NCBI RefSeq assembly: GCF_000425705.1 | Contig: NZ_AUDY01000015.1 | Location: 1-64,000, forward strand | DNA: 64,000 nucleotides | DNA from: Halobacillus kuroshimensis DSM 18393 | GTDB lineage: Bacteria; Bacillota; Bacilli; Bacillales; Halobacillaceae | Direction: 5' to 3' | In this document: positions 1 to 64,000 of the stretch, piece by piece | How the letters are laid out: each line of letters begins with the position of its first letter | How positions within the stretch are numbered: the stretch's first letter is position 1 | Position numbers and translations under genes: made by a program | Notes under the pieces: model-generated | Database searches by the model: none | What the model saw: only the letters and a program-made list of their open reading frames with translations | What the model was told of the DNA's origin: nothing

Positions 1-170
1 AATCCGTGTTCCTCGAAAATTTGAGTGGGGAACTTTCCATTTTGATATTCACGAATGGCGACTTTCTTAAAATGAGGGTGATAGGTAATGGAACGATCTG
101 AAACCCTTATCACATTTGGGTTAACCTCCAGCTGTTTCATTTCCAAATTTGAATATAGTTGTTTACTCAT
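1..170 (-). CDS. IS3-type transposase OrfA, 5' end only (cut by window edge)
   Basis: The first 56 codons read MSKQLYSNLEMKQLE and continue with a VSDRSITYHPHFKKVAIREY segment. This resembles the N-terminal helix-turn-helix part of the OrfA proteins encoded by IS3-family elements in Bacillaceae, which bind the element's ends before OrfB carries out transposition. The start is the ATG at 168-170, preceded by a GGAGTGGATGG ribosome-binding region. The rest of the gene and its OrfB partner lie beyond the left edge, so it cannot be said whether the element is intact. A strong hairpin lies just upstream. The family call rests on recalled similarity. Confidence 0.65.
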   Translation of the reverse strand, partial: MSKQLYSNLEMKQLEVNPNVIRVSDRSITYHPHFKKVAIREYQNGKFPTQIFEEHG

Positions 171-235
171 AATTCCATCCACTCCGTTCATAAACTTATT
201 TTCATTATAAACGGGTTAAATTTCTAGAGATAGAA

Positions 236-286
236 ATAACCCGAATAACGGGGCACTTTTTTATAAGTGTCCATTATTCGGGTTAT
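236..286. repeat. Long inverted repeat upstream of the IS OrfA
   Basis: Perfect 13-base arms (ATAACCCGAATAA at 236-248 and its complement at 274-286) are continued inward by CACTT/AAGTG pairing, giving a long stem with a small loop. It lies about 65 bases before the OrfA start. It could be the outer end of the IS, a barrier to transcription entering the transposase gene, or both. There is no good T-run for a simple terminator. Confidence 0.6.
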
Positions 287-310
287 AGTTCAAACGGCAG
301 GGCTGTTTTT

Positions 311-1225
311 TTATTCGGTCGTCTGTACCTGTTCAAGAGGAATATAGTTCAGATGAATCGGACGCCCGTCGTCTGAACTTTCCTCAAATAAAATCAGAGT
401 AACCATGCCGTAGTCCGGCATATCCTCTTTCGGAATGGAGATATTGATTTCAAAAGGAGACCAGGAAGGGGCTCCCTCTTTAACTTTTACTGGTGTTGGG
501 GATACCTGTACGTTATGACCGTCTTCCACACTGTAAAGGAAAGATCCTTCAAAAACGCGGGCTTCCCCCTTTACGACATACGACCCGTTTTCTCCTGACA
601 CCGTCACTTTACGGAAAGCTTCCCCTTTCCCGTACTCGGCCTCTTTCAATCCGGTTTCATCCGTTTTTGCTTCCTCTTCGGTTACAGCGTCCTTCCCTTC
701 AAGGGTGAATGACTGTGTCACTTCAAAAGGATTCGCATCCAGCGGCTGATCGTTGATCGTATCCACAAGGAACGTCATCGTTGCCTCGTAGTCTCCCGGC
801 TCAATATCAGCCGGCCACGTTTCAGAAGCCTCCAGAAGGCCTCCTGCTTCGACTTCCTCGGTCGTTAAACCCTGCGCAAACATCTGATCCGCGGAGTAGG
901 TATACACCACTTCTCCTTCTTTGTCTTTCACCTGGATTTCATACTTCTGGCTTGAGGTGAAGCCTAGAATGACCGGGTCCTCCCCCGTATTCTTCAAGGA
1001 AAACTCAAACGAAACTTCTCCGGAATCCACAACCACTTCCGCATCCATAACCATTTGTTCGATCAGGCCCTCCATATCAATTTCCGTCTGCTGATCCTCG
1101 GTAATCTCCTCGGATGCCGCTTCTTCGCTCTCCTCACCTTCCGCCTGTTTGACTTCCGATTGGTTCGAGCATCCTGCGGCAAATAAGAGCGCTATTCCGA
1201 AGATACCGGCTAGCACGTTTTTCAT
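311..1225 (-). CDS. Lipoprotein with BsuPI-like and Gmad2-like domains
   Basis: A 304-residue predicted lipoprotein: MKNVLAGIFGIALLFAAGC is a lipoprotein signal ending in an AAGC lipobox. A very acidic linker follows, then a region (about 45-145) resembling the BsuPI domain named after the Bacillus intracellular proteinase inhibitor, with alternating strands and a GDYEATMTF edge strand. The C-terminal 100 residues (VVKGEARVFEG ... SPFEINISIP ... LILFEESSDDG) match my memory of the Gmad2 immunoglobulin-like domain seen in spore germination and other surface proteins. The start is the ATG at 1225 behind AGAGGAG rather than a GTG three codons earlier. The gene is monocistronic. Function is unknown; a surface adhesion or inhibitor role is only suggested by the domains. 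Confidence 0.75.
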   Translation of the reverse strand: MKNVLAGIFGIALLFAAGCSNQSEVKQAEGEESEEAASEEITEDQQTEIDMEGLIEQMVMDAEVVVDSGEVSFEFSLKNTGEDPVILGFTSSQKYEIQVKDKEGEVVYTYSADQMFAQGLTTEEVEAGGLLEASETWPADIEPGDYEATMTFLVDTINDQPLDANPFEVTQSFTLEGKDAVTEEEAKTDETGLKEAEYGKGEAFRKVTVSGENGSYVVKGEARVFEGSFLYSVEDGHNVQVSPTPVKVKEGAPSWSPFEINISIPKEDMPDYGMVTLILFEESSDDGRPIHLNYIPLEQVQTTE

Positions 1226-1286
1226 GACCCCCACTCCTCTTTATGCTATTTAATGTATTCGTCGTTTCAGAGGTGGAAAAGTTACA

Positions 1287-2135
1287 TCATTGATCGTCTT
1301 TTCGGAAAAAGCCGAAGATACCTGTCGTCTGAACGATGTTCGTAAAGGCTTTAGGATCCACATCCTGAATGATATGCTGCAGGTCATAAAGTTCATAACG
1401 CGTAATGACCATGATGAGCATGTTTTTATCCTGCTGGGTAAACGCCCCACGGGCAGGCAGTGTCGTAATCCCACGGACCATGTGCCCGTGGATGGCTTTT
1501 TCAAGATCGGCTGCCCTGGATGTAATGATCATCGCTGTCAGCTTCTCATGACGTGTGTGGATCGCATCAATCACCCTTGTTGTAACATAAAGCGTAAGGA
1601 GGGTATAAAGGGCGTTTTCCGGTTTGTAAAGCACACCGGCAATCACGATGATGGCACTGTTAATCATCAAGAAGTAAATGCCGATCGGGCGGTCTTTCAT
1701 TCTCGACAGAATCATCGCAATAATATCGAGACCTCCCGTGGAAGCCCCCCATTTCAAGGTAATTCCTACACCCGTACCACCGATGACGCCGCCGAATACC
1801 GCGTTCAGGATGATATCTTCCGACAAATGCATCACAGGGATGACTTCAAGAAAGAACGTCGTAAAAGCAACAGAAATGGCACTATAAACGGTAAATCCCT
1901 TCCCTACTTTCATCCAACCTAAAATGGCCACCGGAATATTAAGTATGAATAAGAGCAGCCCGGTACTGACCGGAATGCCGGCGAAATCATTTAAGATACT
2001 CGTCGACAGCTGGGCGACACCTGTAAAACCGCTCGCATAAACGTTGGCTTCAATTAAGAATAAGTTCAGTGAAATCGCGTTCAGGACCGCACCGAACAAA
2101 ACAATCAGAATCCTTTTTATTTCTACTGTAAACAC
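1287..2135 (-). CDS. YitT family membrane protein (DUF161 plus DUF2179)
   Basis: This 282-residue protein has the family layout. Roughly five to six hydrophobic segments fill the first 170 residues (IVLFGAVLNAISLNLFLIEA, GLLLFILNIPVAILGWMKVG and others). A soluble C-terminal DUF2179 domain follows (KLTAMIITSRAADLEKAIHGH ... RGITTLPARGAF ... DPKAFTNIVQTTGIFG). B. subtilis has several paralogs (YitT, YpjC, YqfU, YvjA and YxkD as I recall). Their biochemical role is not established, so no gene symbol is given. Translation starts at GTG (2133-2135), seven bases after a TAGGAGG ribosome-binding site. It is divergent from degV and separated from it by a 178-base promoter region. Confidence 0.85.
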   Translation of the reverse strand: MFTVEIKRILIVLFGAVLNAISLNLFLIEANVYASGFTGVAQLSTSILNDFAGIPVSTGLLLFILNIPVAILGWMKVGKGFTVYSAISVAFTTFFLEVIPVMHLSEDIILNAVFGGVIGGTGVGITLKWGASTGGLDIIAMILSRMKDRPIGIYFLMINSAIIVIAGVLYKPENALYTLLTLYVTTRVIDAIHTRHEKLTAMIITSRAADLEKAIHGHMVRGITTLPARGAFTQQDKNMLIMVITRYELYDLQHIIQDVDPKAFTNIVQTTGIFGFFRKDDQ

Positions 2136-2250
2136 CTAAAAACCTCCTAACCTCTATCATCTATTCATTTTTATCACCCGATGTAGGTAAAATCAAGTTA
2201 AACTTGAGGAAAACACCCTGATTTTGTCGAACGATGGTTTACTTTTTATT

Positions 2251-2279
2251 TTGACTATCTACAGGATTGTGCCTACACT
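2251..2279 (+). promoter_or_regulatory. SigmaA-type promoter for degV
   Basis: TTGACT at 2251-2256 and TACACT at 2274-2279 are separated by 17 bases and end 34 bases before the degV start codon. No operator was recognised nearby. Confidence 0.6.
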
Positions 2280-2313
2280 AAACATACAAACTCTATGACA
2301 GTAGGTGACGCTA

Positions 2314-3174
2314 ATGAACGTGCAGATTATTTGTGACTCGGCCAGTGACTTGAGCCGGGACACTGTTGAAAAGTATGGGATTACCTCTCTCCCTTTAAAA
2401 GTGATTATGAAAGACGAGGAATATGTGGATGGGGAGACGATTACCCCGAAGGATGTATACGACCGGATGCGTCAGGGAGAAGCACCGAAAACCGCTCAAG
2501 TCTCTGCGCAGACGTTCAGAGAAACGTTTACAAATCTCGCCGAAAAAAACCAGCCTTTCATTTATTTCTCCTTCTCCTCCGAACTTTCCGGGACGTACCA
2601 GACAGCTAAAATGGTCGAGCAGGAAATCAAGGAGGACTATCCGGAAGCCGCGTTTGAAGTGGTGGACACCAAGGCTGCCTCCCTCGGATGCGGTCTCATC
2701 GTTTTGAGAGCCGCAGAAATCGCCCGTGAGGGAGCAGACCTTGAAACCGTTCTGGAAACAGGAACCTATCATGCAGAGCATATGGAACACATCTTTACGG
2801 TCGATGACCTTGAATACCTTCAGCGCGGGGGCCGGGTGAGCCGGACAGCAGCTTTCGTCGGAGGACTGCTGAAAATCAAACCGCTTCTGCATATGGAGGG
2901 TGGAAAGCTGATCCCCCTTGAAAAGATCCGTGGATCCAAGAAAGTCTTGAAGCGGATGCTTGAAGTCATGGAAGAGCGGGGAGATGATTTAAAAAACCAG
3001 CGTGTGGCCATCAGCCACGGGGATGATTTCGAAAGAGCCGAACAGCTGGCAGAAATGATCAAGGACCAGTTTGGAACAGCCGATATTCACATCGATTATG
3101 TCGGTGCAACCATCGGCGCCCACTCCGGCCCGGGCACGATCGCTTTATTCTTTTTAAACGACACATATCAATAA
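2314..3174 (+). CDS. DegV family fatty-acid-binding protein
   Basis: A 286-residue DegV-family protein. Members bind a single fatty acid in a cleft between two domains, and in several Gram-positives (as FakB) they present it to the kinase FakA for phospholipid synthesis. Recognisable family motifs are IICDSASDLS at the N-terminus, the lipid-head-group loop FSFSSELSGTYQTA, DTKAASLGCG, and GGRVSRTAAFVGGLLKIKPLL. The ATG at 2314 is preferred over the upstream in-frame GTG because TAGGTG lies just upstream and the protein then starts right at the first beta strand (MNVQIICDSA). Whether it acts as a FakB partner cannot be told, since no fakA is in the window. Confidence 0.88.
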   Translation: MNVQIICDSASDLSRDTVEKYGITSLPLKVIMKDEEYVDGETITPKDVYDRMRQGEAPKTAQVSAQTFRETFTNLAEKNQPFIYFSFSSELSGTYQTAKMVEQEIKEDYPEAAFEVVDTKAASLGCGLIVLRAAEIAREGADLETVLETGTYHAEHMEHIFTVDDLEYLQRGGRVSRTAAFVGGLLKIKPLLHMEGGKLIPLEKIRGSKKVLKRMLEVMEERGDDLKNQRVAISHGDDFERAEQLAEMIKDQFGTADIHIDYVGATIGAHSGPGTIALFFLNDTYQ

Positions 3175-3255
3175 CTATTCCCTGAACGATGTAATCCTAC
3201 TCCCTCTTTGCGCGTCTCATTTATAAAGACGGCCGGGGAGGAGATGGGCTCTACA

Positions 3256-3287
3256 GATCCCCCTGTCCAAAGCGATTGGGGGTTTTT
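3256..3287 (+). terminator. Terminator-like hairpin overlapping the next gene's leader
   Basis: CCCCC (3259-3263) pairs with GGGGG (3278-3282) and is followed by TTTTT, which looks like the degV terminator. The T-run ends only four bases before the ATG of the DUF4349 gene, and the G-run is the only ribosome-binding-like sequence that gene has. Confidence 0.55.
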
Positions 3288-3291
3288 CTTT

Positions 3292-4170
3292 ATGAAAAAA
3301 GCAGCATCCACGTTTTTTCTTTTTTTGTTACTTCTCTTCCTTTTTACGGCCTGTCAATCAGACAGGGAAGGTTCAGAGTCCCGCGAAAACGAAGATACAG
3401 CGTTGGAACAAGAACAGGCGACACAGCCTTCCGAGTCCGAACTTCAAGCCGATATGGAAAACGGCAAAGCTGAGGAAGGGACCAGCATCGGAGCGTTGAT
3501 GGTGTATGAAGCTGTCCTCACTCTTGAAACCGATGATTTTGACCGTTACCAAACGAACATGAACAAAAGCATGAAGCAGTATGACGCGTACATGGTGGAA
3601 ACATCCATTCAAAAAACAGACAGCGGCGGTCGTGAAGGACACATCACCCTGCGTGTACCGCAGCCGTCGTTCACTCCTTTTCTTGACGACCTTGAGGCCG
3701 CGGCAGGCGACGTGAAGGCGAGAAATATCAGCAGCCGTGATGTCACCAGACAGTATGTCGATCTGGAGGCCAGATTAATAGCGAAGGAAGAAATTGAAGC
3801 CCGTCTCCTTGGATTTTTAGAAGAAGCCGGAGCCACTGAGGATTTGGTGCGTATCTCACAGGATCTTGAGCGTGTTCAGGGAGACATCGAGTCCTTGAAG
3901 GGAGAAATGAACTTCCTGGAAAACCAAAGCGAGTATTCAACAATCACTTTGATGATCAAGGAAACAAACCTCTCTGTACCTGAACGTACGTCCCTCCATA
4001 CAGGAGACCGCATCAAACAGGCGTTTTTCAGTTCCTTGAACGGACTTGCTTCCATATCTTCCTGGGCAGCGGTAGGACTCATCGGATACTCTCCCTTTGT
4101 CGTTCCGCTTCTGGTCGTCGGCGTATGGTTGATTCTCAGATATCGCAGACATTCCGGAAAAAGCAAATAA
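3292..4170 (+). CDS. DUF4349 lipoprotein with C-terminal membrane segment
   Basis: 292 residues. The N-terminus is a lipoprotein signal (MKKAASTFFLF ... LFTAC, lipid-modified Cys around residue 24), then an acidic low-complexity linker and the DUF4349 domain (about 65-245). Hallmark stretches are YEAVLTLETDDFDRYQ, GHITLRVPQPSFTPFLDDL and VTRQYVDLEARLIAKEEIE, followed by a coiled-coil-forming segment. A hydrophobic helix near the end (SPFVVPLLVVGVWLILRY) gives a second membrane anchor before a basic tail. Role unknown; family members are bacterial envelope proteins. The ATG at 3292 is the only start giving a proper signal peptide, but its ribosome-binding site lies inside a terminator-like stem. 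The in-frame ATG at 3244 has GGGGAGGAG immediately adjacent, too close to be good. Confidence 0.8.
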   Translation: MKKAASTFFLFLLLLFLFTACQSDREGSESRENEDTALEQEQATQPSESELQADMENGKAEEGTSIGALMVYEAVLTLETDDFDRYQTNMNKSMKQYDAYMVETSIQKTDSGGREGHITLRVPQPSFTPFLDDLEAAAGDVKARNISSRDVTRQYVDLEARLIAKEEIEARLLGFLEEAGATEDLVRISQDLERVQGDIESLKGEMNFLENQSEYSTITLMIKETNLSVPERTSLHTGDRIKQAFFSSLNGLASISSWAAVGLIGYSPFVVPLLVVGVWLILRYRRHSGKSK

Positions 4171-4171
4171 A

Positions 4172-4203
4172 AAAAGCGTTCCAGCAGGCTGGAGCGCTTT
4201 TCA
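4172..4203 (+). terminator. Rho-independent terminator of the DUF4349 gene
   Basis: AAAAGCGTTCCAGC pairs with GCTGGAGCGCTTTT across a two-base loop (one G-U pair), starting two bases after the stop codon. Confidence 0.85.
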
Positions 4204-4209
4204 TTCTCA

Positions 4210-4308
4210 GGCTGTCGAAAAGTTGTCGACAGCCCTTGTTGTGAACTCGTTTTCACATATGGTTTGAGGCCGTACCCGAGGCAGCCCCCCGTCGATAAGA
4301 GACACGTG
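4210..4308. repeat. Decayed dispersed repeat, copy A
   Basis: GGCTGTCGA/TCGACAGCC forms a hairpin at 4210-4234. At 4262-4308 the sequence GAGGCCGTACCCGAGGCAGC is followed by GATAAGAGACACGTG. The same arrangement recurs at 9.95 kb and 27.7 kb, with GATAAG-N-G-N2-ACGTG conserved in all three. It fills the gap between two convergent genes. Confidence 0.45.
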
Positions 4309-4345
4309 CCTGATCCCTAAATTAGAGGTGGGTCCACCTGAAGAT

Positions 4346-5746
4346 CTATGCTTTTTCAGACGAACGGCTTTTTCTGCTCAAGATGATAACCGCCACGGTA
4401 AACAGAAGCAGAACGCCCCCGACAAAGCCAATGAACAGCCAGTTATAGCCGCTGTCCTCTTCCATGATGAACACATCCGCCGTTTCCCTGTCCATCGCCA
4501 GGCGGTATGTGCCATCCGACTGCTCGCGTACCACTCCGTCCTGCAGGAGGCCGCGCAGCTGGAGGCCGCTGTCCAAGTGATCCAGCTCTGCGGTTTTCGT
4601 TTCTGATGCATTGTTGATGGCAACAATCAGCGATTCTTCTTCGTCGCTGCGCTCGAAAACGATCAGCCCGTTGTCGTTATATAACTCTTCATAATCCCCC
4701 CGGGTTATCGCCGGGTATTGCTCCCGCATCGATGTTAATTTTTCAACCCGCTGCTTTAACTCTTCATTTCCAGCTTTCACATTAATCATGGGCGCTGCTT
4801 CAGGATTTCCTCCATCATCCAACGGCGTTTCGGAACCGTAATAAACGACAGGGAGCCCTGGTGTCGTAAAGATATAGGTAAGACCGAGACGCCAGCGGGT
4901 AATAGGGTTCTGCCCGTTTTCGACAGCTTCATGCGTAAAACGTCCGGTAAAGGGTCCATCGAGATGCTGGACAACGGTCTCACCGCTGTTATCCACCGCC
5001 TTTCCTTTGACAGCCCCTGGTGCTGCGAAGACATCCCTGAGCGGCTGTGAAAATTCCTTACTGTCTGCCACGCTGGTTGTATACAAAATATCATCCAGAT
5101 CCTCTGTCATTTCCAAACCGGTTTGTGACACAAGGTGAAACCCGTCCACCTCTGCTTCTTCCATCCAGAAGTTCATCGTCTCTTTTATGTAGGCTGCGGT
5201 TTCCTTATTGTCCATGTTCAGCTGTGGAAGATCGTCAAGCCATGACACTGGTGCTTCTGTCACGCCTTCCTTCAACCAGCTGCTTTTCGTTTCGTCTTTG
5301 AGCCACGGATGTTCAGCAGCTGTGAACAATGGAAGATCAAGCACCACTCTCAGGTCACGGTCATGGGCTTCCTGGACGAAAGCTCTCATCTCCTCCATCG
5401 TCCCGTACTGCTCCTCGACCGACCGGAAGTCTGTGACCCAGAAGCCATGAAATCCTCCAGGCGCATTGGCCATCACCGGGGACAGCTGGATCGTCGTAAA
5501 ACCAAGTTCCTCTATGTAATCCAATTGGCTTGTCAGCCCTGCAAAATCGCCGCCTTGATAAGCCTGCGGGTCTTCAACGTCCACTTGTTCATCGTTGCTG
5601 CGGTCGCTGTTGAAAAAGCGGTCCACCGCGATATAATACACACTTTCATCCTGCCACCTGCGCTCTTCCCCTTCGCCAGCTGTGGAAACCATGCTGTTTA
5701 AAAGGAAAAAAGGAAGAAGCAGAAGGATTCCTGCTGCCTTTTTCAT
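4346..5746 (-). CDS. Membrane-anchored alpha-amylase (GH13) homolog lacking the catalytic residues
   Basis: 466 residues: signal peptide (1-23), GH13-type barrel, beta-rich C-domain, then one transmembrane helix (about 435-457) with a basic tail, so the body should face outside. GH13 scaffold is clear (VYYIAVDRFFNSD, FTTIQLSPVM, GFHGFWVTDF, NPITRWRLGLTYIFTTPGLP, VVYYGSE). The four catalytic regions are not. Region I reads DLPLFTAAEH instead of DxxxNH. Region II reads GFHLV, with His for Arg and Val206 for the nucleophile Asp. No acid/base Glu of region III is seen. Region IV reads LDGPF where NHD is expected. It is therefore probably not a glycoside hydrolase and may bind glycan or scaffold. 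The start at 5746 (AGGGAGGACGG upstream) replaces a longer start that would bury the signal peptide. Downstream of asnO, same strand, with its own promoter. Confidence 0.85.
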   Translation of the reverse strand: MKKAAGILLLLPFFLLNSMVSTAGEGEERRWQDESVYYIAVDRFFNSDRSNDEQVDVEDPQAYQGGDFAGLTSQLDYIEELGFTTIQLSPVMANAPGGFHGFWVTDFRSVEEQYGTMEEMRAFVQEAHDRDLRVVLDLPLFTAAEHPWLKDETKSSWLKEGVTEAPVSWLDDLPQLNMDNKETAAYIKETMNFWMEEAEVDGFHLVSQTGLEMTEDLDDILYTTSVADSKEFSQPLRDVFAAPGAVKGKAVDNSGETVVQHLDGPFTGRFTHEAVENGQNPITRWRLGLTYIFTTPGLPVVYYGSETPLDDGGNPEAAPMINVKAGNEELKQRVEKLTSMREQYPAITRGDYEELYNDNGLIVFERSDEEESLIVAINNASETKTAELDHLDSGLQLRGLLQDGVVREQSDGTYRLAMDRETADVFIMEEDSGYNWLFIGFVGGVLLLFTVAVIILSRKSRSSEKA

Positions 5747-5785
5747 ATTCCGTCCTCCCTCGACCTGAAAAAACACTCCTCTCTA

Positions 5786-5815
5786 AGGGTACCGCTTTCA
5801 TATCTACACCGTCAA
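5786..5815 (-). promoter_or_regulatory. Possible sigmaA promoter of the GH13-like gene
   Basis: On the minus strand TTGACG (5810-5815) and TACCCT (5786-5791) are 18 bases apart, about 40 bases before the start codon. The -10 match is only moderate. Confidence 0.4.
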
Positions 5816-5856
5816 TCCTGTGTTTACGGAGCGAAGAATTGGAATCTCCCTGCAGA

Positions 5857-5896
5857 CAAAAACCTGTGCGGTGTTTTTCAACATCGCACAGGTTTG
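5857..5896 (-). terminator. Terminator of asnO
   Basis: AACCTGTGCG (5861-5870) pairs with CGCACAGGTT (5885-5894), followed on the minus strand by TTTTT. It starts 12 bases after the asnO stop codon. Confidence 0.8.
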
Positions 5897-5907
5897 GCTG
5901 CTCATTC

Positions 5908-7749
5908 CTAGAGCTGGACGCGGTAGGTTCTGAACCAATGATCGATCTGACAAAGGTGGGCGATCAACTGTGGACCGGTCATCAACTGGCCGAACCAAGG
6001 GGTATCAATCGACTTCCCTTCGCTGTCCTTCAATTTTCTCACTTGATCACGGTCAAACAACTGAAACAGCGGAGCCCCGTCATCACTCAGAATATTATCC
6101 ATCCAGCGGCAGACGGCCCTCGTATAATCGGGATGAAAGGTCTTCGGATACGGATTCTTCTTCCGGAACAGCACCCGGTCAGGAAGGATGCCGCGCAGCG
6201 CCTGACGGAGGAGTCCTTTTTCCTGATCATTATGAAACTTCATGCTCCACGGCACATTCCACACATACTCCACCAGTCTGTGATCGCTGAAAGGAACGCG
6301 GACCTCAAGACTGGCTCCCATGCTCATCCGGTCTTTCCGCTCCAACAGGGTCTGCATAAACCAGTTCATATTTAAATACGACATCTCTCTGTGCTTCCGT
6401 GCATCCTCATTCTCACCGGTCAGGAGTGGTGTCTCTGCGATGGTTTCGTCATAACGCTTCAGCATATACCATTCAACATCGATGTCGCCTTTTAAATCAT
6501 CCCTGATCAGGCGGTTTCGTTCATTCAAGGACCGGATCCAAGGGAAACCCTTCCGCTCTTTATCTTCTTTCCTGTAAAACCAAGGATAACCACCAAAGAT
6601 TTCATCGGCACACTCCCCTGAAAGTGCAACCGTGACATGCTTTTTAATTTCCTCACAAAACCAGAGAAGAGACGAGTCCACATCCGCCATTCCGGGAAGA
6701 TCACGCAGTTCAACGGCCTTTTTCAACCGGTCCATCAAATCATCCGTAGCGGCTTCCATGATCGTATGGTCTGTCTGATGCTGCTGACTGACAAGCTGAA
6801 TGAAAGCTTCATCCCTGTCCGGCTGGAAGGCATTTTTCTTAAAAAACCGGGCCTGGTCCTTATAATCAATGGAAAATGTCTGCAGCGTCCCTCTTTGATT
6901 CTGCTTATACATGTCGGCGGCGACTGCTGTAATGGCACTGGAATCCACACCGCCCGACAAAAAGGTTCCAAGCTTCACATCTGAAACGAGCTGGCGTGTG
7001 GACGCATCCATAAATAGTTCCCGGACACGTTCCACCGTCTCATCAAATGTGTGTTCATGGGGGGCACTCTTCACATTCCAGTACCGTTTCACGGAAAGTT
7101 TCCCCTTTTCAAAAAGAGCGCAGTGCCCCGGGCGGATTTCCTGAATATCCTTGAACACGCCCTGCCCAGGGGTACGGGAAGGGCCGAGAGACAGCAGCTC
7201 ATGTACGCCGCTGCGGTCTACCACCGGCTCAACGTCAGGATGGGCAAGAATGGCTTTCATCTCTGAAGCATAGAGCAGTTTACCGCCTTGATGACTGTAA
7301 AAGAGCGGCTTCACTCCAAGACGGTCTCTGGCAAGGAACAACCGCTTTCGTTTCGTTTCCCATACGCTGAAAGCAAAAATGCCATTCAAATGATCGACAC
7401 AATCCGGTCCCCATTCTATATAACTGATGAGCAGCACCTCTGTGTCTGAATGGGAAGCGAAGCTCCATCCTTTCGATTTCAAGACCGCGCGAATATCTTC
7501 TGTATTATAAAGTTCTCCGTTATAGCATAGAACAAACTGTTCATCCCCGGCGGTCCGGACCATCGGCTGCCTGCCTCCATCAGGATCGACGACAATTAAG
7601 CGTTGATGACCGAAGGCGGCGGATTCGTGTATCCATGTTTGATAATCATCCGGACCGCGGTGTCTGAGTGTATCCGCCATACGGTCCAGTATAGAAGCTT
7701 TCCCCTCTGTCCGGGAATCACTGTCCACCCAACCGACAATTCCACACAT
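5908..7749 (-). CDS. asnO: Asparagine synthetase (glutamine-hydrolysing), AsnO type
   Basis: 613 residues, matching the roughly 614 of B. subtilis AsnO (YisO). It converts aspartate, glutamine and ATP to asparagine. The N-terminal class II glutaminase domain starts MCGIVGW, with Cys2 the nucleophile after Met removal. It contains QRLIVVDPDGGRQPM, CYNGELYN and the DTEVLL motif. The C-terminal ATP-pyrophosphatase domain carries the PP loop LSGGVDSSAITAV and the SGECADEIFGGY motif. Because yisL is the next gene, as it is near asnO in B. subtilis, the AsnO paralog is favoured over AsnB/AsnH; in B. subtilis AsnO is linked to sporulation. A ribosome-binding region (GGATGGTGAAGCAGG) precedes the ATG. 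Confidence 0.92.
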   Translation of the reverse strand: MCGIVGWVDSDSRTEGKASILDRMADTLRHRGPDDYQTWIHESAAFGHQRLIVVDPDGGRQPMVRTAGDEQFVLCYNGELYNTEDIRAVLKSKGWSFASHSDTEVLLISYIEWGPDCVDHLNGIFAFSVWETKRKRLFLARDRLGVKPLFYSHQGGKLLYASEMKAILAHPDVEPVVDRSGVHELLSLGPSRTPGQGVFKDIQEIRPGHCALFEKGKLSVKRYWNVKSAPHEHTFDETVERVRELFMDASTRQLVSDVKLGTFLSGGVDSSAITAVAADMYKQNQRGTLQTFSIDYKDQARFFKKNAFQPDRDEAFIQLVSQQHQTDHTIMEAATDDLMDRLKKAVELRDLPGMADVDSSLLWFCEEIKKHVTVALSGECADEIFGGYPWFYRKEDKERKGFPWIRSLNERNRLIRDDLKGDIDVEWYMLKRYDETIAETPLLTGENEDARKHREMSYLNMNWFMQTLLERKDRMSMGASLEVRVPFSDHRLVEYVWNVPWSMKFHNDQEKGLLRQALRGILPDRVLFRKKNPYPKTFHPDYTRAVCRWMDNILSDDGAPLFQLFDRDQVRKLKDSEGKSIDTPWFGQLMTGPQLIAHLCQIDHWFRTYRVQL

Positions 7750-7854
7750 CCTGCTTCACCATCCTTTTTCTAAACAGAAGTCTTTCGATAAAACATCCAT
7801 GATGACTCACTATATGAATCAACAGGGGCTTCTATGAAAAAAGGAACAAACCTG

Positions 7855-7883
7855 TTGACACCGGGAATGATAATCATTATCAT
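7855..7883 (+). promoter_or_regulatory. SigmaA promoter overlapped by a perfect Fur box
   Basis: TTGACA (7855-7860), a 17-base spacer and TATCAT (7878-7883) make a good plus-strand promoter. Across the spacer and -10 lies TGATAATCATTATCA (7868-7882), an exact 7-1-7 Fur palindrome. Binding of Fur with iron would block RNA polymerase. No plus-strand gene starts downstream before the terminator at 7.96-8.0 kb; the target appears to be a short RNA. Confidence 0.8.
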
Positions 7884-7889
7884 TATATA

Positions 7890-8000
7890 TGTAAACAACA
7901 TCCGTTATCCCCCAAGTAGCGGACATAAGAAACAGAATTCAAGCCCCCTTTTACCTATAAAAAACGCTGCATGCGATTCGCGCATGCAGCGTCATTTTTA
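7890..8000 (+). ncRNA. Candidate Fur-regulated small RNA (FsrA-like)
   Basis: The transcript predicted from the Fur-controlled promoter runs about 110 bases to a strong terminator hairpin. Near its 5' end TCCGTTA (7902-7908) can pair with TAGCGGA, presenting TCCCCCAAG in the loop. A second unpaired C-rich stretch (AAGCCCCCTTTTACC) precedes the terminator. C-rich single-stranded patches and Fur control are the features I recall for B. subtilis FsrA, the iron-sparing RNA that pairs with G-rich ribosome-binding sites. No convincing reading frame with a ribosome-binding site is present. The 3' end reaches the stop codon of yisL on the other strand. Identity with FsrA is inference. Confidence 0.6.
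7959..7999. terminator. Bidirectional terminator between sRNA and yisL
   Basis: ACGCTGCATGCG (7964-7975) and CGCATGCAGCGT (7981-7992) form a perfect 12-bp stem. A TTTTT run follows on the plus strand and a TTTTTT run on the minus strand, so it can end both yisL and the candidate small RNA. Confidence 0.88.
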
Positions 8001-8357
8001 TGCAGGTAAAATGCCCGCGCCAAGAAATCCGAAGCCGAGTACAAGAGCAATGACCGCAGCAACAAGCAGCTGGCCCCACCAGATCGCAGCCGGTTTCTTT
8101 TTCTTATATTTCACACAGACCATTTCCATTGCAGCGATTGCCCAGAGTCCTACGAGTACTTTTATGATGATCATAGCTCCGTACACGGAGTAGCTGGCAA
8201 ACAATGAACCGCCGGAGTACAAGATCAACAGATAGAAAACCCGCAGAATCATATGCGAAATCTTCGCTGCTTTTTCTCTTCCTCCCCGTGCAAAAGTCGT
8301 CACAAGGGCGACTAGCACAAAAGCGATTACCCAGGAAGTAATATGTAAGTGCGCCAT
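7998..8357 (-). CDS. yisL: YisL family membrane protein (DUF1516, UPF0344)
   Basis: 119 residues with four hydrophobic helices: HITSWVIAFVLVALVTTFA, ILRVFYLLILYSGGSLFA, AMIIIKVLVGLWAIAAMEMV and GQLLVAAVIALVLGFGFLG. The starting MAHLHITSW pattern, the short conserved IK and the KKKKPAA loop before the last helix are those I recall of the UPF0344 family. It is a small integral membrane protein of unknown function. A strong GGAGGAGAAACC ribosome-binding site precedes the ATG. It is monocistronic and convergent with the candidate small RNA, and its neighbourhood with asnO is conserved in B. subtilis. Confidence 0.85.
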   Translation of the reverse strand: MAHLHITSWVIAFVLVALVTTFARGGREKAAKISHMILRVFYLLILYSGGSLFASYSVYGAMIIIKVLVGLWAIAAMEMVCVKYKKKKPAAIWWGQLLVAAVIALVLGFGFLGAGILPA

Positions 8358-8475
8358 AATGGTTTCTCCTCCTTTTCCAACAATCTACCGCTATGATACC
8401 ACGACTGCCTTCCACTTTCCTATTCATAACTAGGACGGATAATTTTTTCAATAGTAAGAAAAACACCGCATAACC

Positions 8476-8484
8476 TGTTATAAT
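8476..8484 (+). promoter_or_regulatory. Extended -10 promoter of rocD
   Basis: TGT-TATAAT (8476-8484) is a perfect extended -10 element 33 bases before the rocD start. No good -35 is present, as is common for extended -10 promoters. I did not recognise a RocR, AhrC or CodY site. Confidence 0.55.
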
Positions 8485-8517
8485 GATTGGAGATTGAATA
8501 GAAATGGGAGGGATCAC

Positions 8518-9714
8518 ATGTCTGTTATAAGCAGTCAAAACATTATCGATCAGACACAGGAATACGGGGCCAAAAACTATCATCCGCTGCCGATTGTTAT
8601 TTCCAAAGCGGAAGGTGTATGGGTGGAAGATCCGGAAGGGAACCGCTACATGGATATGTTAAGCGCTTACTCTGCCGTCAATCAGGGCCACCGTCATCCA
8701 AAGATCATCCAGGCTTTAACCGATCAAGCGAGCCGCGTGACCTTGACTTCACGCGCTTTCCATAATGACCAGCTCGGTCCTTGGTATGAGAAGATCTGCA
8801 AATTGACGCATAAAGATATGGCACTTCCGATGAATACAGGAGCTGAAGCTGTTGAAACCGCTATTAAAGCAGCAAGACGCTGGGCTTATGATGTCAAAAA
8901 GGTGGATGAAAACCAGGCGGAAATCATCGCCTGCACCGGCAACTTCCACGGCCGGACGATGTCTGCCGTGTCTCTGTCCTCAGAAGCAGAATATAAACGC
9001 GGCTTCGGTCCAATGCTTCCTGGCATCAAGCTTGTGCCCTACGGCGATATCGACGCGCTGAAAGAAGCCATCACAGAAAACACGGCCGCCTTTCTGCTTG
9101 AGCCGATCCAGGGGGAAGCAGGCATTGTGATGCCTCCGGAAGGATTTCTTAAAGAAGCCTACGACGTATGCAGTCAGGAAAATGTCTTGTTTGTTGCGGA
9201 TGAAATTCAGGCCGGCCTCGGCCGCAGCGGTAAAATGTTCGCCTGCGACTGGGAAGGCGTGACTCCGGATATGCTCATTCTCGGCAAGGCACTCGGAGGC
9301 GGTGTATTCCCGATATCCTGTGTTGTTGCCAATAAGGAGATCCTCGGTGTGTTCAACCCGGGCTCCCACGGTTCCACGTTCGGCGGCAACCCACTTGCCT
9401 GTGCCGTATCGACCGCCTCGCTTGAAGTGCTCGAAGAAGAGAAACTGGCGGAGCGTTCCCTGGAACTCGGTACGTACATGATGGAAGAATTGAAGTCGAT
9501 CGACAATCCAAAAATCAAGGAAGTACGCGGCAAGGGACTGTTTATCGGTGTAGAAATGACCGAACCTGCCCGGAAATACTGTGAACAGTTAAAAGAAAAA
9601 GGTCTTCTCTGTAAGGAAACGCATGAAAATGTCATCCGCTTTGCTCCTCCGCTCGTGATCCAAAAAGAAGATTTAGACTGGGCGATACAGCAGATCAAAG
9701 CTGTTCTTTCCTAA
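8518..9714 (+). CDS. rocD: Ornithine--oxo-acid aminotransferase
   Basis: 398 residues, class III PLP-dependent aminotransferase. It moves the delta-amino group of ornithine to 2-oxoglutarate, giving glutamate semialdehyde and glutamate in arginine/ornithine breakdown and proline supply. Diagnostic stretches are [79 protein letters not shown], and the PLP lysine in [15 protein letters not shown]. The start is the ATG at 8518 behind GGGAGGGATCAC, eight codons inside the longest frame. It is a single-gene unit, not part of a roc operon here; glutamate and proline formation would suit an osmoadapting cell. Confidence 0.95.
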
Positions 9715-9717
9715 TCC

Positions 9718-9753
9718 AAAAAACCTCCCCGTACCTACGGGGAGGTTTTTTTT
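9718..9753 (+). terminator. Terminator of rocD
   Basis: AAACCTCCCCGTA and TACGGGGAGGTTT form a perfect stem with a two-base loop, followed by a T-run, starting a few bases after the stop codon. Confidence 0.9.
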
Positions 9754-10037
9754 GGTTATAAAGATCCCTCAAGGTCATCCAATGCCTTCAAGAGCTTCAT
9801 TCATTTCCTTTTCCACGGAAGAGCATCCTCTTCTCAACGGAAACCACCCCGGACGACATTCTTCATCGTAAAATATGTTTCTTACTATCCGGTGCCTCAG
9901 CGGTCCTTAAAGAGAAAAACGTTCCTGCAGGATAAACAGAAAAGCGCTCATTGATGAGACCGTACCTGCGGCAGGCAACCACGATAAGGGACACGTGATC
10001 ATCCAGACCATTCAAGCCCTTCCGCATTATTCAGAGT
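9754..10037. other. Non-coding stretch with decayed repeat, copy B
   Basis: No reading frame here has both a plausible start and a ribosome-binding site. From 9921 to 9997 lies a diverged copy of the dispersed repeat: TTCCTGCAGG, a short variable middle, GACCGTACCTGCGGCAGGC and then GATAAGGGACACGTG. The rest looks like unconstrained sequence. Confidence 0.5.
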
Positions 10038-10541
10038 TCAATCCAGGGAGACAATTTTTTTCTGGTTCCACGGAGCGAGCACAATGGTTACAAGTCGTTC
10101 TTCATCCTGCTCCCACATCCGCCCCGTATTTTCTTCGATATAATAACGGTTCAGCCCGATATCCACGTGATGTATGGAGGCACGCTCATCTTCCCACAGA
10201 TAACGTGCTGCCAGCACCACCTGTCCTTCCTCAGAATCAGGTCGTTCCGTTCCGGCCTTTTGAAGACCATAGACGCCGTTCTCACCTGCTTCAAGAAGAA
10301 GAAAAACCTTCTCTCCCCCATCCAAGGCCTTTTCTCCCTGCCACTGGTCTTCGGAAATTTCTTCGATATCATAACCGAGCTCCACATAATCTCCGTAAAA
10401 AGGGTCGCGCGGATCCACAGGAGCTGTTTTCAGCACCACTTTTTCGCCTACAACGTCCATCGCATAATAACCACCAGCCATCAGAAGGAGAAACAAAGCC
10501 TGAACGGATACAAGTCCATAAAACCAACGCTGTTTATTCAC
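10038..10541 (-). CDS. GDYXXLXY domain membrane protein
   Basis: 167 residues. One N-terminal membrane helix (YGLVSVQALFLLLMAGGYYAM) is followed by an extracytoplasmic beta-rich domain. It carries the signature GDYVELGY (around residue 50) that names the GDYXXLXY family, and the typical PVDPRDPFYGDY lead-in. Function is unknown. Its start overlaps the end of the DUF2157 gene by four bases (ATGA), so the two are translationally coupled; the DUF2157/GDYXXLXY pairing is known from many bacteria and suggests one membrane complex. Confidence 0.82.
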   Translation of the reverse strand: MNKQRWFYGLVSVQALFLLLMAGGYYAMDVVGEKVVLKTAPVDPRDPFYGDYVELGYDIEEISEDQWQGEKALDGGEKVFLLLEAGENGVYGLQKAGTERPDSEEGQVVLAARYLWEDERASIHHVDIGLNRYYIEENTGRMWEQDEERLVTIVLAPWNQKKIVSLD

Positions 10542-11737
10542 TCTTCCTCTCCCTCCTTACGGAACGACCGGCGTTTCTTTTCCAGCCCATAACTGAGGCC
10601 GAATAATAAAAGACCTCCGACGAAAAAGAAGACAGAGCGGTCCATAAAGTCCCAGGCCAGCTGGAAATAAGCAGCCAGTGTCGTGAGAAGGAAGGCCGCT
10701 GTCCCTTTGTTCACCCAGCGCCGTACTTCCTGCTGGTAACCGGAAACAAGCCATAATACGGCATAGAAGAACAGGACGATCAAGGAAAAAAGATCTCCCG
10801 AGGGAAAACGGAAGACGGGGATGAACAACAACAGATCAATCCAGTAGTAATTCGTCGTGCTCAAGGCTGACCGGACAACGGCAAAGACGAACAGAACTGC
10901 CCAGATGAGAAAGAAGTAAAGAGAGGATTCCGTTAACGTTTCAGCGTATCCATCTCCAAGAAAGAAAATCTGCAGAAAAAAGACGGCGAACATAAAGACG
11001 ACTGCTGATGTTTTCCATATTCTCGTCTGACCTTTTTGGATGATAAAGTCATCAGCGATATAAAGGGCCATCGATACGACGATCAGCCAGTAGTACGGAT
11101 ATCCGCCGCTGAAGACAAGGACAAGGGCCTGGATGTAATAGGAAGCGGCAAACACCCCTGCAAACGGAAGAGAGCGTTTCTCATAGACCACCCACCCAAG
11201 ACCCGCCAGCAGCAGGAAGCCGAGCCACAAATAAAAGTCTTGAAAAACCAAACCGCTGTAAACCTGACCGACGGTGATAATCACAGCAGCAGCGTAATAA
11301 AACATGCCTTCTCTCATAATGAAGTACAACCCTGCTGCTGCCATCGACCACAGCAGAAACGGAGACGCACTAAAAGCTGTATAATGATACATCTGGCCGA
11401 TCAGGAAAATGGCTGCGCCGAAAATCAGCAGCGCCGTCAAAATGAGGCTCGAACCCACTCGGGGGGATTTCTTTTTGTACACCCTCTCCCCCGCCACATA
11501 AAAAGCGGACATGGACAAGAGAAGAACAGCCATCCGTCCCCAATCAGCCAGGTAAGACCAGTTGGATGCTGTAAAGGTAAGAAAACCAAGACCAATGAAT
11601 AAAGCGGCAAAAGTGAGCAGCACCGGCTTATACTGTTTTTCAGGGTAGTGCTCCAACAGCCTTTCCCGCTGGGCTTCAGTAATGATCGCTTCCTCCACCC
11701 ACCACTCACTTTCTTTCAGCAGTTGATTACGCTTCAA
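10538..11737 (-). CDS. DUF2157 multi-pass membrane protein
   Basis: 399 residues. A short soluble N-terminal segment (LLKESEWWVEEAIITEAQRERLLEHY) typical of DUF2157 precedes at least ten hydrophobic helices. The family stretch LIGLGFLTFTASNWSYLADWGRM... and the ALLIFGAAIFLIGQMYH segment are recognisable. It ends in a basic tail (KKRRSFRKEGEEE) on the cytoplasmic side. Function unknown. It lies between the DUF418 gene (15 bases upstream) and the GDYXXLXY gene (4-base overlap), so the three form one minus-strand operon. Confidence 0.82.
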   Translation of the reverse strand: MKRNQLLKESEWWVEEAIITEAQRERLLEHYPEKQYKPVLLTFAALFIGLGFLTFTASNWSYLADWGRMAVLLLSMSAFYVAGERVYKKKSPRVGSSLILTALLIFGAAIFLIGQMYHYTAFSASPFLLWSMAAAGLYFIMREGMFYYAAAVIITVGQVYSGLVFQDFYLWLGFLLLAGLGWVVYEKRSLPFAGVFAASYYIQALVLVFSGGYPYYWLIVVSMALYIADDFIIQKGQTRIWKTSAVVFMFAVFFLQIFFLGDGYAETLTESSLYFFLIWAVLFVFAVVRSALSTTNYYWIDLLLFIPVFRFPSGDLFSLIVLFFYAVLWLVSGYQQEVRRWVNKGTAAFLLTTLAAYFQLAWDFMDRSVFFFVGGLLLFGLSYGLEKKRRSFRKEGEEE

Positions 11738-11752
11738 ATTCTCCGCCCCCTG

Positions 11753-12943
11753 TTAAGAAACCGCCTTTTTCCGGCGTTTATTCGGTTGTTTCTGTCCGTA
11801 GGTGAGGGTCCGCCACAGCCATTCCAGCGGGCCATACCGGTAGTTTTTCAGCCACAAACGGCTGAGGAATACTTGAACAATGTAAAACAGGACAACAATC
11901 ATCACACTTCCTGCAGGCGGCACCTTCCCGTACAGCCCGAAGCCGGCGGAATAGAAAAGCCAAAAGCAGAAGATCGACTGCAGGATATAGTTGGACAACG
12001 ACATCCGTCCCACCCATACAAGCGGGGAAGCCAGTCTGGCACCTATTTCCGTGCGGAACAATAGAGTAATAGATAAGACGTAAAAGATGGCAGAAGCAGA
12101 GCCTCCGGCACCGTCCTGCATAAGGCCGAACCATTCCGGATTCCCATACAGGTGGGGACCGGCTTTCAATGTCACAAACAGAATGCCTGTAACCACCCAC
12201 ACCTTGATGATCGTACTTCTATGGACGTCCGGCTCATGAAGCCACCGCTTTCTGCACACATACATGCCTAATAGAAACATCGGTACAAGACTCAACGCTA
12301 AAAATGGAAGATTGCCGGCGGCATTGGCATACTGCCAGTCTGTGAAATTCTGCTGCCAGATATCAAGCAGAGAGCCATTCCCATAATGGCTCAACGCACT
12401 TTCGATTGCGGACCTGTTCACACCCCCCTGTATTTGGTCACGGACCACGTAAAGAGCGAGTGTAAAGGGCAGGGTGAGAAGGCCGAGCAGTCCAAAAGCC
12501 CAACCAAGCAGAAAGCCGGGTGAGACTTTAAAGAAGGCCGGCAGGATAAGCCCGAGCACCCCGTAGCTGAGCAGGATATCTCCGTGCCAGATTAAAAACG
12601 CGTGCACCATACCGAAACCGGTTAAAACGAAAAGCCGTCTGTAAATGACCGGCATATGCGGAATCCCTTTTTCCTCGAGCCGGTCCTTCATCATCTGAAT
12701 CCCAAACCCGAACATAAAGGAAAACAGGGTGTAGAAACTGGCTTGAAAGAAAATATCCACGATACTCTGAACCGTCTGGTCCACCGAAGAGGGCCAGAAT
12801 TCCTCTTGCCCGCCGTATAGGAAGTACGGGGCGTTAAAGGCCGGGACGTTCACCATGAAAATTCCGAGGATCGCCAGGCCCCGGGCGGCATCAATCCAGT
12901 TCAGCCTTCCTGAATCCCCTAGGGGAGACGCTTGTGTATTCAT
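11753..12943 (-). CDS. DUF418 family membrane protein (YeiB-like)
   Basis: 396 residues with about ten membrane helices. The N-terminus RLNWIDAARGLAILGIFMVN is the heparan-acetyltransferase-like DUF1624/DUF418 opening. The C-terminal DUF418 part is seen in SPLVWVGRMSLSNYILQSI and the ending PLEWLWRTLTYGQKQP. B. subtilis relatives include YxaH. These proteins are thought to be acyltransferase-like, but substrates are not known. First gene of a three-gene operon. Translation begins with ATG at 12943 after a GGAGGAATACAT region. A promoter should lie in the 85 bases shared with the divergent gerP operon. Confidence 0.82.
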   Translation of the reverse strand: MNTQASPLGDSGRLNWIDAARGLAILGIFMVNVPAFNAPYFLYGGQEEFWPSSVDQTVQSIVDIFFQASFYTLFSFMFGFGIQMMKDRLEEKGIPHMPVIYRRLFVLTGFGMVHAFLIWHGDILLSYGVLGLILPAFFKVSPGFLLGWAFGLLGLLTLPFTLALYVVRDQIQGGVNRSAIESALSHYGNGSLLDIWQQNFTDWQYANAAGNLPFLALSLVPMFLLGMYVCRKRWLHEPDVHRSTIIKVWVVTGILFVTLKAGPHLYGNPEWFGLMQDGAGGSASAIFYVLSITLLFRTEIGARLASPLVWVGRMSLSNYILQSIFCFWLFYSAGFGLYGKVPPAGSVMIVVLFYIVQVFLSRLWLKNYRYGPLEWLWRTLTYGQKQPNKRRKKAVS

Positions 12944-13002
12944 ATGTATTCCTCCTCTGACCTTTATTTTACTTTTCTTACGTTATTTAAACAACGAGGT
13001 TT

Positions 13003-13011
13003 CATAAGATA
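13003..13011 (+). promoter_or_regulatory. SigmaK-type -10 element of the gerP operon
   Basis: CATAAGATA matches the sigmaK -10 consensus CATA-N3-TA and lies 18 bases before the gerPA start. A clear -35 AC at the right distance is not obvious. Mother-cell sigmaK control is what is known for B. subtilis gerP. Confidence 0.5.
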
Positions 13012-13028
13012 TAGAAAGGAGTTTTTCT

Positions 13029-13250
13029 ATGCCTGCCAAAGTGGGAGTTGTCAAAGTCATCTCTCTTTCGTCTTCAAGCATCTTCAATATCGGTGATGTA
13101 TACTATATGGCTCCTCAAGCTGCCGCCAAGACCTTTGCCGGCGGCGGTTCCTTCAACACTGGCGACGGCATCCGCATCAACATCAACCGGTCGGAGACGT
13201 TCGTCAATGACTCTGAAAATATCGATCAGCCTATTGTAGGGAATGCGTAG
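13029..13250 (+). CDS. gerPA: Spore germination protein GerPA
   Basis: 73 residues, first of the six gerP genes. GerP proteins sit in the inner spore coat and let small germinants pass to the receptors in the inner membrane; mutants germinate slowly. The GerPA/GerPF-type pattern is clear: MPAKVG..., SSIFNIGDVYYMAPQAAAKT, a glycine-rich turn with FNTGDGI, and a C-terminal DQPIVGNA similar to the DQN..A ending of GerPF. The AAAGGAG ribosome-binding site is six bases upstream. It is expected to be made in the mother cell late in sporulation. GerPA and GerPF are sequence relatives, and the assignment to PA relies on operon position. Confidence 0.9.
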   Translation: MPAKVGVVKVISLSSSSIFNIGDVYYMAPQAAAKTFAGGGSFNTGDGIRININRSETFVNDSENIDQPIVGNA

Positions 13251-13260
13251 GAGGAATGTT

Positions 13261-13488
13261 ATGAACATAACGGTTCATCAATCGATTTACATTCACGTGT
13301 TGAGAATCGGCAGTGTGGCCAACTCTTCCGTCGTTCAAATTGGAAGCTCCGGGGTGATTCAGTCAAAATCAGAACTGTACAATTCCGGCGGATACACGGC
13401 GCCTGGAAAGAAAGCGCAGCCGGAAGACGGAGAGGTATCCATCCCTGAAGTCGGCCCTGGAACACTCGTCCCTCTTTCCATAACATAG
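13261..13488 (+). CDS. gerPB: Spore germination protein GerPB
   Basis: 75 residues. The stretches VHQSIYIHVLRIGSVANSSVVQIGSSGVIQ and SELYNSGGY match my memory of GerPB (short beta strands, then an acidic tail ending GTLVPLSIT). The ATG at 13261 is behind GGAGG and is chosen over a start six codons earlier that would put the ribosome-binding site inside the gene. It follows gerPA by ten bases. The role is shared with the other GerP proteins; no enzymatic motif is present. Confidence 0.9.
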   Translation: MNITVHQSIYIHVLRIGSVANSSVVQIGSSGVIQSKSELYNSGGYTAPGKKAQPEDGEVSIPEVGPGTLVPLSIT

Positions 13489-13532
13489 CTGTCCCCTTTT
13501 TTTCATAGGATGGTACAGGGAGGTGAGTGGAG

Positions 13533-14093
13533 TTGAATCCGTATTATTCGTGGCAGGCATGGGTCGACCAGATGATGAAGCAGATGGAGCAGCAGCAGCA
13601 GATGATTGACCAGCTGCAAAAGAGAATCGATCAACTCCAGTCCACAGAACCCCCTGCAAAAACCGTCATTGAAAAAATTGAATACCACTTTGATCAGCTT
13701 AAAATTGAAACACTCGAAGGAACGCTTCAGATTGGTCTGACCCCGGGGGGCGGTGACCTTTCCGACATCGGGGATCTATACAACGGCCAGGGACAGCACC
13801 CCCAGCTGCCTCAAACGGATGAGCAGGCGCTTCACTTTCTGCACGAGTATATGGTTTCCGATATTCCCGGCTGGATGAACCAGTACTGCCGGGATCATGA
13901 AAGGGAGATTTCCAACGATCACAAGGAGCGGATGATTGCCGACATAAGGAAACAACTCCCTCAGCGCCTTGAATATTACCGGACTGAAAACCCGGAATCA
14001 CCGCCGGAGAAGATTTTCCATCAAGTAAAGGCGGAGATTCAGCATTCCATTGCCCAGTATCTGGATAACCTCGAAGGAGATGGTCAAGGATGA
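13533..14093 (+). CDS. gerPC: Spore germination protein GerPC
   Basis: 186 residues, the largest GerP protein. A short aromatic start (NPYYSWQAWVDQMMKQM) leads into a coiled coil (EQQQQMIDQLQKRIDQLQ), then a conserved core (VIEKIEYHFDQLKIETLEGTLQIGLTP) with the IGLTPGGGDLSDIGD motif, and an alpha-helical C-terminal half. TTG at 13533 is taken as start because GGGAGGTGA ends six bases before it. The in-frame GTG at 13527 abuts that site. The stop overlaps the gerPD start (ATGA). GerPC probably scaffolds the complex, an inference from its size and coiled coil. Confidence 0.9.
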   Translation: MNPYYSWQAWVDQMMKQMEQQQQMIDQLQKRIDQLQSTEPPAKTVIEKIEYHFDQLKIETLEGTLQIGLTPGGGDLSDIGDLYNGQGQHPQLPQTDEQALHFLHEYMVSDIPGWMNQYCRDHEREISNDHKERMIADIRKQLPQRLEYYRTENPESPPEKIFHQVKAEIQHSIAQYLDNLEGDGQG

Positions 14094-14317
14094 ATCACAT
14101 CGTCCACAACTACGGGCTGCATGTAGGAAACATCCGAGTCACAGGGGTCGCAGCCTCCTCAGTCTTCTTGATCGGTGATAACAAAACCATACGTCTGCAG
14201 TCTTTTTTTGATACGCCACCGGAATCTTTGATTATCGGACCGTTCGAAGAGGTGGATGCTGAAGCCGATGCCGGCATAGAAACAGAACGAGAGGATGAGC
14301 ATCCGGCCGATGATTAA
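14090..14317 (+). CDS. gerPD: Spore germination protein GerPD
   Basis: 75 residues. The first half, HNYGLHVGNIRVTGVAASSVFLIGDNKTIRLQSFFDTP, has the repeated SVFLIGD-type strand-turn found in all the small GerP proteins. The C-terminal third is highly acidic (EEVDAEADAGIETEREDE), more so than I recall for B. subtilis GerPD, in line with a salt-adapted proteome. It is translationally coupled to gerPC by a four-base overlap and itself overlaps gerPE. Confidence 0.9.
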   Translation: MNHIVHNYGLHVGNIRVTGVAASSVFLIGDNKTIRLQSFFDTPPESLIIGPFEEVDAEADAGIETEREDEHPADD

Positions 14318-14678
14318 ACGGATGGTCTATACGAACGATATTGAAATTCAATCTCTTGCGATCGGCTCCATCGCCGATATCGGCGATGTGTATAAAGCTT
14401 CGCCAAACTCCCGCGTGCTGGCAGTGCAGAAAGAAGGACCTGCGTTTGAAGAAGACGTATTTCAGTTTGATGATTTTTCCATTTTCTCTTTAAAAAGCCC
14501 TCCCCCTCCTCTTCCTCTGAATGTAGAGACGTTCACGTATCAAAACAATCCGATCATCATCCATAACGTAAGAGTCGTCGGTGTATCAACGGCGGGGATT
14601 TTTCAAACCGGTGGGATCGATCATATCGATGCGCTCAGTTATACGAAACACTTCCGAATCCTAAAGGATGAACCATAA
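14310..14678 (+). CDS. gerPE: Spore germination protein GerPE
   Basis: 122 residues from the ATG at 14310 (MIKRMVYTNDIEIQSL), which overlaps the gerPD stop by eight bases. An in-frame ATG at 14295 has AGAGG directly abutting and is less likely. Family features are IGSIADIGDVYKASPNSRVLAVQKEGP, a proline-rich turn (PPPPLPLN) and a second SIADIGD-like strand (VGVSTAGIFQTGGIDHIDA). There is no good independent ribosome-binding site, so translation probably depends on coupling to gerPD. Confidence 0.88.
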   Translation: MIKRMVYTNDIEIQSLAIGSIADIGDVYKASPNSRVLAVQKEGPAFEEDVFQFDDFSIFSLKSPPPPLPLNVETFTYQNNPIIIHNVRVVGVSTAGIFQTGGIDHIDALSYTKHFRILKDEP

Positions 14679-14741
14679 CCTGCACGACTGCATAGGTTGT
14701 TGGTATATGGCTTGAACCGTACATGAAAAGGAGGCACTGCT

Positions 14742-14960
14742 ATGCCTGCGATTGTCGGTCCGATCAGCATTAACAGCGTAGGAGGTGGGGTCGTCAACTT
14801 CGGAGACTCCTTTTATTTATCTCCTAAAGCGACGTCCAAAACAAATGCCGGCTCTGGAGCATTGAATACTGGTAACTGGATTATTACCAACAATGGACTC
14901 AGCTCAACGAACCCCTTTGATCCGGACATTGCCGATCAGAATATTACAGCCAACGCCTGA
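14742..14960 (+). CDS. gerPF: Spore germination protein GerPF
   Basis: 72 residues, MPAIVGPISINSVGGGVVNFGDSFYLSPKATSKT..., very close to the GerPF sequences I remember, including the glycine-rich GSGALNTGNW turn and the DQNITANA end. It is separated from gerPE by 63 bases and has its own strong AAGGAGG site. The operon's terminator follows directly. Confidence 0.93.
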   Translation: MPAIVGPISINSVGGGVVNFGDSFYLSPKATSKTNAGSGALNTGNWIITNNGLSSTNPFDPDIADQNITANA

Positions 14961-14997
14961 AGCGGCACCTGTGGAAACAGGGGCGGCTTCTTTTTTA
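14960..14997 (+). terminator. Terminator of the gerP operon
   Basis: AGCGGCACCTGT pairs with ACAGGGGCGGCT (two mismatches) around GGAA and is followed by TTCTTTTTT. Confidence 0.8.
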
Positions 14998-15004
14998 GAC
15001 AGAA

Positions 15005-15030
15005 AAAAACCGGGGGCATCCCCGGTTTTT
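15005..15030. terminator. Terminator of yisB-addAB (bidirectional)
   Basis: AAAAACCGGGG pairs with CCCCGGTTTTT around GCAT. On the minus strand the T-run follows the yisB stop codon directly; on the plus strand it backs up the gerP terminator. Confidence 0.85.
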
Positions 15031-15314
15031 CAACGTTTCCTTCGATTGGATTTTCTCGTCGTTATTTTCTTTTTTGGATCCTGCTTTTTCACCCATCGCA
15101 AATACTTCTGCATGGCAGGGTGATCCTTCAGGCGTTCAGGTGTGTGATAAAAACCAGCCAGCTCCGCATTCGTAAACAATGCATGAATCTGGCGGTGACA
15201 GGCACCGCACAGCCAAATCGTCGGTCCTTCCACACCACCGTACTGCCTTGGAACCAGGTGATGCTCCGTCGTTTTCACGGGCGAGCGTCCACACAGCTCA
15301 CACGTTCCCTCCAT
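15030..15314 (-). CDS. yisB: HNH endonuclease family protein YisB
   Basis: 94 residues. An HNH/zinc-ribbon fold is shown by CELCGRS near the start, the active-site pattern TTEHHLVPRQYGG, and CGACHRQIHALF, giving two CxxC knuckles and the His-rich catalytic loop. Such proteins are metal-dependent DNA nucleases; the physiological target of YisB is not known to me. The ATG at 15314 is preceded by GGTGGAGGTGGAG and overlaps the addA end by 17 bases. In B. subtilis yisB follows addB-addA-sbcD-sbcC, whereas here sbcD and sbcC are absent and yisB comes directly after addA. Confidence 0.85.
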   Translation of the reverse strand: MEGTCELCGRSPVKTTEHHLVPRQYGGVEGPTIWLCGACHRQIHALFTNAELAGFYHTPERLKDHPAMQKYLRWVKKQDPKKKITTRKSNRRKR

Positions 15315-18300
15315 CGGTCTCCACCTCCACCTCGAGTGGTCCATCAAAGAAGTACAGGCACGTATTCCGTACCGGCTGCTTCCAGATTTTTTCGAGAGCC
15401 GTTTTATATAACCCGAGCTGGGTCCGGTAACGATCGGCCAATTTCTGTGCGGCCTTCTCCCCCTGCTCAGGAATCTGGTCAGATTTGTAATCAAGAATCA
15501 TCCATCCATCCTCATAAGGAATCACCACATCAATCACCCCTTGGATGAATACCTGCTCCTCTGTTTCTGTTTCCCACTTGGCATACACTTCGTGGGCCGG
15601 CAGCGTCAAACTGAAGGGGATCTCCCGTTCAATCGTCTCCGCATTCAGCACCATGGCTCCGACAGATGTATGGAAGAATTGCGCGACGGCTTCGGGGTCC
15701 ACCGCATCGGCTTCCTCCCTGCGCATAATTTCCTTGAGCACCAGGTGTTCCACATACTCTTCTACTTCGGCTGCTGTCCATACTTTTGTAAAAGGAAGAT
15801 GCTGCATGACGGTGTGCATGGCTGTTCCCCGCTCCGCTGCTGTCAGCTTTTTCTCTTCCTGCATGAAACGCGGGCGCCTGACAATCGGGGCACGGTAAGG
15901 AGTTAACAGCTGGTCACCGGCGTATTCATCAAGCGTCTCCCGCTGGCGTTTCATTTCCGTTACTGTCTGCTTCGCTCTCGTATAAGCGGCCTGCTCGTGA
16001 GGATAGACAAAGTTCAGCCGCTCCACATAAGAAGGATCCACATCCGCTTCCACGTCCACCTGCGTCCACTCCTCGACCGCCGTCTGCAGTTCTTCATCCC
16101 GCTTCTCCGTCACTTCGTCAAGCACATTGAATTCACTCCCGTGGGCGATATGAACCTTCCACTGCGAGTGGTCATACTGGATGGCTTCAGCGGTCTGCAC
16201 TTCCATTTCTCCCCGGAGCTCATCTGCCTGGTGGTGGCGGATCAAGGCAGGACCGATCCAGTCAAGGTAGGATTTTGCCTCGAGCCGGTCATGTGGAGGA
16301 AGGACCCAGTCCTTGACGTCGGCCGCCAGCTGCCACTTTTTCTGCTTTTTATCAAAAGAAGCAACATTCCCCACCATAACAAGCTTTTCCTTCGCTCTCG
16401 TCAAGGCCACGTACATGACCCGCATTTCCTCAGCCAGAAGCTCCCTGCGCTTCGCTTCCTTCAACGCGTGATAGGCAAGCGTCGGATACATGAGCCGCTT
16501 CTGCGGGTTAATATATCTTGTACCGAACCCGTAATCTTTATGAAGCAGGTACCGGTTTTTCAAATCCATCATATTGAACTGCTTGTCGACAGCTCCAAGA
16601 ATGACAAACGGAAATTCCAGCCCTTTACTTTTGTGAATGGTCATGATCCGGACAACGTCCTCCTGCTCACCGAGCGCACGGGCCGCCCCGAGATCATCGC
16701 CCCGCTCTTCAATCCGCTCGATAAACCGTAGAAAACGGAACAATCCCCGGAAGGACGTTGCTTCATAAGAACGGGCCCGGTCATACAAGGCACGGAGGTT
16801 GGCCTGGCGCTGACGTCCACCCGGCATACCACCGACAAAATCGTAATAGCCTGTTTCTCTGTAAATCTCCCAGATCAACTCCGACAAGGCCCCCTGGCGC
16901 GCCCGTTCCCGGAAGCTTTTCAACAATTTGAGAAAATCATCCACTTTACGATCCAGCTCATTATTTCCCACATAAGCCTGCATCGCTTCATAGTAGGTGG
17001 AGCGTTTTTTCGCCAGACGGATCTGCGCAAGCTCATCCTCATTCAGTCCGACAATCGGCGATTTTAATACCGAAGCTAGTGGGATATCCTGCATCGGGTT
17101 ATCAATCACCTTCAGCATACTCAGCATCACCTTGATTTCGATCGCTTCAAAATATCCGGTTGAAAGTTCCGCATAAACCGGAATCCCCTGCTGTTTCAGT
17201 TCATCAACGATTGTCGGAGCCCAGGTCATGGAACGCATCAAAATGACGATGTCCCTGTATTGGATCGACCGTTTCGTTCCGGTCTCCTTGTCGACCACCT
17301 GAACAGGATCCCCACCTTCATACCCGAGCCAGCGCCGGATCATTTTTCCGTAGGCCCGTGCTTCCAGCTGCGCCTTTTCCAAATCTTTGTAGGCTTCGTC
17401 ATCTTCCGAGTCCCCTTCCTGGGACTCTCGGTCAATAACAAAAAGCTCAGCCTCGGTATCATCCGAAGTCAATTCATCATAAATCGTGTTGCTGTAAATG
17501 AGTTCGGCTTCTTTCTCATATTCCATCTCCCCGACTTCCTCGTCGAGCACCTGACGAAAAATGTAGTTTGCCGCATCCAGCACCTGCTTCCGACTTCTGA
17601 AGTTACGGGCGAGATCGATACGCTCCCCCACACTTCCTTCCGCAGCGTAAGCCTTGTATTTATTTAAAAACAACGAAGGTTCGGCGTGGCGGAAACGGTA
17701 AATGCTCTGCTTCACATCCCCCACCATGAAGAGATGACCGGCGTCTTTCCCCTCGGTCAACAGGCGGAGCAGCGTCTCCTGCACAAGGTTGGTATCCTGA
17801 TATTCATCAATCAGCACTTCAGAAAACTGGCGCTGAAAGCCCTCCGCCACCGGTGAAGCCGCCAGTACCTCAGAGGAGGCGGATTCATCAAGAAGGATAT
17901 TGAGGCAGTAGTGTTCCAAATCGGAAAAGTCGACGATCGCCTTTTCTTTTTTCAACTGCTCGTAGCGCTGCTTAAAGTCCTTAACGATGATGACCAGCTG
18001 TTCCATGACCGGATACAGGTCCTTCATATCCTTCAGATAGCTTTCCAGGGTACGGGAAAACCACTCGTCCCTCAACTCATTCCACCGCTTCTTATACCGG
18101 TCGCGGATTTTCTTCGCTTCATCCTTTTTCTCTTCATCTGCGTCCATTTTCTTTCTGGAAAGAGCTTTGAATTTCTGTCCTTCCATGAACGCCTGAAGCT
18201 CAGACCACGAATGGGCAAGCGCCCCCTTCGCCTGCTGGATGAGTTCAAGATCACCTTCTGCGGTTTCTCCGTATGCATACGGGCCGTCCGGCTCCCTGGT

Positions 18301-19017
18301 AAGATCGAGCATCTGCCGGGCCTCGGTTTCCATCGCCTTCAGCTGGCTGGATACTTCCTGCTTCAACAGGTCGAGCCACACCAGCTGTTCTTCTTCCTCA
18401 TCTTCACGCACATCATACATGGCTGCCATTTGATCAAGCCATTGGTCCGGCCACGGGTTCTGTGTAGCAAACGTATAAAGATCAAGCACGAGTTTTTCCA
18501 CATCCAGGTCGCTGCGGTCGCTGGAAAAGCGTTCCACAACGTCAAAGAACCGTTCCTGCTCTTCTCCATCTCTGCCGTACCAGTCCTCAAACAGATCCTC
18601 CAGGACTTCCTGCTGGATAAGATCAGCCTCCACTGTGTCCGCAATACGGAAGCCGGGATCAAGGTCCAGCATATAGGCATACCGCCGCACCACGTCCATA
18701 CAGAAAGCGTGCAGCGTTGAAATCGACGCATTCTGCAGCAGAGCCAGCTGCTTTTTTAAGTGATGGGAGCCCGGATTGTCCTCAAGGGCTTTGGCAAGCG
18801 CCTGTCCGACCCTGTTCCGCATCTCCTGAGCGGCCGCATTTGTGAAGGTCACAACAAGCAGGGAGTCGATATCCACGGGATTCTCCTTATGCAGCAGCTT
18901 TTGAATGATCCGTTCAACGAGGACGGCCGTTTTCCCAGAACCAGCCGCCGCTGCTACGAGGATGTCGGAGCCGTGCGAGTAAATGGCCCGTTCCTGTTCT
19001 TTTGTCCAGCTGACCAT
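15298..19017 (-). CDS. addA: ATP-dependent helicase/nuclease subunit A
   Basis: 1239 residues (B. subtilis AddA about 1232). With AddB it processes double-strand DNA ends, unwinding and degrading them until a Chi site, then loading RecA. It is a UvrD-type superfamily 1 helicase. Motifs seen: Walker A AAAAGSGKTAVLVERI near residue 22, VTFTNAAAQEMRNRV, Walker B VLIDEYQDTN, GDVKQSIYRFRHAEP, IMTIHKSKGLEFP and YVALTRAKEKLV. A RecB-type nuclease is at the C-terminus (MILDYKSDQ, the DYK triad). The start codon shares one base with the addB stop (TAATG), so translation is tightly coupled. Confidence 0.97.
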   Translation of the reverse strand: MVSWTKEQERAIYSHGSDILVAAAAGSGKTAVLVERIIQKLLHKENPVDIDSLLVVTFTNAAAQEMRNRVGQALAKALEDNPGSHHLKKQLALLQNASISTLHAFCMDVVRRYAYMLDLDPGFRIADTVEADLIQQEVLEDLFEDWYGRDGEEQERFFDVVERFSSDRSDLDVEKLVLDLYTFATQNPWPDQWLDQMAAMYDVREDEEEEQLVWLDLLKQEVSSQLKAMETEARQMLDLTREPDGPYAYGETAEGDLELIQQAKGALAHSWSELQAFMEGQKFKALSRKKMDADEEKKDEAKKIRDRYKKRWNELRDEWFSRTLESYLKDMKDLYPVMEQLVIIVKDFKQRYEQLKKEKAIVDFSDLEHYCLNILLDESASSEVLAASPVAEGFQRQFSEVLIDEYQDTNLVQETLLRLLTEGKDAGHLFMVGDVKQSIYRFRHAEPSLFLNKYKAYAAEGSVGERIDLARNFRSRKQVLDAANYIFRQVLDEEVGEMEYEKEAELIYSNTIYDELTSDDTEAELFVIDRESQEGDSEDDEAYKDLEKAQLEARAYGKMIRRWLGYEGGDPVQVVDKETGTKRSIQYRDIVILMRSMTWAPTIVDELKQQGIPVYAELSTGYFEAIEIKVMLSMLKVIDNPMQDIPLASVLKSPIVGLNEDELAQIRLAKKRSTYYEAMQAYVGNNELDRKVDDFLKLLKSFRERARQGALSELIWEIYRETGYYDFVGGMPGGRQRQANLRALYDRARSYEATSFRGLFRFLRFIERIEERGDDLGAARALGEQEDVVRIMTIHKSKGLEFPFVILGAVDKQFNMMDLKNRYLLHKDYGFGTRYINPQKRLMYPTLAYHALKEAKRRELLAEEMRVMYVALTRAKEKLVMVGNVASFDKKQKKWQLAADVKDWVLPPHDRLEAKSYLDWIGPALIRHHQADELRGEMEVQTAEAIQYDHSQWKVHIAHGSEFNVLDEVTEKRDEELQTAVEEWTQVDVEADVDPSYVERLNFVYPHEQAAYTRAKQTVTEMKRQRETLDEYAGDQLLTPYRAPIVRRPRFMQEEKKLTAAERGTAMHTVMQHLPFTKVWTAAEVEEYVEHLVLKEIMRREEADAVDPEAVAQFFHTSVGAMVLNAETIEREIPFSLTLPAHEVYAKWETETEEQVFIQGVIDVVIPYEDGWMILDYKSDQIPEQGEKAAQKLADRYRTQLGLYKTALEKIWKQPVRNTCLYFFDGPLEVEVETDGGNV

Positions 19018-22000
19018 TATGAATTCTCCTTCCTTCCAGCCAGTCGTGCCAACACATCGTCATCGTTCAAGTCCTGCAGTTTGCGGTAGTCGTTCCCCTC
19101 AAGGGTCGGATCAAACTGACAGACGGAACGGAACGAGCAGTGTTCACACGCGACCTGCTGTTTCTTCTGATAGGGATCCAGTTCAATTGTTCCATTTGTA
19201 ATTTTCGTCCCTGCCTGACCCATCAATTCGCGGATATAGGCTTTCAGCTGTTCAAAACGTTCGGCATCGGCCGTTTTTGAACTCTTGTAAAAGCCGCCGT
19301 TCGCTTTCAGAGCCGCCGGGACAATCTGGCTGTATCCCTTGTCAAGACCCGTGTCCATCATCTGGACAACGCGTTCATTTTCCAGCAGGAGCCCCTGCAT
19401 TTTGAATTTCTTAAAGATTTCTTCTTCTATCTGCTGATCCTGCAGCAGCTGTTTCCCGGTAATCATCGGGTTGTGTACGTGGAAGTACAGGACCCCCGCC
19501 GGTGAAGCATTCATGCCGAGCCACTGCTCCGCATTCGTCAGGACGACGTCCAGATACGCGAGCATCTGCAGAGAAAGGCCGTAAAAAACATCGACCAGGT
19601 TCAAGCCTTTGCTGCTTGATTTATAGTCAATGATTCTAAGAAACAAATCTTCCTGAGACAAAGCTTTGTCGACCCTGTCAATCCGTCCGCGCAGCATCAG
19701 TTCATAGCCGTTCGGCAGATCAAGAGATAACGGGGGCAGCTCGGCACCTTCCGTCCCGAAACCAAGCTCAAGGCCGACGGGAGAGAAGCTGCTCTTCCGG
19801 GCCTGTTCACTGAGAACGAAAGCAGCTCTCGCAATGACCTGCTGAAGCTTCTTCTGAATATATTGATAGCGGTTGGAGCTTTTCAATATTTGGTTCTGCA
19901 GGATTGGAGCAAGGTAGGTTGTCGCCCGTTCCGCATACTGGTCCGTCTCCGGACGCTGCAGCTGGGAAAAATCGCGCCCTTCCTCCTTGATCCATTCGGT
20001 AATCTGCTTCAGCGCTTCGTGGAATAACTGCCCGATATCCGGGGCGTCCAGTTTATACGTACGCCGCTCTTCCAGGTTGAGGCTGTGCTGAGCAAAGTAC
20101 TGGTAGGAACAGCGGTGATACGTCTCAAGTCTGGAGACACTCGTTTTCAGCCTTTTATCAAACAGCTGGTTTGTCGTTTCCTCTTTCAAATCGACCGGCT
20201 GATTTCGATAAAAGAGGCTTTGCAGCACGCGGTTCGTCAGCCCGTGGGCCGGCTCATGATCGATGTACCAGTTGAGCAGTTCCCACCAGACCGGCTGCAT
20301 CATGTACCCTTTCAAATATCTGGAAAACTGTGCCGTCAACGCCGATCGTGTTTTTGCCGGATTGGTAATAAACCGGCGTGCATCGTGGAGATCATCCGGC
20401 TCCTGCCACAATTCATGCTCCGTACAGCGCGGGAACAGTTCTTCGATCCGCTGAATGAGTGTCGCCGGTACTTTCGATTTTCCTTCTTCGTTGCTCAACG
20501 GATAACTCACCCATAGCTGCTCAGAAGCCATCGTCAAAGCAAGGTACACGTAAAAACGGTCGTCCAGCAGCTGCCGGCTGCTTCCGTCAGCAAGTTTCAA
20601 TCCGTGCTCAGCGAGAAGGGAGCGCTCCTGTTCGGAGATCATTCCGTCACCGGGCGGCTTCATCGGCCACATCCCATCCGTCACACCGAGCAGGAATCCG
20701 GCTTTGATACCCGTCATCCTGGAACGGTCGACACTCCCGATAATGACATGGTCCATGCTCGGAGGAACGTGGGCAAACGTGAGAGCCTCCAGTCCGCTGT
20801 CCAGCGTTTTCCGGAAGACCTGCAGCGACATTTTTTCCTCTCCGGCCATTTCCACCATTTCATCCAGCAGCTGCAGACATGCGTCCCACACCTGCTCCTG
20901 TTCACGCCCCCGCTCAATTTCTCCACGTTCATCATAATCGTTCCGCCACGTTTCCAGCTGTTCCGGAACACGAAGATTTTCAAGCCATTTATACAGCACC
21001 CCTGCTCTGCCTTCAATCGACTCTGCCGCACGCAGCTGTTCATCGAAGGACTGCAGAGCCTCACGTACCTGCTCCCGGTAAGCGTTGATCCGGTCCTGTT
21101 TTTCCTTCTCCTCATCCGTCTTGGACGCCTGTTCAAACCCGCGGAACCGCTGATATACCCAAGGTTCTTCCGAAAACCATTGACTTCGGGAGCGTATGCC
21201 GTATTCAAGCACATAGTTCTCCAGTTCATCAATGGCATCCTCTGTGAGCGGCCAGCGCGGATGGGATGCTGGAATAAATCCGGTCTTTAACAGACGGAAC
21301 ACCGCATCATAACGGAAGTTCCCTTCCACCACATCTAGTCCCGAACGAATCAGTTCAATCATTGGATGATTGAGCATCGTCCGTTTTTCATCAATAAACA
21401 CAGGAATACCATAATCATCAAACAAGGTTTCAATCAAACTGTGATACACATCCGGCTCCCGCATCAACACGGCCATATCCTTAAACCGATACCCCTGGTC
21501 GCGGACAAGCTCAAGAATTTTCTGCGCGACACCTTCAACTTCCGCCCGCGGATGGACGGCTTCCGCAATCGTTACAGGGACCTGACCAGGATAAGACTCA
21601 GCCGGGCGCACATCATAATACTTTTCCAAGTGAAGGAAGGCAGGATTATCTTTCATCCGACCCGCGGTATGATCAAGCACCTCCACGTCATCGACTGGCG
21701 TGCCCGCCTCCTCGGCCGTCCTTTTCAGGTCAAGGTAGGTCTGTTTCGTCTCATAAAACAAATCCAGCTCTGAGTTCCCTGTCTCTTCAGGATTTTCGGT
21801 CGTCAGAGTGACGTGGACGTTCTTCACCTTTTTCAATAACGCTTCGATGACCCCGTATTCCTGGGGTGTGAAGCTGTGGAAACCGTCAATATAGACTTCC
21901 GCATCTTCTAAATAACCGGCTTCCCCAATTTTTTCAGATAGAAGCTGAAGCTGATCCTCTCCGTCTATGTACTGCTCTCTTAGAGCATCTACTAGTTTGT

Positions 22001-22514
22001 CGTAAATATAGAAAAGGTCGTCCAGCTTTTCCTTCAGTCCTTCTTCCTGACTGGTGGAGTGAACGAACTGCTCCAGCGCATCCATCTGGGAACGAAGATC
22101 ATCAGGCGTAATCCGGTACCGTTTGAATTCGGTAATGATTCCTTCCAGCTGAGCAATGAACCCCTGCTTCTCAACAGCCTTCTGAAAGACGCGCCAGTCG
22201 GATGTGCGCTCTTCTACAATTTTCCTCAGCATCATCTGAACACCTGTTGAACTGATAAACTTCCTCGTTCCCCCGCCCGTTTCCTGAAGCACACGCCAGG
22301 CCAGGCGTGAAAAGCTGAAGACCTGGGCTCTGATCGATCCCTCCATACCTTCGCGTTTCAGCAGCCCGTATTCCTGCTGGAACGTCATTTGGTCAGGCAC
22401 AATATAGACAATGGCCGGACCGCGCGGGGCTTCCTGCAGACGCTGTTCGATTTCATCGAGGCAGCGCGTACTTTTCCCCGCTCCCGATCGGCCGATTAAA
22501 AAACGCAGACCCAT
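19017..22514 (-). CDS. addB: ATP-dependent helicase/nuclease subunit B
   Basis: 1165 residues, the same size as B. subtilis AddB. It carries an inactivated-helicase-like fold with an ATP-binding GRSGAGKST at residues 7-15, the Chi-recognition region, and a C-terminal nuclease with LRIIDYKSSSKG. Four cysteines of the family iron-sulfur cluster are visible: one in YHRCSYQYF and three in CEHCSFRSVC. The start MGLRFLIGRSG at 22514 is behind GGGAGCGG; a longer start nine codons upstream would place this site within the gene. First gene of addB-addA-yisB. Confidence 0.97.
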   Translation of the reverse strand: MGLRFLIGRSGAGKSTRCLDEIEQRLQEAPRGPAIVYIVPDQMTFQQEYGLLKREGMEGSIRAQVFSFSRLAWRVLQETGGGTRKFISSTGVQMMLRKIVEERTSDWRVFQKAVEKQGFIAQLEGIITEFKRYRITPDDLRSQMDALEQFVHSTSQEEGLKEKLDDLFYIYDKLVDALREQYIDGEDQLQLLSEKIGEAGYLEDAEVYIDGFHSFTPQEYGVIEALLKKVKNVHVTLTTENPEETGNSELDLFYETKQTYLDLKRTAEEAGTPVDDVEVLDHTAGRMKDNPAFLHLEKYYDVRPAESYPGQVPVTIAEAVHPRAEVEGVAQKILELVRDQGYRFKDMAVLMREPDVYHSLIETLFDDYGIPVFIDEKRTMLNHPMIELIRSGLDVVEGNFRYDAVFRLLKTGFIPASHPRWPLTEDAIDELENYVLEYGIRSRSQWFSEEPWVYQRFRGFEQASKTDEEKEKQDRINAYREQVREALQSFDEQLRAAESIEGRAGVLYKWLENLRVPEQLETWRNDYDERGEIERGREQEQVWDACLQLLDEMVEMAGEEKMSLQVFRKTLDSGLEALTFAHVPPSMDHVIIGSVDRSRMTGIKAGFLLGVTDGMWPMKPPGDGMISEQERSLLAEHGLKLADGSSRQLLDDRFYVYLALTMASEQLWVSYPLSNEEGKSKVPATLIQRIEELFPRCTEHELWQEPDDLHDARRFITNPAKTRSALTAQFSRYLKGYMMQPVWWELLNWYIDHEPAHGLTNRVLQSLFYRNQPVDLKEETTNQLFDKRLKTSVSRLETYHRCSYQYFAQHSLNLEERRTYKLDAPDIGQLFHEALKQITEWIKEEGRDFSQLQRPETDQYAERATTYLAPILQNQILKSSNRYQYIQKKLQQVIARAAFVLSEQARKSSFSPVGLELGFGTEGAELPPLSLDLPNGYELMLRGRIDRVDKALSQEDLFLRIIDYKSSSKGLNLVDVFYGLSLQMLAYLDVVLTNAEQWLGMNASPAGVLYFHVHNPMITGKQLLQDQQIEEEIFKKFKMQGLLLENERVVQMMDTGLDKGYSQIVPAALKANGGFYKSSKTADAERFEQLKAYIRELMGQAGTKITNGTIELDPYQKKQQVACEHCSFRSVCQFDPTLEGNDYRKLQDLNDDDVLARLAGRKENS

Positions 22515-23014
22515 CTTTTCCGCTCCCTTCTTTTTTTCCATACTGCTTCTATTTTATCACTTTTCCTCACCAAATGAAGAATCCCGTGACTCCGCAAAAG
22601 GAAGGTGTCCCCTCACCTCTCGTAGAGAAAGCCTTTGTTGTTGCTTCTGTCCCTTCAGGAGCACAGATCCTTCCCTTTCCGCAGACGAACGTCCAAGTCT
22701 CCTCGAGGAAGACCACCCTGACGGGGCTTTTTCCGCAGGAGTAGAAGGGGTGGCTCCTTTCGGGATCGAAACAGGCTCTTCTCCACCTGATTCGGATCAC
22801 GGCAATATTTTTTATGGGATGGAAAATGGACGTCACCAGTACCCGGACACGGACGCTTTTAACCCTGTTGAAAAATAAAAAGGGAATCATCTGTTTAACA
22901 GATGATCCCCTTTTGTCAGCATCTCATTGGGTAAAGGCCTATGGAAGGTTTTGCAGGGTCGTCTGCAGGAACAGATCATCTCCCTGCCCAAGGTCCGCTG
23001 AAGCCGTTTCCCGG
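22515..23014. other. Non-coding gap with two decayed repeat copies and the lepB terminator
   Basis: About 500 bases lie between addB and lepB. Minus-strand bases 22669-22750 read ACTCCTGCGGAAAAAG ... GGTGGTCTTCCTCGAGGAG ... TGCGGAAAGGGA, which lines up with the repeat at 45.24 kb (copy E). Bases 22962-23014 (TGCAGGAACAG ... GCTGAAGCCGTTTCCCGG) resemble the end of the same family (copy D). A 107-codon open frame here has no ribosome-binding site and looks accidental. Confidence 0.45.
22877..22914 (-). terminator. Terminator downstream of lepB
   Basis: AAAAGGGAATCATCTG and CAGATGATCCCCTTTT pair with one mismatch. On the minus strand the stem is followed by TTTTTATTTTT. Confidence 0.75.
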
Positions 23015-23554
23015 CTATTTAAACTGTAATCCAAGCTGACTGAACGGCCAGTAGCGGACATCCACTTTCCCGACAACCGTCTCTTCCGATACAAAACCGA
23101 AGTAGCGGCTGTCCAGACTGTCTCTGCGGTTATCCCCCATGACGAACAACTGCCCTTCCGGTACCGTTGTGGACCCTGTCACTTCCTCCAGCGTGAAGTC
23201 CTCCGTAAAAGGAAGGCCGTCACTGGGACGAAGATCATCAAGGTAGCTTTCATCCATAAGGACACCGTTCACGTAGAGCTGGTCATTCTTAAACTCTATT
23301 TCATCACCGGGAATGCCGATGACCCGTTTGACATAGTCTTCATCTTCATTAGCATGGAACACAATGACCTGCTGCCTGTCTATCTCGCTCCAGTCATACA
23401 CGGCTTTGTTCACCATCAAAAGGTTGCCGTCATACAGAGTGGGCTCCATAGACTCCCCATCGACGACATAACTCGCAAATAAGTAGGACCGGAAAACAAA
23501 CGCCAGCAGAAGGGCAAGCAGGACAGTCCGTATCCATTTCAGGTATGTTTTCAT
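23015..23554 (-). CDS. lepB: Signal peptidase I
   Basis: 179 residues. A single N-terminal membrane anchor (WIRTVLLALLLAFVFRSYLFA) places the catalytic domain outside. The Ser/Lys dyad motifs are present: VDGESMEPTL with the nucleophilic Ser around residue 43, and DYVKRVIGIPGD with the general-base Lys. The box GDNRRDSLDSRYFGFV near the end is diagnostic for SipS-type enzymes. It cleaves signal peptides of secreted proteins. Start ATG 23554 follows GGAGGAG with ideal spacing; earlier in-frame ATGs lack a site. Its place between yhjE and addB matches B. subtilis sipV (yhjF). Confidence 0.93.
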   Translation of the reverse strand: MKTYLKWIRTVLLALLLAFVFRSYLFASYVVDGESMEPTLYDGNLLMVNKAVYDWSEIDRQQVIVFHANEDEDYVKRVIGIPGDEIEFKNDQLYVNGVLMDESYLDDLRPSDGLPFTEDFTLEEVTGSTTVPEGQLFVMGDNRRDSLDSRYFGFVSEETVVGKVDVRYWPFSQLGLQFK

Positions 23555-23608
23555 GGTCTGCTCCTCCATGTGTTGGTCTATCCACATTTTACCCGCAATG
23601 GAACGAAC

Positions 23609-24256
23609 TTAATCGTCACGGTGCACTTTCCGCTCTGCCTTCCTCTGAATCCGCCCCTCCAGATATTTTCCGAGAATCCAGAATAGAAGAATACAGATAC
23701 CGACGACAATCGATTTCACCGGATTCTGGGCGAATGAGGCAATGCTTGAGCCCACATAGGAGATGGTGAAGATCATCACCGATTTTCCTAATAGAACAGC
23801 AAGAATAAACTGCTGGCGGCTGACTTTGGACAAACCGGAAACGACATTGATGACCGCGGAAGGCGAAAAAGGAAAGCACATGAGCAGAAACAAAGGCCCG
23901 AAGCCGTGTTCCTCCACCCAGACGACGACCCGTTTCACCTGCTTCTGTTCTGTAATGGCGCGGAACGGCTTTTTATCTCCGAGCCTGCGGATGATGAGAA
24001 AAACACTGACCGCACCGATCACCGAGCCGATCCAGGAATATAAAAATCCGCGGAACAGCCCGTACACCACTGAATTGGCCAGCACAAAGGCCACTAAGGG
24101 TAGAACAGGAAGAAAGGCTTCCAGCAGTGGAAGAAGAATGCCGGGAAGCGGACCGAGGCGATCCAGCTCCTCCAGCTGGCGGATGATATAATCAAACAGC
24201 TGATCGTTCTCAGCTAAATGCCGCCATTGATTGATTTTTTCAAATACAGCATCCAT
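23609..24256 (-). CDS. yhjE: YhjE, TVP38/TMEM64 (DedA-like) membrane protein
   Basis: 215 residues with five or six hydrophobic segments. The family core is visible in EAFLPVLPLVAFVLANSVVYG, WIGSVIGAVSVFLIIRRLG, a re-entrant-loop-like stretch GFGPLFLLMCFPFSPSAVINVVSGLSKV, and KSVMIFTISYVGS. These proteins belong to the VTT/SNARE-associated group, whose bacterial members are linked to lipid-carrier and membrane homeostasis. The start at 24256 (MDAVFEK) uses AAGGAG seven bases upstream. It lies upstream of lepB on the same strand with a 54-base gap. Confidence 0.88.
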   Translation of the reverse strand: MDAVFEKINQWRHLAENDQLFDYIIRQLEELDRLGPLPGILLPLLEAFLPVLPLVAFVLANSVVYGLFRGFLYSWIGSVIGAVSVFLIIRRLGDKKPFRAITEQKQVKRVVVWVEEHGFGPLFLLMCFPFSPSAVINVVSGLSKVSRQQFILAVLLGKSVMIFTISYVGSSIASFAQNPVKSIVVGICILLFWILGKYLEGRIQRKAERKVHRDD

Positions 24257-24421
24257 GATGAAGCTCCTTATGTACACCTATGAAGAGGGGTTTTCTTTTT
24301 ATTTTATAGGATAGGTATCCCCTCTGCCCAGTCTGTTTAATCAAGATTCCCGAGACTTTCCCCCGCTGCCACTTTTAACCTCTTCGAAAAAACAGGTTGC
24401 ATAAAAAGGATGTCTGCGTGG

Positions 24422-24449
24422 TATAATACAAAACAAGAACGTTTGTTCG
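24422..24449 (+). promoter_or_regulatory. Extended -10 promoter and LexA (DinR) box of yhjD
   Basis: TGG-TATAAT (the hexamer at 24422-24427) is an extended -10. Nine bases after it comes AGAACGTTTGTTCG (24436-24449), which differs at one base from the Gram-positive LexA consensus CGAAC-N4-GTTCG. LexA bound at the transcription start would block initiation, so the gene should be SOS-induced. Confidence 0.7.
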
Positions 24450-24467
24450 TATTCGGAGGGGAATGAC

Positions 24468-24884
24468 ATGAGGTACTTAAAACAGAAAGAATTGGATCTC
24501 GCTTCCCGCTACTTGTTTTTATCTATGGCGGTTACAGTCATCAGGCAGGATCGGAAACACGTGGAACAGGGGAAATTTAAAATAAAGGAGCCGTACATGG
24601 AGCTGCTCGGTAAAATGGAGCTGGAAGCGCGCCAGGAACGAAAAGAGCTGAGAAAACAGATGGATGCCATGAAGATCCAGGTTGTGGAGTCCGGACGCAA
24701 TGATTCCTTCACGTCTTTTCTATTCCTTGCCCACGGCTATGAGGAAAAGCGGAACTACTTCAACCCGGCCATCCGCAAAAAGGTGGAAAACATTCTTTTT
24801 GAGCTTATGAAAAGGTCTCAGCAATCCGGTCCGCCCGTCGCTCAGAGGCAGCCGGCCCACCACGAAAACGGTCTTCGAGAATAA
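24468..24884 (+). CDS. yhjD: YhjD family protein
   Basis: 138 residues, soluble and charged, predicted mainly helical: LDLASRYLFLSMAVTVIRQDRKHVEQGKFKIKEPYMELL is followed by an amphipathic segment rich in E, R and K. The IKEPYMELL stretch and the position next to yhjE and comK point to B. subtilis YhjD, whose function I do not know. It is expressed from a promoter with a LexA box. GGAGGGG precedes the ATG. The last 80 bases overlap the 3' end of comK on the other strand, and no terminator lies directly after the stop. Confidence 0.72.
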   Translation: MRYLKQKELDLASRYLFLSMAVTVIRQDRKHVEQGKFKIKEPYMELLGKMELEARQERKELRKQMDAMKIQVVESGRNDSFTSFLFLAHGYEEKRNYFNPAIRKKVENILFELMKRSQQSGPPVAQRQPAHHENGLRE

Positions 24885-25332
24885 CGCGCAGATGAGCTGT
24901 GCGCTGCACCTGATTGGCAAACATCCCGTCAGAAACAGGAAAATTGACGGATGTTCCTTGTCCGAAATGGACCGTCGTCGTTTTATCACGCTCACCGTTA
25001 AAGGTCCGGATATATTTGTGGGCGACCCAGGAGCATTCTTTTCGTTTCGGGGAAATAATAGGGAAGAAATAAATACCCATAGCTTCGGAGATGACAATCG
25101 GAGGTTTATGCGTGTAGCTTGTCAGTTGTTTCGTCCCGGCCATGCGCCCGTCCAGACTGCTGGCGAAATAGCGGCAGGAATCATCCACGATCGTACTGGG
25201 AGCCGCGTGCACATAGAAGCGCTCTTCCCGCTCTACAACTTCGGTAAAGACTTGTCCATTATCCTGCTGGACAGCAACCAGCGCCATCGTCTTCGGGTTG
25301 ATTTCATATTCTTTTTTCTGCACATGCGTCAT
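24805..25332 (-). CDS. comK: Competence transcription factor ComK
   Basis: 175 residues (B. subtilis 192). The conserved core is clear: EYEINPKTMALVAV, DSCRYFASSLDGRMAGTKQLTSYTHKPPIVIS, and YFFPIISPKRKECSWVAHKYI. In B. subtilis ComK is the master activator of DNA-uptake genes, binding A-rich/T-rich boxes, and is held in check by MecA/ClpCP. The ATG at 25332 lies behind AAAGGGTG; a TTG two codons upstream is too close to that site. I saw no clear AAAA-N5-TTTT pair upstream, so autoactivation is uncertain. The C-terminus is shorter than in B. subtilis and overlaps yhjD. Confidence 0.93.
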   Translation of the reverse strand: MTHVQKKEYEINPKTMALVAVQQDNGQVFTEVVEREERFYVHAAPSTIVDDSCRYFASSLDGRMAGTKQLTSYTHKPPIVISEAMGIYFFPIISPKRKECSWVAHKYIRTFNGERDKTTTVHFGQGTSVNFPVSDGMFANQVQRTAHLRVILEDRFRGGPAASERRADRIAETFS

Positions 25333-25358
25333 GCACAAACACCCTTTCTCATTTAGAC

Positions 25359-25393
25359 AGCGGTAACTCTCCCTGCAGGTCGATCTTACCGCT
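25359..25393. terminator. Hairpin in the comK leader, terminator-like on the plus strand
   Basis: AGCGGTAA (25359-25366) pairs perfectly with TTACCGCT (25386-25393), followed on the plus strand by TTTCTTCTTC. On the plus strand it is the first terminator-like structure after yhjD. On the minus strand it forms a stem in the comK 5' leader 27 bases before the start codon. Confidence 0.45.
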
Positions 25394-25471
25394 TTTCTTC
25401 TTCAATTTACCAAAAACCACGAAAAAAGTCTAAACATTCTCAAAAAAATATCCATATCTGCTATACTACAG

Positions 25472-25576
25472 TTAACAGCCGCTGCCTTCCGGGGAAGCGT
25501 CTTTCTTTTCTTCCCCCTTCTGTCCGAAATCCGGATTGAGCAGTGTAAAAACCTCAAGTTCAGGCTGACCTTTCAT
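25472..25576 (-). CDS. Possible 34-residue peptide upstream of comK
   Basis: A short frame starting MKGQPELEVFTLLNPDFG and ending in ...SGC lies about 140 bases upstream of comK on the same strand, with GAGGTG seven bases before its ATG. It has no signal sequence or membrane segment. It could be a real small protein, a leader peptide, or chance. I know of no counterpart. Confidence 0.25.
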   Translation of the reverse strand: MKGQPELEVFTLLNPDFGQKGEEKKDASPEGSGC

Positions 25577-25620
25577 AACAGGCACCTCATTCCCTCCATT
25601 CCAAAGAAAGGAGACTATTC

Positions 25621-26085
25621 ATGTGGAAACGTAAAAAGAAACATTCACAAGACGGCAGAAAACAAACATTGGAAGTCCGTGACTTATCGATCCACGATGT
25701 CCGTAAAGCTGTTCACACCTTCGCTGATCACAAACCAGTAGATGTTCCATTGAGTGTCCTCATCAATCAGGACCTGACACTGGACTATGATCTACTGGCT
25801 CCATATCTTGCGGGGCTTCCGGAAAAGAACTACTATATGTCCAGAGAAACCTATGAACTGTTTGAAGAAGACGACCTGGACTTAGCACAGGATCTGGACC
25901 TCGTTCAACATGCGGTGGATCAATACATGAAACAGACTCAGGAACTTCCTGTCATTGATCATGACCCTTTTAAACGGATAAATTATTATAAGCTGGAAAA
26001 ACGTGATTTGTTACAGCGCCGCCCCAATCGTGACTTTTATCTCACAGACGAGGAGTTTATGATTACCTATAAGAAGCCGGAATAG
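25621..26085 (+). CDS. DUF3939-like soluble protein
   Basis: 154 residues, hydrophilic, beginning with a basic cluster (MWKRKKKHSQDGRKQ) and continuing with an acidic, mostly helical body. Landmark stretches are IHDVRKAVHTFADHKPVDVPLSVLINQDLTLDYDLLAPYL, YYMSRETYELFEE and RRPNRDFYLTDEEFMITYKK. It resembles the DUF3939 family of Bacillaceae as I remember it, but the match is from memory. No catalytic motif is evident. The AAAGGAG ribosome-binding site is well placed. It is divergent from comK and has no clear partner. Confidence 0.6.
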   Translation: MWKRKKKHSQDGRKQTLEVRDLSIHDVRKAVHTFADHKPVDVPLSVLINQDLTLDYDLLAPYLAGLPEKNYYMSRETYELFEEDDLDLAQDLDLVQHAVDQYMKQTQELPVIDHDPFKRINYYKLEKRDLLQRRPNRDFYLTDEEFMITYKKPE

Positions 26086-26097
26086 TAGAAAGAGAAA

Positions 26098-26320
26098 AAA
26101 AGACAAAAAAAGTGCCAATGCTTCATAGGAAGCATTGGCCAAAAGAGACGACTGGTTAACTTTTGAGTGAGGGAATAAATTGTTTGAAAAGTTCTTCTGA
26201 GAGGGAAGATTCTTTTCATTACACTCATCAGTAACAAGTTACTGACCCATTTACGACAACCAATCGCAAATGGTTTGAGATCAATAAGCATCACCGCTTA
26301 TCTGTTTTTATTGTAATATA
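26098..26320. other. Hairpin-rich gap, possible structured RNA or IS remnant
   Basis: Between two genes lie at least four stems: GCCAATGCTTC/GAAGCATTGGC (near 26113), GAAAAG/CTTTTC, TCAGTAAC/GTTACTGA (26228-26245), and CCATTT-CG/CG-AAATGG (26249-26275). A further ATAAGC/GCTTAT stem followed by TTTTT ends the region on the plus strand. On the minus strand the first stem is followed by a T-run. A 75-codon minus-strand frame crosses it, but it has only a weak site and no recognised homology. Confidence 0.4.
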
Positions 26321-26339
26321 TCTTCCGCTCATAATCACC

Positions 26340-26366
26340 GAAAAAAAGTTGCGGTTTCCCGCAACT
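26340..26366 (-). terminator. Terminator of the coiled-coil gene
   Basis: AGTTGCGG (26347-26354) pairs with CCGCAACT (26359-26366) around TTTC, with TTTTTTT following on the minus strand. Confidence 0.8.
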
Positions 26367-26404
26367 CCTTGCGTATTTACTAAGAAATGACATTTGACCT
26401 TCCC

Positions 26405-27340
26405 TTACGAGGATTTGATCAACTCGTCCTGCTCTTCCTTCCACACCATCCCTTTCTTCTCATAATCCCGCTGCAGAGACTCCAGATCAACAAGAGATCC
26501 GTGCGTCTGCTTTCGAATCCTGCGTACCTCTTCATGGGATTGCTGGATCTTATTCTGTACAAATAAGTCCACAATCAAACCATCCAGAAAGTAATCAGCT
26601 ATTGTCCAGCCCTCAGAGATTCGGAGGTCCACATCGGCGAATTCGCCGATGTCCGCCATTTCATTTGCAAACTTCCGCAAATGCTGTTGGGCCATATGAA
26701 CAGCTTCTTCTGCCTCATCCATTCTGGAATGCTTCACAGCTGTGGTGAAAAGACCGCCGCCAAGCATATCAGCCATGCCCCAGTTTTCCGCTTTCGTCAA
26801 AAACTCCGAGGCCGTCTCCAAAGCCTTGTGCGCTTCCCTGCCTGCCTGCAGGGCCTCTTCAATTTCTTTCAGCTCTGCAAGAAGCTGCGAGCGCTTCTCA
26901 CTGATTTCCAGCAGCCGCTCTCCTTTATCACCTCCGCCGGAAACAAGCGCGTCTTTTCTTTCCTCGTAGAGAGTACGGTAGCGTGCCCGCACACCGCTCA
27001 GGCTCTGCATTCGTTCTTCGATATGGCGTATTTCCCCTTCTATGTCCTTTCGTGACTTTTCAGCCTCCCGCCATTTCATACCAGCCTCGACCACTTCCTG
27101 CTTTTCTTTTTCCATCCGGTCCTGCTTTTGGCCGGTAAGGACAACGAATAGATGACTCAAACGGACACCCTCCAGCTTTTCCACATCCTCTTTTTCCTCC
27201 TCCAGTCTACGAGCGAAACGGGCTTCTTTTCCGCGTGCCTCCTGAAGCTCTTTTTCCAGCTGGTTATGTTCACGTTCCAAACGTTTCAGCCTATGTACGT
27301 CCTTTTTGGCTTCCATCAATCGGGATAATTGTTTCTCCAC
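26405..27340 (-). CDS. Coiled-coil protein of a widespread uncharacterised Firmicutes family
   Basis: 311 residues. The first 185 are almost entirely coiled coil (KKDVHRLKRLEREHNQLEKELQEA and so on), broken by a small hydrophobic patch SHLFVVLTGQKQDRMEKEKQEV. The C-terminal part has a conserved non-coiled signature, WGMADMLGGGLFTTAVKHSRMDEA, and later ISEGWTIADYFLDGLIVDLFVQNKI, followed by a final coil. I recall the same W-G-x-D-x-L-G-G-G-L ... K-H pattern in unnamed proteins of many Firmicutes. No nucleotide-binding motif and no signal peptide. Single gene with its own terminator. Function unknown; scaffold or membrane-associated roles are possible but unsupported. Confidence 0.7.
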   Translation of the reverse strand: MEKQLSRLMEAKKDVHRLKRLEREHNQLEKELQEARGKEARFARRLEEEKEDVEKLEGVRLSHLFVVLTGQKQDRMEKEKQEVVEAGMKWREAEKSRKDIEGEIRHIEERMQSLSGVRARYRTLYEERKDALVSGGGDKGERLLEISEKRSQLLAELKEIEEALQAGREAHKALETASEFLTKAENWGMADMLGGGLFTTAVKHSRMDEAEEAVHMAQQHLRKFANEMADIGEFADVDLRISEGWTIADYFLDGLIVDLFVQNKIQQSHEEVRRIRKQTHGSLVDLESLQRDYEKKGMVWKEEQDELIKSS

Positions 27341-27404
27341 GATTCATTCCCCCTTTCCTTTTTTACGTCCCCACCCACATGAACGTTTCACATCCATGAA
27401 AAAA

Positions 27405-27826
27405 AGACGGCCGCAAAAGGCAGTCTCAGCTTGTAGAGAAACCTTTTTTCTAGTGAATCCAAAGGAGCGATCACCAATACTTGGTCATGGATAGGATTTT
27501 CCGCACGCAGTCGGCAGTAACGCAGCCTGTACTGTTCTTTTGAAACGGCGAAGGAGCTATGCTCAGCGTTCTCTTTTATCATAGGATAAAGCTGTCTTCC
27601 CACAGGCATCGGCACGAAGAGCGTTCGGTGGTGACGCATGCGGGAACAGTGCGAGCCGAAGATCCACTTGGTCCATTGGTTTTCTTGACCAAGTCAGCTT
27701 AGGCCGTTCCCGCGGCAGGCATCCACCGATAAGCGGAACGTGCCCTCTCACCATGACATACGGACAATTCTAGCTGGATAGGACGAACTTTTTCTACAGA
27801 CTGAGACTGCCGTAAAAGGCAGTCTA
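27405..27826. repeat. 420-base non-coding element with inverted, hairpin-forming ends and repeat copy C
   Basis: The left end (27405-27440) and the complement of the right end (27790-27826) share GGCAGTCTCAG, then TGTAGA and AAA, and each end can fold on itself (AGACTGCC/GGCAGTCT at the right end). Inside, 27610-27743 is a copy of the dispersed long-hairpin repeat: GGCACG/CGTGCC and GGTGG/CCACC arms, GCGGGAAC/GTTCCCGC, and an ACTTGGTC/GACCAAGT tip. No gene is present. It resembles a decayed IS or non-autonomous element. Confidence 0.55.
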
Positions 27827-29371
27827 CTCATCCAACAGGCTGTTTCCAGAGATATGATCTGACACGATATCCACAAGAAGATCACCTTCACGGAGGAGTT
27901 CCCCACGTCCGAACGCTTCAAAACCATCTCCGCCATAAGCCAGATACTGGGTGACAGCGACCGTATAGATCTGCTCGGGATCCACCGGTTCACCGTCTTG
28001 ATCCCGCAGGTTATAGACGGAAATCACATCGTCTTTCTTTTCCCACTGATACGTTATTCCTGATGGCTGAACCCTGTTCGTCCGTCCTTCGCTCCACTGT
28101 TCAAGCAGCGCGTCTTCAATCTGTTCGCCGGTCATTGCCAGACGGACCCCATAATGCTTGAATGGAAGCGATGAGTGCAGGTCCACAGCTTGAATGGGAC
28201 CTTGAGGGATACTTTGACGTATCCCACCGTGATGCACAAATGCCATATCCGCCTGCATGTTCTCCTTCAGTGAATCGGCTACAAGCTCACCGAGTGCAGA
28301 ACGGCCTTTTTCATCCTTCTTCCTCGACAAACCATGTTCCGCCTCTCCCAGCACCTGGTGATACTCCTCTTCGATCTGAGCCTGATACGGCTCCAGCAGT
28401 GCCGTTGTCTCCGGATCCGGGTCCATCCCTTCGTGGTAGGTCACAACAATCTCCGCTTCTTTATTAACAATATCTTGAGTTGCCGGGTCAATCGTCAAAT
28501 CCACTTTGGAAAATGCCCGGCCGTACGAATAGGCCTGAACGATCAGTTTTCCATCTACTTCAATATCCGCATACGTATGGTTATGCCCGGCAAACAGGAC
28601 ATCGACTTCATCATCAATGGCTCCAGCCATCTCCACAAAGGACTCGGATCCTTTTGTACCGGTCTTGTCAGATGCAGCCGATACATGACCAAGGACAATA
28701 ATGGAGGAAACCCCTTTATCCTTCAATTCCTGAACCGCTTCGTTGACCGCCGTCACTTCATCCGTAATCCTGATGCCTTCCAAATTCTCTTCCAGGACAT
28801 AATCCCTCGTGTCTGTCGTCACCACTCCAATAAAACCGACGGGTACACCTTTGATTTCTTTAATGATGTGGGAAGGTAGCAGCGGCTCTCCTGTCGATTC
28901 ATCCACGACATTTGCAGCAGTATAAGGTGTTGTCGAACCAGAAAACGTCCCTGTCTGCTTATGCCATCCCCCGTCAAGCAGGCGCGTCATTTCCTCTACT
29001 CCTTCATCAAGTTCATGGTTCCCAAGTGTTCCAACATCAAAGCCCACCCTGTTCATCCATTCGACCGTTGGTTCATCCTGAAACAATGAAGAAATGGGCG
29101 GGCTTCCACCAATCATGTCCCCTGCGTGAACGATAAGAGAGTGAGGGTTCTCCTTTTCACAGGCTTTTAAGTAAGCGGCCAGGTATTCAGCACCTCCCGC
29201 TTTCTTTCCATCAAAGGTCAGTTCTGCCTCCAGCTGACCATGCAGATCGTTGACACCGAGAAGCTGAATGTCCACACGCTCCTCGGAATACAGCGTTTCA
29301 GCAGCCAGCAGAAAACCTGTAACAAGCAGCAGTCCTAACAGCAGCGGCATTCGACGTTTGAACGTTCTCAT
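27824..29371 (-). CDS. Secreted 5'-nucleotidase / UDP-sugar hydrolase family protein
   Basis: 515 residues. A signal peptide (RRMPLLLGLLLVTGFLLAAETLYS) precedes a two-metal calcineurin-like phosphoesterase domain and a 5'-nucleotidase C-terminal domain. Metal-site motifs are intact: GVNDLHGQ, VHAGDMIGGSP, TLGNHELDEG, VLGHVSA and FAGHNHTY. The C-terminal domain has GELVADSLKE, FVHHGGIRQSI and TVAVTQYLAYGGDGFEAF. It should dephosphorylate nucleotides or related phosphate esters outside the membrane for nucleoside and phosphate salvage. No LPXTG anchor or second membrane helix is visible, so it may be released. Substrate specificity cannot be read. Starts at ATG 29371 after AGGGGAGGG. Confidence 0.9.
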   Translation of the reverse strand: MRTFKRRMPLLLGLLLVTGFLLAAETLYSEERVDIQLLGVNDLHGQLEAELTFDGKKAGGAEYLAAYLKACEKENPHSLIVHAGDMIGGSPPISSLFQDEPTVEWMNRVGFDVGTLGNHELDEGVEEMTRLLDGGWHKQTGTFSGSTTPYTAANVVDESTGEPLLPSHIIKEIKGVPVGFIGVVTTDTRDYVLEENLEGIRITDEVTAVNEAVQELKDKGVSSIIVLGHVSAASDKTGTKGSESFVEMAGAIDDEVDVLFAGHNHTYADIEVDGKLIVQAYSYGRAFSKVDLTIDPATQDIVNKEAEIVVTYHEGMDPDPETTALLEPYQAQIEEEYHQVLGEAEHGLSRKKDEKGRSALGELVADSLKENMQADMAFVHHGGIRQSIPQGPIQAVDLHSSLPFKHYGVRLAMTGEQIEDALLEQWSEGRTNRVQPSGITYQWEKKDDVISVYNLRDQDGEPVDPEQIYTVAVTQYLAYGGDGFEAFGRGELLREGDLLVDIVSDHISGNSLLDE

Positions 29372-29456
29372 ACACCCTCCCCTTCCTTATTCCTCTTTAA
29401 AATATCAAGAGAAAATAAACGGGGTCTTAAGTTCTTATAAATCATTGTTAAATTAA

Positions 29457-29492
29457 AGAAGCCGCACCGGCTGAATAAAACCGGAACGGCTT
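29457..29492 (-). terminator. Hairpin downstream of lcfB
   Basis: AAGCCG-N2-CCGG pairs with CCGG-N2-CGGCTT six bases after the lcfB stop. The following T-run is short (CTTCTTT). Confidence 0.55.
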
Positions 29493-29497
29493 AAAGA

Positions 29498-31036
29498 TTA
29501 AGAACTGGTGAGCTGTTCACGTAAATTCTTTCTTAATATTTTCCCTGTTGTGTTCTTCGGCAGTTCATGTAGAAACTCAATCCGGGACGGCCATTTATAC
29601 TTGGCGAGCCGCTCACGGCAGAAAGCGAGCAGTTCGGCTTCCCCCAGAGACGGATTCCTGGAAACAACAAAACTGATGACTGTTTCCCCAAGCTCCGGGT
29701 GCGGCGCACCGACGACCGCCACTTCTGTAATATCCTCATGGCTGTATAAAACCTCTTCCACTTCTCTTGGATAGACATTATAGCCCCCGACAAGAATCAT
29801 ATCCTTCTTCCGGTCCACAATGTAGAAATACCCTTCTTCGTCCACACGGGCCATATCACCGGTATAAAGCCAGCCATCTCTGATTGTTACAGCTGTTTCC
29901 TCCGGCATTTTGTAATACCCCTTCATCACGTTCGGACCTTTGACAATCAACTCTCCGACTTCTCCGACAGGAACATCCTCCCCTAGTTCATCCACGACGC
30001 GGTTTTCTACATTTTTTATATTTCTCCCTATTGATCCAGCTTTTCTCGGGCGGTCCAGCGGGTTGAAGGCCGTGACCGGCGAAGCCTCCGACAATCCATA
30101 CCCTTCTGAGATCCGTACGTGAAACTGCTGTTCAAAAGATTCCAGCAGGGATACAGGCAGCGATGAACCGCCGGAGATGGACAGACGCATATGGCGGAAG
30201 GTCTGTACCTGATCTCTTCCTGTCTGCTGCAAATAATTGTACATCGTCGGCACTCCGGCAAACACGGTAGCTTTATATTCATCTGCCACAGCAAATACTT
30301 CCTGAGGGGAAAACTTCGGAATGACGAGGACGGTCCCCCCGTTCATAAGCGGTGCATTCAAACAGACGGTCAGGCAGAAAACATGGAACATCGGCAGTGT
30401 GGCAATGACCCGGTCCTCGGAAGAAAACTCCAGGTAGTCCGCCACATCTGTGGCGTTGGAATATAAATTCCGGTGGGTCAGCATCGCACCTTTCGGCTTC
30501 CCGGTCGTTCCTGAGGTATAAAGGATGACCCCCGTGTCTTCATCCTCAAGCGGCGGGCCCTCAAAGGCCGGACTGCCTTCCTCCACCGCATTTGTAAACG
30601 ATTTCATTTTTGGAGACAGTGAAGATGCGGATAAATCAATACCGCTGTTTGTATCGGCAGCAAAATATTGCTCCACATCACTGTGATGATCCAACTGTTC
30701 AAAAATTTCCAAAAGGACATCCATAGTGATGACAGCTTTGACATCTCCATTCTTTAAAATGTATCCAATTTCTGATGCTGTGTAGGTCGGATTGATTGGA
30801 ATAACGGTCGTTCCCGCACGGAGGGCTCCGTACAAGCCGATCATAAACAGAGGACTGTTCCCACTTACCAAAGCCACATGGTCTCCTTTTCCATAGCCAA
30901 GCCTGGACAACGTTGAAGCGAATTTCGTTACGGACGCATCGAACTCTTTGTAGCTGACCGAATGACCTTGAAAAACATAGGCATCCTTGTCAGGGTTTTC
31001 TCGAGCCGTCAGCATCAGCTGTCCGCTTAAATTCAT
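29498..31036 (-). CDS. lcfB: Long-chain acyl-CoA synthetase LcfB (YhfL)
   Basis: 512 residues (B. subtilis YhfL 513). An ANL-superfamily adenylating enzyme that activates long-chain fatty acids to acyl-CoA for beta-oxidation. Motifs: P-loop-like YTSGTTGKPKGAMLTH, the FHVFCLTVCL fatty-acid gate region, GYGLSEASPVTAFNP, the YTGDMARVDEEGY hinge, and the C-terminal lysine in PKNTTGKILRKNLRE. A sigmaA promoter and a FadR box directly upstream indicate repression by FadR until long-chain acyl-CoA accumulates, as in B. subtilis. AAGGGGGAGC precedes the ATG. Neighbour of lplJ, as in B. subtilis. Confidence 0.95.
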   Translation of the reverse strand: MNLSGQLMLTARENPDKDAYVFQGHSVSYKEFDASVTKFASTLSRLGYGKGDHVALVSGNSPLFMIGLYGALRAGTTVIPINPTYTASEIGYILKNGDVKAVITMDVLLEIFEQLDHHSDVEQYFAADTNSGIDLSASSLSPKMKSFTNAVEEGSPAFEGPPLEDEDTGVILYTSGTTGKPKGAMLTHRNLYSNATDVADYLEFSSEDRVIATLPMFHVFCLTVCLNAPLMNGGTVLVIPKFSPQEVFAVADEYKATVFAGVPTMYNYLQQTGRDQVQTFRHMRLSISGGSSLPVSLLESFEQQFHVRISEGYGLSEASPVTAFNPLDRPRKAGSIGRNIKNVENRVVDELGEDVPVGEVGELIVKGPNVMKGYYKMPEETAVTIRDGWLYTGDMARVDEEGYFYIVDRKKDMILVGGYNVYPREVEEVLYSHEDITEVAVVGAPHPELGETVISFVVSRNPSLGEAELLAFCRERLAKYKWPSRIEFLHELPKNTTGKILRKNLREQLTSS

Positions 31037-31054
31037 GCATGCTCCCCCTTATCA

Positions 31055-31072
31055 TGAATGAATAATCATTCA
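31055..31072 (-). promoter_or_regulatory. FadR operator of lcfB
   Basis: TGAATGAATAATCATTCA matches the B. subtilis FadR palindrome (TGAATGA ... TCATTCA). It lies between the predicted transcription start (near 31086) and the lcfB ATG, so bound FadR would act as a block to elongation or early initiation. Confidence 0.82.
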
Positions 31073-31092
31073 CTATTTGTTTTTTCTAATTA

Positions 31093-31121
31093 ATTATAAA
31101 ATACTGAAAACTTTTTATCAA
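31093..31121 (-). promoter_or_regulatory. SigmaA promoter of lcfB
   Basis: On the minus strand TTGATA (31116-31121), a 17-base spacer and a perfect TATAAT (31093-31098). Confidence 0.75.
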
Positions 31122-31144
31122 CTTATGTCTAAACCTGAAATATG

Positions 31145-31175
31145 AAAAACCCGGCCCCTCCAAAAGAGACCGGGA
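31145..31175 (-). terminator. Terminator of lplJ
   Basis: CCCGG and CCGGG, extended by TCTC/GGAG pairing, form a stem on the minus strand, followed by TTTTTC shortly after the lplJ stop. Confidence 0.75.
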
Positions 31176-31180
31176 ATCTT

Positions 31181-32182
31181 TCAATAAAGGATATTCAAAA
31201 AGTCTTCTTTTGAGATTTTCCCTAGGTAATAGGAAATATCCACCTCATCCAAGGCTTCAGAGATAGCCTGGCGTTCATACCTGCATCCGATTAATGTATC
31301 CTCGATCACATGGATATCACCGACACCGAAGAAATCTCCGAACACTTTTGCATTCTGGATGGTACCTTTAGACACATCAAGACGGACATCATAACTTCCT
31401 GCTCCTTCGATCCGCTTGGTGTGCTGGATGTTGAACTTCGGAGAACGGCCGTAGTTCCAGTCCCAGTTTTTATAGCGCTCATCGGCGAGTTTATGGATGT
31501 TGTCCCAGTCTTCCGCAGTCAGCTTATACTGTGGTACATCCTTCACATCCTCCACATCAAAAATATAGCGGAGAATCAGATGTTTGAACTCCTCCATGGA
31601 AATCGGCTCTTCGAGAAATTCAGAGATGTTCGCAACGCGGCTTCGGATCGATTTGATTCCTTTGGATTTGATCTTTTCTGTTTTCACATTCAGCGCAGAT
31701 ACAACGTTTTCGATTTCAGAATCCAGCATCAACGTTCCATGACTGAACATCCGCCCTCGTGTAGAAAACTGGGCATTTCCTGAAATTTTCCGTCCATCCT
31801 CTGCGGTGATGTCATTTCTTCCGGACAACTCCGCATTTACACCGAGTTTTTTCAAGGCTTCTGTCACCGGCTTCGTAAATTTAGCGAAATCATGGAAGCT
31901 GTCTCCGTCATCCTTCGTGATGAAGCTGAAATTCAAGTTTCCGAGATCATGATAAACGGCTCCCCCACCGGACAGGCGGCGTACAACGTGAATGCCGTTA
32001 TCTTCTACATAATTGGTGTTGATTTCCTCCACCGTGTTTTGGTTCTTCCCAATAATGATGGACGGTTCATTGATATAGAACAGTAAGTAGGTTTCATTAA
32101 TATCGAGATTTTTTAAGGCATACTCCTCGATCGCCAGATTAATCCTGGGATCATTAATTCCTTCGTGGTCTATAAAAAGCAT
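31181..32182 (-). CDS. lplJ: Lipoate--protein ligase LplJ
   Basis: 333 residues, closely resembling B. subtilis LplJ (YhfJ). It activates free lipoate with ATP and attaches it to lipoyl domains of 2-oxoacid dehydrogenases and the glycine cleavage H protein. Signature regions: NLAIEEYALKNL, PSIIIGKNQNTVEEIN, VVRRLSGGGAVYHDLGNLNFSFI (lipoate pocket), GRNDITAEDGRKISGNAQ with the catalytic lysine, and the GIKSIRSRVANISEFL adenylate loop. The start at 32182 (MLFIDHEG) agrees with the B. subtilis N-terminus; an ATG three codons upstream would abut the AAAGG site. Confidence 0.95.
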   Translation of the reverse strand: MLFIDHEGINDPRINLAIEEYALKNLDINETYLLFYINEPSIIIGKNQNTVEEINTNYVEDNGIHVVRRLSGGGAVYHDLGNLNFSFITKDDGDSFHDFAKFTKPVTEALKKLGVNAELSGRNDITAEDGRKISGNAQFSTRGRMFSHGTLMLDSEIENVVSALNVKTEKIKSKGIKSIRSRVANISEFLEEPISMEEFKHLILRYIFDVEDVKDVPQYKLTAEDWDNIHKLADERYKNWDWNYGRSPKFNIQHTKRIEGAGSYDVRLDVSKGTIQNAKVFGDFFGVGDIHVIEDTLIGCRYERQAISEALDEVDISYYLGKISKEDFLNILY

Positions 32183-32247
32183 GGCTTTCATCCTTTCCAG
32201 TCCTTATTCCATGTACCATTGTAATCGTTTAGAAAAGGAGAAACAAT

Positions 32248-32979
32248 CTATTTACTCCAGGATAAACCTTCCTCTGCGAGCTGAATAGTTCCTTGAAAAA
32301 CGTTCTGGGCTTCCTGGCGCAGGCGGGTATGATCCCCGAAATGTGGGAGATGACTGAGCCAGAGCGTATCCACCCCGGCATCCCGGGCGATCGAGGCAGC
32401 TTCTGTACTGGTCATATGCCCCGGACCGGTCCCATCCATTCCATGATAGAAGTTCGTATCTGTAATCAAAAGATCCGCCCCTTCTGCAAAGTCCGCCCAC
32501 GCTTCGAAATAACTCGTGTCCGCTGTATAAACAATCGTGTTGTCCCCATCACTGATCCGCATACCATAACAAGGAACAGGGTGGGAGGTTTTTTGAAAGT
32601 CAATCGTAAATGGTCCAAGTTTAAGCGTTTCTCCAGGGTCATAACCGACGCCTTCTGTATACTGATGGCTCAGTCGCTCAAACTGCTGTTTGTCTTCTTT
32701 ATGACCGTAGATATAAAGTTTCTGATTCGTTTCATGCAGAGTGCTCTGTACGAGCATCGCATACTGAAGCGGTCCGATATCCGCTATATGGTCATGATGG
32801 TAATGAGTCAGAAGGACGGCATCAAGATCCATCACTCTTTTGTACTGCTGCAGGCGTGACAACACACCACTTCCGCAATCGACAAGCATCGTAAATCCAT
32901 CCTTCTCCAACAAGTATCCGGAGGTCGCACTTCCTGCCGCCGGGTAGGCTCCCCAGTATCCGATAATCGTCACTTTCAC
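32248..32979 (-). CDS. yhfI: YhfI, metallo-beta-lactamase fold hydrolase (RNase Z-like)
   Basis: 243 residues. The metal site motif LLTHYHHDHIADIGPLQYAML is intact, with further ligands in HPVPCYGMRI, YTADTSY, DTNFYHG and LSHLPHFGDH. This places it near the RNase Z/phosphodiesterase branch of the MBL fold. The substrate of YhfI is not known to me. GTG at 32979 is chosen because AAAGGAG lies eight bases upstream and the protein then starts MKVTIIGYWG like the B. subtilis ortholog. The order yhfH-yhfI-lplJ-lcfB is conserved with B. subtilis, with yhfH in the opposite direction. Confidence 0.88.
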   Translation of the reverse strand: MKVTIIGYWGAYPAAGSATSGYLLEKDGFTMLVDCGSGVLSRLQQYKRVMDLDAVLLTHYHHDHIADIGPLQYAMLVQSTLHETNQKLYIYGHKEDKQQFERLSHQYTEGVGYDPGETLKLGPFTIDFQKTSHPVPCYGMRISDGDNTIVYTADTSYFEAWADFAEGADLLITDTNFYHGMDGTGPGHMTSTEAASIARDAGVDTLWLSHLPHFGDHTRLRQEAQNVFQGTIQLAEEGLSWSK

Positions 32980-33053
32980 ATGATCCACTCCTTTTTCAAA
33001 AAATTCTGCCTAAATGTGCTTTGTTTTATAACAGATGGTTGATTTCTGAATAT

Positions 33054-33062
33054 TGTTATAAT
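33054..33062 (+). promoter_or_regulatory. Extended -10 promoter of yhfH
   Basis: TGT-TATAAT (33054-33062), about 40 bases before the yhfH start codon; no good -35. Confidence 0.5.
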
Positions 33063-33102
33063 ACAATGGTTTTACATTAAAAATACTTGGAGGCGATTTA
33101 CC

Positions 33103-33231
33103 ATGATGAATGTTCTTGAGTTTTTCCGTAACCTGCCGAAAAAGCACTGTGCTCAATGTGGAAATGTCATTCAGGAAAAAGCCGACTGTTATGGTAATGT
33201 TTGCGACGACTGCGACCACCCTGCCCGTTAA
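33103..33231 (+). CDS. yhfH: YhfH family small zinc-ribbon protein
   Basis: A 42-residue protein, MMNVLEFFRNLPKKHCAQCG... with two CxxC pairs (CAQC and CDDC) and one more Cys between them, ending DHPAR. This is the pattern of the tiny YhfH proteins next to yhfI in B. subtilis; four cysteines could bind one zinc. Function unknown. TTGGAGG precedes the ATG, an extended -10 promoter lies upstream, and a clear terminator follows, so this is an independently transcribed real gene despite its size. Confidence 0.82.
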   Translation: MMNVLEFFRNLPKKHCAQCGNVIQEKADCYGNVCDDCDHPAR

Positions 33232-33274
33232 TTCCAGTATTCCACAAAAATCCATAGAGTGAACCTATCATTTG

Positions 33275-33301
33275 AAGCAGCTGGCATCAGCTGCTTTTTT
33301 T
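33275..33301 (+). terminator. Terminator of yhfH
   Basis: AGCAGCTG (33276-33283) and CAGCTGCT (33288-33295) around GCAT, then TTTTTTT. Confidence 0.85.
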
Positions 33302-33310
33302 ATGGATGCC

Positions 33311-33348
33311 ATAAAAAAAAGCCATTCGTAGAAAACTACTGAATGGCT
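33311..33348 (-). terminator. Terminator of the LacI-type gene, overlapping its stop codon
   Basis: AGCCATTC (33320-33327) pairs with GAATGGCT (33341-33348), with TTTTTTTT following on the minus strand. The regulator's stop codon (33336-33338) lies in the loop, so the stem includes the last coding bases. Confidence 0.8.
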
Positions 33349-34349
33349 GCCTCTCTGCGTTTCGTTGAATTTCTTAATAGAAGCTGATGGGGATAGACAT
33401 ACCGCTTCGGTGCAATGGCTCCCGGATGAAGCAGCTGCTGTATGAGTACTTCCACCGTTTTATCCGCCATTTGTATGACCGGCTGCTGGATGGTTGTGAC
33501 AGACGGTACCATCAGGAGCGACACCATCTGATTATCAAACCCTACCACGGCGAGGTCCTCCGGCACCTTCCAGTCTGAGGAAGAAGCTTCATAGATTAAA
33601 CCGGCCGCTACTTCATCCGATCCAGTAAATACCCCGTCAATATAAGGGAAGTCGCTGCGAATCAAATGAAAGACCTTCTGTCCGTCACTGACATCAATCG
33701 CCCAGTCGATATTAAGCTCGTCGAGGAAAGGTCGTCCATATTCCTCCAACGCCTCAAGGAATCCCTGCTTCCGCATAGCCCCCAGATGACTTTCCGGCCC
33801 TCCGCTGGCGTACGCAATATGTTTACACCCCTGCTCCAGCAAATGAACAGCGGCTTCATAAGCGGCTGTTTTATGATCCATATGAATCATCGGAATCGAC
33901 GCATCCTCCATGTATTCATTACAGAATACGATGGGACCGGACTCCAGATAAGGTTCGACATCCTTCCAATCATTGACGAGGGAAGCCATAATGACACCGT
34001 CCACCTGCTTTGTTTTCAGCAGCTGAAGATAGTCTATTTCTTTTTTTCTGGAATGGTGGGTCTGGCAGACGATCACCTGGTATCCCCATTCGGATGCTTT
34101 CTGCTCCATCGCTTCAATTAAGTTTCCGAAGAATGGATTGGTAACCCGGGGCAGCAGGACTGCTATGGTTTCTGTTTTCTGGCTGCGCAGGCGGCGCGCA
34201 GATGAATTGGGGACATACCCGAGGTCCTTCATGGCCTGGACTATTCGCTGCCGCTTTTCTTCAGTCACGTATGGCTGGTCATTAATGACGCGGGACACCG
34301 TCGTCCTTGATAATCCAGCCAATTTCGCTACATCTTCAATCGTAGCCAT
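33336..34349 (-). CDS. LacI family transcriptional regulator (DegA/CcpA-like)
   Basis: 337 residues. The N-terminal DNA-binding domain ATIEDVAKLAGLSRTTVSRVINDQPYVTEEKRQRI is followed by the hinge helix NSSARRLRSQKT. A periplasmic-binding-protein-like effector domain comes next (ETIAVLLPRVTNPFFGNLI, DGVIMASL, DGVFTGSDEVAAGLIYEA, VVGFDNQMVSLLMVPSVTTIQQP). Length and style fit DegA or CcpA relatives, but the effector is unknown. Start chosen at ATG 34349, eight bases after AAGGGGG. A cre/LacI-like operator lies 25 bases upstream, suggesting autoregulation or CcpA control. No metabolic operon is adjacent, so its target is unclear. Confidence 0.85.
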   Translation of the reverse strand: MATIEDVAKLAGLSRTTVSRVINDQPYVTEEKRQRIVQAMKDLGYVPNSSARRLRSQKTETIAVLLPRVTNPFFGNLIEAMEQKASEWGYQVIVCQTHHSRKKEIDYLQLLKTKQVDGVIMASLVNDWKDVEPYLESGPIVFCNEYMEDASIPMIHMDHKTAAYEAAVHLLEQGCKHIAYASGGPESHLGAMRKQGFLEALEEYGRPFLDELNIDWAIDVSDGQKVFHLIRSDFPYIDGVFTGSDEVAAGLIYEASSSDWKVPEDLAVVGFDNQMVSLLMVPSVTTIQQPVIQMADKTVEVLIQQLLHPGAIAPKRYVYPHQLLLRNSTKRREAAIQ

Positions 34350-34373
34350 ATTCATTTCCCCCTTGATGCTATT

Positions 34374-34387
34374 TGAAAACGTTTCCA
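34374..34387 (-). promoter_or_regulatory. LacI/CcpA-type operator (cre-like)
   Basis: TGAAAACGTTTCCA matches the cre consensus TGWAANCGNTNWCA at all but one position. It lies just upstream of the regulator gene and could serve the regulator itself or CcpA. Confidence 0.55.
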
Positions 34388-34463
34388 ATTATTATCATAC
34401 TAAGCCTTGTCGTTTCATGCAAGCCCTTTCATAAGGTTGCAGGCTTCTATCAGGAAGGCTGCA

Positions 34464-34496
34464 TAAAAAAAAAGCTCCCCGTTGATACGGGGAGCT
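34464..34496 (-). terminator. Terminator of the hemEHY operon
   Basis: AGCTCCCCGT (34473-34482) and ACGGGGAGCT (34487-34496) with a nine-T run on the minus strand, beginning 12 bases after the hemY stop. Confidence 0.88.
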
Positions 34497-34508
34497 CTTC
34501 TCGTGCCA

Positions 34509-35915
34509 TTATACAAAAAGATGTGTGAGAACCTTCTCTACGGCCGCTTCTCCCTGGTCAATACAGTCAGGAAGACCGATGCCGCGGTAGGAGCCGCCAG
34601 CCAGGTAAATGCCGGGCAGCTCTTTTTCCATAGCTGCTGTAATATGCTGCAGCTTTTCCTTATGCCCCACCTTATACTGAGGCATCGCATCATGCCAGCG
34701 TGTCACAACAGAAAAATCCGGTTTTTCAGTAATGTTCATCGTTTTATTCAAATCCTTCAAAACGATGTCCTGGATTTCTTCATCCGTCTTATCGACGATT
34801 TCCTGATCCGAAGGCTTACCGACATAACACCGGAGAAGCACTTTACCCTCTGGTGTCGAGTGCGGCCATTTTTTATGTGTCCACGTACAGGCGGTGATCC
34901 GAAAATCGCTGTTTCTCGATACGACAAAGCCTGTGCCGTCAATATCCTTCTTAATGGCTGATGCATCGAAAGCCATAGCGACGTTGGCCACCGATGTGGC
35001 ATTGATGTTTTTAAACGGCTCAAGAAAGTCCAAGTGGGACAGCATGCGCTGAACAGCGAAGTGGGGGACGGCCATGATTACAGCATCCGCTTCCTTCACT
35101 GTTCCATTACTGAGCATAAGCTGATAGCCGTCATCCTGTTTCTCGATATGATTCACTTGGACTCCCGTCTGTACTGTTCCCGGATGCAGCTGCTCTTCAA
35201 CCGCATCCACCAGGGAGCTGAGCCCGTTTTTCAGGGTCCGGAACATGCTCGGTTTCTTTTCGCCTTTTTTACGCTTCGGTATAGAAGTGGTGCGGCGCAG
35301 TCCCTTGATCAGGCTGCCGTGCTCCTGCTCCATCTCATAAAACTGCGGGAAGGTCGCCTTCAGGCTGAGCTGGTCGATGTCCCCGGCATAAATGCCGGAT
35401 AAAAGCGGCTCAATCAGGTTTTCGACCACTTGATTCCCTAGTCGCCGCCGGAAGAAAAGTCCGAGTGACTGATCCCCCTCCACCGTCTTTCTGGGCTTCA
35501 CAAGATCCATCGACGCCCTGATTTTCCCTGCCGGCGTAAACAACCCGGAAAAAAGGAACGGACGGATCCGGGTAGGAATTCCCATGTAGGATCCTGCCGG
35601 CATCTTGTGAAGCCGTCCATTGACTAAAATGTAGGACTGACCGGTCCCATTGGGAACAAGCTCTTCCCCCAGCCCCACTTCACGGGCCAGGCGTCCGGCG
35701 CTTTCCTTCCGTTCAAGAAAGGAGTCGGGACCGCGTTCAATCGTGAACCCGTCCCTTTTCACAGTCTCTATTTTACCGCCCAGACGACTGCCGGCTTCTA
35801 TGAGTGACACATCGAGAGGGATGTCTTTTTCGGTTGCTTTTTTTTGAAGATAATAGGCGGATGTTAATCCTGTGATCCCCCCGCCTATGACCACGACTTG
35901 TTTTCGTTCCCCCAT
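34509..35915 (-). CDS. hemY: Coproporphyrinogen III oxidase HemY (CgoX)
   Basis: 468 residues (B. subtilis 470). An FAD enzyme that takes six electrons from coproporphyrinogen III to make coproporphyrin III, in the coproporphyrin-dependent heme route of Gram-positives. The Rossmann motif VVVIGGGITGLTSAYYLQ is followed by the flavin-contact sequences EAGSRLGGKIETV and ERGPDSFLERK; the C-terminal FAD motif is GIYLAGGSYRGIGLPDCIDQG. The start MGERKQVVVIGG at 35915 lies four bases after the hemH stop with an AAGG site, so it is likely coupled. The longest open frame would start inside hemH and is rejected. Confidence 0.95.
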   Translation of the reverse strand: MGERKQVVVIGGGITGLTSAYYLQKKATEKDIPLDVSLIEAGSRLGGKIETVKRDGFTIERGPDSFLERKESAGRLAREVGLGEELVPNGTGQSYILVNGRLHKMPAGSYMGIPTRIRPFLFSGLFTPAGKIRASMDLVKPRKTVEGDQSLGLFFRRRLGNQVVENLIEPLLSGIYAGDIDQLSLKATFPQFYEMEQEHGSLIKGLRRTTSIPKRKKGEKKPSMFRTLKNGLSSLVDAVEEQLHPGTVQTGVQVNHIEKQDDGYQLMLSNGTVKEADAVIMAVPHFAVQRMLSHLDFLEPFKNINATSVANVAMAFDASAIKKDIDGTGFVVSRNSDFRITACTWTHKKWPHSTPEGKVLLRCYVGKPSDQEIVDKTDEEIQDIVLKDLNKTMNITEKPDFSVVTRWHDAMPQYKVGHKEKLQHITAAMEKELPGIYLAGGSYRGIGLPDCIDQGEAAVEKVLTHLFV

Positions 35916-35919
35916 AGCC

Positions 35920-36852
35920 TTACTGCTCTTTCGCTTTATCCAGCACGACATCAGCAAGAGTGTCGATGAACTGTGGATGCGTATTCGGCATTTCAGGACG
36001 GTAATAGCCTGCTCCGATTTCATCACAGACAACCTTACACTCATAATCGTTATCGTATAGAACTTCCAGGTGATCGGAAACGAAGCCGACCGGCGCATAC
36101 ACGAAAGTGGTGTACCCTTTGTCATGATAGAGATCCCGTGTCAGGTCCTGTACGTCCGGACCAATCCATGGATCCGGTGTATTCCCTTCACTCTGCCAGC
36201 CGATTTCATAATTGGTGATGCCAGCAGCTTCTGCAATCAGATCCGCTGTTTTCTTCAACTGATCCGGATATGGATCGCCGCCTTCCAAAATCTTCATTGG
36301 CAGACTGTGAGCCGATACGATCAGGCAGCTGTTTTCTTTTTCTGCTTCATCCATTTTGCCGTATTCCGCTTCCAGGGCCTGCTTCCAGTAGTCAATAAAG
36401 CCCGGTGCATCGTACCAGCTTTCCACAGAACGGATCGTTATGCCATGCTTGTCAGCTTCTTCTTTCGCACGTCCATTATAGGATTTCACGCTGTACGTGG
36501 AATAGTGGGGAGCAAGCACAATGGAAACCGCTTCGTCGATGCCGTCTTCGGCCATCTGTGCCACCGCATCTTCCACAAACGGTTCAATGTGCTTTAAGCC
36601 AAGGTACATGTGAAATTCAATATCGTCCTGTTTTTCATTCAATGCGTTCTTCACTGCTTCCGCCTGATCATCCGTGATCCGGGCCAGTGGAGAAATGCCC
36701 CCGATGGCATCATAACGATCCCGCAGATCCTGAAGAAGCTCATCCGATGGTTTTCTGCCCCGGCGGATGTGTGTGTAATAACGCTCCAAATCTTCTTCCT
36801 TATAAGGAGTTCCATAAGCCATTACTAAAAGTCCCATTTTCTTCTGTGCCAT
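35920..36852 (-). CDS. hemH: Coproporphyrin ferrochelatase HemH (CpfC)
   Basis: 310 residues, same length as B. subtilis HemH. It inserts Fe2+ into coproporphyrin III. Recognised parts: [54 protein letters not shown], and the metal-binding histidine in [20 protein letters not shown]; the acidic metal-entry side is preserved ([12 protein letters not shown]). It is a soluble monomer in the family. Starts at ATG 36852 behind AGAGGTGAAG, 13 bases after hemE, middle gene of hemE-hemH-hemY. Confidence 0.96.
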
Positions 36853-36865
36853 GCGGCTTCACCTC

Positions 36866-37903
36866 TTAGTTCTTTTTTGAGTATGTGTGGATTAAATCGG
36901 TCAAACGCTTCAATGTTTCCGGTTTGATATCCGGAGTCACACCATGTCCAAGATTAAAGATGTGGGACGGATGCTTCCTTCCCTCATCAATGATTCGTTT
37001 GGCGCGCTCTTCAATGACGTCCCAGTCGGATAATAGAATCGTCGGATCCAGGTTTCCCTGCAGCGGTTTCGTCACCCCTGCGTTTCTTGCTTCCGTAATC
37101 GACATTCTCCAATCCAGACCGATGACATCGACAGGAAGATCATCCCATTCGTGAATCAAATGACCAGCCCCGACGCCGAAGGTAATCAACGGAACATTTT
37201 CCTCCTTCAGTTCAGAAAAGATCCGCTGCATCACCGGTTTGATAAATGTCCGGTAATCTTCAACGTTCAGGGAGCCCACCCACGAATCGAAAATCTGGAT
37301 GGCTTCGGCTCCGGCTGCCACCTGAGCTTTTACATATTCGATCACCATATCAGCAAGCTTATCCATGAGAGCAAACCATGTCATCGGCTCACTGTACATC
37401 AATGATTTAGTTTTGCTGTAGTTCTTGGAAGGTCCACCTTCAATCATATAACTCGCCAATGTGAAAGGCGCTCCACTGAAGCCGATCAACGGAACCGTCA
37501 ACTGTTCTTTCGTAAGCAGACGAATGGTATCCAGAACATAAGGAACATCCGCTTCCGGATCAATGGTTCCAAGCTTTAGAATGTCGTCCTTCGAGCGGAC
37601 TGGATTATGGATGACGGGACCGACCCCTTTTTTGATCTCGACATCCACACCAATCGCCGGAAGGGGGGACATAATATCCTTATACAGAATGGCGGCATCC
37701 ACCCCGTACTGCTCGACAGGCAGACGTGTGACGTAGGCGCACAATTCCGGTTCATGAGTGATCTCAAACAATGAGTATTTCTCTTTTAATTTGCGGTACT
37801 CAGGCTGTGACCGTCCGGCCTGACGCATAAACCATACGGGTGTATGATCGGTTTCTTCACCGCGGAAAGCTCTCAATATTGTGTCATTCTCAATTTTCTT
37901 CAT
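36866..37903 (-). CDS. hemE: Uroporphyrinogen decarboxylase
   Basis: 345 residues. It removes four acetate carboxyls from uroporphyrinogen III to give coproporphyrinogen III. The substrate-binding [14 protein letters not shown] motif is at the N-terminus. The catalytic Asp lies in [15 protein letters not shown], and the family sequences [22 protein letters not shown] and GLDWRMSI are intact. Preceded by AAAAGGAGTC. The 105 bases up to pbpF contain a possible promoter (GCGACA, 18 bases, TATAGT on the minus strand), though read-through from pbpF is also possible because no terminator is visible between them. Confidence 0.96.
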
Positions 37904-38008
37904 GAATAAGACTCCTTTTTAACGTTCATCAACGACCCGTTTTCAACTATAACATTTATCGGAAAACCATGTCGCTGTATAAGTGGTTTGTCACGATTTT
38001 GTACGATT

Positions 38009-40204
38009 TTAAAAGTCCCAGTTCAGGCGTACAGAGTTGGACGGCTGTCCTTCTTTACCTGTGAGCGGGTCGGCGGGGACGATGTAGTAGCGGGTCTCAT
38101 CAAAAACGCTGAACGCACTGATGCGGAACTCCCCTTTGCCGGTCACTTCCCCGACTTTAACATCCTCTCCCTCTTCTTCCCTGAAAATACGGTAAATAAT
38201 CCGCTCATCCTCCGGTATGCTCCACGTAATCGTCCCACGCAGCGTAGCCAGTCCGCCCAGGTTTAGATTAGCCTCTGCATCTGTAATCACCGGCAGGGAC
38301 ACAGGATCAGGAAGACTTTCCACTCCATCCGGCTGTTCAAACGCTGTCCCAAGCTCCTGCTGCTGGTCCACTTTCGTTAAGATGCGTTTCATCATGCGGG
38401 CCGGATAGGCACTGCTGCCTTCCAGACGGCTGCCTTCTTCATTGGAGTCATACCCCATCCAGACGGCTCCGGCATATTCCGGGGTATAGCCGGCAAACCA
38501 GACATCTGTATCCTGCTGTGTGCCGGTTTTCCCAGCCAGGGCTTTCGGGTAGTCACCGGAACTTGCGGTGCCATCCTCAACGACCGTCTGCAGAATTTCC
38601 GTCAAATACCAGGAGGTCTGAGCGTCAAACACCTGCACCTCTTCCGGTGTATGCTCATGGATAACCTTTCCCTCCCGGTCTGCCATCTGCTTGATGGTAT
38701 AACTGTCTTTTTTCACTCCTGACTGCGCAAGCGCCCCGTAAGCCTCTGCCATCTGAATAGGTGTAAAGCCTTCAGAAAGCCCGCCTAAGGCAATCGCAAG
38801 CCCTTCGTCCTTTGTAGAAAGGCCAAGCTTGTCTAAATACGTTTTCGCGTAAGGGATGCCGATCTGGTCAAGCAGCCACACTGCCGACACGTTCTTCGAT
38901 TCCACAAGGGCTTCGTAGAGAGACACCTGTCCTTCATACTCATCGTTGTAGTTTCTTGGATTAAACTCACCAAAGGCCTGCCGTTCATCCGACAGCAGAG
39001 AATACGGGTCATATTCATCCATCATGAGGGCCGGGCCGTAGACCGCGAACGGTTTGATCGTTGAAGCCGGCGGCTGTTTTGAAAGAACCCGGTTATAGTC
39101 CCCGTGCACATAATCCCGTCCGCCGACAGCGGCAGCGACGGCTCCTGTCCGGTGATCTGTAATCGTCAGTGCCCCTTCCACAGGACCTGCTGTACCGGGG
39201 ATATATTCGCCGTTTTTCATTTCTTCGGCAGCAATTTTCTGAATGACCGGATCCATCTCCACGATGATCTGATAACCGCCCCGCTTCAGTTCATCCCGGG
39301 AGATATGATACTTTTCAGCCGCCTCCTGAATAACGAGGTCGACGTAACTATTGGACCACGTCTCCTCCGTATCTTCATCTCTTTCCACAGCTAACGTCGT
39401 GCCCTGCATCTGTTTCAGTACAGCGGCGTCAATGCTTCCTACATCATACATCCGTGCCAGCACAACGTTCCTTCGTTCTTCAGCTGCTTCAGGGTTTTCA
39501 AAAGGCGAGTAGGTATTCGGCGCTTTCGGCAGCCCTGCCAATAGTGCTCCTTGAGCGATACTGAGGTCTGAGACCGAGGTTTGGAAGTAGTGGCGGGAAG
39601 CGGCTTCAATGCCGTACGTTCCTTCCCCGAAATAAATCCGATTCAAATAAAGCTCCAAAATTTCATCTTTCGTGAAGTTCCGCTCCAAATAAAGCGCAGC
39701 CATCACTTCTTTCGTCTTACGCATCCACGTCTTTTCATTGGTCAAAAATACATTTTTCGCCAGCTGCTGCGTGATGGTACTGGCTCCCTCCACCTTTTTC
39801 ATGGCAATGATATCCTTATACACAGCTCGTAGAATACCTTTGAAGTCTACGCCGGAGTGCTCGCGGAAACGGCTGTCTTCCACGGCTGTAAAGGCTTCCT
39901 GCACATGATCAGGAACCTGGTCGATGCTGACGACCTGCCGATTCTTCGTATAGATACGCTCAATCACTTCACCATCGGCTGTTTCCACTGTCGTCATTTC
40001 ATCAAGGATTAAATCCTTCTCATTGACGACGAAGCGCCCGCCGAAGTAGATCGTCATAAAGCCTGCAACTAAGAAAAAGACAAGCACGCCAAGGCCGAGG
40101 AGCGGCCACTTCCATTTCTTCACCCAGGAAGGAAGCTTGTCCCATTGTTTTTTTAATTTCACTGCATTTCGATCCTTTCTGTCTGTCACCTTCCAGCTTG
40201 CCAC
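38009..40204 (-). CDS. pbpF: Class A penicillin-binding protein PbpF
   Basis: 731 residues. A short basic cytoplasmic tail and one membrane helix (WPLLGLGVLVFFLVAGFMTIYFG) precede a GT51 glycosyltransferase domain (AVEDSRFREHSGVDFKG, EGASTITQQLAKN, ELYLNRIYFGEGTYG). The transpeptidase domain has all three active-site motifs: STIK in PPASTIKPF, SKN, and KTGT. A fibronectin-type-III-like tail ends the protein. It polymerises and cross-links peptidoglycan; in B. subtilis PbpF is associated with spore formation and outgrowth. The GTG at 40204 has AGGGG seven bases upstream. A GTG at 40162 with AAAGGAT is an alternative that would trim 14 residues. Next to hemE as in B. subtilis. Confidence 0.95.
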   Translation of the reverse strand: MASWKVTDRKDRNAVKLKKQWDKLPSWVKKWKWPLLGLGVLVFFLVAGFMTIYFGGRFVVNEKDLILDEMTTVETADGEVIERIYTKNRQVVSIDQVPDHVQEAFTAVEDSRFREHSGVDFKGILRAVYKDIIAMKKVEGASTITQQLAKNVFLTNEKTWMRKTKEVMAALYLERNFTKDEILELYLNRIYFGEGTYGIEAASRHYFQTSVSDLSIAQGALLAGLPKAPNTYSPFENPEAAEERRNVVLARMYDVGSIDAAVLKQMQGTTLAVERDEDTEETWSNSYVDLVIQEAAEKYHISRDELKRGGYQIIVEMDPVIQKIAAEEMKNGEYIPGTAGPVEGALTITDHRTGAVAAAVGGRDYVHGDYNRVLSKQPPASTIKPFAVYGPALMMDEYDPYSLLSDERQAFGEFNPRNYNDEYEGQVSLYEALVESKNVSAVWLLDQIGIPYAKTYLDKLGLSTKDEGLAIALGGLSEGFTPIQMAEAYGALAQSGVKKDSYTIKQMADREGKVIHEHTPEEVQVFDAQTSWYLTEILQTVVEDGTASSGDYPKALAGKTGTQQDTDVWFAGYTPEYAGAVWMGYDSNEEGSRLEGSSAYPARMMKRILTKVDQQQELGTAFEQPDGVESLPDPVSLPVITDAEANLNLGGLATLRGTITWSIPEDERIIYRIFREEEGEDVKVGEVTGKGEFRISAFSVFDETRYYIVPADPLTGKEGQPSNSVRLNWDF

Positions 40205-40257
40205 CCTTCAACCCCTATTGATACACTGAAGATACCGAAGGAAAGGAGACATCGCCT

Positions 40258-40764
40258 ATGAAAGTTTCAATGACAAGTGGTACACTGGATTACTTAGCTA
40301 AACTGCGGGAGCAGCACCCTGACGCCTCCATTTTCTACATGCAGGATCAGGATAAAACCCTCGCTTATTATGAAGGAGACGGCCCTTCGATTTTCTCTGA
40401 GGGCCGGGATTATGAAACGGTCGACCATGTCGGGGACGTCCAGTCGGAAGGGTATGTGGTCATGAACAACATCCCCGTCAGTGAAGAAGGACGCCCCGTA
40501 TTTGAAGATCGTTTCAAGCAGAGGGCAGGAAGCGTAGAAAATCAGGAAGGCTTCCAGGCCATCCGTATCCTCCGCCCGCTGAAAGGAAATACGTATGTTG
40601 TCTTCACCCAGTGGCGGAACCAGCAGGATTTCGAAGACTGGAAGAATTCCAAATCCTTTGATGATGCCCATAAAAAGTCCGGACCGAAACACGCGAAGAA
40701 ACCTTCCTTTATAGACGGAGACGCCTATATTACACAATACCGTATGATCCAGCTTGAAGACTAG
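40258..40764 (+). CDS. hmoB: Heme-degrading monooxygenase HmoB (YhgC)
   Basis: 168 residues (B. subtilis HmoB 166). An IsdG-like ABM-fold heme oxygenase: an N-terminal extension (SMTSGTLDYLAKLREQHPDASIFYMQDQDKTLAYYEG) leads to the antibiotic-biosynthesis-monooxygenase core (IRILRPLKGNTYVVFTQWRNQQDFEDWKNSKSFDDAHK), in which the His of DAHKK is the likely heme ligand. It opens heme to release iron. AAAGGAG precedes the ATG. It is divergent from pbpF across 53 bases and near hemEHY, joining heme synthesis and turnover in one region. I saw no Fur box in the shared intergenic region. Confidence 0.9.
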   Translation: MKVSMTSGTLDYLAKLREQHPDASIFYMQDQDKTLAYYEGDGPSIFSEGRDYETVDHVGDVQSEGYVVMNNIPVSEEGRPVFEDRFKQRAGSVENQEGFQAIRILRPLKGNTYVVFTQWRNQQDFEDWKNSKSFDDAHKKSGPKHAKKPSFIDGDAYITQYRMIQLED

Positions 40765-40770
40765 CATAGC

Positions 40771-40803
40771 AAAAGTGAGCGGCACACGCCGCTCACTTTT
40801 TAT
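40771..40803. terminator. Bidirectional terminator between hmoB and the thioredoxin gene
   Basis: AAAAGTGAGCGGC and GCCGCTCACTTTT around ACAC, with T-runs on both strands. It spans the stop codon of the minus-strand gene. Confidence 0.88.
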
Positions 40804-41285
40804 TCTTCCTCGGAACCATTGAGCACTTCATCCTGGAAAAATTCCTCAAATACCGTTTCCGGCTGTTCTCCGACAAGCCTCGCCTGCTCTTCGCCATTTT
40901 CATAATGAACGAGCGTCGGCGTTGATTGAATTTGATACTCTTCTCCCACACTGAATTCCAGCAAGTTCATTTTTTTCATATCGATATCCAGATCCTCTAC
41001 GATCGGCACAAGCACAGGGGTTGTCCGCTGGCAAAAAGAACAGGTCGGGCTGTAGAAATATACGGTAACCGGATCTCCCGATTCGATTTCCTCTTCCAGC
41101 TCATCCGGCAGAATCTGATTCTGATAATTCGGATCGTCCAGCTGGTTGATTGTAGCCTGGTCCAGTTCTTCCTTTCCATAAGGATTATCAGCTGTCTTTT
41201 GATTGTTCTGGTAATTAACAACAAAGATAAGGACAACAACGAGAACAGCCAGCACACCGGCAAAAATAATCATGCCTTTTTTCAT
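40800..41285 (-). CDS. Membrane-anchored thioredoxin-like protein
   Basis: 161 residues: MKKGMIIFAGVLAVLVVVLIFVVNY is an uncleaved anchor or signal, followed by a linker and a thioredoxin fold with the redox motif CSFC in VYFYSPTCSFCQRTTPVL and the cis-proline in IQSTPTLVHYENG. The start overlaps the bdbC stop by four bases, making a coupled pair. BdbC-type proteins reoxidise an extracytoplasmic thioredoxin partner, so this protein is the likely thiol oxidase working with it, an inference from operon structure. It is not clearly BdbA, BdbB or BdbD by sequence, so no symbol is assigned. Confidence 0.82.
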   Translation of the reverse strand: MKKGMIIFAGVLAVLVVVLIFVVNYQNNQKTADNPYGKEELDQATINQLDDPNYQNQILPDELEEEIESGDPVTVYFYSPTCSFCQRTTPVLVPIVEDLDIDMKKMNLLEFSVGEEYQIQSTPTLVHYENGEEQARLVGEQPETVFEEFFQDEVLNGSEEE

Positions 41286-41707
41286 GAACGACGACTTCCT
41301 TCCTTTTTCACTACACGCATGTGAATGATAAAAATGATAATAAAAGCGGTTCCCGCTAAAAACGGAATGGTGATAAAACCAAACACGTTGATATACTGGC
41401 CGCTGCAAGGCACAAGGCCGCACGAATCTCCGGCAGACAAAGCCGGGATTTTCTGCAGGCTGTAATGCCACGCAGACACGAACATCCCGATACCGCTCAT
41501 AAACAGCCCCGGCAGCGCAATCGCCGCATCCTTTTTCACCAGGGCCGTCCCGTATATGAGAACGAGCGGGTACATGAGGATACGCTGATACCAGCACAAC
41601 TCACACGGCGGAAAGCCGAGCACTTCTGAAAAAAACAAGCTTCCGGCCATGGCAATCAGAGAAACAGCCCAGATGACAAACAGCCGGATTTCATGATCCT
41701 TCTTCAT
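41282..41707 (-). CDS. bdbC: Disulfide oxidoreductase BdbC (DsbB family)
   Basis: 141 residues with four membrane helices. Both DsbB-type cysteine pairs are present: CELC in GFPPCELCWYQRILMYPL in the first outer loop and the C...C pair in SAGDSCGLVPCSGQYINVFG in the second. The enzyme passes electrons from thiol oxidases to quinone, driving disulfide formation in secreted proteins and competence pseudopilins. It is followed at once by its probable thioredoxin-like partner. Starts at ATG 41707 after AGGGAGAC. Confidence 0.92.
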   Translation of the reverse strand: MKKDHEIRLFVIWAVSLIAMAGSLFFSEVLGFPPCELCWYQRILMYPLVLIYGTALVKKDAAIALPGLFMSGIGMFVSAWHYSLQKIPALSAGDSCGLVPCSGQYINVFGFITIPFLAGTAFIIIFIIHMRVVKKEGSRRS

Positions 41708-41794
41708 ACAAGTCTCCCTTTCTCTCTCCTACCTGTCATTATACTCGTGTATCTATTGAAAACAAAGGGTTTATCCATATATAAACCGCTCCCA

Positions 41795-42421
41795 TTACGC
41801 CTGTACCAGCCCATTACGATGGGCATAAACAGCCGCCTGTGTCCGATCCTGCACCTCAAGCTTACTCAGCACATGACTGACGTGGGTTTTCACTGTTTTT
41901 ATGCCGATGTAAAGAACATCACTGATTTCCTGATTGGTCATCCCTTCTCCGATACATTTGAGAACTTCAAGCTCCCGCTTCGTCAAATCCTCATGCAGGG
42001 ATTTTTCTTTCCGAAACCGGGTCATCATTTTCGTGGCGACTTTCGGTTCGATGACATTTTCTCCCGCGAAAGCCTTCCGGATCGCGTCTGCGATTTCATC
42101 AGCCGAGGAGGTTTTCAGCATGTAGCTGAAGGCCCCGGCTTCAAGGGCGGGGAAGACCTTTTCATCGTCGTAATAGCTCGTCAGAATGATAATCCGGCAC
42201 TTTTCGGTTTTCATAATTTCTTCTGTGGCTTCTATACCGGTTCCGTCATCCATAATCAAGTCCATGAGGACAACATCCGGCTTCTGCTCCTGCACTACGG
42301 CCGCTCCTGCTATGCCGCTGGATGCCTCCCCTACAATATCCAGGTCCTCTTCCGTACTTAAATAAGCAATGACGCCTTTGCGTACAACATCATGATCATC
42401 AACGACTACTACACGGATCAT
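41795..42421 (-). CDS. liaR: Response regulator LiaR (NarL/LuxR type)
   Basis: 208 residues. Receiver domain: VVVVDDHDVVRKGV with the acidic pocket, phosphoacceptor Asp in DVVLMDLIMDDGTG, and LTSYYDDEKVFPALEAGAFSYMLKT. The LuxR-type HTH is LTKRELEVLKCIGEGMTNQEISDVLYIGIKTVKTHVSHVLSKL. The resemblance to LiaR/VraR and the liaF-liaS-liaR gene order identify it as the cell-envelope stress regulator. Its ATG overlaps the liaS stop by four bases. The classical LiaR target operon liaIH is not in the window. Confidence 0.93.
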   Translation of the reverse strand: MIRVVVVDDHDVVRKGVIAYLSTEEDLDIVGEASSGIAGAAVVQEQKPDVVLMDLIMDDGTGIEATEEIMKTEKCRIIILTSYYDDEKVFPALEAGAFSYMLKTSSADEIADAIRKAFAGENVIEPKVATKMMTRFRKEKSLHEDLTKRELEVLKCIGEGMTNQEISDVLYIGIKTVKTHVSHVLSKLEVQDRTQAAVYAHRNGLVQA

Positions 42422-43482
42422 CCTGTTTCCCCCTCCATTGTAAAACGGACAGGAACACGCAGATCGATATGCGTCCCCTCTCCTTTCCTCGACCGCAGCG
42501 AAAAAATGCCGCCGATTTCCTCACAGCGCTCCTGCATCGTTTTCAAACCGTAGGAAGCTTTGTTTCCCTTTTTTTCTTCTACATGAAAGCCTGCTCCATT
42601 GTCGGAGATATGTAAGAAAACTTCTTCCCCATCGCTCGTGCAGGTGACTTTCACTTCATCCGCCCCTGCGTGCCGCAGAACGTTGGATAAGGCTTCCTGA
42701 ACAATACGGAAGAGCTGATCCTCCATCGTTTTCGTTAAACCTTCTACATCCTCCATATCCACGTGAAATTCAATCCGGCACTTCTGTTTCAATTCTTCGA
42801 TTAAAGCCGCCACCCCTTCGGTCAAAGATTCCCCGGATAAATGCACCGGTCGGAGATGAAGCAGCAGCGCTCTCATTTCTGTCTGAGCCTGGAGCGCCAT
42901 CTGAGTCATATCCCCCACCTGCTCTTTCGCACGGACAGGGTCACGCTCAAAGATCTTTTCAGCCGCCTGTGCCATCATGGTCAAGGCAAACAACTGCTGA
43001 CTGACGGCATCATGAAGATCCCGGGCCAGACGCTGCCTCTCTTCAATCGCTGCTGCTTTATGGGCGGATCGGGCGAGCTCCCCTTTTTCGTCAGCCAGCT
43101 TCAAAAGGGCATCCTTCTGCTGCTGCAGCTTTTCACCGAGGGTATTCAATTCATCTCCGAGCCCGGCAATTTCATCATCCTCCTGAAAGTAAATCCTGGA
43201 CGACAGCTTCCCTCTCGCCAGCTGTGTGATCATTGTTGAAATATAGTCGAGACGCTGTTTCATATCCCCGCTCGAACGAAATCCGGCATACAGTGCCGTC
43301 AAAAAACCGATGAAGACATACACTACAATAAACAGCAGAACCGCTCCCGCTTCCAGCCACGCTGGATCAAACCAAACGTCAACGGACAGCAGGACAGCCA
43401 GCAGGATCAATGTATTTAGAAAAAGGCCGTAAAGATGAGAGCGGATGAACATGTAGCGTACACTGTTTAGTTTTTTCAGCAC
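42418..43482 (-). CDS. liaS: Sensor histidine kinase LiaS
   Basis: 354 residues. Two membrane helices with almost no external loop (LYGLFLNTLILLAVLLSVDVWF and AVLLFIVVYVFIGFLTALYAG) mark an intramembrane-sensing kinase. A HAMP-like linker follows, then the HisKA_3 box ERQRLARDLHDAVSQQLFAL with the phospho-His and a GHKL ATPase (N box EALSNVLRHAGADEV, G1 DNGAGF, then YGLKTMQERCEEIGG). It detects lipid-II-targeting antibiotics together with LiaF. GTG start at 43482 after GGGAGGGG, 13 bases after the liaF stop. Confidence 0.93.
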   Translation of the reverse strand: MLKKLNSVRYMFIRSHLYGLFLNTLILLAVLLSVDVWFDPAWLEAGAVLLFIVVYVFIGFLTALYAGFRSSGDMKQRLDYISTMITQLARGKLSSRIYFQEDDEIAGLGDELNTLGEKLQQQKDALLKLADEKGELARSAHKAAAIEERQRLARDLHDAVSQQLFALTMMAQAAEKIFERDPVRAKEQVGDMTQMALQAQTEMRALLLHLRPVHLSGESLTEGVAALIEELKQKCRIEFHVDMEDVEGLTKTMEDQLFRIVQEALSNVLRHAGADEVKVTCTSDGEEVFLHISDNGAGFHVEEKKGNKASYGLKTMQERCEEIGGIFSLRSRKGEGTHIDLRVPVRFTMEGETG

Positions 43483-43495
43483 CGCTTCCCCTCCC

Positions 43496-44236
43496 TTACA
43501 CCTGAACCACTTTAATGGAACCGGCCGTTAATTCAATCTGGATGGTCAGTTTCCGGCGGGCTTCTTGATAATCCCGTGTTTCATATTGAACGAAGCGGTT
43601 GATTCCGTCCGCCTTCTGTCCGGCCACCTTAATATCTCCGGCTTTCACTTTTGCGTCCACACGAAAAGGCACCTGTTTTGGTACAAACATGCGCACATCA
43701 CCGGCCCAGCCGGCCACGCGGATCGGAATATCCTCATCTGGAATAAAGGCTTTTGTAAAATCGAACTTGTAATCACTAACCGCGCTCCAGACGTTCATCG
43801 GCTCTACCTTCCAGTTTTCCTCTGTAAAGGATAGATCCCCGACCGCCATCGTCCTGGATACAGGCAGCGGTTTATCAAAATAGCGGGAATCGCTGCCTCT
43901 GCTTCTTCCCTTCATGATCCCTACCCCGATATACACGAACAGCAGCGGCCAGAGCTGCCAAATATCCCAGAAGCGGAAAGTCATCACTCCGAACCGGTCC
44001 AGAATCAACAGTGCCGCAAAAACGGTCAAAAATGATCCGGTCACCCAGCTCCCCGCTTTTTTGAAAAGAGCACCGCTCCACATTCTCAACCCAAACAGCA
44101 GAATGACAAACGGATAAACCCTACCCCAGGATAGATTCATTTCCAGGGAAATGATGTTCATATTCGTTAACAAAAGAATGACTCCGGCTCCGATCAAAAG
44201 GAAGGCCGCAATCCCTCTCCCAATAGCTGCACTCAT
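43496..44236 (-). CDS. liaF: LiaF, inhibitor of LiaRS signalling
   Basis: 246 residues. Four short N-terminal helices (GIAAFLLIGAGVILLLTNM, VYPFVILLFGLRMW, TGSFLTVFAALLILDRFG and LWPLLFVYIGVGIMKG) precede a C-terminal beta-helix domain (DUF2154-like: GDLSFTEENWKVEPMNVWSAVSDYKFDFTKAFIPD ... RVAGWAGDVRMFVPKQVP). LiaF keeps LiaS off in the absence of envelope stress. First gene of liaF-liaS-liaR with AAAGGGTG before the ATG. The 208-base intergenic region shared with the ferritin-like gene holds several small hairpins. Confidence 0.92.
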   Translation of the reverse strand: MSAAIGRGIAAFLLIGAGVILLLTNMNIISLEMNLSWGRVYPFVILLFGLRMWSGALFKKAGSWVTGSFLTVFAALLILDRFGVMTFRFWDIWQLWPLLFVYIGVGIMKGRSRGSDSRYFDKPLPVSRTMAVGDLSFTEENWKVEPMNVWSAVSDYKFDFTKAFIPDEDIPIRVAGWAGDVRMFVPKQVPFRVDAKVKAGDIKVAGQKADGINRFVQYETRDYQEARRKLTIQIELTAGSIKVVQV

Positions 44237-44444
44237 AATATCACCCTTTTCTCTTACGTAAATGATTCGACAAAAACGGTATAAAAACCTTTCCTGGGCC
44301 TGTATTCATTATATCTGTTCCATAGAAAGGGGGAACCCCGCTGCAGAGGGGCATCTCTTCCGACTTGAGACGGAATTTAACGTTTAAATGGAAAAGGGGA
44401 GGGAAAAGTAATGGATGAGACTAATTAAGAAAGGATGTTGTTGC

Positions 44445-44882
44445 ATGGATAAAAAAATGAAAGCCCTCATTGATGGACTGAATGAAGACCTTGCGCATGA
44501 GTATGCCGCTTCCATTATGTACACCTATAATGCGGCGGTCGTAACAGGACTTTACCGTTCCGTTTTAAAGCCGTTCTTCGAAGAGGAAGTCGCCGATGAA
44601 CAAGGGCACGCCTTATATTTGGCTGAAAAAATCAGTACACTTGGAGGCACACCGACAACAACACCGGCAGAAGTGAAACAGCTGAAAGAAGTTCGTCCAA
44701 TGCTCGAGGAAGCACGTGAAGCGGAGAGACAGACGATCCAGCGCTATGAAGAAAGAAAACAGCAGGCAGAGGAACTGAGCCTGACAGAGCTTTCCGTCAA
44801 GCTTGATGATATGATTTCAGATGAAACCCACCACATGGAAGAAATCAGCCGCCTTCTCCAGGATTCCCGGCTGCAGGATTAA
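44445..44882 (+). CDS. Ferritin-like / bacterioferritin-type protein
   Basis: 145 residues forming four helices of a ferritin-like bundle. Candidate di-iron ligands fall at the usual positions: HEYAAS in helix A, EEEVADEQGHA (E-x6-H type) in helix B, EAREAERQTI in helix C, and DETHHMEEI in helix D. It could store iron or protect DNA as small bacterioferritin-like proteins do; a bridging-heme methionine is not evident. The ATG at 44445 behind AAAGGATG is preferred over a start ten codons earlier. Divergent from liaFSR and not in an operon. Confidence 0.82.
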   Translation: MDKKMKALIDGLNEDLAHEYAASIMYTYNAAVVTGLYRSVLKPFFEEEVADEQGHALYLAEKISTLGGTPTTTPAEVKQLKEVRPMLEEAREAERQTIQRYEERKQQAEELSLTELSVKLDDMISDETHHMEEISRLLQDSRLQD

Positions 44883-44899
44883 TCTTCTATCAACGGCAC

Positions 44900-44937
44900 C
44901 AACCCGTACGATGAGCAAACATCGTACGGGTTTTTTA
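44900..44937 (+). terminator. Terminator of the ferritin-like gene
   Basis: AACCCGTACGATG and CATCGTACGGGTT form a perfect 13-bp stem, followed by TTTTTT. Confidence 0.9.
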
Positions 44938-45065
44938 TGACCGCCGAACAACAGTCCCTCTTCACTGCAGTCTTTCTCTTTTAAGAAGGCACTGTTATTG
45001 CTTGGTGTTGTTATTTAACATGTGAGCTTCTATCATCACCCCTTTCTGTCATGGGATTTGTATGA

Positions 45066-45183
45066 GGCGGCCTTGGGAATGACTCCCTTTCCGTGGTGTA
45101 CCGTGAGCCTCCTCAGGCTGCGCCTTCCGGGGTCTCACGATGTACCTTCATCCCACAGGAGTCCCGCCATTCCCAAGGCCGCC
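45066..45183 (-). repeat. Dispersed long-hairpin repeat R1
   Basis: Perfect 16-base arms (GGCGGCCTTGGGAATG at 45066-45081 and its complement at 45168-45183) enclose a core that itself folds (GACTCC/GGAGTC, GTGG/CCAC, CGTGAG/CTCACG). Read on the minus strand the core runs ACTCCTGTGGGA ... GTGAGACCCCGGA ... GAGGAGGCTCACGGT ... CACGGAAAGG and aligns with R2 without its arms. Confidence 0.8.
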
Positions 45184-45241
45184 CCTTCAAAGAAGGGGAG
45201 TTAGAAAGGATATAACTGAAGTCCGTTACACCACTACGAAA

Positions 45242-45362
45242 GGGATGGCAGGGAAAACAGGTAGACTCCTGCGGGAAAAGGAACAAGGTGAGACCACGGA
45301 GAACGAAGTTCGAGGAGGCTCATCGTTCCCCGCGGAAAGCGGACGGTTTTCCCTGCCATCCC
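45242..45362 (+). repeat. Dispersed long-hairpin repeat R2
   Basis: Perfect 17-base arms (GGGATGGCAGGGAAAAC at 45242-45258 and its complement at 45346-45362) enclose GACTCCTGCGGGA ... GGTGAGACCACGGA ... GAGGAGGCTCATCGTTCC ... CGCGGAAAGCGG. The core matches R1 in inverted orientation, but the arms are unrelated in sequence. I recall similar GACTCCTGCGGGA elements scattered through many Bacillaceae genomes. Confidence 0.8.
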
Positions 45363-45545
45363 ATGCTCTGAGTAAACAACGGACCGGACCCTTAATTCCA
45401 GACGGAAACGATTTAGTAATCGTTTAAAATATCAACCACAGACTTTAACAGAGCTTTTAAGAAAAGCATGCGTCCGGGATAAATTTGAGAATATTCAGAA
45501 GCTGTATTACAATTTGTACAACCACAACATAAAGGAGAATGCGAC

Positions 45546-46724
45546 ATGAGGGAGAATGTTTTTCAAGCCATCGACCGTCAATACGACAAAATGGTGGAAA
45601 CACGCCGGTATCTTCACCAATATCCGGAGGTTTCTTTTCACGAGGAGAAAACGGCGCAATTTATTGCAGATACATATGAAAGACTGGGCATTCCTTATGA
45701 AAGCCACGTCGGCGGCAACGGTGTCGTCGCCACGCTCAAAGGCGGAAAACCAGGCCGGACGATTGCCCTGCGTGCCGATTTTGATGCCCTGCCGATCCAG
45801 GAGGAGAATGATGTTTCCTACCGCTCCAAGCATGATGGGGCGATGCATGCCTGTGGGCATGACGGTCATACGGCAGCTTTGTTAGGACTGGCCGAAGCTC
45901 TTGCCCCCTATCAGAGCGAACTTCCGGGAACCGTGCTGTTCCTTCATCAGCACGCGGAGGAATATGCCCCCGGAGGTGCCAAGCCGATGGTCGAGGCTGG
46001 AGCCATCGAAGAAGCGGATGCCGTCTTCGGAACGCACTTATGGGTAAATGCACCGACCGGAGTCATCCAGACGTCTAAAGGTCCGTTTATGGCTGGAGCG
46101 GACCGTTTTGAGATTACGGTCAAAGGAAAAGGTGGACACGGTGCTCAGCCGCACCAGACGAAAGATGCCATCGTCATCGCTTCCCAGCTCGTGACTACGC
46201 TGCAGCAGGTGGTCAGCCGCCGGATTGACCCCCTGAAAACAGCGGTCGTTACGGTCGGAACTTTGGAAGCGGGCGGCGCCTTTAACGTGATAGCTGACTC
46301 AGCCAAGCTGACGGGGACAGTCCGGACGTTTGATGCTGATGTACAGGATCTGATCATCAGCGAAATGGAAAAAATCACAAAAGGTACGTGCCAGGGGTAC
46401 GACGCCGACTATGATTTTCTTTATGAAAAGGGGTACCCACCGGTCATCAATCATACCGATGAAGCTGAAATCATCCTGGAAAACGCTCCTAAGGCAGACG
46501 CTTCCCTCGTTACCGAAGAGGTGGATCCCGTTATGGCCGGAGAGGACTTCGCCTATTACTTATTGGAGAAACCGGGTGCGTACTACTTTACGGGAGCTCA
46601 AATCCCTGATCATTACTACCCGCATCACCATCCAAAATTTGACTTTGATGAGTCTGCCCTGCCTCACGCTGCAAAGACGCTGTTTCAGGCTTACATGAGC
46701 TATCAGGAAAAACACCCGTCCTAA
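45546..46724 (+). CDS. yhaA: YhaA, M20-family amidohydrolase
   Basis: 392 residues (B. subtilis YhaA about 396). A zinc peptidase of the M20D group (N-acyl-amino-acid or hippurate hydrolase type). Metal and catalytic residues sit in LRADFDALPIQEEND, MHACGHDGHTAALLG and FLHQHAEEYAPGGAKPM, with a late His in the C-terminal domain (AGEDFAYYLLEKPGAYYF). The dimerisation domain carries KGKGGHGAQPHQTKDAI. It removes acyl groups from amino acids; the substrate is undetermined. Its stop overlaps the convergent ecsC stop by four bases. Confidence 0.9.
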   Translation: MRENVFQAIDRQYDKMVETRRYLHQYPEVSFHEEKTAQFIADTYERLGIPYESHVGGNGVVATLKGGKPGRTIALRADFDALPIQEENDVSYRSKHDGAMHACGHDGHTAALLGLAEALAPYQSELPGTVLFLHQHAEEYAPGGAKPMVEAGAIEEADAVFGTHLWVNAPTGVIQTSKGPFMAGADRFEITVKGKGGHGAQPHQTKDAIVIASQLVTTLQQVVSRRIDPLKTAVVTVGTLEAGGAFNVIADSAKLTGTVRTFDADVQDLIISEMEKITKGTCQGYDADYDFLYEKGYPPVINHTDEAEIILENAPKADASLVTEEVDPVMAGEDFAYYLLEKPGAYYFTGAQIPDHYYPHHHPKFDFDESALPHAAKTLFQAYMSYQEKHPS

Positions 46725-47422
46725 AGAAAACGGAGACGAAAGGACTGTAATGCTGTTTCACCAAGCTGCTCCAATAAACGTCCATTGGCCACAAAGCCGA
46801 CGACGGCGCCGATGCCGGGGACAATTTGGAGCAGCTTTACTATATCAAGCGTATCTCTGTACTCCATCTGGAGCGTTTTCCAATCCACATTCTTCTCCTC
46901 AAGCGGAACGTCCTTCCAATTCATCACTTTTTCCTTCGCCTGTTTCCTCACGTCATCACTGGAATAAGCCAGCATAAAGACGTGCAGTAAATAGACTCTG
47001 TCCTCATACGAATGGATGTTCATCCCGCACACCTGGGCCGCATCGAATAAAAACTTCATCTTGATACTTAACAGCAGCGGAAAGTCGGCAAGGCCCAGCC
47101 ATATGCCGCCGAACCCCGTCCCGGCTCCTTCCAGTGAAGCGGTTCTTTTGTACTGCTTCAGCAGTTCCTTAATCTTCTCCTCCCGCTCTTCCCACGTCCA
47201 GTGGTCTTCGACATTCACAGGCCTGACGTATTCAGAGGTGGTTAAGGCGGCTTCCATCATCGAACGGACACTCTCTGTTATCAGCTGATGGATGCGGTCG
47301 GGAATCGTATTGTTGATCCGCTGCTGAAACGGCTTCGAGGTCCGCTGCAGAAGAGCGGACCGTTTATCGAGCGACCGGCTCCACCGTACGGCTTCTTTTT
47401 TCACCTTTTGTTCGTAGTTCAA
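46721..47422 (-). CDS. ecsC: EcsC family protein
   Basis: 233 residues (B. subtilis EcsC 236). Family landmarks are KKEAVRWSRSLDKRSALLQRTSKPFQQRINNTIPDRIHQLITESV, GAGTGFGGIWLGLADFPLLLSIKMKFLFDAAQVCG, and a final glycine-rich hydrophobic segment VPGIGAVVGFVANGRLLEQL. It is probably membrane-associated through amphipathic or hydrophobic helices; the biochemical role is unknown, and in B. subtilis ecsC is dispensable for EcsAB function. Third gene of ecsA-ecsB-ecsC. A terminator lies between ecsB and ecsC, so its expression may be reduced. Confidence 0.9.
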   Translation of the reverse strand: MNYEQKVKKEAVRWSRSLDKRSALLQRTSKPFQQRINNTIPDRIHQLITESVRSMMEAALTTSEYVRPVNVEDHWTWEEREEKIKELLKQYKRTASLEGAGTGFGGIWLGLADFPLLLSIKMKFLFDAAQVCGMNIHSYEDRVYLLHVFMLAYSSDDVRKQAKEKVMNWKDVPLEEKNVDWKTLQMEYRDTLDIVKLLQIVPGIGAVVGFVANGRLLEQLGETALQSFRLRFL

Positions 47423-47434
47423 TGAACATCCTCC

Positions 47435-47468
47435 TTTTAAAAAGAAGGCTGCTCTCCGCAGCCTTCTC
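47435..47468 (-). terminator. Terminator-like hairpin between ecsB and ecsC
   Basis: AGAAGGCTGC and GCAGCCTTCT around TCTCC, followed on the minus strand by TTTTTAAAAGGAGG. The T-run leads straight into the ecsC ribosome-binding site, so partial read-through is probably intended. Confidence 0.75.
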
Positions 47469-47470
47469 CG

Positions 47471-48685
47471 CTAGTTTAATCGTTGTTTGACATACGTTTG
47501 TACGAACGCATAACTGAACAAAGCACCGAACACCCAGACACCAATCATCCCCGCCCATTGGAATTGAAGAGCAAGCAGCATCCCGAAGACGGCCGTCTGG
47601 AAAAGCATGATCGTTTTCAGCCATTGCAGGACCGCCTTCTGCTTCCACTGTTGATGAACGGGATAAAGATCGAGCCAGATAATGGTTCTGTGGTGATTCC
47701 AAAGGGTCATCATCTGAAACCCGCTCAAGTATAGAAACAGCAGAGCGAATGCTCCTTTCACCCAGACGTTCGGGACAAACCAAATGGCCAGCCCGCCAAT
47801 AAGAATCAGCCGGAGGTACATGCCTAAATAATCGCTGCTTCGGACGAATGTAATCCGGAACAAATAGGTGAAGGAGTGGTCCTGACGGAAGGGAATCCTC
47901 TGCACGAGCAGCTTGACAAGCCCGTGCCTTTTCTTCACGGTGTTTTTCAAGTGCGGCACATCCGTGAACATGTTGGCGATCCGGTAAAAGGCACGCATCC
48001 GCTGCTGGTCCTTTTCAACGAGCAGGTCCCAGACGAGTCCGGCTTTTTGACTCGCCAATGTATACGTGTACAGGACGAGGGCGGCAAGAAGGACAGTTAC
48101 GATTCCGGCAAACACCCAATCTCCCCGGGCAAGAAAGAAAAAGATGAAGCCGTTCAGGAACGCCTTGGCCACCTGATCCACCAGGCGGATCCGGCCATTT
48201 CTTTCCTTGAGCATCCACCAGTTGGAAAGCATGTTCCAAACCTTCACAACAAGGACGACCCCGATCATCATGAAATAATAACGGCCGCCCAGTGATGGAT
48301 AAGACGCCAAATATAACGGGCCTAGTGCAGCCGCCACAAGAAAGATTAAATAAAGCTGGACGATGTAACTATAGTAGAGACACCGCTTGAAGTAATCATT
48401 CAGCTGATACTCAGCCGGAAGGAGAAAGACAAGGTCCGGCTCTTTCAGCAGCGTCCGCACCGGACTGTAGCCGGCGAGAAAACCAAAAGCGACAGCGATG
48501 ACGAAAGCGGTGGGGAAGTTCTCTGGAAGATTCTGAAGCCACTGCTGGTAATAATAGGCCGAAGCTGAAATGAAAAACAGCATGGCCACAGCTATATGCC
48601 CGTTGAACATGTATTTCAAGTAGCGGCTCGTTTCCTTAATGTGTCCGGAAAAACGCGCAGACCAGAATTCCTTCGCCTTAATCAT
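47471..48685 (-). CDS. ecsB: ABC transporter permease EcsB
   Basis: 404 residues (B. subtilis 408) with about ten membrane helices, starting MIKAKEFWSARFSGHIKETSRYLKYMFNGHIAVAMLFF like its ortholog. Helices include VAFGFLAGYSPVRTLL and GGRYYFMMIGVVLVVKVWNML. With EcsA it forms an exporter needed for normal protein secretion, competence and intramembrane proteolysis by RasP in B. subtilis; current views favour export of peptide fragments. The start at 48685 overlaps ecsA by eight bases and has AAAGGAAGAG upstream. Confidence 0.93.
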   Translation of the reverse strand: MIKAKEFWSARFSGHIKETSRYLKYMFNGHIAVAMLFFISASAYYYQQWLQNLPENFPTAFVIAVAFGFLAGYSPVRTLLKEPDLVFLLPAEYQLNDYFKRCLYYSYIVQLYLIFLVAAALGPLYLASYPSLGGRYYFMMIGVVLVVKVWNMLSNWWMLKERNGRIRLVDQVAKAFLNGFIFFFLARGDWVFAGIVTVLLAALVLYTYTLASQKAGLVWDLLVEKDQQRMRAFYRIANMFTDVPHLKNTVKKRHGLVKLLVQRIPFRQDHSFTYLFRITFVRSSDYLGMYLRLILIGGLAIWFVPNVWVKGAFALLFLYLSGFQMMTLWNHHRTIIWLDLYPVHQQWKQKAVLQWLKTIMLFQTAVFGMLLALQFQWAGMIGVWVFGALFSYAFVQTYVKQRLN

Positions 48686-49421
48686 GCTGCTCTTCCTTTG
48701 TAAGCTCGACATATATATCATCCAGGGAAGCGTGCGGCCGGCCGAAGGATTGTCTGAGCTCCGCCAGTGTCCCCTGCGCACGGATTTCTCCGTCGTGGAG
48801 AATGACAAAACGATCACAGTATTTCTCAGCCGTCGCCAGAATATGGGTCGACATAAGAATGCCCGCCCCCTTCTCCTTCATATCCACCATCATCTGCAGG
48901 TAGGATTGGATTCCAAGCGGATCAAGGCCGACGAAAGGTTCGTCCACAATATAAAGCTCCGGCTCTATGAGGAAGGCGCACATGATCATTACCTTCTGGC
49001 GCATTCCTTTTGAGAAATGGACAGGGAACCACTTCAGTTTTTTCTCCAGACGGAACTCCTTCAATAGTGGATCAAGGCGCTTCTTAAAAACATCTTCAGG
49101 GATGTTATAAGCCATAGCCGTCAGATGAAGATGCTCATAAAGGGTAAGCTCATCATAGAGAATCGGCATTTCGGGAATATACCCCAGCTGCTGCCGGTAC
49201 TTCTCGGGATCCTCATCAAAGCGGGTTCCGTTAATAGAAACCGTTCCCTTCTTCGCCTGCATCAATCCGATAATATGCTTGATTGTCGTACTTTTCCCCG
49301 CTCCATTCAATCCGATCAACCCGACGATTTCTTTCGGTTTCACATCAAGACTGATGCCGTGCAGGACGTTTTTATGCGTATAACCTCCGTGGAGGTTTTC
49401 AATATGTAACAAAGACTGCAT
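48678..49421 (-). CDS. ecsA: ABC transporter ATP-binding protein EcsA
   Basis: 247 residues. A complete ABC ATPase: Walker A GLNGAGKSTTIKH, Q loop (YIPEMPILYDELT), signature HFSKGMRQKVMIMCAFL (an SKGMRQ variant, usual for this subfamily), Walker B LYIVDEPFVGLDP, and H loop STHILATAEK. It powers EcsB. First gene of the ecs operon, divergent from hit with 140 bases between. Confidence 0.95.
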   Translation of the reverse strand: MQSLLHIENLHGGYTHKNVLHGISLDVKPKEIVGLIGLNGAGKSTTIKHIIGLMQAKKGTVSINGTRFDEDPEKYRQQLGYIPEMPILYDELTLYEHLHLTAMAYNIPEDVFKKRLDPLLKEFRLEKKLKWFPVHFSKGMRQKVMIMCAFLIEPELYIVDEPFVGLDPLGIQSYLQMMVDMKEKGAGILMSTHILATAEKYCDRFVILHDGEIRAQGTLAELRQSFGRPHASLDDIYVELTKEEQHD

Positions 49422-49524
49422 GTTATCCCTCTTTTCATTGGTCCATCTGAGTGAATTTTATCATATTTTCCATTTGGACACACGCCGCCGGGGCTTTCCA
49501 CTAATGGGCGTCTGCCGCTTCTTA

Positions 49525-49533
49525 TGGTACAAT
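49525..49533 (+). promoter_or_regulatory. Extended -10 promoter of hit
   Basis: TGG-TACAAT, 28 bases before the hit start codon; no strong -35. Confidence 0.45.
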
Positions 49534-49561
49534 ACATTCAATAATGAAAGGAGTGTCAAAC

Positions 49562-49990
49562 ATGGCAGACTCGTGTATCTTTTGTAAGATTATTGACGGA
49601 GAAATCCCTTCCGCTAAAGTGTATGAAGATGAAAAAGTGTATGCTTTTCTTGATATCAGTCAGGTAACGAAAGGGCACACGCTCGTCATCCCCAAGGCGC
49701 ACTGCAAGGATATTTACAACACCCATCCTGACACAGCGGCTGCTCTTTTCTCCAGAATTCCTAAAATCGCCAATGCCATTAAGGAAACGTATGAACCGGT
49801 TGGCTTGAATGTGCTGAATAACAACGAAGAACCAGCAGGGCAGTCTGTTTTCCATCTACATATTCATCTGATTCCAAGATATGGGGAAAACGATGGTTTC
49901 GGAGCAAAATGGGAAGTCCATTCCGATGATTACTCCCCGGAGCAGCTGCAGGCAGTTGCCGGTGAGATCAGCAGCCGGATTCCTCATTAA
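49562..49990 (+). CDS. hit: HIT family nucleotide-binding protein Hit
   Basis: 142 residues. CIFCKIIDGEIPSAKVYEDE at the N-terminus and the histidine triad HLHIHLIPRY near the C-terminus define an Hint-branch HIT protein that hydrolyses or binds AMP derivatives. Two Cys of the CxxC at the start, with a later His, may bind zinc. AAAGGAG precedes the chosen ATG at 49562; the longer frame start has no site. Divergent from ecsA, the same arrangement as in B. subtilis. Confidence 0.93.
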   Translation: MADSCIFCKIIDGEIPSAKVYEDEKVYAFLDISQVTKGHTLVIPKAHCKDIYNTHPDTAAALFSRIPKIANAIKETYEPVGLNVLNNNEEPAGQSVFHLHIHLIPRYGENDGFGAKWEVHSDDYSPEQLQAVAGEISSRIPH

Positions 49991-50005
49991 CACCAAGTAT
50001 CGCTT

Positions 50006-50034
50006 TTGATTTTCGGCGGTGATTTTTGTATAAT
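50006..50034 (+). promoter_or_regulatory. SigmaA promoter of trpP
   Basis: TTGATT (50006-50011), 17 bases, TATAAT (50029-50034). It leaves an 80-base leader containing the TRAP site. Confidence 0.75.
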
Positions 50035-50083
50035 ACAGGTATGCGTTCGCAGGCGGTCAGAAGGACACGTCTGGAATGTCATT

Positions 50084-50111
50084 TAGAAGAGATTAGAATA
50101 GTTGAGGAGAG
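50084..50111 (+). promoter_or_regulatory. TRAP (MtrB) binding site over the trpP ribosome-binding site
   Basis: Six (T/G)AG triplets (TAG, GAG, TAG, TAG, GAG, GAG), each separated by exactly two bases, cover the GAGGAGAG ribosome-binding site of trpP. This is the RNA pattern bound by the tryptophan-loaded TRAP ring, so translation should be shut off when tryptophan is plentiful. Confidence 0.88.
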
Positions 50112-50118
50112 ATGTTAA

Positions 50119-50652
50119 ATGAATATTCGTGTATTAGTTATGTTGTCCCTGCTTGTTGGTATTGGCGCTGTGCTTCACGCGGTGGCTCCACCGTTTTTCT
50201 TCGGGATGCGTCCGGACATGATGCTGGCCATGATGTTCCTGGGCATACTGATGTTCCCGAAAGCCCCTTATGTACTGCTTCTGTCATTAGCTACCGGTTT
50301 TATCGCTGCTTTGACAACGACAGTGCCCGGCGGCCAGCTTGCCAACTTGATTGACAAACCATTGACAGCTTTCGCTTTCTTTGGACTTGTACTGCTGACG
50401 AAAAAAATCTCTAACCATAAACTGACGCAGCCGATTCTTGCCGGCATTGGAACAATGATCAGCGGATCCATTTTCCTTGGCGTTGTCCTATATATCATCG
50501 GCCTGATGGAAGCGAGTTTCGGTGTCATGTTCGCCACAGTCGTTCTCCCGGCTGCGGCCTTCAACATCTTGTTCGTCGCCGTTACGTACCCTGTAGCCAT
50601 GAAGATCCTCAAGCGTTCTTCTATGGGAGGGCCGGTCCGGCAGGCATCGTAA
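50119..50652 (+). CDS. trpP: Tryptophan transporter TrpP (YhaG)
   Basis: 177 residues, almost entirely hydrophobic, with about five helices (VLVMLSLLVGIGAVLHAVAPP, MMLAMMFLGILMFP, YVLLLSLATGFIAALTTTVPGG, ISGSIFLGVVLYIIGLM, and others). The PPFFFGMRPDM and TVPGGQLANLIDKP motifs are those of TrpP. It probably acts as a substrate-specificity component of tryptophan uptake. The TRAP triplet array over its ribosome-binding site supports the substrate independently of protein similarity. In B. subtilis serC lies nearby; here it does not. Confidence 0.93.
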   Translation: MNIRVLVMLSLLVGIGAVLHAVAPPFFFGMRPDMMLAMMFLGILMFPKAPYVLLLSLATGFIAALTTTVPGGQLANLIDKPLTAFAFFGLVLLTKKISNHKLTQPILAGIGTMISGSIFLGVVLYIIGLMEASFGVMFATVVLPAAAFNILFVAVTYPVAMKILKRSSMGGPVRQAS

Positions 50653-50663
50653 CCTTGTCAGTC

Positions 50664-50697
50664 AACAAAGGCACTACTTTTTTGTAGTGCCTTTGTT
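50664..50697. terminator. Terminator of trpP
   Basis: AACAAAGGCACTAC and GTAGTGCCTTTGTT form a perfect 14-bp stem with a T6 loop. The following T-run is weak. Confidence 0.7.
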
Positions 50698-50800
50698 ATA
50701 CTTAAAACGACAGATGCTTTTTTATCATTTTAAGGTTTCATTCTTACATATTAAGAGAAAATAGAACCATGGAGAAGGATCTGAAAGGAGATGGACGGAT

Positions 50801-51208
50801 ATGCCAAATGGAAAATCGTTAGCTCTGGGCATTTTAGTAGGAGGTGCCGTAGGGGCCGCGTGCACACTTTTTAATGCCCCTTCATCAGGAAGGGATTTCC
50901 GTGAAAATGCCAGACTGAAAAGCGAAAACCTGAAGAATACCGTGCTGAGCCTGAAAGAGGATGGCATGCAGCTCAGAGACCAGATTACTCAGACGTCCAA
51001 GGAAGGTGCTGAATTAATCAAAGAGCTTTCCGAGGATGTGAAATCCTCCATTGAAAGCTGGAAACGCACCGTCGAACCCCACCAGAAAAACATCCAGAAA
51101 TATTTGGAGCAGATTGAAGAGAGTCTGAAGGAGCTGGAGGAAAAAGCGAAGGCCGATCAAAACACCGACCCTTCCCAGCCAAGCCATGAGATCATCAACC
51201 ATCAATAA
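50801..51208 (+). CDS. yhaH: YhaH, YtxH-domain protein
   Basis: 135 residues. A short glycine-rich hydrophobic segment (LALGILVGGAVGAACTLFNAPSSGRDFRE) typical of YtxH-like proteins is followed by a long coiled coil (LKSENLKNTVLSLKEDGMQL ... IQKYLEQIEESLKELEEKAKA) and a polar tail. It is membrane-associated, with general-stress relatives in B. subtilis, but no known molecular function. AAAGGAG is placed before the ATG. No sigmaB-type promoter was found. Position between trpP and hpr as in B. subtilis, except that opuA has been inserted. Confidence 0.85.
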   Translation: MPNGKSLALGILVGGAVGAACTLFNAPSSGRDFRENARLKSENLKNTVLSLKEDGMQLRDQITQTSKEGAELIKELSEDVKSSIESWKRTVEPHQKNIQKYLEQIEESLKELEEKAKADQNTDPSQPSHEIINHQ

Positions 51209-51210
51209 CC

Positions 51211-51245
51211 TAAAAGCCCCCGCCAATCCAAACGGGGGCTTTTTC
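51211..51245 (+). terminator. Terminator of yhaH
   Basis: AAAGCCCCCG and CGGGGGCTTT with a ten-base loop and a T5 run. Confidence 0.85.
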
Positions 51246-51280
51246 ATGCTTCAAAGTCAATGAGCAGGGTGTACCATAAT

Positions 51281-51326
51281 AAAAACCCGTGCAGGGATCA
51301 AGATGTCTTGATTCCTGCACGGGTTT
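51281..51326 (-). terminator. Terminator of the opuA operon
   Basis: A long stem, AAAACCCGTGCAGG-N-ATCAAGA with its complement TCTTGAT-N-CCTGCACGGGTTTT, ends about 30 bases after the opuAC stop. TTTT follows on the minus strand. Confidence 0.85.
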
Positions 51327-51356
51327 TCGATCATGATTTACAAATTGTTTCAGCTG

Positions 51357-52274
51357 TTATTCCGCCGCTTTCAGATCCTCAATAGAGTCAACATCCATAT
51401 AGGATGGAACGACAAGGCCGATTTTAGCCCCTTCCAAGTTGGCACCAAGGTCCACAATGCTGTCCTCGTGTTTTTCATACTGACTTCCGTGAGTGACCGG
51501 CAGCCACGCTGCCACCATTCCGGAAGCTTCTCCAGAGGCTACAGACTCCCACATCGGTCCGTTATCCAGAGACGTCAACGTTACGTCAAAACCTTGCTGC
51601 TTCAGCACTTCTCCAATGACATGCGTAGAAGCAATTTCAGAATCCCACATGACATAAACCAGCTTCACTTCAGTTCCATCGACTTCTTCTGTCCCTTTTG
51701 TCCACTCCGCTACAAGATCTTCATTTTCCTTGATCCATTTTTGTGCGGCTTCTTCTTCACTGCTGCCTTCATTGATATCCAGCATCACCGATTCCATGTC
51801 TTCGGTTGTCCAGTTGAACTGGTCCAAGATTTGATAAGCGTTCGGCTTGTCCTCTTCCAAGCCTTCGCGAACCATCGTCTTAATCTGCTCTTCTTCACCG
51901 AAGACACCCTTAGGATCTTCCAAATATTTCAGGTCATATTTGGAAAACTTCCAGTGCGGTGTCCAGCCAGTGACAACAATCGGCTCTTCATCCTCATAAG
52001 CTTCTCCAAGTGCTGCTGCCATGGCCCCTGAGGAGGATGTAGATACTTCCCATCCTTCCAGGTTGCCATACTCTTCCACAGCTGTCTGTGCTTTACTGAC
52101 GACACCGGCACCCGCTTCGACTCCGGTAATCTCATAATCCATTTCTTCCCCATAGCTGACCTCTTCGGATGAAGAATCACTCCCGGACGCTTCTTCTTCT
52201 GATGACCCACATCCTGCAGCAATCAATGTCAGTGACACCCCTGCTGCCATACCTAAACGTTTCCAGTTCCACAT
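51357..52274 (-). CDS. opuAC: Glycine betaine-binding lipoprotein OpuAC
   Basis: 305 residues. Lipoprotein signal GMAAGVSLTLIAAGC, then a very acidic Ser-rich linker and a two-lobed binding protein. Ligand-contact sequences resembling B. subtilis OpuAC are VVTGWTPHWKFSKYDLKYLEDP, EWTKGTEEVDG, VMWDSEIASTHVIGEVL and MWESVASGEASGMVAAWLP; the Trp residues that cage the quaternary ammonium of betaine are there. Start at 52274 (MWNWKRLG) with AAAGGGGAG upstream. Last gene of opuAA-opuAB-opuAC. It supplies betaine for osmotic balance. Confidence 0.95.
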   Translation of the reverse strand: MWNWKRLGMAAGVSLTLIAAGCGSSEEEASGSDSSSEEVSYGEEMDYEITGVEAGAGVVSKAQTAVEEYGNLEGWEVSTSSSGAMAAALGEAYEDEEPIVVTGWTPHWKFSKYDLKYLEDPKGVFGEEEQIKTMVREGLEEDKPNAYQILDQFNWTTEDMESVMLDINEGSSEEEAAQKWIKENEDLVAEWTKGTEEVDGTEVKLVYVMWDSEIASTHVIGEVLKQQGFDVTLTSLDNGPMWESVASGEASGMVAAWLPVTHGSQYEKHEDSIVDLGANLEGAKIGLVVPSYMDVDSIEDLKAAE

Positions 52275-52335
52275 GTAAATCTCTCCCCTTTGAAAAAATG
52301 TGTGTATTAGAAAAAGACGATGGTCTTTTTTCTCC

Positions 52336-53184
52336 TTACTGCTCGCCACGCTGTGTATTCAGGTTTTGAGTAAAACGGTCAATAATAATGGCCAGGATAA
52401 CAATTCCAAGACCCGCGACAAATCCTGTCCCTACTTCGGCCCGCTGCAATCCGGTAATCACCGTCTGGCCCAGCCCTTTAGCCCCGATCATTGAAGCGAT
52501 AACAACCATGGAGAGGGCAAGCATTACCGTCTGGTTGATTCCAGCCATAATCGTTTTCTTTGCCATCGGCAGCTGTACTTTGAACAGCTTCTGAACACCT
52601 GTCGTACCAAAGGAGTCAGAGGCTTCAATCAGTTCATGGGACACCTGTCTGATTCCAAGGTTTGTGAAACGCACGGTCGGCGGTGTCGCAAATATAACGG
52701 AGGCAAAAACTCCGGGTACCATACCGATACTGAAGAACGCTACGGCCGGTATTAAATAAACGAAAGCCGGCATCGTCTGCATAAAGTCAAGGACAGGAGT
52801 GAAAATTTTCTCCACTGTCCGGTTTTTCGACATCCAGATTCCCAGCGGAATGCCGGCAATAACACAAATCAAACTGGCAAACACCACAAGAGTGAAGGTA
52901 TTCATTAACTCTTCCCACAGCTCCTGGTTATGGATAAACCAAAGACCAATGACAGAAAAAGCCGTCAAACCGAATTTCTTCCCGGAAACAAAGAAGGCCA
53001 GCACTCCGACGATGGCAATAAACAGCCAGACGGGAATGCCCATCAGCCAGTCTTCGGCTACAATCTCGATAAAGTCACCGAAATCATTTTTAATAAAATC
53101 AAATAAAAATCCGAATGTTTCTGTTGTTAACTCTGTTGCATCTGAAACCCACTGGGCTACTGGAATTTTAGGAATCGATTCCAT
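52336..53184 (-). CDS. opuAB: Glycine betaine ABC transporter permease OpuAB
   Basis: 282 residues with about seven helices. The binding-protein-dependent transport signature is seen in IEASDSFGTTGVQKLFKVQLPMAKKTIMAG (EAA loop). Helical stretches include VWLFIAIVGVLAFFVSG, TFTLVVFASLICVIAGIPLGIWMSKN and TVMLALSMVVIASMIGAKGLG. The end overlaps nothing; 61 bases separate it from opuAC. Its start overlaps the opuAA stop by 17 bases. Confidence 0.95.
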   Translation of the reverse strand: MESIPKIPVAQWVSDATELTTETFGFLFDFIKNDFGDFIEIVAEDWLMGIPVWLFIAIVGVLAFFVSGKKFGLTAFSVIGLWFIHNQELWEELMNTFTLVVFASLICVIAGIPLGIWMSKNRTVEKIFTPVLDFMQTMPAFVYLIPAVAFFSIGMVPGVFASVIFATPPTVRFTNLGIRQVSHELIEASDSFGTTGVQKLFKVQLPMAKKTIMAGINQTVMLALSMVVIASMIGAKGLGQTVITGLQRAEVGTGFVAGLGIVILAIIIDRFTQNLNTQRGEQ

Positions 53185-54370
53185 GTAGATTCACCTCATT
53201 TCCTGCAAGTGCTGCGATAACAGCACCGCGTACGATAATTCCCTTCAGCTTCCCTTCGTCTATGACGGCAACTGGAACAGGAGCATCATGGATGATGTCA
53301 AAAATCTCCTGCATCGGCGTGGAACCCTGAATCTGCGGCACATCTGTGCGCAGAATCCCTTTCAAGTCCTTCACGTCCTGCCTGGCTGCCTCGGATACAT
53401 CATCCGCTGTGACATAGCCATGGAGGTTCCGCCGGCTGTCGGTGACGTAAATCGTAGAAAGGCCTTCTTTACGCATTCTTTCCAGAGCGCTTCTCGGTCC
53501 GTGCTTCTCCACATCCACAGTCTCCGGTCGTTTCATAATATTTTCAGCGGTCAGCACTTTCGAACGATCAACATCCTCTACGAATTTCTCGACATATTCG
53601 TTGGCAGGATTAACGAGGATTTCTTCCGGTGTTCCGATTTGAACGATCCGTCCGTCCTTCATCAAAGCGATGCGGTCGCCGATCCTTAAAGCTTCATCAA
53701 GATCGTGCGTAATGAATAAGATCGTCTTCTTCATCGTTTCCTGCAGATCGAGAAGCTCATCCTGCATTTCCTTACGAATCAATGGATCCAAAGCAGAAAA
53801 AGCTTCATCCATTAAAAGAACTTCAGGATCATTGGCAAGAGCGCGGGCAAGTCCGACTCTCTGCTGCATCCCTCCGGAAAGCTGGCCCGGGAACTGGTGT
53901 ATGTATCCGCCAAGACCGACCAATTCAAGAGACTCCTCGGCTTTTTTCTTTCTTTCCGATTTATCAATACCTTGCACTTCAAGGCCGAACTCTGTATTTT
54001 CAAGAACGGTCCGATGTGGGAATAACCCGAATTTCTGGAAGACCATGCTTAGCTTCTGACGTCTGACCTCTCGAAGGGAGCGGCTGTCCATCTTCGCTAA
54101 ATCCTCTCCATCAATGAGCACACTGCCTTCCGTCGGCTCGATGAGACGGTTGATCAAACGTACGAGTGTGGATTTCCCACTACCCGACAATCCCATAATG
54201 ACAAAAATTTCTCCCTCTTCGACGTCAAAGGAGGCTCTGTTGACACCTACCGTATTTCCGGTTTTTTCTAGAATTTCTTCTTTCGTTTGTCCTTCATCTA
54301 AGTATTTCGTCGCCTTTTTGGCGTTTTTACCAAAAATCTTTGATAAATTCTCTACTTGTATGACCGGCAC
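53168..54370 (-). CDS. opuAA: Glycine betaine ABC transporter ATPase OpuAA with CBS domains
   Basis: 400 residues. The N-terminal extension (FGKNAKKATKYLDEGQTKEEILEKTGNTVGV) precedes Walker A GLSGSGKSTLVRLINRL, signature LSGGMQQRVGLARAL, Walker B LLMDEAFSALDP and the switch His in FITHDLDEAL. Two CBS domains at the C-terminus (ENIMKRPETVDVEKHGPRSALERM and the DVPQIQGSTPMQEIFDIIHDAPVPVAVIDEG region) are the ionic-strength sensor of OpuA-type transporters. GTG start at 54370 after GAGGTG. Upstream lie repeated GTTCAAAC motifs and a divergent GbsR-type regulator. Confidence 0.95.
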   Translation of the reverse strand: MPVIQVENLSKIFGKNAKKATKYLDEGQTKEEILEKTGNTVGVNRASFDVEEGEIFVIMGLSGSGKSTLVRLINRLIEPTEGSVLIDGEDLAKMDSRSLREVRRQKLSMVFQKFGLFPHRTVLENTEFGLEVQGIDKSERKKKAEESLELVGLGGYIHQFPGQLSGGMQQRVGLARALANDPEVLLMDEAFSALDPLIRKEMQDELLDLQETMKKTILFITHDLDEALRIGDRIALMKDGRIVQIGTPEEILVNPANEYVEKFVEDVDRSKVLTAENIMKRPETVDVEKHGPRSALERMRKEGLSTIYVTDSRRNLHGYVTADDVSEAARQDVKDLKGILRTDVPQIQGSTPMQEIFDIIHDAPVPVAVIDEGKLKGIIVRGAVIAALAGNEVNLHGIDS

Positions 54371-54395
54371 GTTTTCACCTCATTTTCTAAAAATC

Positions 54396-54518
54396 TTCAA
54401 ACTGTGACTTTGAACTCATTACCTTATACACTGTAACCTATTTGCAAATAAAAGTTCAAACGCACTTTACTTTAAAATAAGTACAAAAATTACGTACAGT
54501 TCAAACTGTACGTAATTT
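54396..54518. promoter_or_regulatory. Repeated GTTCAAAC motifs and palindromes upstream of opuA
   Basis: (G/C)TTCAAAC occurs at 54395-54402, 54454-54461 and 54499-54506, and the reverse TTTGAACT at 54409-54416. The last GTTCAAAC is the centre of a perfect palindrome with 15-base arms (AAATTACGTACAGTT and its complement, 54487-54518). TATTTGCAAATA at 54439-54450 is another perfect palindrome. The spacing between divergent opuAA and a regulator gene suggests operators. Confidence 0.5.
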
Positions 54519-54634
54519 AAAGGGTGAAATGCTTCATATTTCGTTTAATTTCGACAAAATGCTTGTCGATCCGTAATTTTTCTTGGATTACCATTTATAG
54601 TAATGTAGTCGTAGAACGTAAAAAGGAGGAGCAT

Positions 54635-55147
54635 ATGGGAGGAAACGATCACCACAACCTGGAAGACATCCAGATGAAAGTCATACACGAATTTTCTAAA
54701 ACCCTGGAGATGTTCGGTTTATCCATGGCTGACTCCCGCTTGTTTGTCACCCTTTACCTTCATCCGTCACCAATGACGCTTGATGAGATGAGCAGCGCGC
54801 TGGGAAAAAGCAAGACGGCCATGAGTACTGGAATCCGGAATTTATCCGATCAAGGACTGGTTGAACGTGTGTGGAAAAAAGGGGTTCGGAAGGATTTATA
54901 TACACCCACCACCAACCTCTACAAAACCTTTATGACTTCCTACATACAAAAATGGCAGACAGCTGTGAATGAACAGGAGAATGAATTAGCGGCTGTAGAA
55001 GAGCAGGTGCAGGCAAACATGCAGCGTTGTGTGAAACAAAAAGAAATGGATGAAACCGCGTTTCTTCAGGAACGCATGAGGGAAATGGTCCATTTTCATA
55101 CCTGCCTTTCCAAGGCGCTCCAGAGCCTTCATCCGGACCCATTTTGA
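54635..55147 (+). CDS. GbsR/OpcR-type MarR-like regulator divergent from opuA
   Basis: 170 residues. A winged-helix regulator of the GbsR family: EFSKTLEMFGLSMADSRLFVTLYLHPSPMTLDEMSSALGKSKTAMSTGIRNLSDQGLVERVWKKGVRKDLYTP contains the recognition helix (GKSKTAMSTGIRNL) and the family's GVRKDLY wing, followed by a helical C-terminal part. Known members (GbsR, OpcR) sense choline or control betaine synthesis and uptake, which fits the divergent opuA operon. The ATG at 54635 has AAGGAGGAG ideally placed; a start 37 codons earlier is ignored. A paralog occurs at 58.9-59.4 kb. Confidence 0.85.
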   Translation: MGGNDHHNLEDIQMKVIHEFSKTLEMFGLSMADSRLFVTLYLHPSPMTLDEMSSALGKSKTAMSTGIRNLSDQGLVERVWKKGVRKDLYTPTTNLYKTFMTSYIQKWQTAVNEQENELAAVEEQVQANMQRCVKQKEMDETAFLQERMREMVHFHTCLSKALQSLHPDPF

Positions 55148-55155
55148 GCTTCTCA

Positions 55156-55187
55156 CCAGTAAACATAGGTTTACTGGTATTTTTTTA
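55156..55187 (+). terminator. Terminator of the GbsR-type gene
   Basis: ACCAGTAAA and TTTACTGGT around CATAGG, then ATTTTTTT. Confidence 0.82.
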
Positions 55188-55209
55188 TCATTTTTCTGTT
55201 ATTTACACC

Positions 55210-55237
55210 TTGTCAAATACAGAAAGTTTTATATTAT
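55210..55237 (+). promoter_or_regulatory. SigmaA promoter of hpr
   Basis: TTGTCA (55210-55215), 16 bases, TATTAT (55232-55237), about 100 bases before the hpr start. The leader between is AT-rich, without a recognised operator. Confidence 0.55.
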
Positions 55238-55340
55238 TATAAAGAGGGAATAGAATATTGGAATAGCACATTCTAACTTTCCTATTGCCGCCATATCTGG
55301 CACAATAGAATTAAGAATATACTCAAAGAAGGTGAAATTG

Positions 55341-55922
55341 GTGAAGGAAAAGATCACAAAGCGAGAAGCCATTTATTATAGTCATAAAATGGCACAACTG
55401 TCCAAAGCGCTTTGGAAAGCCATCGAGAAGGACTGGCAGAACTGGATCAAACCTTTTCAGTTGAACATCAATGAACATCATATTCTATGGATTGCCTACC
55501 ACCTCAAGGGGGCCAGCATTTCTGAAATATCCAAATATGGTGTGATGCACGTTTCGACTGCCTTCAATTTTTCAAAGAAAATGGAAGAACGCGGACTCCT
55601 CCAATTCTCTAAACGTGAGAATGACAAAAGAAATACCTATGTGGAACTGACTCCTGAAGGAAACGACCTTTTGGAATCCACGCTCAATGAGTACGACCCT
55701 GACGACAATTCGGTACTCAAAGGCGTGATGCCGATGACCGAAATGTTCGGGAAGCTTCCTGAGTTTCTTGATCTATCCGCCTTGATTAAAGAGATTTACG
55801 GCGATGAATATATGGAGATTCTGGAGCGTTCACTTGAAAATATTGAAGAAGAGGCTTTAGTCAACGAGCCGACGGATTTGGAAAAGTACAAACAAAAGTC
55901 GCAGAAGTCACGTTCTTCTTAA
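55341..55922 (+). CDS. hpr: Transition-state regulator Hpr (ScoC)
   Basis: 193 residues, MarR family. The sequence [75 protein letters not shown] is nearly that of B. subtilis Hpr, including the DNA-contacting helix [16 protein letters not shown] and wing [13 protein letters not shown]. It represses extracellular proteases, oligopeptide permeases and sporulation genes during growth. Three possible starts exist (GTG 55332, TTG 55338, GTG 55341); the last is favoured because GAAGGTGA sits five to six bases before it. The C-terminal tail is basic and diverges from B. subtilis. Confidence 0.95.
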
Positions 55923-55964
55923 CGCCCTGGTGCTTATCCCTTATAAACCCGGACTTATATGCTG

Positions 55965-56003
55965 AAAACCCCTTTCCGATGTTTCATTGGAAAGGGGTTT
56001 TTT
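55965..56003. terminator. Terminator between convergent hpr and yhaI
   Basis: AAAACCCCTTTCC and GGAAAGGGGTTTT form a 13-bp stem with T-runs on both strands; the last bases touch the yhaI stop. Confidence 0.85.
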
Positions 56004-56328
56004 ATGTATAGGACAGGAGCAGTTCGGTCAGGTCTTTATAATACCCTTCTTTATGAAGGGCTTCGAGAGAATCTGTAATGGGAAGCTTCCAGCAGACCAT
56101 CCCCGCGTAATGAAAGAGTAACGAAGAGTGATCCAGCAGCCCCTCCTCCTTCTCTTCCTTATAAAGATCAGAGAGCGTCTGCAGCAAATGCATCGTCTCG
56201 TCATATTCCATTTCTGTTAAATCTTTTTCAATCACTAATTTTGTAAAAGGATAGTGGTCAATTTCTTTGATGCTGCTCAATAATTTCAGTTGAAAAGAAA
56301 GAGTGTCACAAAGATTCACATTCTTCAT
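56002..56328 (-). CDS. yhaI: YhaI, DUF1878 family protein
   Basis: 108 residues, acidic and helical: LSFQLKLLSSIKEIDHYPFTKLVIEKDLTEMEYDETMHLLQTLSDLYKEEKEEGLLDHSSLLFHYAG. The DxYPF...I.K.L pattern and the AL...GYYKDLTELL ending resemble B. subtilis YhaI. Function unknown; small soluble protein. It is convergent with hpr, as its ortholog is next to hpr in B. subtilis. A GGGAGGG region precedes the ATG. Confidence 0.8.
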   Translation of the reverse strand: MKNVNLCDTLSFQLKLLSSIKEIDHYPFTKLVIEKDLTEMEYDETMHLLQTLSDLYKEEKEEGLLDHSSLLFHYAGMVCWKLPITDSLEALHKEGYYKDLTELLLSYT

Positions 56329-56554
56329 ACTTTTCCCTCCCCTCTCGCTGTCACCCTTGTCACAGCAGGGTTTCAGACCACCTCGAAATCAAGTGAAATC
56401 TTCAGTGGTATTTTTTACGAAAAACCTATTGCTTTTTGTCTCTAAACATACTATTATTCGTCTTGTGCTAATAAAACGATAGAGAAAACGTACTCCTATC
56501 ATATCGATAATCATAATAAAATCACAGCATTTTTTGTAGTAAGGGGGGATTCTT

Positions 56555-57106
56555 ATGATGAACTGCTGGAAATCAGTGAACATCAATAAAGAATTCGGAT
56601 TAAACCGTGTTTATATCATGTCTATTCTCACCGGACTATTGTCCTTTTTAATTCTTTACCTGCCGTTTTCCATGATCCATGCGACGCATGATATGAACGA
56701 TCACGGTTTTATACCGCTGCTGGTCATTCTATTCTTTCTGCCGTCCATCCACAGGCTCATGCATATGCTGCCTTTGATGCTCAGCTATAAACGACTGCGG
56801 GTTCACTTTAAATTCAGGAAACGCTGCGTACCGACATTCTCGTATCAATGCAAGACGAGGCTGTCCAAACCGATGTCCATGACGATGGCACTGGCACCGA
56901 CTTTTTTGATTACTGTTCCAACACTAGTCATGAGCTACGTCTTCCCGAATTACTTCGCCTATCTGGTGCTGTTTGCCTCTGTGAATATCGGCCTGTCCTT
57001 TTCAGATTTTCTTTATGTCAGCCATTTCGCGAAAGCACCGAAAAAATGCATCATTGAAAATGCCAAAGACGGCTACGATATTCTCATTCATCAGCCGAAA
57101 GCATAA
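56555..57106 (+). CDS. yhaJ: YhaJ, DUF3267 family membrane protein
   Basis: 183 residues with four hydrophobic helices (VYIMSILTGLLSFLILYLPFSM, FIPLLVILFFLPSIHRLMHMLPLML, MALAPTFLITVPTLVMSYVF and YLVLFASVNIGLSFSDFLYVSHF). The layout and the IHRLMHMLPL stretch fit DUF3267 proteins, some of which resemble site-2-protease folds. The classic HExxH is not present, so proteolytic activity should not be assumed. The end (KKCIIENAKDGYDILIHQP) is a typical family tail. AAGGGGGGA precedes the ATG pair. Confidence 0.75.
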   Translation: MMNCWKSVNINKEFGLNRVYIMSILTGLLSFLILYLPFSMIHATHDMNDHGFIPLLVILFFLPSIHRLMHMLPLMLSYKRLRVHFKFRKRCVPTFSYQCKTRLSKPMSMTMALAPTFLITVPTLVMSYVFPNYFAYLVLFASVNIGLSFSDFLYVSHFAKAPKKCIIENAKDGYDILIHQPKA

Positions 57107-57109
57107 AAT

Positions 57110-57143
57110 CAAAAACAGCGTTCATTGGAGCGCTGTTTTTTTG
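57110..57143 (+). terminator. Terminator of yhaJ
   Basis: AAACAGCG-N-TC pairs with GA-N-CGCTGTTT, then TTTTTTT. Confidence 0.82.
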
Positions 57144-57225
57144 TGACCTGGAACGGGGTTTTCCTGTTCAATCCAGGTAAACTTTGATAGAGTAGTTTCA
57201 TAGGGAATAAAGGAGGTTCATCAAC

Positions 57226-57408
57226 ATGGCATTTGGTTTCAGCTTGTACGCGCTCGTCATTTTATTCGTGTTTAATTCACTCACACATTCCTTATGCTTA
57301 AAAACGAAAATGTCGAACGAGAAGCAGACTCGTGTATTCCGAACAATTAATGTGCTGATCACTATTTTACTCATTTCATCCTATGTGGAAGTCTTAAATA
57401 CACTATAA
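57226..57408 (+). CDS. Small two-helix membrane protein
   Basis: 60 residues: FGFSLYALVILFVFNSLTHSL and TINVLITILLISSYVEVL are two membrane helices linked by a polar segment (KTKMSNEKQTRVFR). It has a strong AAAGGAGG ribosome-binding site and a clear terminator, so it is very likely a real gene. I do not recognise a family with certainty; its place between yhaJ and prsA suggests one of the small yhz genes of B. subtilis. Confidence 0.7.
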   Translation: MAFGFSLYALVILFVFNSLTHSLCLKTKMSNEKQTRVFRTINVLITILLISSYVEVLNTL

Positions 57409-57413
57409 TGACC

Positions 57414-57447
57414 CAGGCCGCTGATCCCTTCAGCGGCCTGTTTTATA
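57414..57447 (+). terminator. Terminator of the small membrane-protein gene
   Basis: AGGCCGCTGA (57415-57424) and TCAGCGGCCT (57430-57439), then GTTTTATA. Confidence 0.85.
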
Positions 57448-57608
57448 TTCGATCGGATAAGGAAAGACTGGGGGTGGAAGCTGCCCCATCCTTTTTCGCT
57501 GAACATTATAGTATAGGACAGGGAAAATGTGTTATATTTACTCATAGGCTGTTTATTTAATCTCTACGTCATGAAAAAATTACAAAATGTTTTAGGAGTG
57601 TCATGTCC

Positions 57609-58529
57609 ATGAAAAAAGTAGCCATTACTGCTGCCTTGGCGGCAGGCGTCTTCACCCTTACTGCTTGTTCATCAAACGCGGATGACTCGGAAGTCGTCGT
57701 TCAAACGAAAGATGGAGAAGTAACGAAGGAAGAATTCTATCAGGAACTGAAAAGCCAGCATGGTGATCAGGTACTTCAAAGCCTTGTTATGAAAGAAGTT
57801 CTTTCCAACAACTATGAAGTGTCCGATGAAGCGGTTGAAGAAGAACTGCAGACATTGAAGGACCAGTACGGGGAACAGTTTGAAACCGTTCTTGAACAGA
57901 ATGGCTTCGCTGATGAAGAAGCCTTCAAGGAAACCATCCGTATGAGCCTGCTTCAGGAACAAGCAGCAGCTGAAGATGTCGAAATTACTGAAGAAGAAAT
58001 GAAACAGTACTATGAACGCATGAAAACAGAAGTAAAAGCAAGCCATATCCTAGTAGAAGATAAAGAAACCGCTCAAGAAGTGCAGAAAAAGCTTGATGAC
58101 GGTGGTGACTTCGGAGAGCTTGCCAAAGAATACTCCACAGACGGCTCCTCTGAAAAAGGCGGAGATCTCGGCTGGTTTGGCCCAGGACAGATGGTCGCTG
58201 AATTTGAAGAGAAAGCCTATGAATTGGAAAAAGACAGTGTCAGCGAACCTGTCGAAACACAGTTCGGCTACCATATCATTAAAGTAACCGACAAACGCGA
58301 AAAAGAAGATATCGAGTCTTATGAAGATACGAAAGATGAAATCCGACGCACACTTGTGAGCCAGAAGGTCGATCAGACACAGCTTCAAGAGAAAATGGAT
58401 CAGCTTGAAAAAGACGCCGAGATTGATGTGAAGGATGATCAATTCGAAGGTCTTTTTGACGATTCATCTGAGGAAGACGGAGCAGCAGAAGAGGAATCAA
58501 GCACGGAAGAAGAAAATACAGAAGAATAA
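57609..58529 (+). CDS. prsA: Foldase lipoprotein PrsA
   Basis: 306 residues. Lipoprotein signal (MKKVAITAALAAGVFTLTAC) and an N-terminal chaperone bowl precede a parvulin peptidyl-prolyl isomerase domain, VKASHILVEDKETAQEV ... EYSTDGSSEKGGDLGWFGPGQMVAEFEEKA ... VETQFGYHIIKV, with all conserved core positions. A strongly acidic Ser/Glu tail ends it. It folds exported proteins at the membrane's outer face and is needed for penicillin-binding protein stability. Two ATGs (57603 and 57609) are possible after TAGGAG; the second gives normal spacing and the usual MKK start. Confidence 0.95.
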   Translation: MKKVAITAALAAGVFTLTACSSNADDSEVVVQTKDGEVTKEEFYQELKSQHGDQVLQSLVMKEVLSNNYEVSDEAVEEELQTLKDQYGEQFETVLEQNGFADEEAFKETIRMSLLQEQAAAEDVEITEEEMKQYYERMKTEVKASHILVEDKETAQEVQKKLDDGGDFGELAKEYSTDGSSEKGGDLGWFGPGQMVAEFEEKAYELEKDSVSEPVETQFGYHIIKVTDKREKEDIESYEDTKDEIRRTLVSQKVDQTQLQEKMDQLEKDAEIDVKDDQFEGLFDDSSEEDGAAEEESSTEEENTEE

Positions 58530-58530
58530 T

Positions 58531-58562
58531 AAAAAGCCGGGTGATCCTTCACCCGGCTTTTA
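58531..58562. terminator. Terminator between convergent prsA and yhaL
   Basis: AAAAGCCGGGTGA and TCACCCGGCTTTT form a perfect stem, usable from both sides. Confidence 0.88.
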
Positions 58563-58754
58563 GTTTGAGGTCATTCTCCGTTTTCCCCGCCGCTCTTTTT
58601 CCTGCTCAATCCTCTTCAAATACACCTGTCCCTCTTGTTCAATAAACTCCTGCTCCAATGTATGTTCCGCCCTCATAGCCCGGAAAGCCATATAACCACT
58701 GAAAAATATAAAAGCCACACATAGAAATACCCAGACCGGCAAACCGAATAGCAT
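58560..58754 (-). CDS. yhaL: Sporulation protein YhaL
   Basis: 64 residues. One membrane helix, LPVWVFLCVAFIFFSGYMAFRAM, then a charged amphipathic helix (HTLEQEFIEQEGQVYLKRIEQEKERRGKRR). The EQEFIEQEGQVYLKRIEQE stretch matches the YhaL family, expressed during sporulation in B. subtilis. Role not defined. It faces prsA, as in B. subtilis, and has GGAGGAACAG upstream of the ATG. Confidence 0.82.
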   Translation of the reverse strand: MLFGLPVWVFLCVAFIFFSGYMAFRAMRAEHTLEQEFIEQEGQVYLKRIEQEKERRGKRRMTSN

Positions 58755-58829
58755 ACGCTGTTCCTCCCTGCCCTGTTTACCATTAGCTTATGTATCAGCA
58801 TGACTGAATATGAACAAGCTCCCCTCCAG

Positions 58830-58885
58830 CAAAAAAACTGCCCCGTGCTTTTCCATTCAATGCTCGGAAAAGCCGGGACAGTCCT
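58830..58885 (-). terminator. Terminator of the second GbsR-type gene
   Basis: CTG-N-CCCG-N-GCTTTTCC pairs with GGAAAAGC-N-GGG-N-CAG, with TTTTTTT on the minus strand seven bases past the stop. Confidence 0.8.
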
Positions 58886-58891
58886 TTTATG

Positions 58892-59449
58892 TTATTCACT
58901 CTTCTGATCGATTTTCGGAACGTATTTAAAAATTTCCCCGGATTCAACGACATGGATGAACTTCATCAGCCAGCGGTAGTAGTTCTGGGCATATTTTAAA
59001 CGGTCGATATCCACCTGGATCTTCTCTTTCAACTCTTCATCGGAAGTGCGGTTCTGAAGAGATTCCAGTTCCTGAATCGCCTCGTCCGCCTCTTCAATGT
59101 TCGTTTCTGTATGATGTCTCCATCTGCTCCCGAAAAGGGAAGTGAATGACTTATACCAGTCTTCCTCCGACTTGTACAAGTCTTTCCGAACCCCTTTTTT
59201 AAAGGAAGGTTCCACCATTTTCATATCAGACAAAGCCCGGACACCTGTGGACATACTCGTCTTACTCATCTCAAGAGCTTCGCGCATGTCATCCAGCGTC
59301 ATCGGCTCCTCGGAGAAGTACAACACTCCATACAGTCGTCCTATTGAAGGAGTCACCCCGTAGAGGCTCATATTTTTAGCAATCACCTGAATGAATTGTT
59401 CAATTGTTTCTTCGTATTTCGTCCAGTCTTTATTATTTGTTTCTGGCAA
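58892..59449 (-). CDS. GbsR-type MarR-like regulator (second copy)
   Basis: 185 residues, close to the length of B. subtilis GbsR (180). EETIEQFIQVIAKNMSLYGVTPSIGRLYGVLYFSEEPMTLDDMREALEMSKTSMSTGVRALSDMKMVEPSFKKGVRKDLYKSEEDWYKSF includes the recognition helix SKTSMSTGVRAL and the GVRKDLY wing shared with the regulator beside opuA. The C-terminal half is helical with several aromatic residues (YYRWLMKFIHVVESGEIF) that may form the choline cage. GbsR represses choline-to-betaine genes until choline is present; no gbsAB is adjacent. It occupies the position where I would expect yhaM. Confidence 0.87.
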   Translation of the reverse strand: MPETNNKDWTKYEETIEQFIQVIAKNMSLYGVTPSIGRLYGVLYFSEEPMTLDDMREALEMSKTSMSTGVRALSDMKMVEPSFKKGVRKDLYKSEEDWYKSFTSLFGSRWRHHTETNIEEADEAIQELESLQNRTSDEELKEKIQVDIDRLKYAQNYYRWLMKFIHVVESGEIFKYVPKIDQKSE

Positions 59450-59533
59450 TGGAAACCCTCCATTTGCATAATGCTCATGTAATCTTAGAACATTTTATCA
59501 TTAAAGTCCTGAGATTGCGACCTAAACCTCAAT

Positions 59534-62434
59534 TTATTTTAACTGCTGAATATTTGCGTCTGTAAATACTTGCTGAAGGTCACTTCTCCAGGAGAAAAAC
59601 AGCACCTGGTGACGGGTGGATACGCCCTGTAGAATCGTAGTCATTTTCTGCAGCCGGCGTTCATCAAAATGCACAAACGCATCATCCATAAAAAAGGGAA
59701 GCGGCCTTTGGCCGGCCATCGTTTCACCCAGGGCCAGACGCAGCGATATGTACAACTGATCGCGCGTCCCCTTCGATAATTCTCCGGGGGCAAAAAGCAT
59801 CCCTTCTGAATCGAGCACGGTGATTCCCCGTCCAGGATCATCAGCAGCTATGCTTTCATAGCGGCGGTCCGTCAATGTCCGGAAATAGTCCTCAGCCGCT
59901 GCCAGTACAGCAGGAAGATAGGTCGATTGGTAGGACTGTTTGGTTTCCTTTAAAGCCTGCAGGGCAGCCTGATAACCGGCCCACTCCTTTGCCATCTCCT
60001 TCAGTTTCTCTTTCTCGGCCTGATAGTGGTGGGTCAGAGCTGAACGCTCATCAGAATTCTCCATCTGATCCAGCCGGCTGTGGATATCCGCAAGATGCTG
60101 CCGGGCTTTGGACTGTTGCGTTTCCAGATGCTCGATATCCCGTTTAATCTCTCGGATATCTGTGAGCAGCCGGCTTTCCTCCGGTACTTGATTCCATACA
60201 TCCGCATGCGCCTGATCCTCTTCGGACAACAATCCATCGATTTGAAACTGATACCCAGCGACGTCCTCTTGGAGTTTCCTTACGGTTTCTGCCTCTTCCG
60301 CTCTCTTATAAAAGTCTTGCTCGCTCTCGACCCCGCACTCGCCAAAAAGCTGATGGCATTCTTCAAGATAACCTTGCAGCTGATACGTGATTTTCTTAAG
60401 ACGGCGTTCCAACGCTTCCAGGGCTTCTTTTTGTTGATGGACATCCCTTTCCAAATGCTCCTGCTGTTTGATCCATCCGCTCAATTCGTTCCAGCCTGTA
60501 CGGACAGTATGATCTAATATTTCCCAATCTAAACGTCTATGAAACGTTTTCAAATCCTCAGTCATTCCGTCCTGTTTCCTTTCCAGTTCCTCTATCCGCT
60601 TCACTGCCTGAAGATATTCCACTCGCTTTTCACGAAGCTGAACGACTTTATGAAATAACTTCTCCCAGTGTTTCACATCAAGTCCGGTTAGAAACGGATA
60701 AAGGCTTCGCTGCTCTGTCACTTGAGCTTCCAGGCGGCGCCGGCGTTGCGCTGCGAGACTCTCTTTTTCCTGAAGGCGGATGTCTTCATGATTCAGCTGC
60801 TTCCACTGATCATGAACATGCTTCCATTCCGTTCTCTGTGTTTCATATTCCCTCAGCTTCTCCCGCGCTCTTTCCACATCTTTTTCTCTGCTATCTGAGA
60901 TTTGAGGCTGGACATTTTGTGGAAGGCGGGAAGCATAGAAACTGAGACCGATGGATAACATCACTCCAAGCAGCAGCCATACAACACTTCCGCCTCCTAT
61001 AAAGACCGCTGCCCCGCCTAATAGGACAGCGACGGCTCCAACAAAAAGAGCAGCCCTGTTTGGACGGACCCTGCCGGCTTTTCCACTGTTCCTTGTGGCT
61101 CGGTTGGCCGCAGCCGTTTCTGAAGCTTCCTGAATCTTGTATTGAAGAGCAGCCGCTTCGTCTTCACCAATCATCTCTTCTTCCAATTCAGCTTTCTTCG
61201 TCTCTACATACTGAAACTCCCGCTCCAGATCCATACTTTGATCATGAATATAGGCCCTTTCCTGAACCAATGTCTGTTCTTCGTTTTTCAACTCCCTCCA
61301 CGTTTCTTCTATATAAAAGGGAAATGTGTAATCATCAAGATCGTCAACGGTCAACGGAATATCCAGCGACTGGACTTCCTTGGAGAGCTCTTCCTGCCTG
61401 TGCTCTGTTTCCTTATGCAGTCGTTCTTTCTCATAACCGAGCTTTTCTGATTCCGGGCGTCGCTTCAAAAGCAATGCCGCTTCCTCGAGTCGTTGAGGCT
61501 GGTAAGCGGCCGCCAAGGCCTTCAGCTTTTCCTTTCCGGCTTCGACATCCGAAGTGAGGAGCTTCTTTTCTGATTGCAGGGGAAGAATTTTTTCCTTGAG
61601 CTGCCTGTATCTTTCCATTCCCCCGTCAGGAAAAACAATGAACTCCCGGCGTTGGAGTTCTTCCAGTCCTTGATGATAGTTCACAAGTGCCGGCCTGGCC
61701 TTCAATAATTGTTCCGTCCGGTAGAGGGCATTCGTTTTCTCCCTCCAGGCCATTCCAGAGGCTTCGATTTCCTCGATCGCCTGCTGCTTTTCCTCAAGCA
61801 GGTGAAGATAGGCCTGCTCCTCTTTTTCAAGCGATCGTGTCTTCTTATAAAGGTCTTCCACTTTATGAAGCTGCTCATTGATCACGGGTTTTCTGCCCTG
61901 GGGTTTGAACCGCTCCTCTACTTTCTTTTCCAGCCATCTTTCTGTGCGGCTGATCCGATCCGATCCGGTGAGACCGATATCCAGCAAGGTTTCTCCAAGA
62001 CTTTCCGCAGACAGTGTTTCCAAATGGCGGAGGTCGTCGGCATTGAAACTGAAAATCGCTTCAAAGCTCTCCCGGTCCAGACCATTCAACTGGTCCCTCA
62101 GCCATTCTTCCCCATGCTCTACTCCAAGAGAGGTGCGGCAGATCGCCTGTCCTTTATATCGGTCATGAAATCGTTCGACTGTCACGACTTCAGCTTCTGC
62201 CGTCTCTACAGTGATGGTACCTCCAAGTCCTCCGCCTTGTTTAGGCATATAAGCTTCCCTCTGTTTAGGCGGCAGACCGAAAAACATGTATAAAAAGAAA
62301 TGATAAAGGGTGGATTTCCCCGCTTCATTTTTTCCTGTAATGATGTTAGGCCGGTCCTCAGCAAAGGATAGGGAGAACCCGCTCCATTTTCCAAAGCCAT
62401 GAATATATAGATTATGTATGATCAAAGCCGTCAT
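59534..62434 (-). CDS. yhaN: YhaN, SMC/Rad50-like AAA ATPase
   Basis: 966 residues (B. subtilis about 963). An ABC-type ATPase split by long coiled coils: Walker A ITGKNEAGKSTLYHF at the N-terminus, and the signature LSKGTRDQLYISLRLAL and Walker B LPFFMDDAFVHFDERR at the C-terminus. Two adjacent hydrophobic helices in the middle (AALFVGAVAVLLGGAAVFIGGGSVVWLLLGVMLSIGLSFYA) make it a membrane-anchored Rad50/SbcC relative. It follows yhaO with a 23-base overlap. B. subtilis yhaONM is SOS-regulated as I recall, and a LexA box precedes yhaO here. Confidence 0.92.
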   Translation of the reverse strand: MTALIIHNLYIHGFGKWSGFSLSFAEDRPNIITGKNEAGKSTLYHFFLYMFFGLPPKQREAYMPKQGGGLGGTITVETAEAEVVTVERFHDRYKGQAICRTSLGVEHGEEWLRDQLNGLDRESFEAIFSFNADDLRHLETLSAESLGETLLDIGLTGSDRISRTERWLEKKVEERFKPQGRKPVINEQLHKVEDLYKKTRSLEKEEQAYLHLLEEKQQAIEEIEASGMAWREKTNALYRTEQLLKARPALVNYHQGLEELQRREFIVFPDGGMERYRQLKEKILPLQSEKKLLTSDVEAGKEKLKALAAAYQPQRLEEAALLLKRRPESEKLGYEKERLHKETEHRQEELSKEVQSLDIPLTVDDLDDYTFPFYIEETWRELKNEEQTLVQERAYIHDQSMDLEREFQYVETKKAELEEEMIGEDEAAALQYKIQEASETAAANRATRNSGKAGRVRPNRAALFVGAVAVLLGGAAVFIGGGSVVWLLLGVMLSIGLSFYASRLPQNVQPQISDSREKDVERAREKLREYETQRTEWKHVHDQWKQLNHEDIRLQEKESLAAQRRRRLEAQVTEQRSLYPFLTGLDVKHWEKLFHKVVQLREKRVEYLQAVKRIEELERKQDGMTEDLKTFHRRLDWEILDHTVRTGWNELSGWIKQQEHLERDVHQQKEALEALERRLKKITYQLQGYLEECHQLFGECGVESEQDFYKRAEEAETVRKLQEDVAGYQFQIDGLLSEEDQAHADVWNQVPEESRLLTDIREIKRDIEHLETQQSKARQHLADIHSRLDQMENSDERSALTHHYQAEKEKLKEMAKEWAGYQAALQALKETKQSYQSTYLPAVLAAAEDYFRTLTDRRYESIAADDPGRGITVLDSEGMLFAPGELSKGTRDQLYISLRLALGETMAGQRPLPFFMDDAFVHFDERRLQKMTTILQGVSTRHQVLFFSWRSDLQQVFTDANIQQLK

Positions 62435-63671
62435 CCCCGCTTCCCAATAATTGGTTTACCGCCATTGCTTTCGCTTTCTCCAACACTTCCGCCTGCTCCT
62501 TTTCATTAAGGGAAGGAACGAACCGCGACATCTTTCTGTGATCGTACAATGGAGCGAGCCACGAATCCAAGGCTTCATCGTCTGCTTCATTCACTTTCTT
62601 CAGAAACTCTCCCGTGAAATGAGGACCGTGAAGATCTTCTTCAGTCCAGCTTATCCTCTCATCCAGGCGTACATCCTCAATCCACACCCAGCCGCCTTCG
62701 GTAACGTCTTCATTTTCGTTAACGATATCCTTCCATTCATCCATTACCCCTGAGGACCACCAGCGCTTCCACTGATGGCCGCTGCCTTCGATGGTCACAG
62801 AGAGCATCACAGAACCGCCGCTTTCCGCAACGTGATGTTTCACATTCTCTAATACGCGCTCCAATTCGTTCGGATTTTCCAAGGGTGGAACAGGAACGGT
62901 AACACTTTCATACACAAAGCTGTGCAGAGGCTGAAACCTGTGCACCCATTCCCCCTCCTGTTCTTCGATGACGTAACACCCTTTCGGCCCCTGTTCGTTC
63001 TGAGACCTTCCCTGCGTATTTCCTGGATAGATAATCAGCGGGTCTGCAGATAGAATTTCCCGTTTATGGATATGACCGAGCGCCCAGTAATCCATCCCCG
63101 TCCGCTTTAATTCCTCCAATGTGAAGGGAGCATAAACATCGTGATCCGTATTCGATTCCAGGCTTCCATGAAGCATAGCAATGTGATACGGGGGGTGTCC
63201 CGTCTTTTGAAACTCCTGCGCTTTATGCTCCTTCACCACCCTTGTCTCGTAAGAAAAACCATAAATATGCGCCAGAAGCTCCCCCTGCTTATAAAAAGGA
63301 ACCTCCTGAACACGCTCGCTCTCGAATAGGAAAACATTTTCGGGAAAGGAAACCGCGTGCTCCGTTCCTGACGTAAAGTCGTGGTTTCCAAAGCTGACGA
63401 ACACATCGATTCCGTGCTTCTGCAGCTTCTCAAAACCCCGGCGCACATGGACCTGGGCCTTCAGGCTGCGCAGTTCCTCATGATAGACATCCCCGGCAAT
63501 CAACAGGAAATCCGCCTCTTCTTTTATACATACTTGAATAAGGCGGTCAAAGGCTTCAAAGGTTCCCGCCCGCAGCCGTTCAAGCAGTTCCTCAGGGAGA
63601 TGGCCTTTCGTCTTAAACAGACTGTCCATATGCAGATCTGCACTATGGACAAATGTAATTCCATTCCGCAT
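62412..63671 (-). CDS. yhaO: YhaO, SbcD/Mre11-like exonuclease
   Basis: 419 residues. The two-metal phosphodiesterase motifs of Mre11/SbcD are intact: FVHSADLHMDS, LIAGDVYHEE, VSFGNHDFTSGTE, AMLHGSLES and WALGHIHKREI. A C-terminal capping domain follows (LENVKHHVAESGGSVMLSVTIEG ...). With YhaN it should form a Mre11-Rad50-type nuclease complex at the membrane. The start at 63671 uses AAGGAGCGG. A LexA-type box about 60 bases upstream implies induction after DNA damage. Since sbcDC is missing beside addA, this pair may be the local Mre11-Rad50 system, though copies elsewhere cannot be excluded. Confidence 0.92.
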   Translation of the reverse strand: MRNGITFVHSADLHMDSLFKTKGHLPEELLERLRAGTFEAFDRLIQVCIKEEADFLLIAGDVYHEELRSLKAQVHVRRGFEKLQKHGIDVFVSFGNHDFTSGTEHAVSFPENVFLFESERVQEVPFYKQGELLAHIYGFSYETRVVKEHKAQEFQKTGHPPYHIAMLHGSLESNTDHDVYAPFTLEELKRTGMDYWALGHIHKREILSADPLIIYPGNTQGRSQNEQGPKGCYVIEEQEGEWVHRFQPLHSFVYESVTVPVPPLENPNELERVLENVKHHVAESGGSVMLSVTIEGSGHQWKRWWSSGVMDEWKDIVNENEDVTEGGWVWIEDVRLDERISWTEEDLHGPHFTGEFLKKVNEADDEALDSWLAPLYDHRKMSRFVPSLNEKEQAEVLEKAKAMAVNQLLGSGDDGFDHT

Positions 63672-63723
63672 AGCTTCCGCTCCTTCGCTCCATCTTTTTC
63701 TTTATTTTAACAAAGCACACCCA

Positions 63724-63737
63724 CGAATGCACGTTCG
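63724..63737 (-). promoter_or_regulatory. LexA (DinR) box upstream of yhaO
   Basis: CGAATGCACGTTCG (CGAACGTGCATTCG on the minus strand) differs from CGAAC-N4-GTTCG at one position and lies about 55 bases before the yhaO start. Confidence 0.7.
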
Positions 63738-63750
63738 CTTTCAGGGGTCC

Positions 63751-63786
63751 AGCGCAAAAAAAAGACCGCCCCGTGAAGGGCGGAAA
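63751..63786 (-). terminator. Terminator of the yhaP gene
   Basis: CCGCCC (63766-63771) and GGGCGG (63778-63783), followed by TTTTTTTT on the minus strand, just after the yhaP stop. Confidence 0.8.
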
Positions 63787-63789
63787 CGT

Positions 63790-64000
63790 TCAGGATGACT
63801 TTTCTTTTTTCGATAGTTGGAGGGCTGCTTTAAGATCCTTCAAAGATGATGATTTTCCGTAAAGGAGCACGCCTCCTCTGTAAATTCTTGCCCCTATCCA
63901 TCCGAGCAGCGCAATCGAACCGATCAGCACGGCTAAGGAAAGGGAAACCTCCCATACAGGGACGTCGAGCATCCCGACTCTCAGAAACATAATCAACGGC
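63790..64000 (-). CDS. yhaP: YhaP, ABC transporter permease, C-terminal fragment (cut by window edge)
   Basis: The last 70 or so codons: a membrane helix (SLSLAVLIGSIALLGWIGARIYR) followed by GGVLLYGKSSSLKDLKAALQLSKKEK. The RIYRxGVLLYGK...LK..L tail is typical of ABC-2 type permeases of the NatB/YhaP group, and yhaP lies upstream of yhaO in B. subtilis. The open frame continues past the right edge; an internal Met at 63996 is not a start. Confidence 0.78.
   Translation of the reverse strand, partial: PLIMFLRVGMLDVPVWEVSLSLAVLIGSIALLGWIGARIYRGGVLLYGKSSSLKDLKAALQLSKKEKSS

What the first reader, a model, noticed from the sequence alone, without database searches (positions are those of the whole stretch)
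7855..8000. Fur-box promoter driving a C-rich small RNA (FsrA-like)
A near-consensus promoter carries an exact 15-base Fur palindrome across its spacer and -10, yet no gene follows on that strand. The roughly 110-base transcript has two C-rich unpaired patches and a strong terminator. This is the architecture I recall for the iron-sparing RNA FsrA of B. subtilis. If real, it would be the iron-response hub of this organism, and its 3' end would touch yisL on the other strand.
Basis: partly seen in the sequence, partly recalled or inferred. Interest (0 to 1): 0.75.

Follow-up and report, generated by a model that had tools for sequence, protein, structure and literature searches.

The report
Iron-switched small RNA in Halobacillus
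Between two ordinary genes of a salt-loving bacterium lies an unannotated small RNA gene that the iron sensor Fur probably switches on when iron is scarce, and it looks built to silence iron-using enzymes such as aconitase and succinate dehydrogenase.

Summary
TTGACA-17-TATCAT overlaps an exact Fur box at 7868-7882; a ~110-nt non-coding transcript follows, with a CCCCC hairpin loop, an unpaired CCCCC patch and a strong terminator shared with yisL on the other strand. The host is a Halobacillus. The unit is conserved beside yisL: 18 of 22 genus genomes by BLAST; 39 of 44 family genomes match a promoter+RNA model; 20 of 22 named loci. An RNA-only model without the Fur box lands on the same spot in 13 genomes not used to build it; all 13 carry the Fur box. 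Likely function: a Fur-repressed, trans-acting iron-sparing RNA whose C-patches cover G-rich ribosome-binding sites. sdhC and aconitase carry GGGGGTAA there in 21 of 21 genomes each, against none of four control genes. Against: leuC and lutA, known FsrA targets, do not fit, and iron genes were not enriched in a second sample. It is not FsrA: 0 of 22 genus genomes score as FsrA, and locus and RNA layout differ. It works like FsrA and IsrR but is a new RNA family of a known kind. Transcription, Fur binding and repression are untested.

The parts
7855..7883 (+). sigma-A type promoter: TTGACA (7855-7860), 17 nt, TATCAT (7878-7883)
   Evidence: TTGAC[A/T], 17-nt spacing and TATCAT in 18 of 18 genus loci
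7868..7882 (.). Fur box TGATAATCATTATCA covering spacer and -10; core of a 9-1-9 inverted repeat 7866-7884
   Evidence: only match in window; TGANAATNATTATCA in 18 of 18 genus loci
7890..8000 (+). Predicted small RNA, about 110 nt (start inferred from the promoter, end from the terminator)
   Evidence: RNA-only model R1 match 7899-8000 (the window was in its training set)
7901..7923 (+). Hairpin H1, CCGUUA/UAGCGG stem with C-patch 1 (CCCCC 7909-7913) in its loop
   Evidence: 99% of cells paired in 17 sequences, C-G to U-A double change in 2
7944..7948 (+). C-patch 2 (AAGCCCCCUUUU, 7941-7952), single-stranded linker
   Evidence: a second C-run of 4 or more in 18 of 18 genus loci
7964..7992 (.). 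Intrinsic terminator stem-loop, bidirectional; ends the RNA (+) and yisL (-)
   Evidence: (88.7% of cells paired; one pair changed on both sides in 10 of 17 sequences)
7998..8357 (-). yisL (DUF1516 protein), convergent neighbour; not part of the unit but its syntenic anchor
5908..7749 (-). asparagine synthase (called asnO here), divergent neighbour; its distance to the Fur box varies among relatives

Best explanation
A stand-alone gene for a Fur-repressed, trans-acting iron-sparing small RNA. With iron, Fur sits on the -10 and blocks transcription. Without iron, a ~110-nt RNA is made. Its two C-patches (H1 loop and linker) pair with G-rich ribosome-binding sites of iron-enzyme mRNAs, first of all sdhC and aconitase and probably the menaquinol:cytochrome c reductase genes, and block translation. 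Shown here: the promoter/Fur/RNA/terminator unit, its conservation and synteny, and conserved complementarity to sdhC and aconitase. Inferred: transcription, Fur binding (a Fur protein was not looked for), pairing in the cell and repression.
For: Fur box, -35, -10 and two C-runs in 18 of 18 genus loci. All 18 lie between yisL and asparagine synthase. Hairpin pairs kept through changes. The RNA-only model lands on the place of the promoter model in 13 genomes outside both training sets, all 13 with Fur box and yisL. sdhC (21 of 21) and aconitase (21 of 21) start sites carry GGGGGTAA; leuC 0 of 21, lutA 0 of 12, yisL 0 of 18, rocD 0 of 18. Median best helix with each genome's own RNA (18 genomes; 12 for lutA) is -19.6 and -18.9 against -9.4 to -11.9 kcal/mol for the four controls. 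In the own genome 6 and 8 of 287 sampled gene starts pair as well as sdhC and aconitase; letter-shuffled RNA does as well in 11 and 6 of 500. Fourth of those 287 is a cytochrome b6-type gene (qcrB by my naming) and ninth its Rieske neighbour; qcrB, sdhC and citB are named as FsrA targets in a passage of PMC8216469.
Against: leuC and lutA, also FsrA targets, have ordinary ribosome-binding sites. In a second sample of 351 gene starts the 20 best matches held 1-2 iron proteins (one already seen before) against 3 in 20 drawn at random from rank 61 down, so complementarity alone does not single out iron genes. GGGGGTAA before ATG is no more frequent in the genome than its reversed control (13 against 15 matches), and that motif was chosen after seeing the two sites. 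By full duplex energy 11 and 37 of 287 starts do as well as sdhC and aconitase. Pairs changed on both sides are few: 35 of 500 shuffles have as many. No expression data.
Confidence: 0.82

Rival explanations
1. The Fur box serves the minus strand and controls the asparagine synthase gene; the plus-strand promoter is a by-product of the palindrome.
For: A minus-strand promoter-like match TTTACA-17-TATCAT exists over the same box.
Against: Of 18 genus loci only the window has TATCAT as minus -10; 15 read TCTCA plus any base and 2 read TATCAA, while the plus TATCAT is invariant. From the gene start lies 107 to 821 nt from the Fur box, varying between genomes. RNA hairpin and terminator are conserved downstream on the plus side.
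Confidence: 0.05
2. It is a true ortholog of B. subtilis FsrA that has moved and diverged beyond sequence recognition.
For: The FsrA promoter has the same layout and the same Fur box TGATAATCATTATCA in 5 of 5 FsrA loci fetched. sdhC and citB are shared likely targets.
Against: No FsrA model match at the locus; 0 of 22 over cut-off in the genus. The FsrA locus whose flank was identified (L290) lies next to YkuI. FsrA has C-runs after a 5' hairpin and in the terminator loop. A shared promoter may be convergent under Fur.
Confidence: 0.1
3. A Fur-regulated RNA that encodes a small peptide, or a C-rich RNA of another kind (RoxS/RsaE type).
For: C-rich regions are shared with RoxS and CsfG (passage of PMC8216469).
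Against: No relevant Rfam family reached the locus in a permissive scan. Start codons inside the RNA occur only in the terminator. Conserved letters lie in stems and C-runs, with length changes in loop and linker, unlike coding sequence.
Confidence: 0.03

Closest known systems
FsrA of Bacillus subtilis (Rfam RF02273)
   Same: TTGACA-17-TATCAT promoter overlapped by the same Fur box, stand-alone RNA, several C-runs, terminator (5 loci); complementary G-rich start sites of sdhC and aconitase, qcrB likely too.
   Different: Other locus, no model match, C-runs in the loop of an internal hairpin and in the linker instead of after a 5' hairpin and in the terminator loop; leuC and lutA not predicted as targets.
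IsrR of Staphylococcus aureus
   Same: Fur-repressed, C-rich regions in hairpin loops, terminator, two Fur boxes (abstract and passages of PMC9410917); 14 of 18 Halobacillus loci also have a second Fur-like box 22 nt downstream, the window does not.
   Different: IsrR has three C-rich regions and is described as conserved among staphylococci. I did not fetch or compare the IsrR sequence; no relevant Rfam family matched.
NrrF of Neisseria / RyhB of E. coli
   Same: Fur-controlled iron-sparing RNAs; NrrF represses sdhCDAB and targets bc1 genes (start of the abstract of PMC5586341 as listed).
   Different: No sequence relation seen; RyhB's use of Hfq is stated in a passage of PMC12871923 and was not tested here.

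Membership tests
FsrA (RF02273) | Score over the Rfam covariance-model cut-off (80 bits) | tested here: not met
   No match at the locus; best in own genome 19.9 bits at another place, no Fur box seen in the 90 nt before it; 0 of 22 in genus. Positive control B. subtilis over cut-off.
FsrA (RF02273) | Fur-controlled sigma-A promoter | tested here: met
   Sequence level only; same layout as FsrA.
FsrA (RF02273) | C-rich single-stranded regions and intrinsic terminator | tested here: met
   but placed differently from FsrA.
FsrA (RF02273) | Genomic location shared with the fsrA locus | tested here: not met
   yisL/asparagine synthase in 18 of 18; fsrA beside YkuI in L290, the one of five whose flank was identified.
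FsrA (RF02273) | Targets sdhC, citB, leuCD, lutABC, qcrB | tested here: inconclusive
   sdhC and aconitase complementary in 21 of 21 each, qcrB in the own genome only; leuC (21 genomes) and lutA (12) not. gltAB, gltD, resABC not tested. Pairing not shown in cells.
FsrA (RF02273) | Fur-regulated Fbp helper proteins | tested here: inconclusive
   FbpB-type PF13040 genes in 22 of 22 genomes, but no Fur-like box (11 of 14 positions or better) beside the two own copies in the stretches read. FbpA and FbpC not tested.
IsrR | Sequence homology to staphylococcal IsrR with three C-rich regions | not tested
   IsrR sequence not fetched; two C-runs of 4 or more seen here.
Fur-repressed iron-sparing sRNA (functional class) | Induction by iron starvation and repression of iron-protein mRNAs | not testable with these tools
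   Needs expression data; only the sequence-level requirements were seen.

The most novel reading that the evidence does not exclude
Beside yisL and at other loci of the order, the same kind of unit recurs with RNA bodies that hardly resemble one another: Fur-box promoter, C-runs, terminator, no obvious gene. This suggests that FsrA and this RNA are tips of a large, fast-turning class in which only promoter, C-runs and terminator are held, so iron-sparing RNAs are far commoner in Bacillales than the Rfam FsrA family suggests.
Probability: 0.45. Interest if true: 0.65.

Novelty: new member of a known kind. Interest (0 to 1): 0.52.

Why it matters
In the class sample the Rfam FsrA model reached its cut-off in 5 of 398 genomes, one of 146 genera, so most sampled Bacilli have no FsrA that Rfam recognises. 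This RNA fills that gap for the Halobacillus family, with named, directly testable targets (sdhC, aconitase, qcrAB). Similar units in five other families of the order make the question of how such RNAs arise and turn over testable by comparison. The alignment, models and syntenic anchor allow systematic annotation.

Tried and rejected
Rejected: FsrA membership; control of asparagine synthase from the minus strand; a second copy of the RNA in the own genome. For the last, the two further weak hits of the promoter model in the own genome were read: one lies before a nitroreductase-family ORF, the other is followed by a stem-loop unlike H1. The best own FsrA-model hit shows no Fur box.

Led nowhere or counted against: leuC and lutA as targets. 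Full duplex energies, which allow long internal loops, rank sdhC and aconitase only moderately. A second sample of 351 gene starts showed no iron enrichment: the 20 best held a CCG-domain Fe-S protein (already seen) and perhaps pirin; 20 random ones held an Fe-alcohol dehydrogenase family protein, a 4Fe-4S double-cluster protein and a 4Fe-4S reductase. The iron/non-iron sorting is mine, from Pfam names. GGGGGTAA-ATG count not above its reversed control. One of the 13 non-training loci (G023) has only one C-run of 4 or more. Some weak R1 hits lie away from the locus (G018, G022, G027, G041).

Literature: searches for Halobacillus + small RNA + Fur (15 of 22 listed), Halobacillus + sRNA (11 of 11), yisL/Fur/sRNA (10 of 690; none of those ten holds yisL) and FsrA or iron-sparing RNAs (25 of 54; 35, 20 of 32; 78, 11 of 11) listed no paper whose title or abstract start speaks of this RNA. 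PMC12871923 (passages) states that FsrA homologs occur in Bacilli, Staphylococci and Listeria; the Rfam model search does not bear out such a wide FsrA. PMC8534726 was seen in passages and not used.

Rows dropped: predicted gene starts with weak Shine-Dalgarno score or near stretch ends were left out of the 287 and 351; gene prediction was a simple ORF rule. G018 is missing from the sdhC and aconitase counts (start cut off).

Full report
What is there. The plus strand carries TTGACA-17-TATCAT at 7855-7883 with an exact Fur box TGATAATCATTATCA at 7868-7882, the only match in 64 kb with up to two mismatches. No credible gene follows on that strand: start codons inside the RNA lie only in the terminator. 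The predicted transcript 7890-8000 folds far better than shuffles: hairpin H1 7901-7923 presents CCCCC in its loop, a linker presents a second CCCCC at 7944-7948, and a 12-pair terminator stem ends it. The same stem-loop is a terminator on the other strand, where yisL ends. A permissive Rfam scan of 7500-8400 found no relevant family. Neighbours: DUF1516 protein (yisL), asparagine synthase and ornithine aminotransferase (called asnO and rocD here).

Host and conservation. A YisL alignment search returned 22 named loci, 19 of them Halobacillus; same-genus genomes of the window share contig lengths with those Halobacillus records (for example G010:C36 and L094), so the host is placed in Halobacillus. 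BLAST of the 151-bp unit hits 18 of 22 genomes of the genus. In all 18 the place is flanked by yisL, rocD and asnO. In the 18 aligned loci TTGAC, the 17-nt spacing, TGANAATNATTATCA and TATCAT are invariant, and each has two C-runs of at least 4. Fourteen of 18 have a second Fur-like palindrome (10 or more of 14 positions) exactly 22 nt downstream of the first, recalling the two boxes of IsrR (passages of PMC9410917); the window species lacks it. In 17 RNAs H1 is paired in 99% of cells with a C-G to U-A double change in two sequences, and the terminator has one pair changed on both sides in 10 sequences; 35 of 500 shuffles have as many doubly changed pairs, and half of H1's pairs never vary, so covariation support is modest.

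Models. R2 (promoter, Fur box, H1, patch 2) hits 39 of 44 family genomes, all six genera. R1 (H1 to terminator, no promoter) hits 34 of 44, 30 of them at the R2 place (17 of the 30 are its training genomes). The two models share the part from H1 to patch 2, so they are not fully independent. In the other 13 genomes, which contributed to neither model, all loci carry an exact-type Fur box and yisL; 12 of 13 show two C-runs of 4 or more. In one genome each of four further genera (g2, g4, g5, g6), read over 6 kb, the unit again lies beside yisL. On the named loci R2 reaches E <= 0.001 in 20 of 22; the Pseudogracilibacillus and Sediminibacillus loci have no match. In the order, 26 of 397 genomes match, 16 of them in the family (only 9 candidates per genome were scored). 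The 10 outside were read by eye: 7 are Fur box plus C-run RNA plus terminator without an obvious gene (6 of 7 with two C-runs of 4 or more; long TTG-start ORFs without a clear ribosome site cross two of them), and 3 precede ORFs, one a FecCD iron-transport permease and two that look like lipoproteins (no Pfam match on the part held). One of the 7 (family f2) also lies beside yisL and rocD; the other six show no match to yisL, rocD or asnO in the 6 kb fetched.

Targets. sdhC and aconitase were examined because they are known FsrA targets (passages of PMC12871923 and PMC8216469). In 21 of 21 genomes with a visible start each has GAGGGGG(G)UAA as its ribosome-binding site. GGGGGUAA is the reverse complement of UUACCCCC, the H1 arm plus loop of five relatives, and pairs with UUAUCCCCC of the window RNA through one G-U; patch 2 pairs with GAGGGGGGU as well. 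With each genome's own RNA (18 genomes; 12 for lutA) the median best helix is -19.6 (sdhC) and -18.9 (aconitase), against -11.2, -11.4, -9.4 and -11.9 for leuC, lutA, yisL and rocD. In the own genome 6 and 8 of 287 sampled gene starts do as well as sdhC and aconitase. The second-best is a CcsB-type or HemX-like gene (below the family cut-off), the fourth a cytochrome b6-type gene (qcrB), the ninth its Rieske neighbour and the tenth a rhodanese/metallo-lactamase gene; the others among the first ten are not iron proteins by their families or were not named. PMC8216469 (passage) lists qcrB, sdhC and citB among FsrA targets. The name lutA rests on its CCG domain and length; leuC was checked on a part.

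Results against. leuC and lutA have plain sites. A second sample of 351 starts gave no iron enrichment among the 20 best. By unconstrained duplex energy 11 and 37 of 287 starts do as well as the two targets. GGGGGTAA-ATG is not over-represented genome-wide. The G-run sites may also be kept for other reasons, and qcr conservation in relatives was not tested.

Mechanism. DNA anatomy, conservation and complementarity are shown; transcription, Fur binding and repression are inferred.

What it is not. FsrA as defined by Rfam is over cut-off in 5 of 398 class genomes, all one genus, and in 0 of 22 here. FsrA has the same promoter and Fur box but a different RNA layout and place. So it works like FsrA and is not filed as a member. 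FbpB-type proteins are present in 22 of 22 genomes; the two own copies have no Fur-like box in the stretches read.

Noticed in passing
L140 (G000:C1:799830-803357): An FbpB-type gene (PF13040) lies within about 1.1 kb downstream of aconitase on the same strand in 21 of 22 genus genomes by the coordinates (in G001 the two are on different contigs); no Fur-like box was seen beside the own copy.
   Followed up: partly
L278, L280, L281, L282: Family genus g5 (the contig of L282 has the length of L111's, Salimicrobium halophilum) has Fur box, a GGCAC/GTGCC-type hairpin with a C-run loop and a second C-run: a different RNA body; for L278 (as L304) the place is beside yisL.
   Followed up: partly
L270, L272, L274, L275, L276, L277, L279: Fur-box plus C-run RNA plus terminator units in five other families of the order (f36, f33, f2, f31, f20), six of seven not beside yisL.
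   Followed up: partly
L326 and L328: A Fur-like box in a promoter directly before a nitroreductase-family ORF in two Halobacillus genomes (the family was checked for L326).
   Followed up: partly
L327: Fur-like box and promoter before an ORF that looks like a lipoprotein in G005 (no Pfam match on the part held).
   Followed up: no
window 59534-62434 (-): The start site of an AAA_27-domain protein pairs with CCGUUAUCCCC of the RNA over 11 bases, the strongest helix of 287 sampled starts; conservation not tested.
   Followed up: no
window 7867-7895 (-): Among 18 genus loci, in the window alone the Fur palindrome also makes a minus-strand promoter-like site with TATCAT, pointing at asparagine synthase.
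   Followed up: yes
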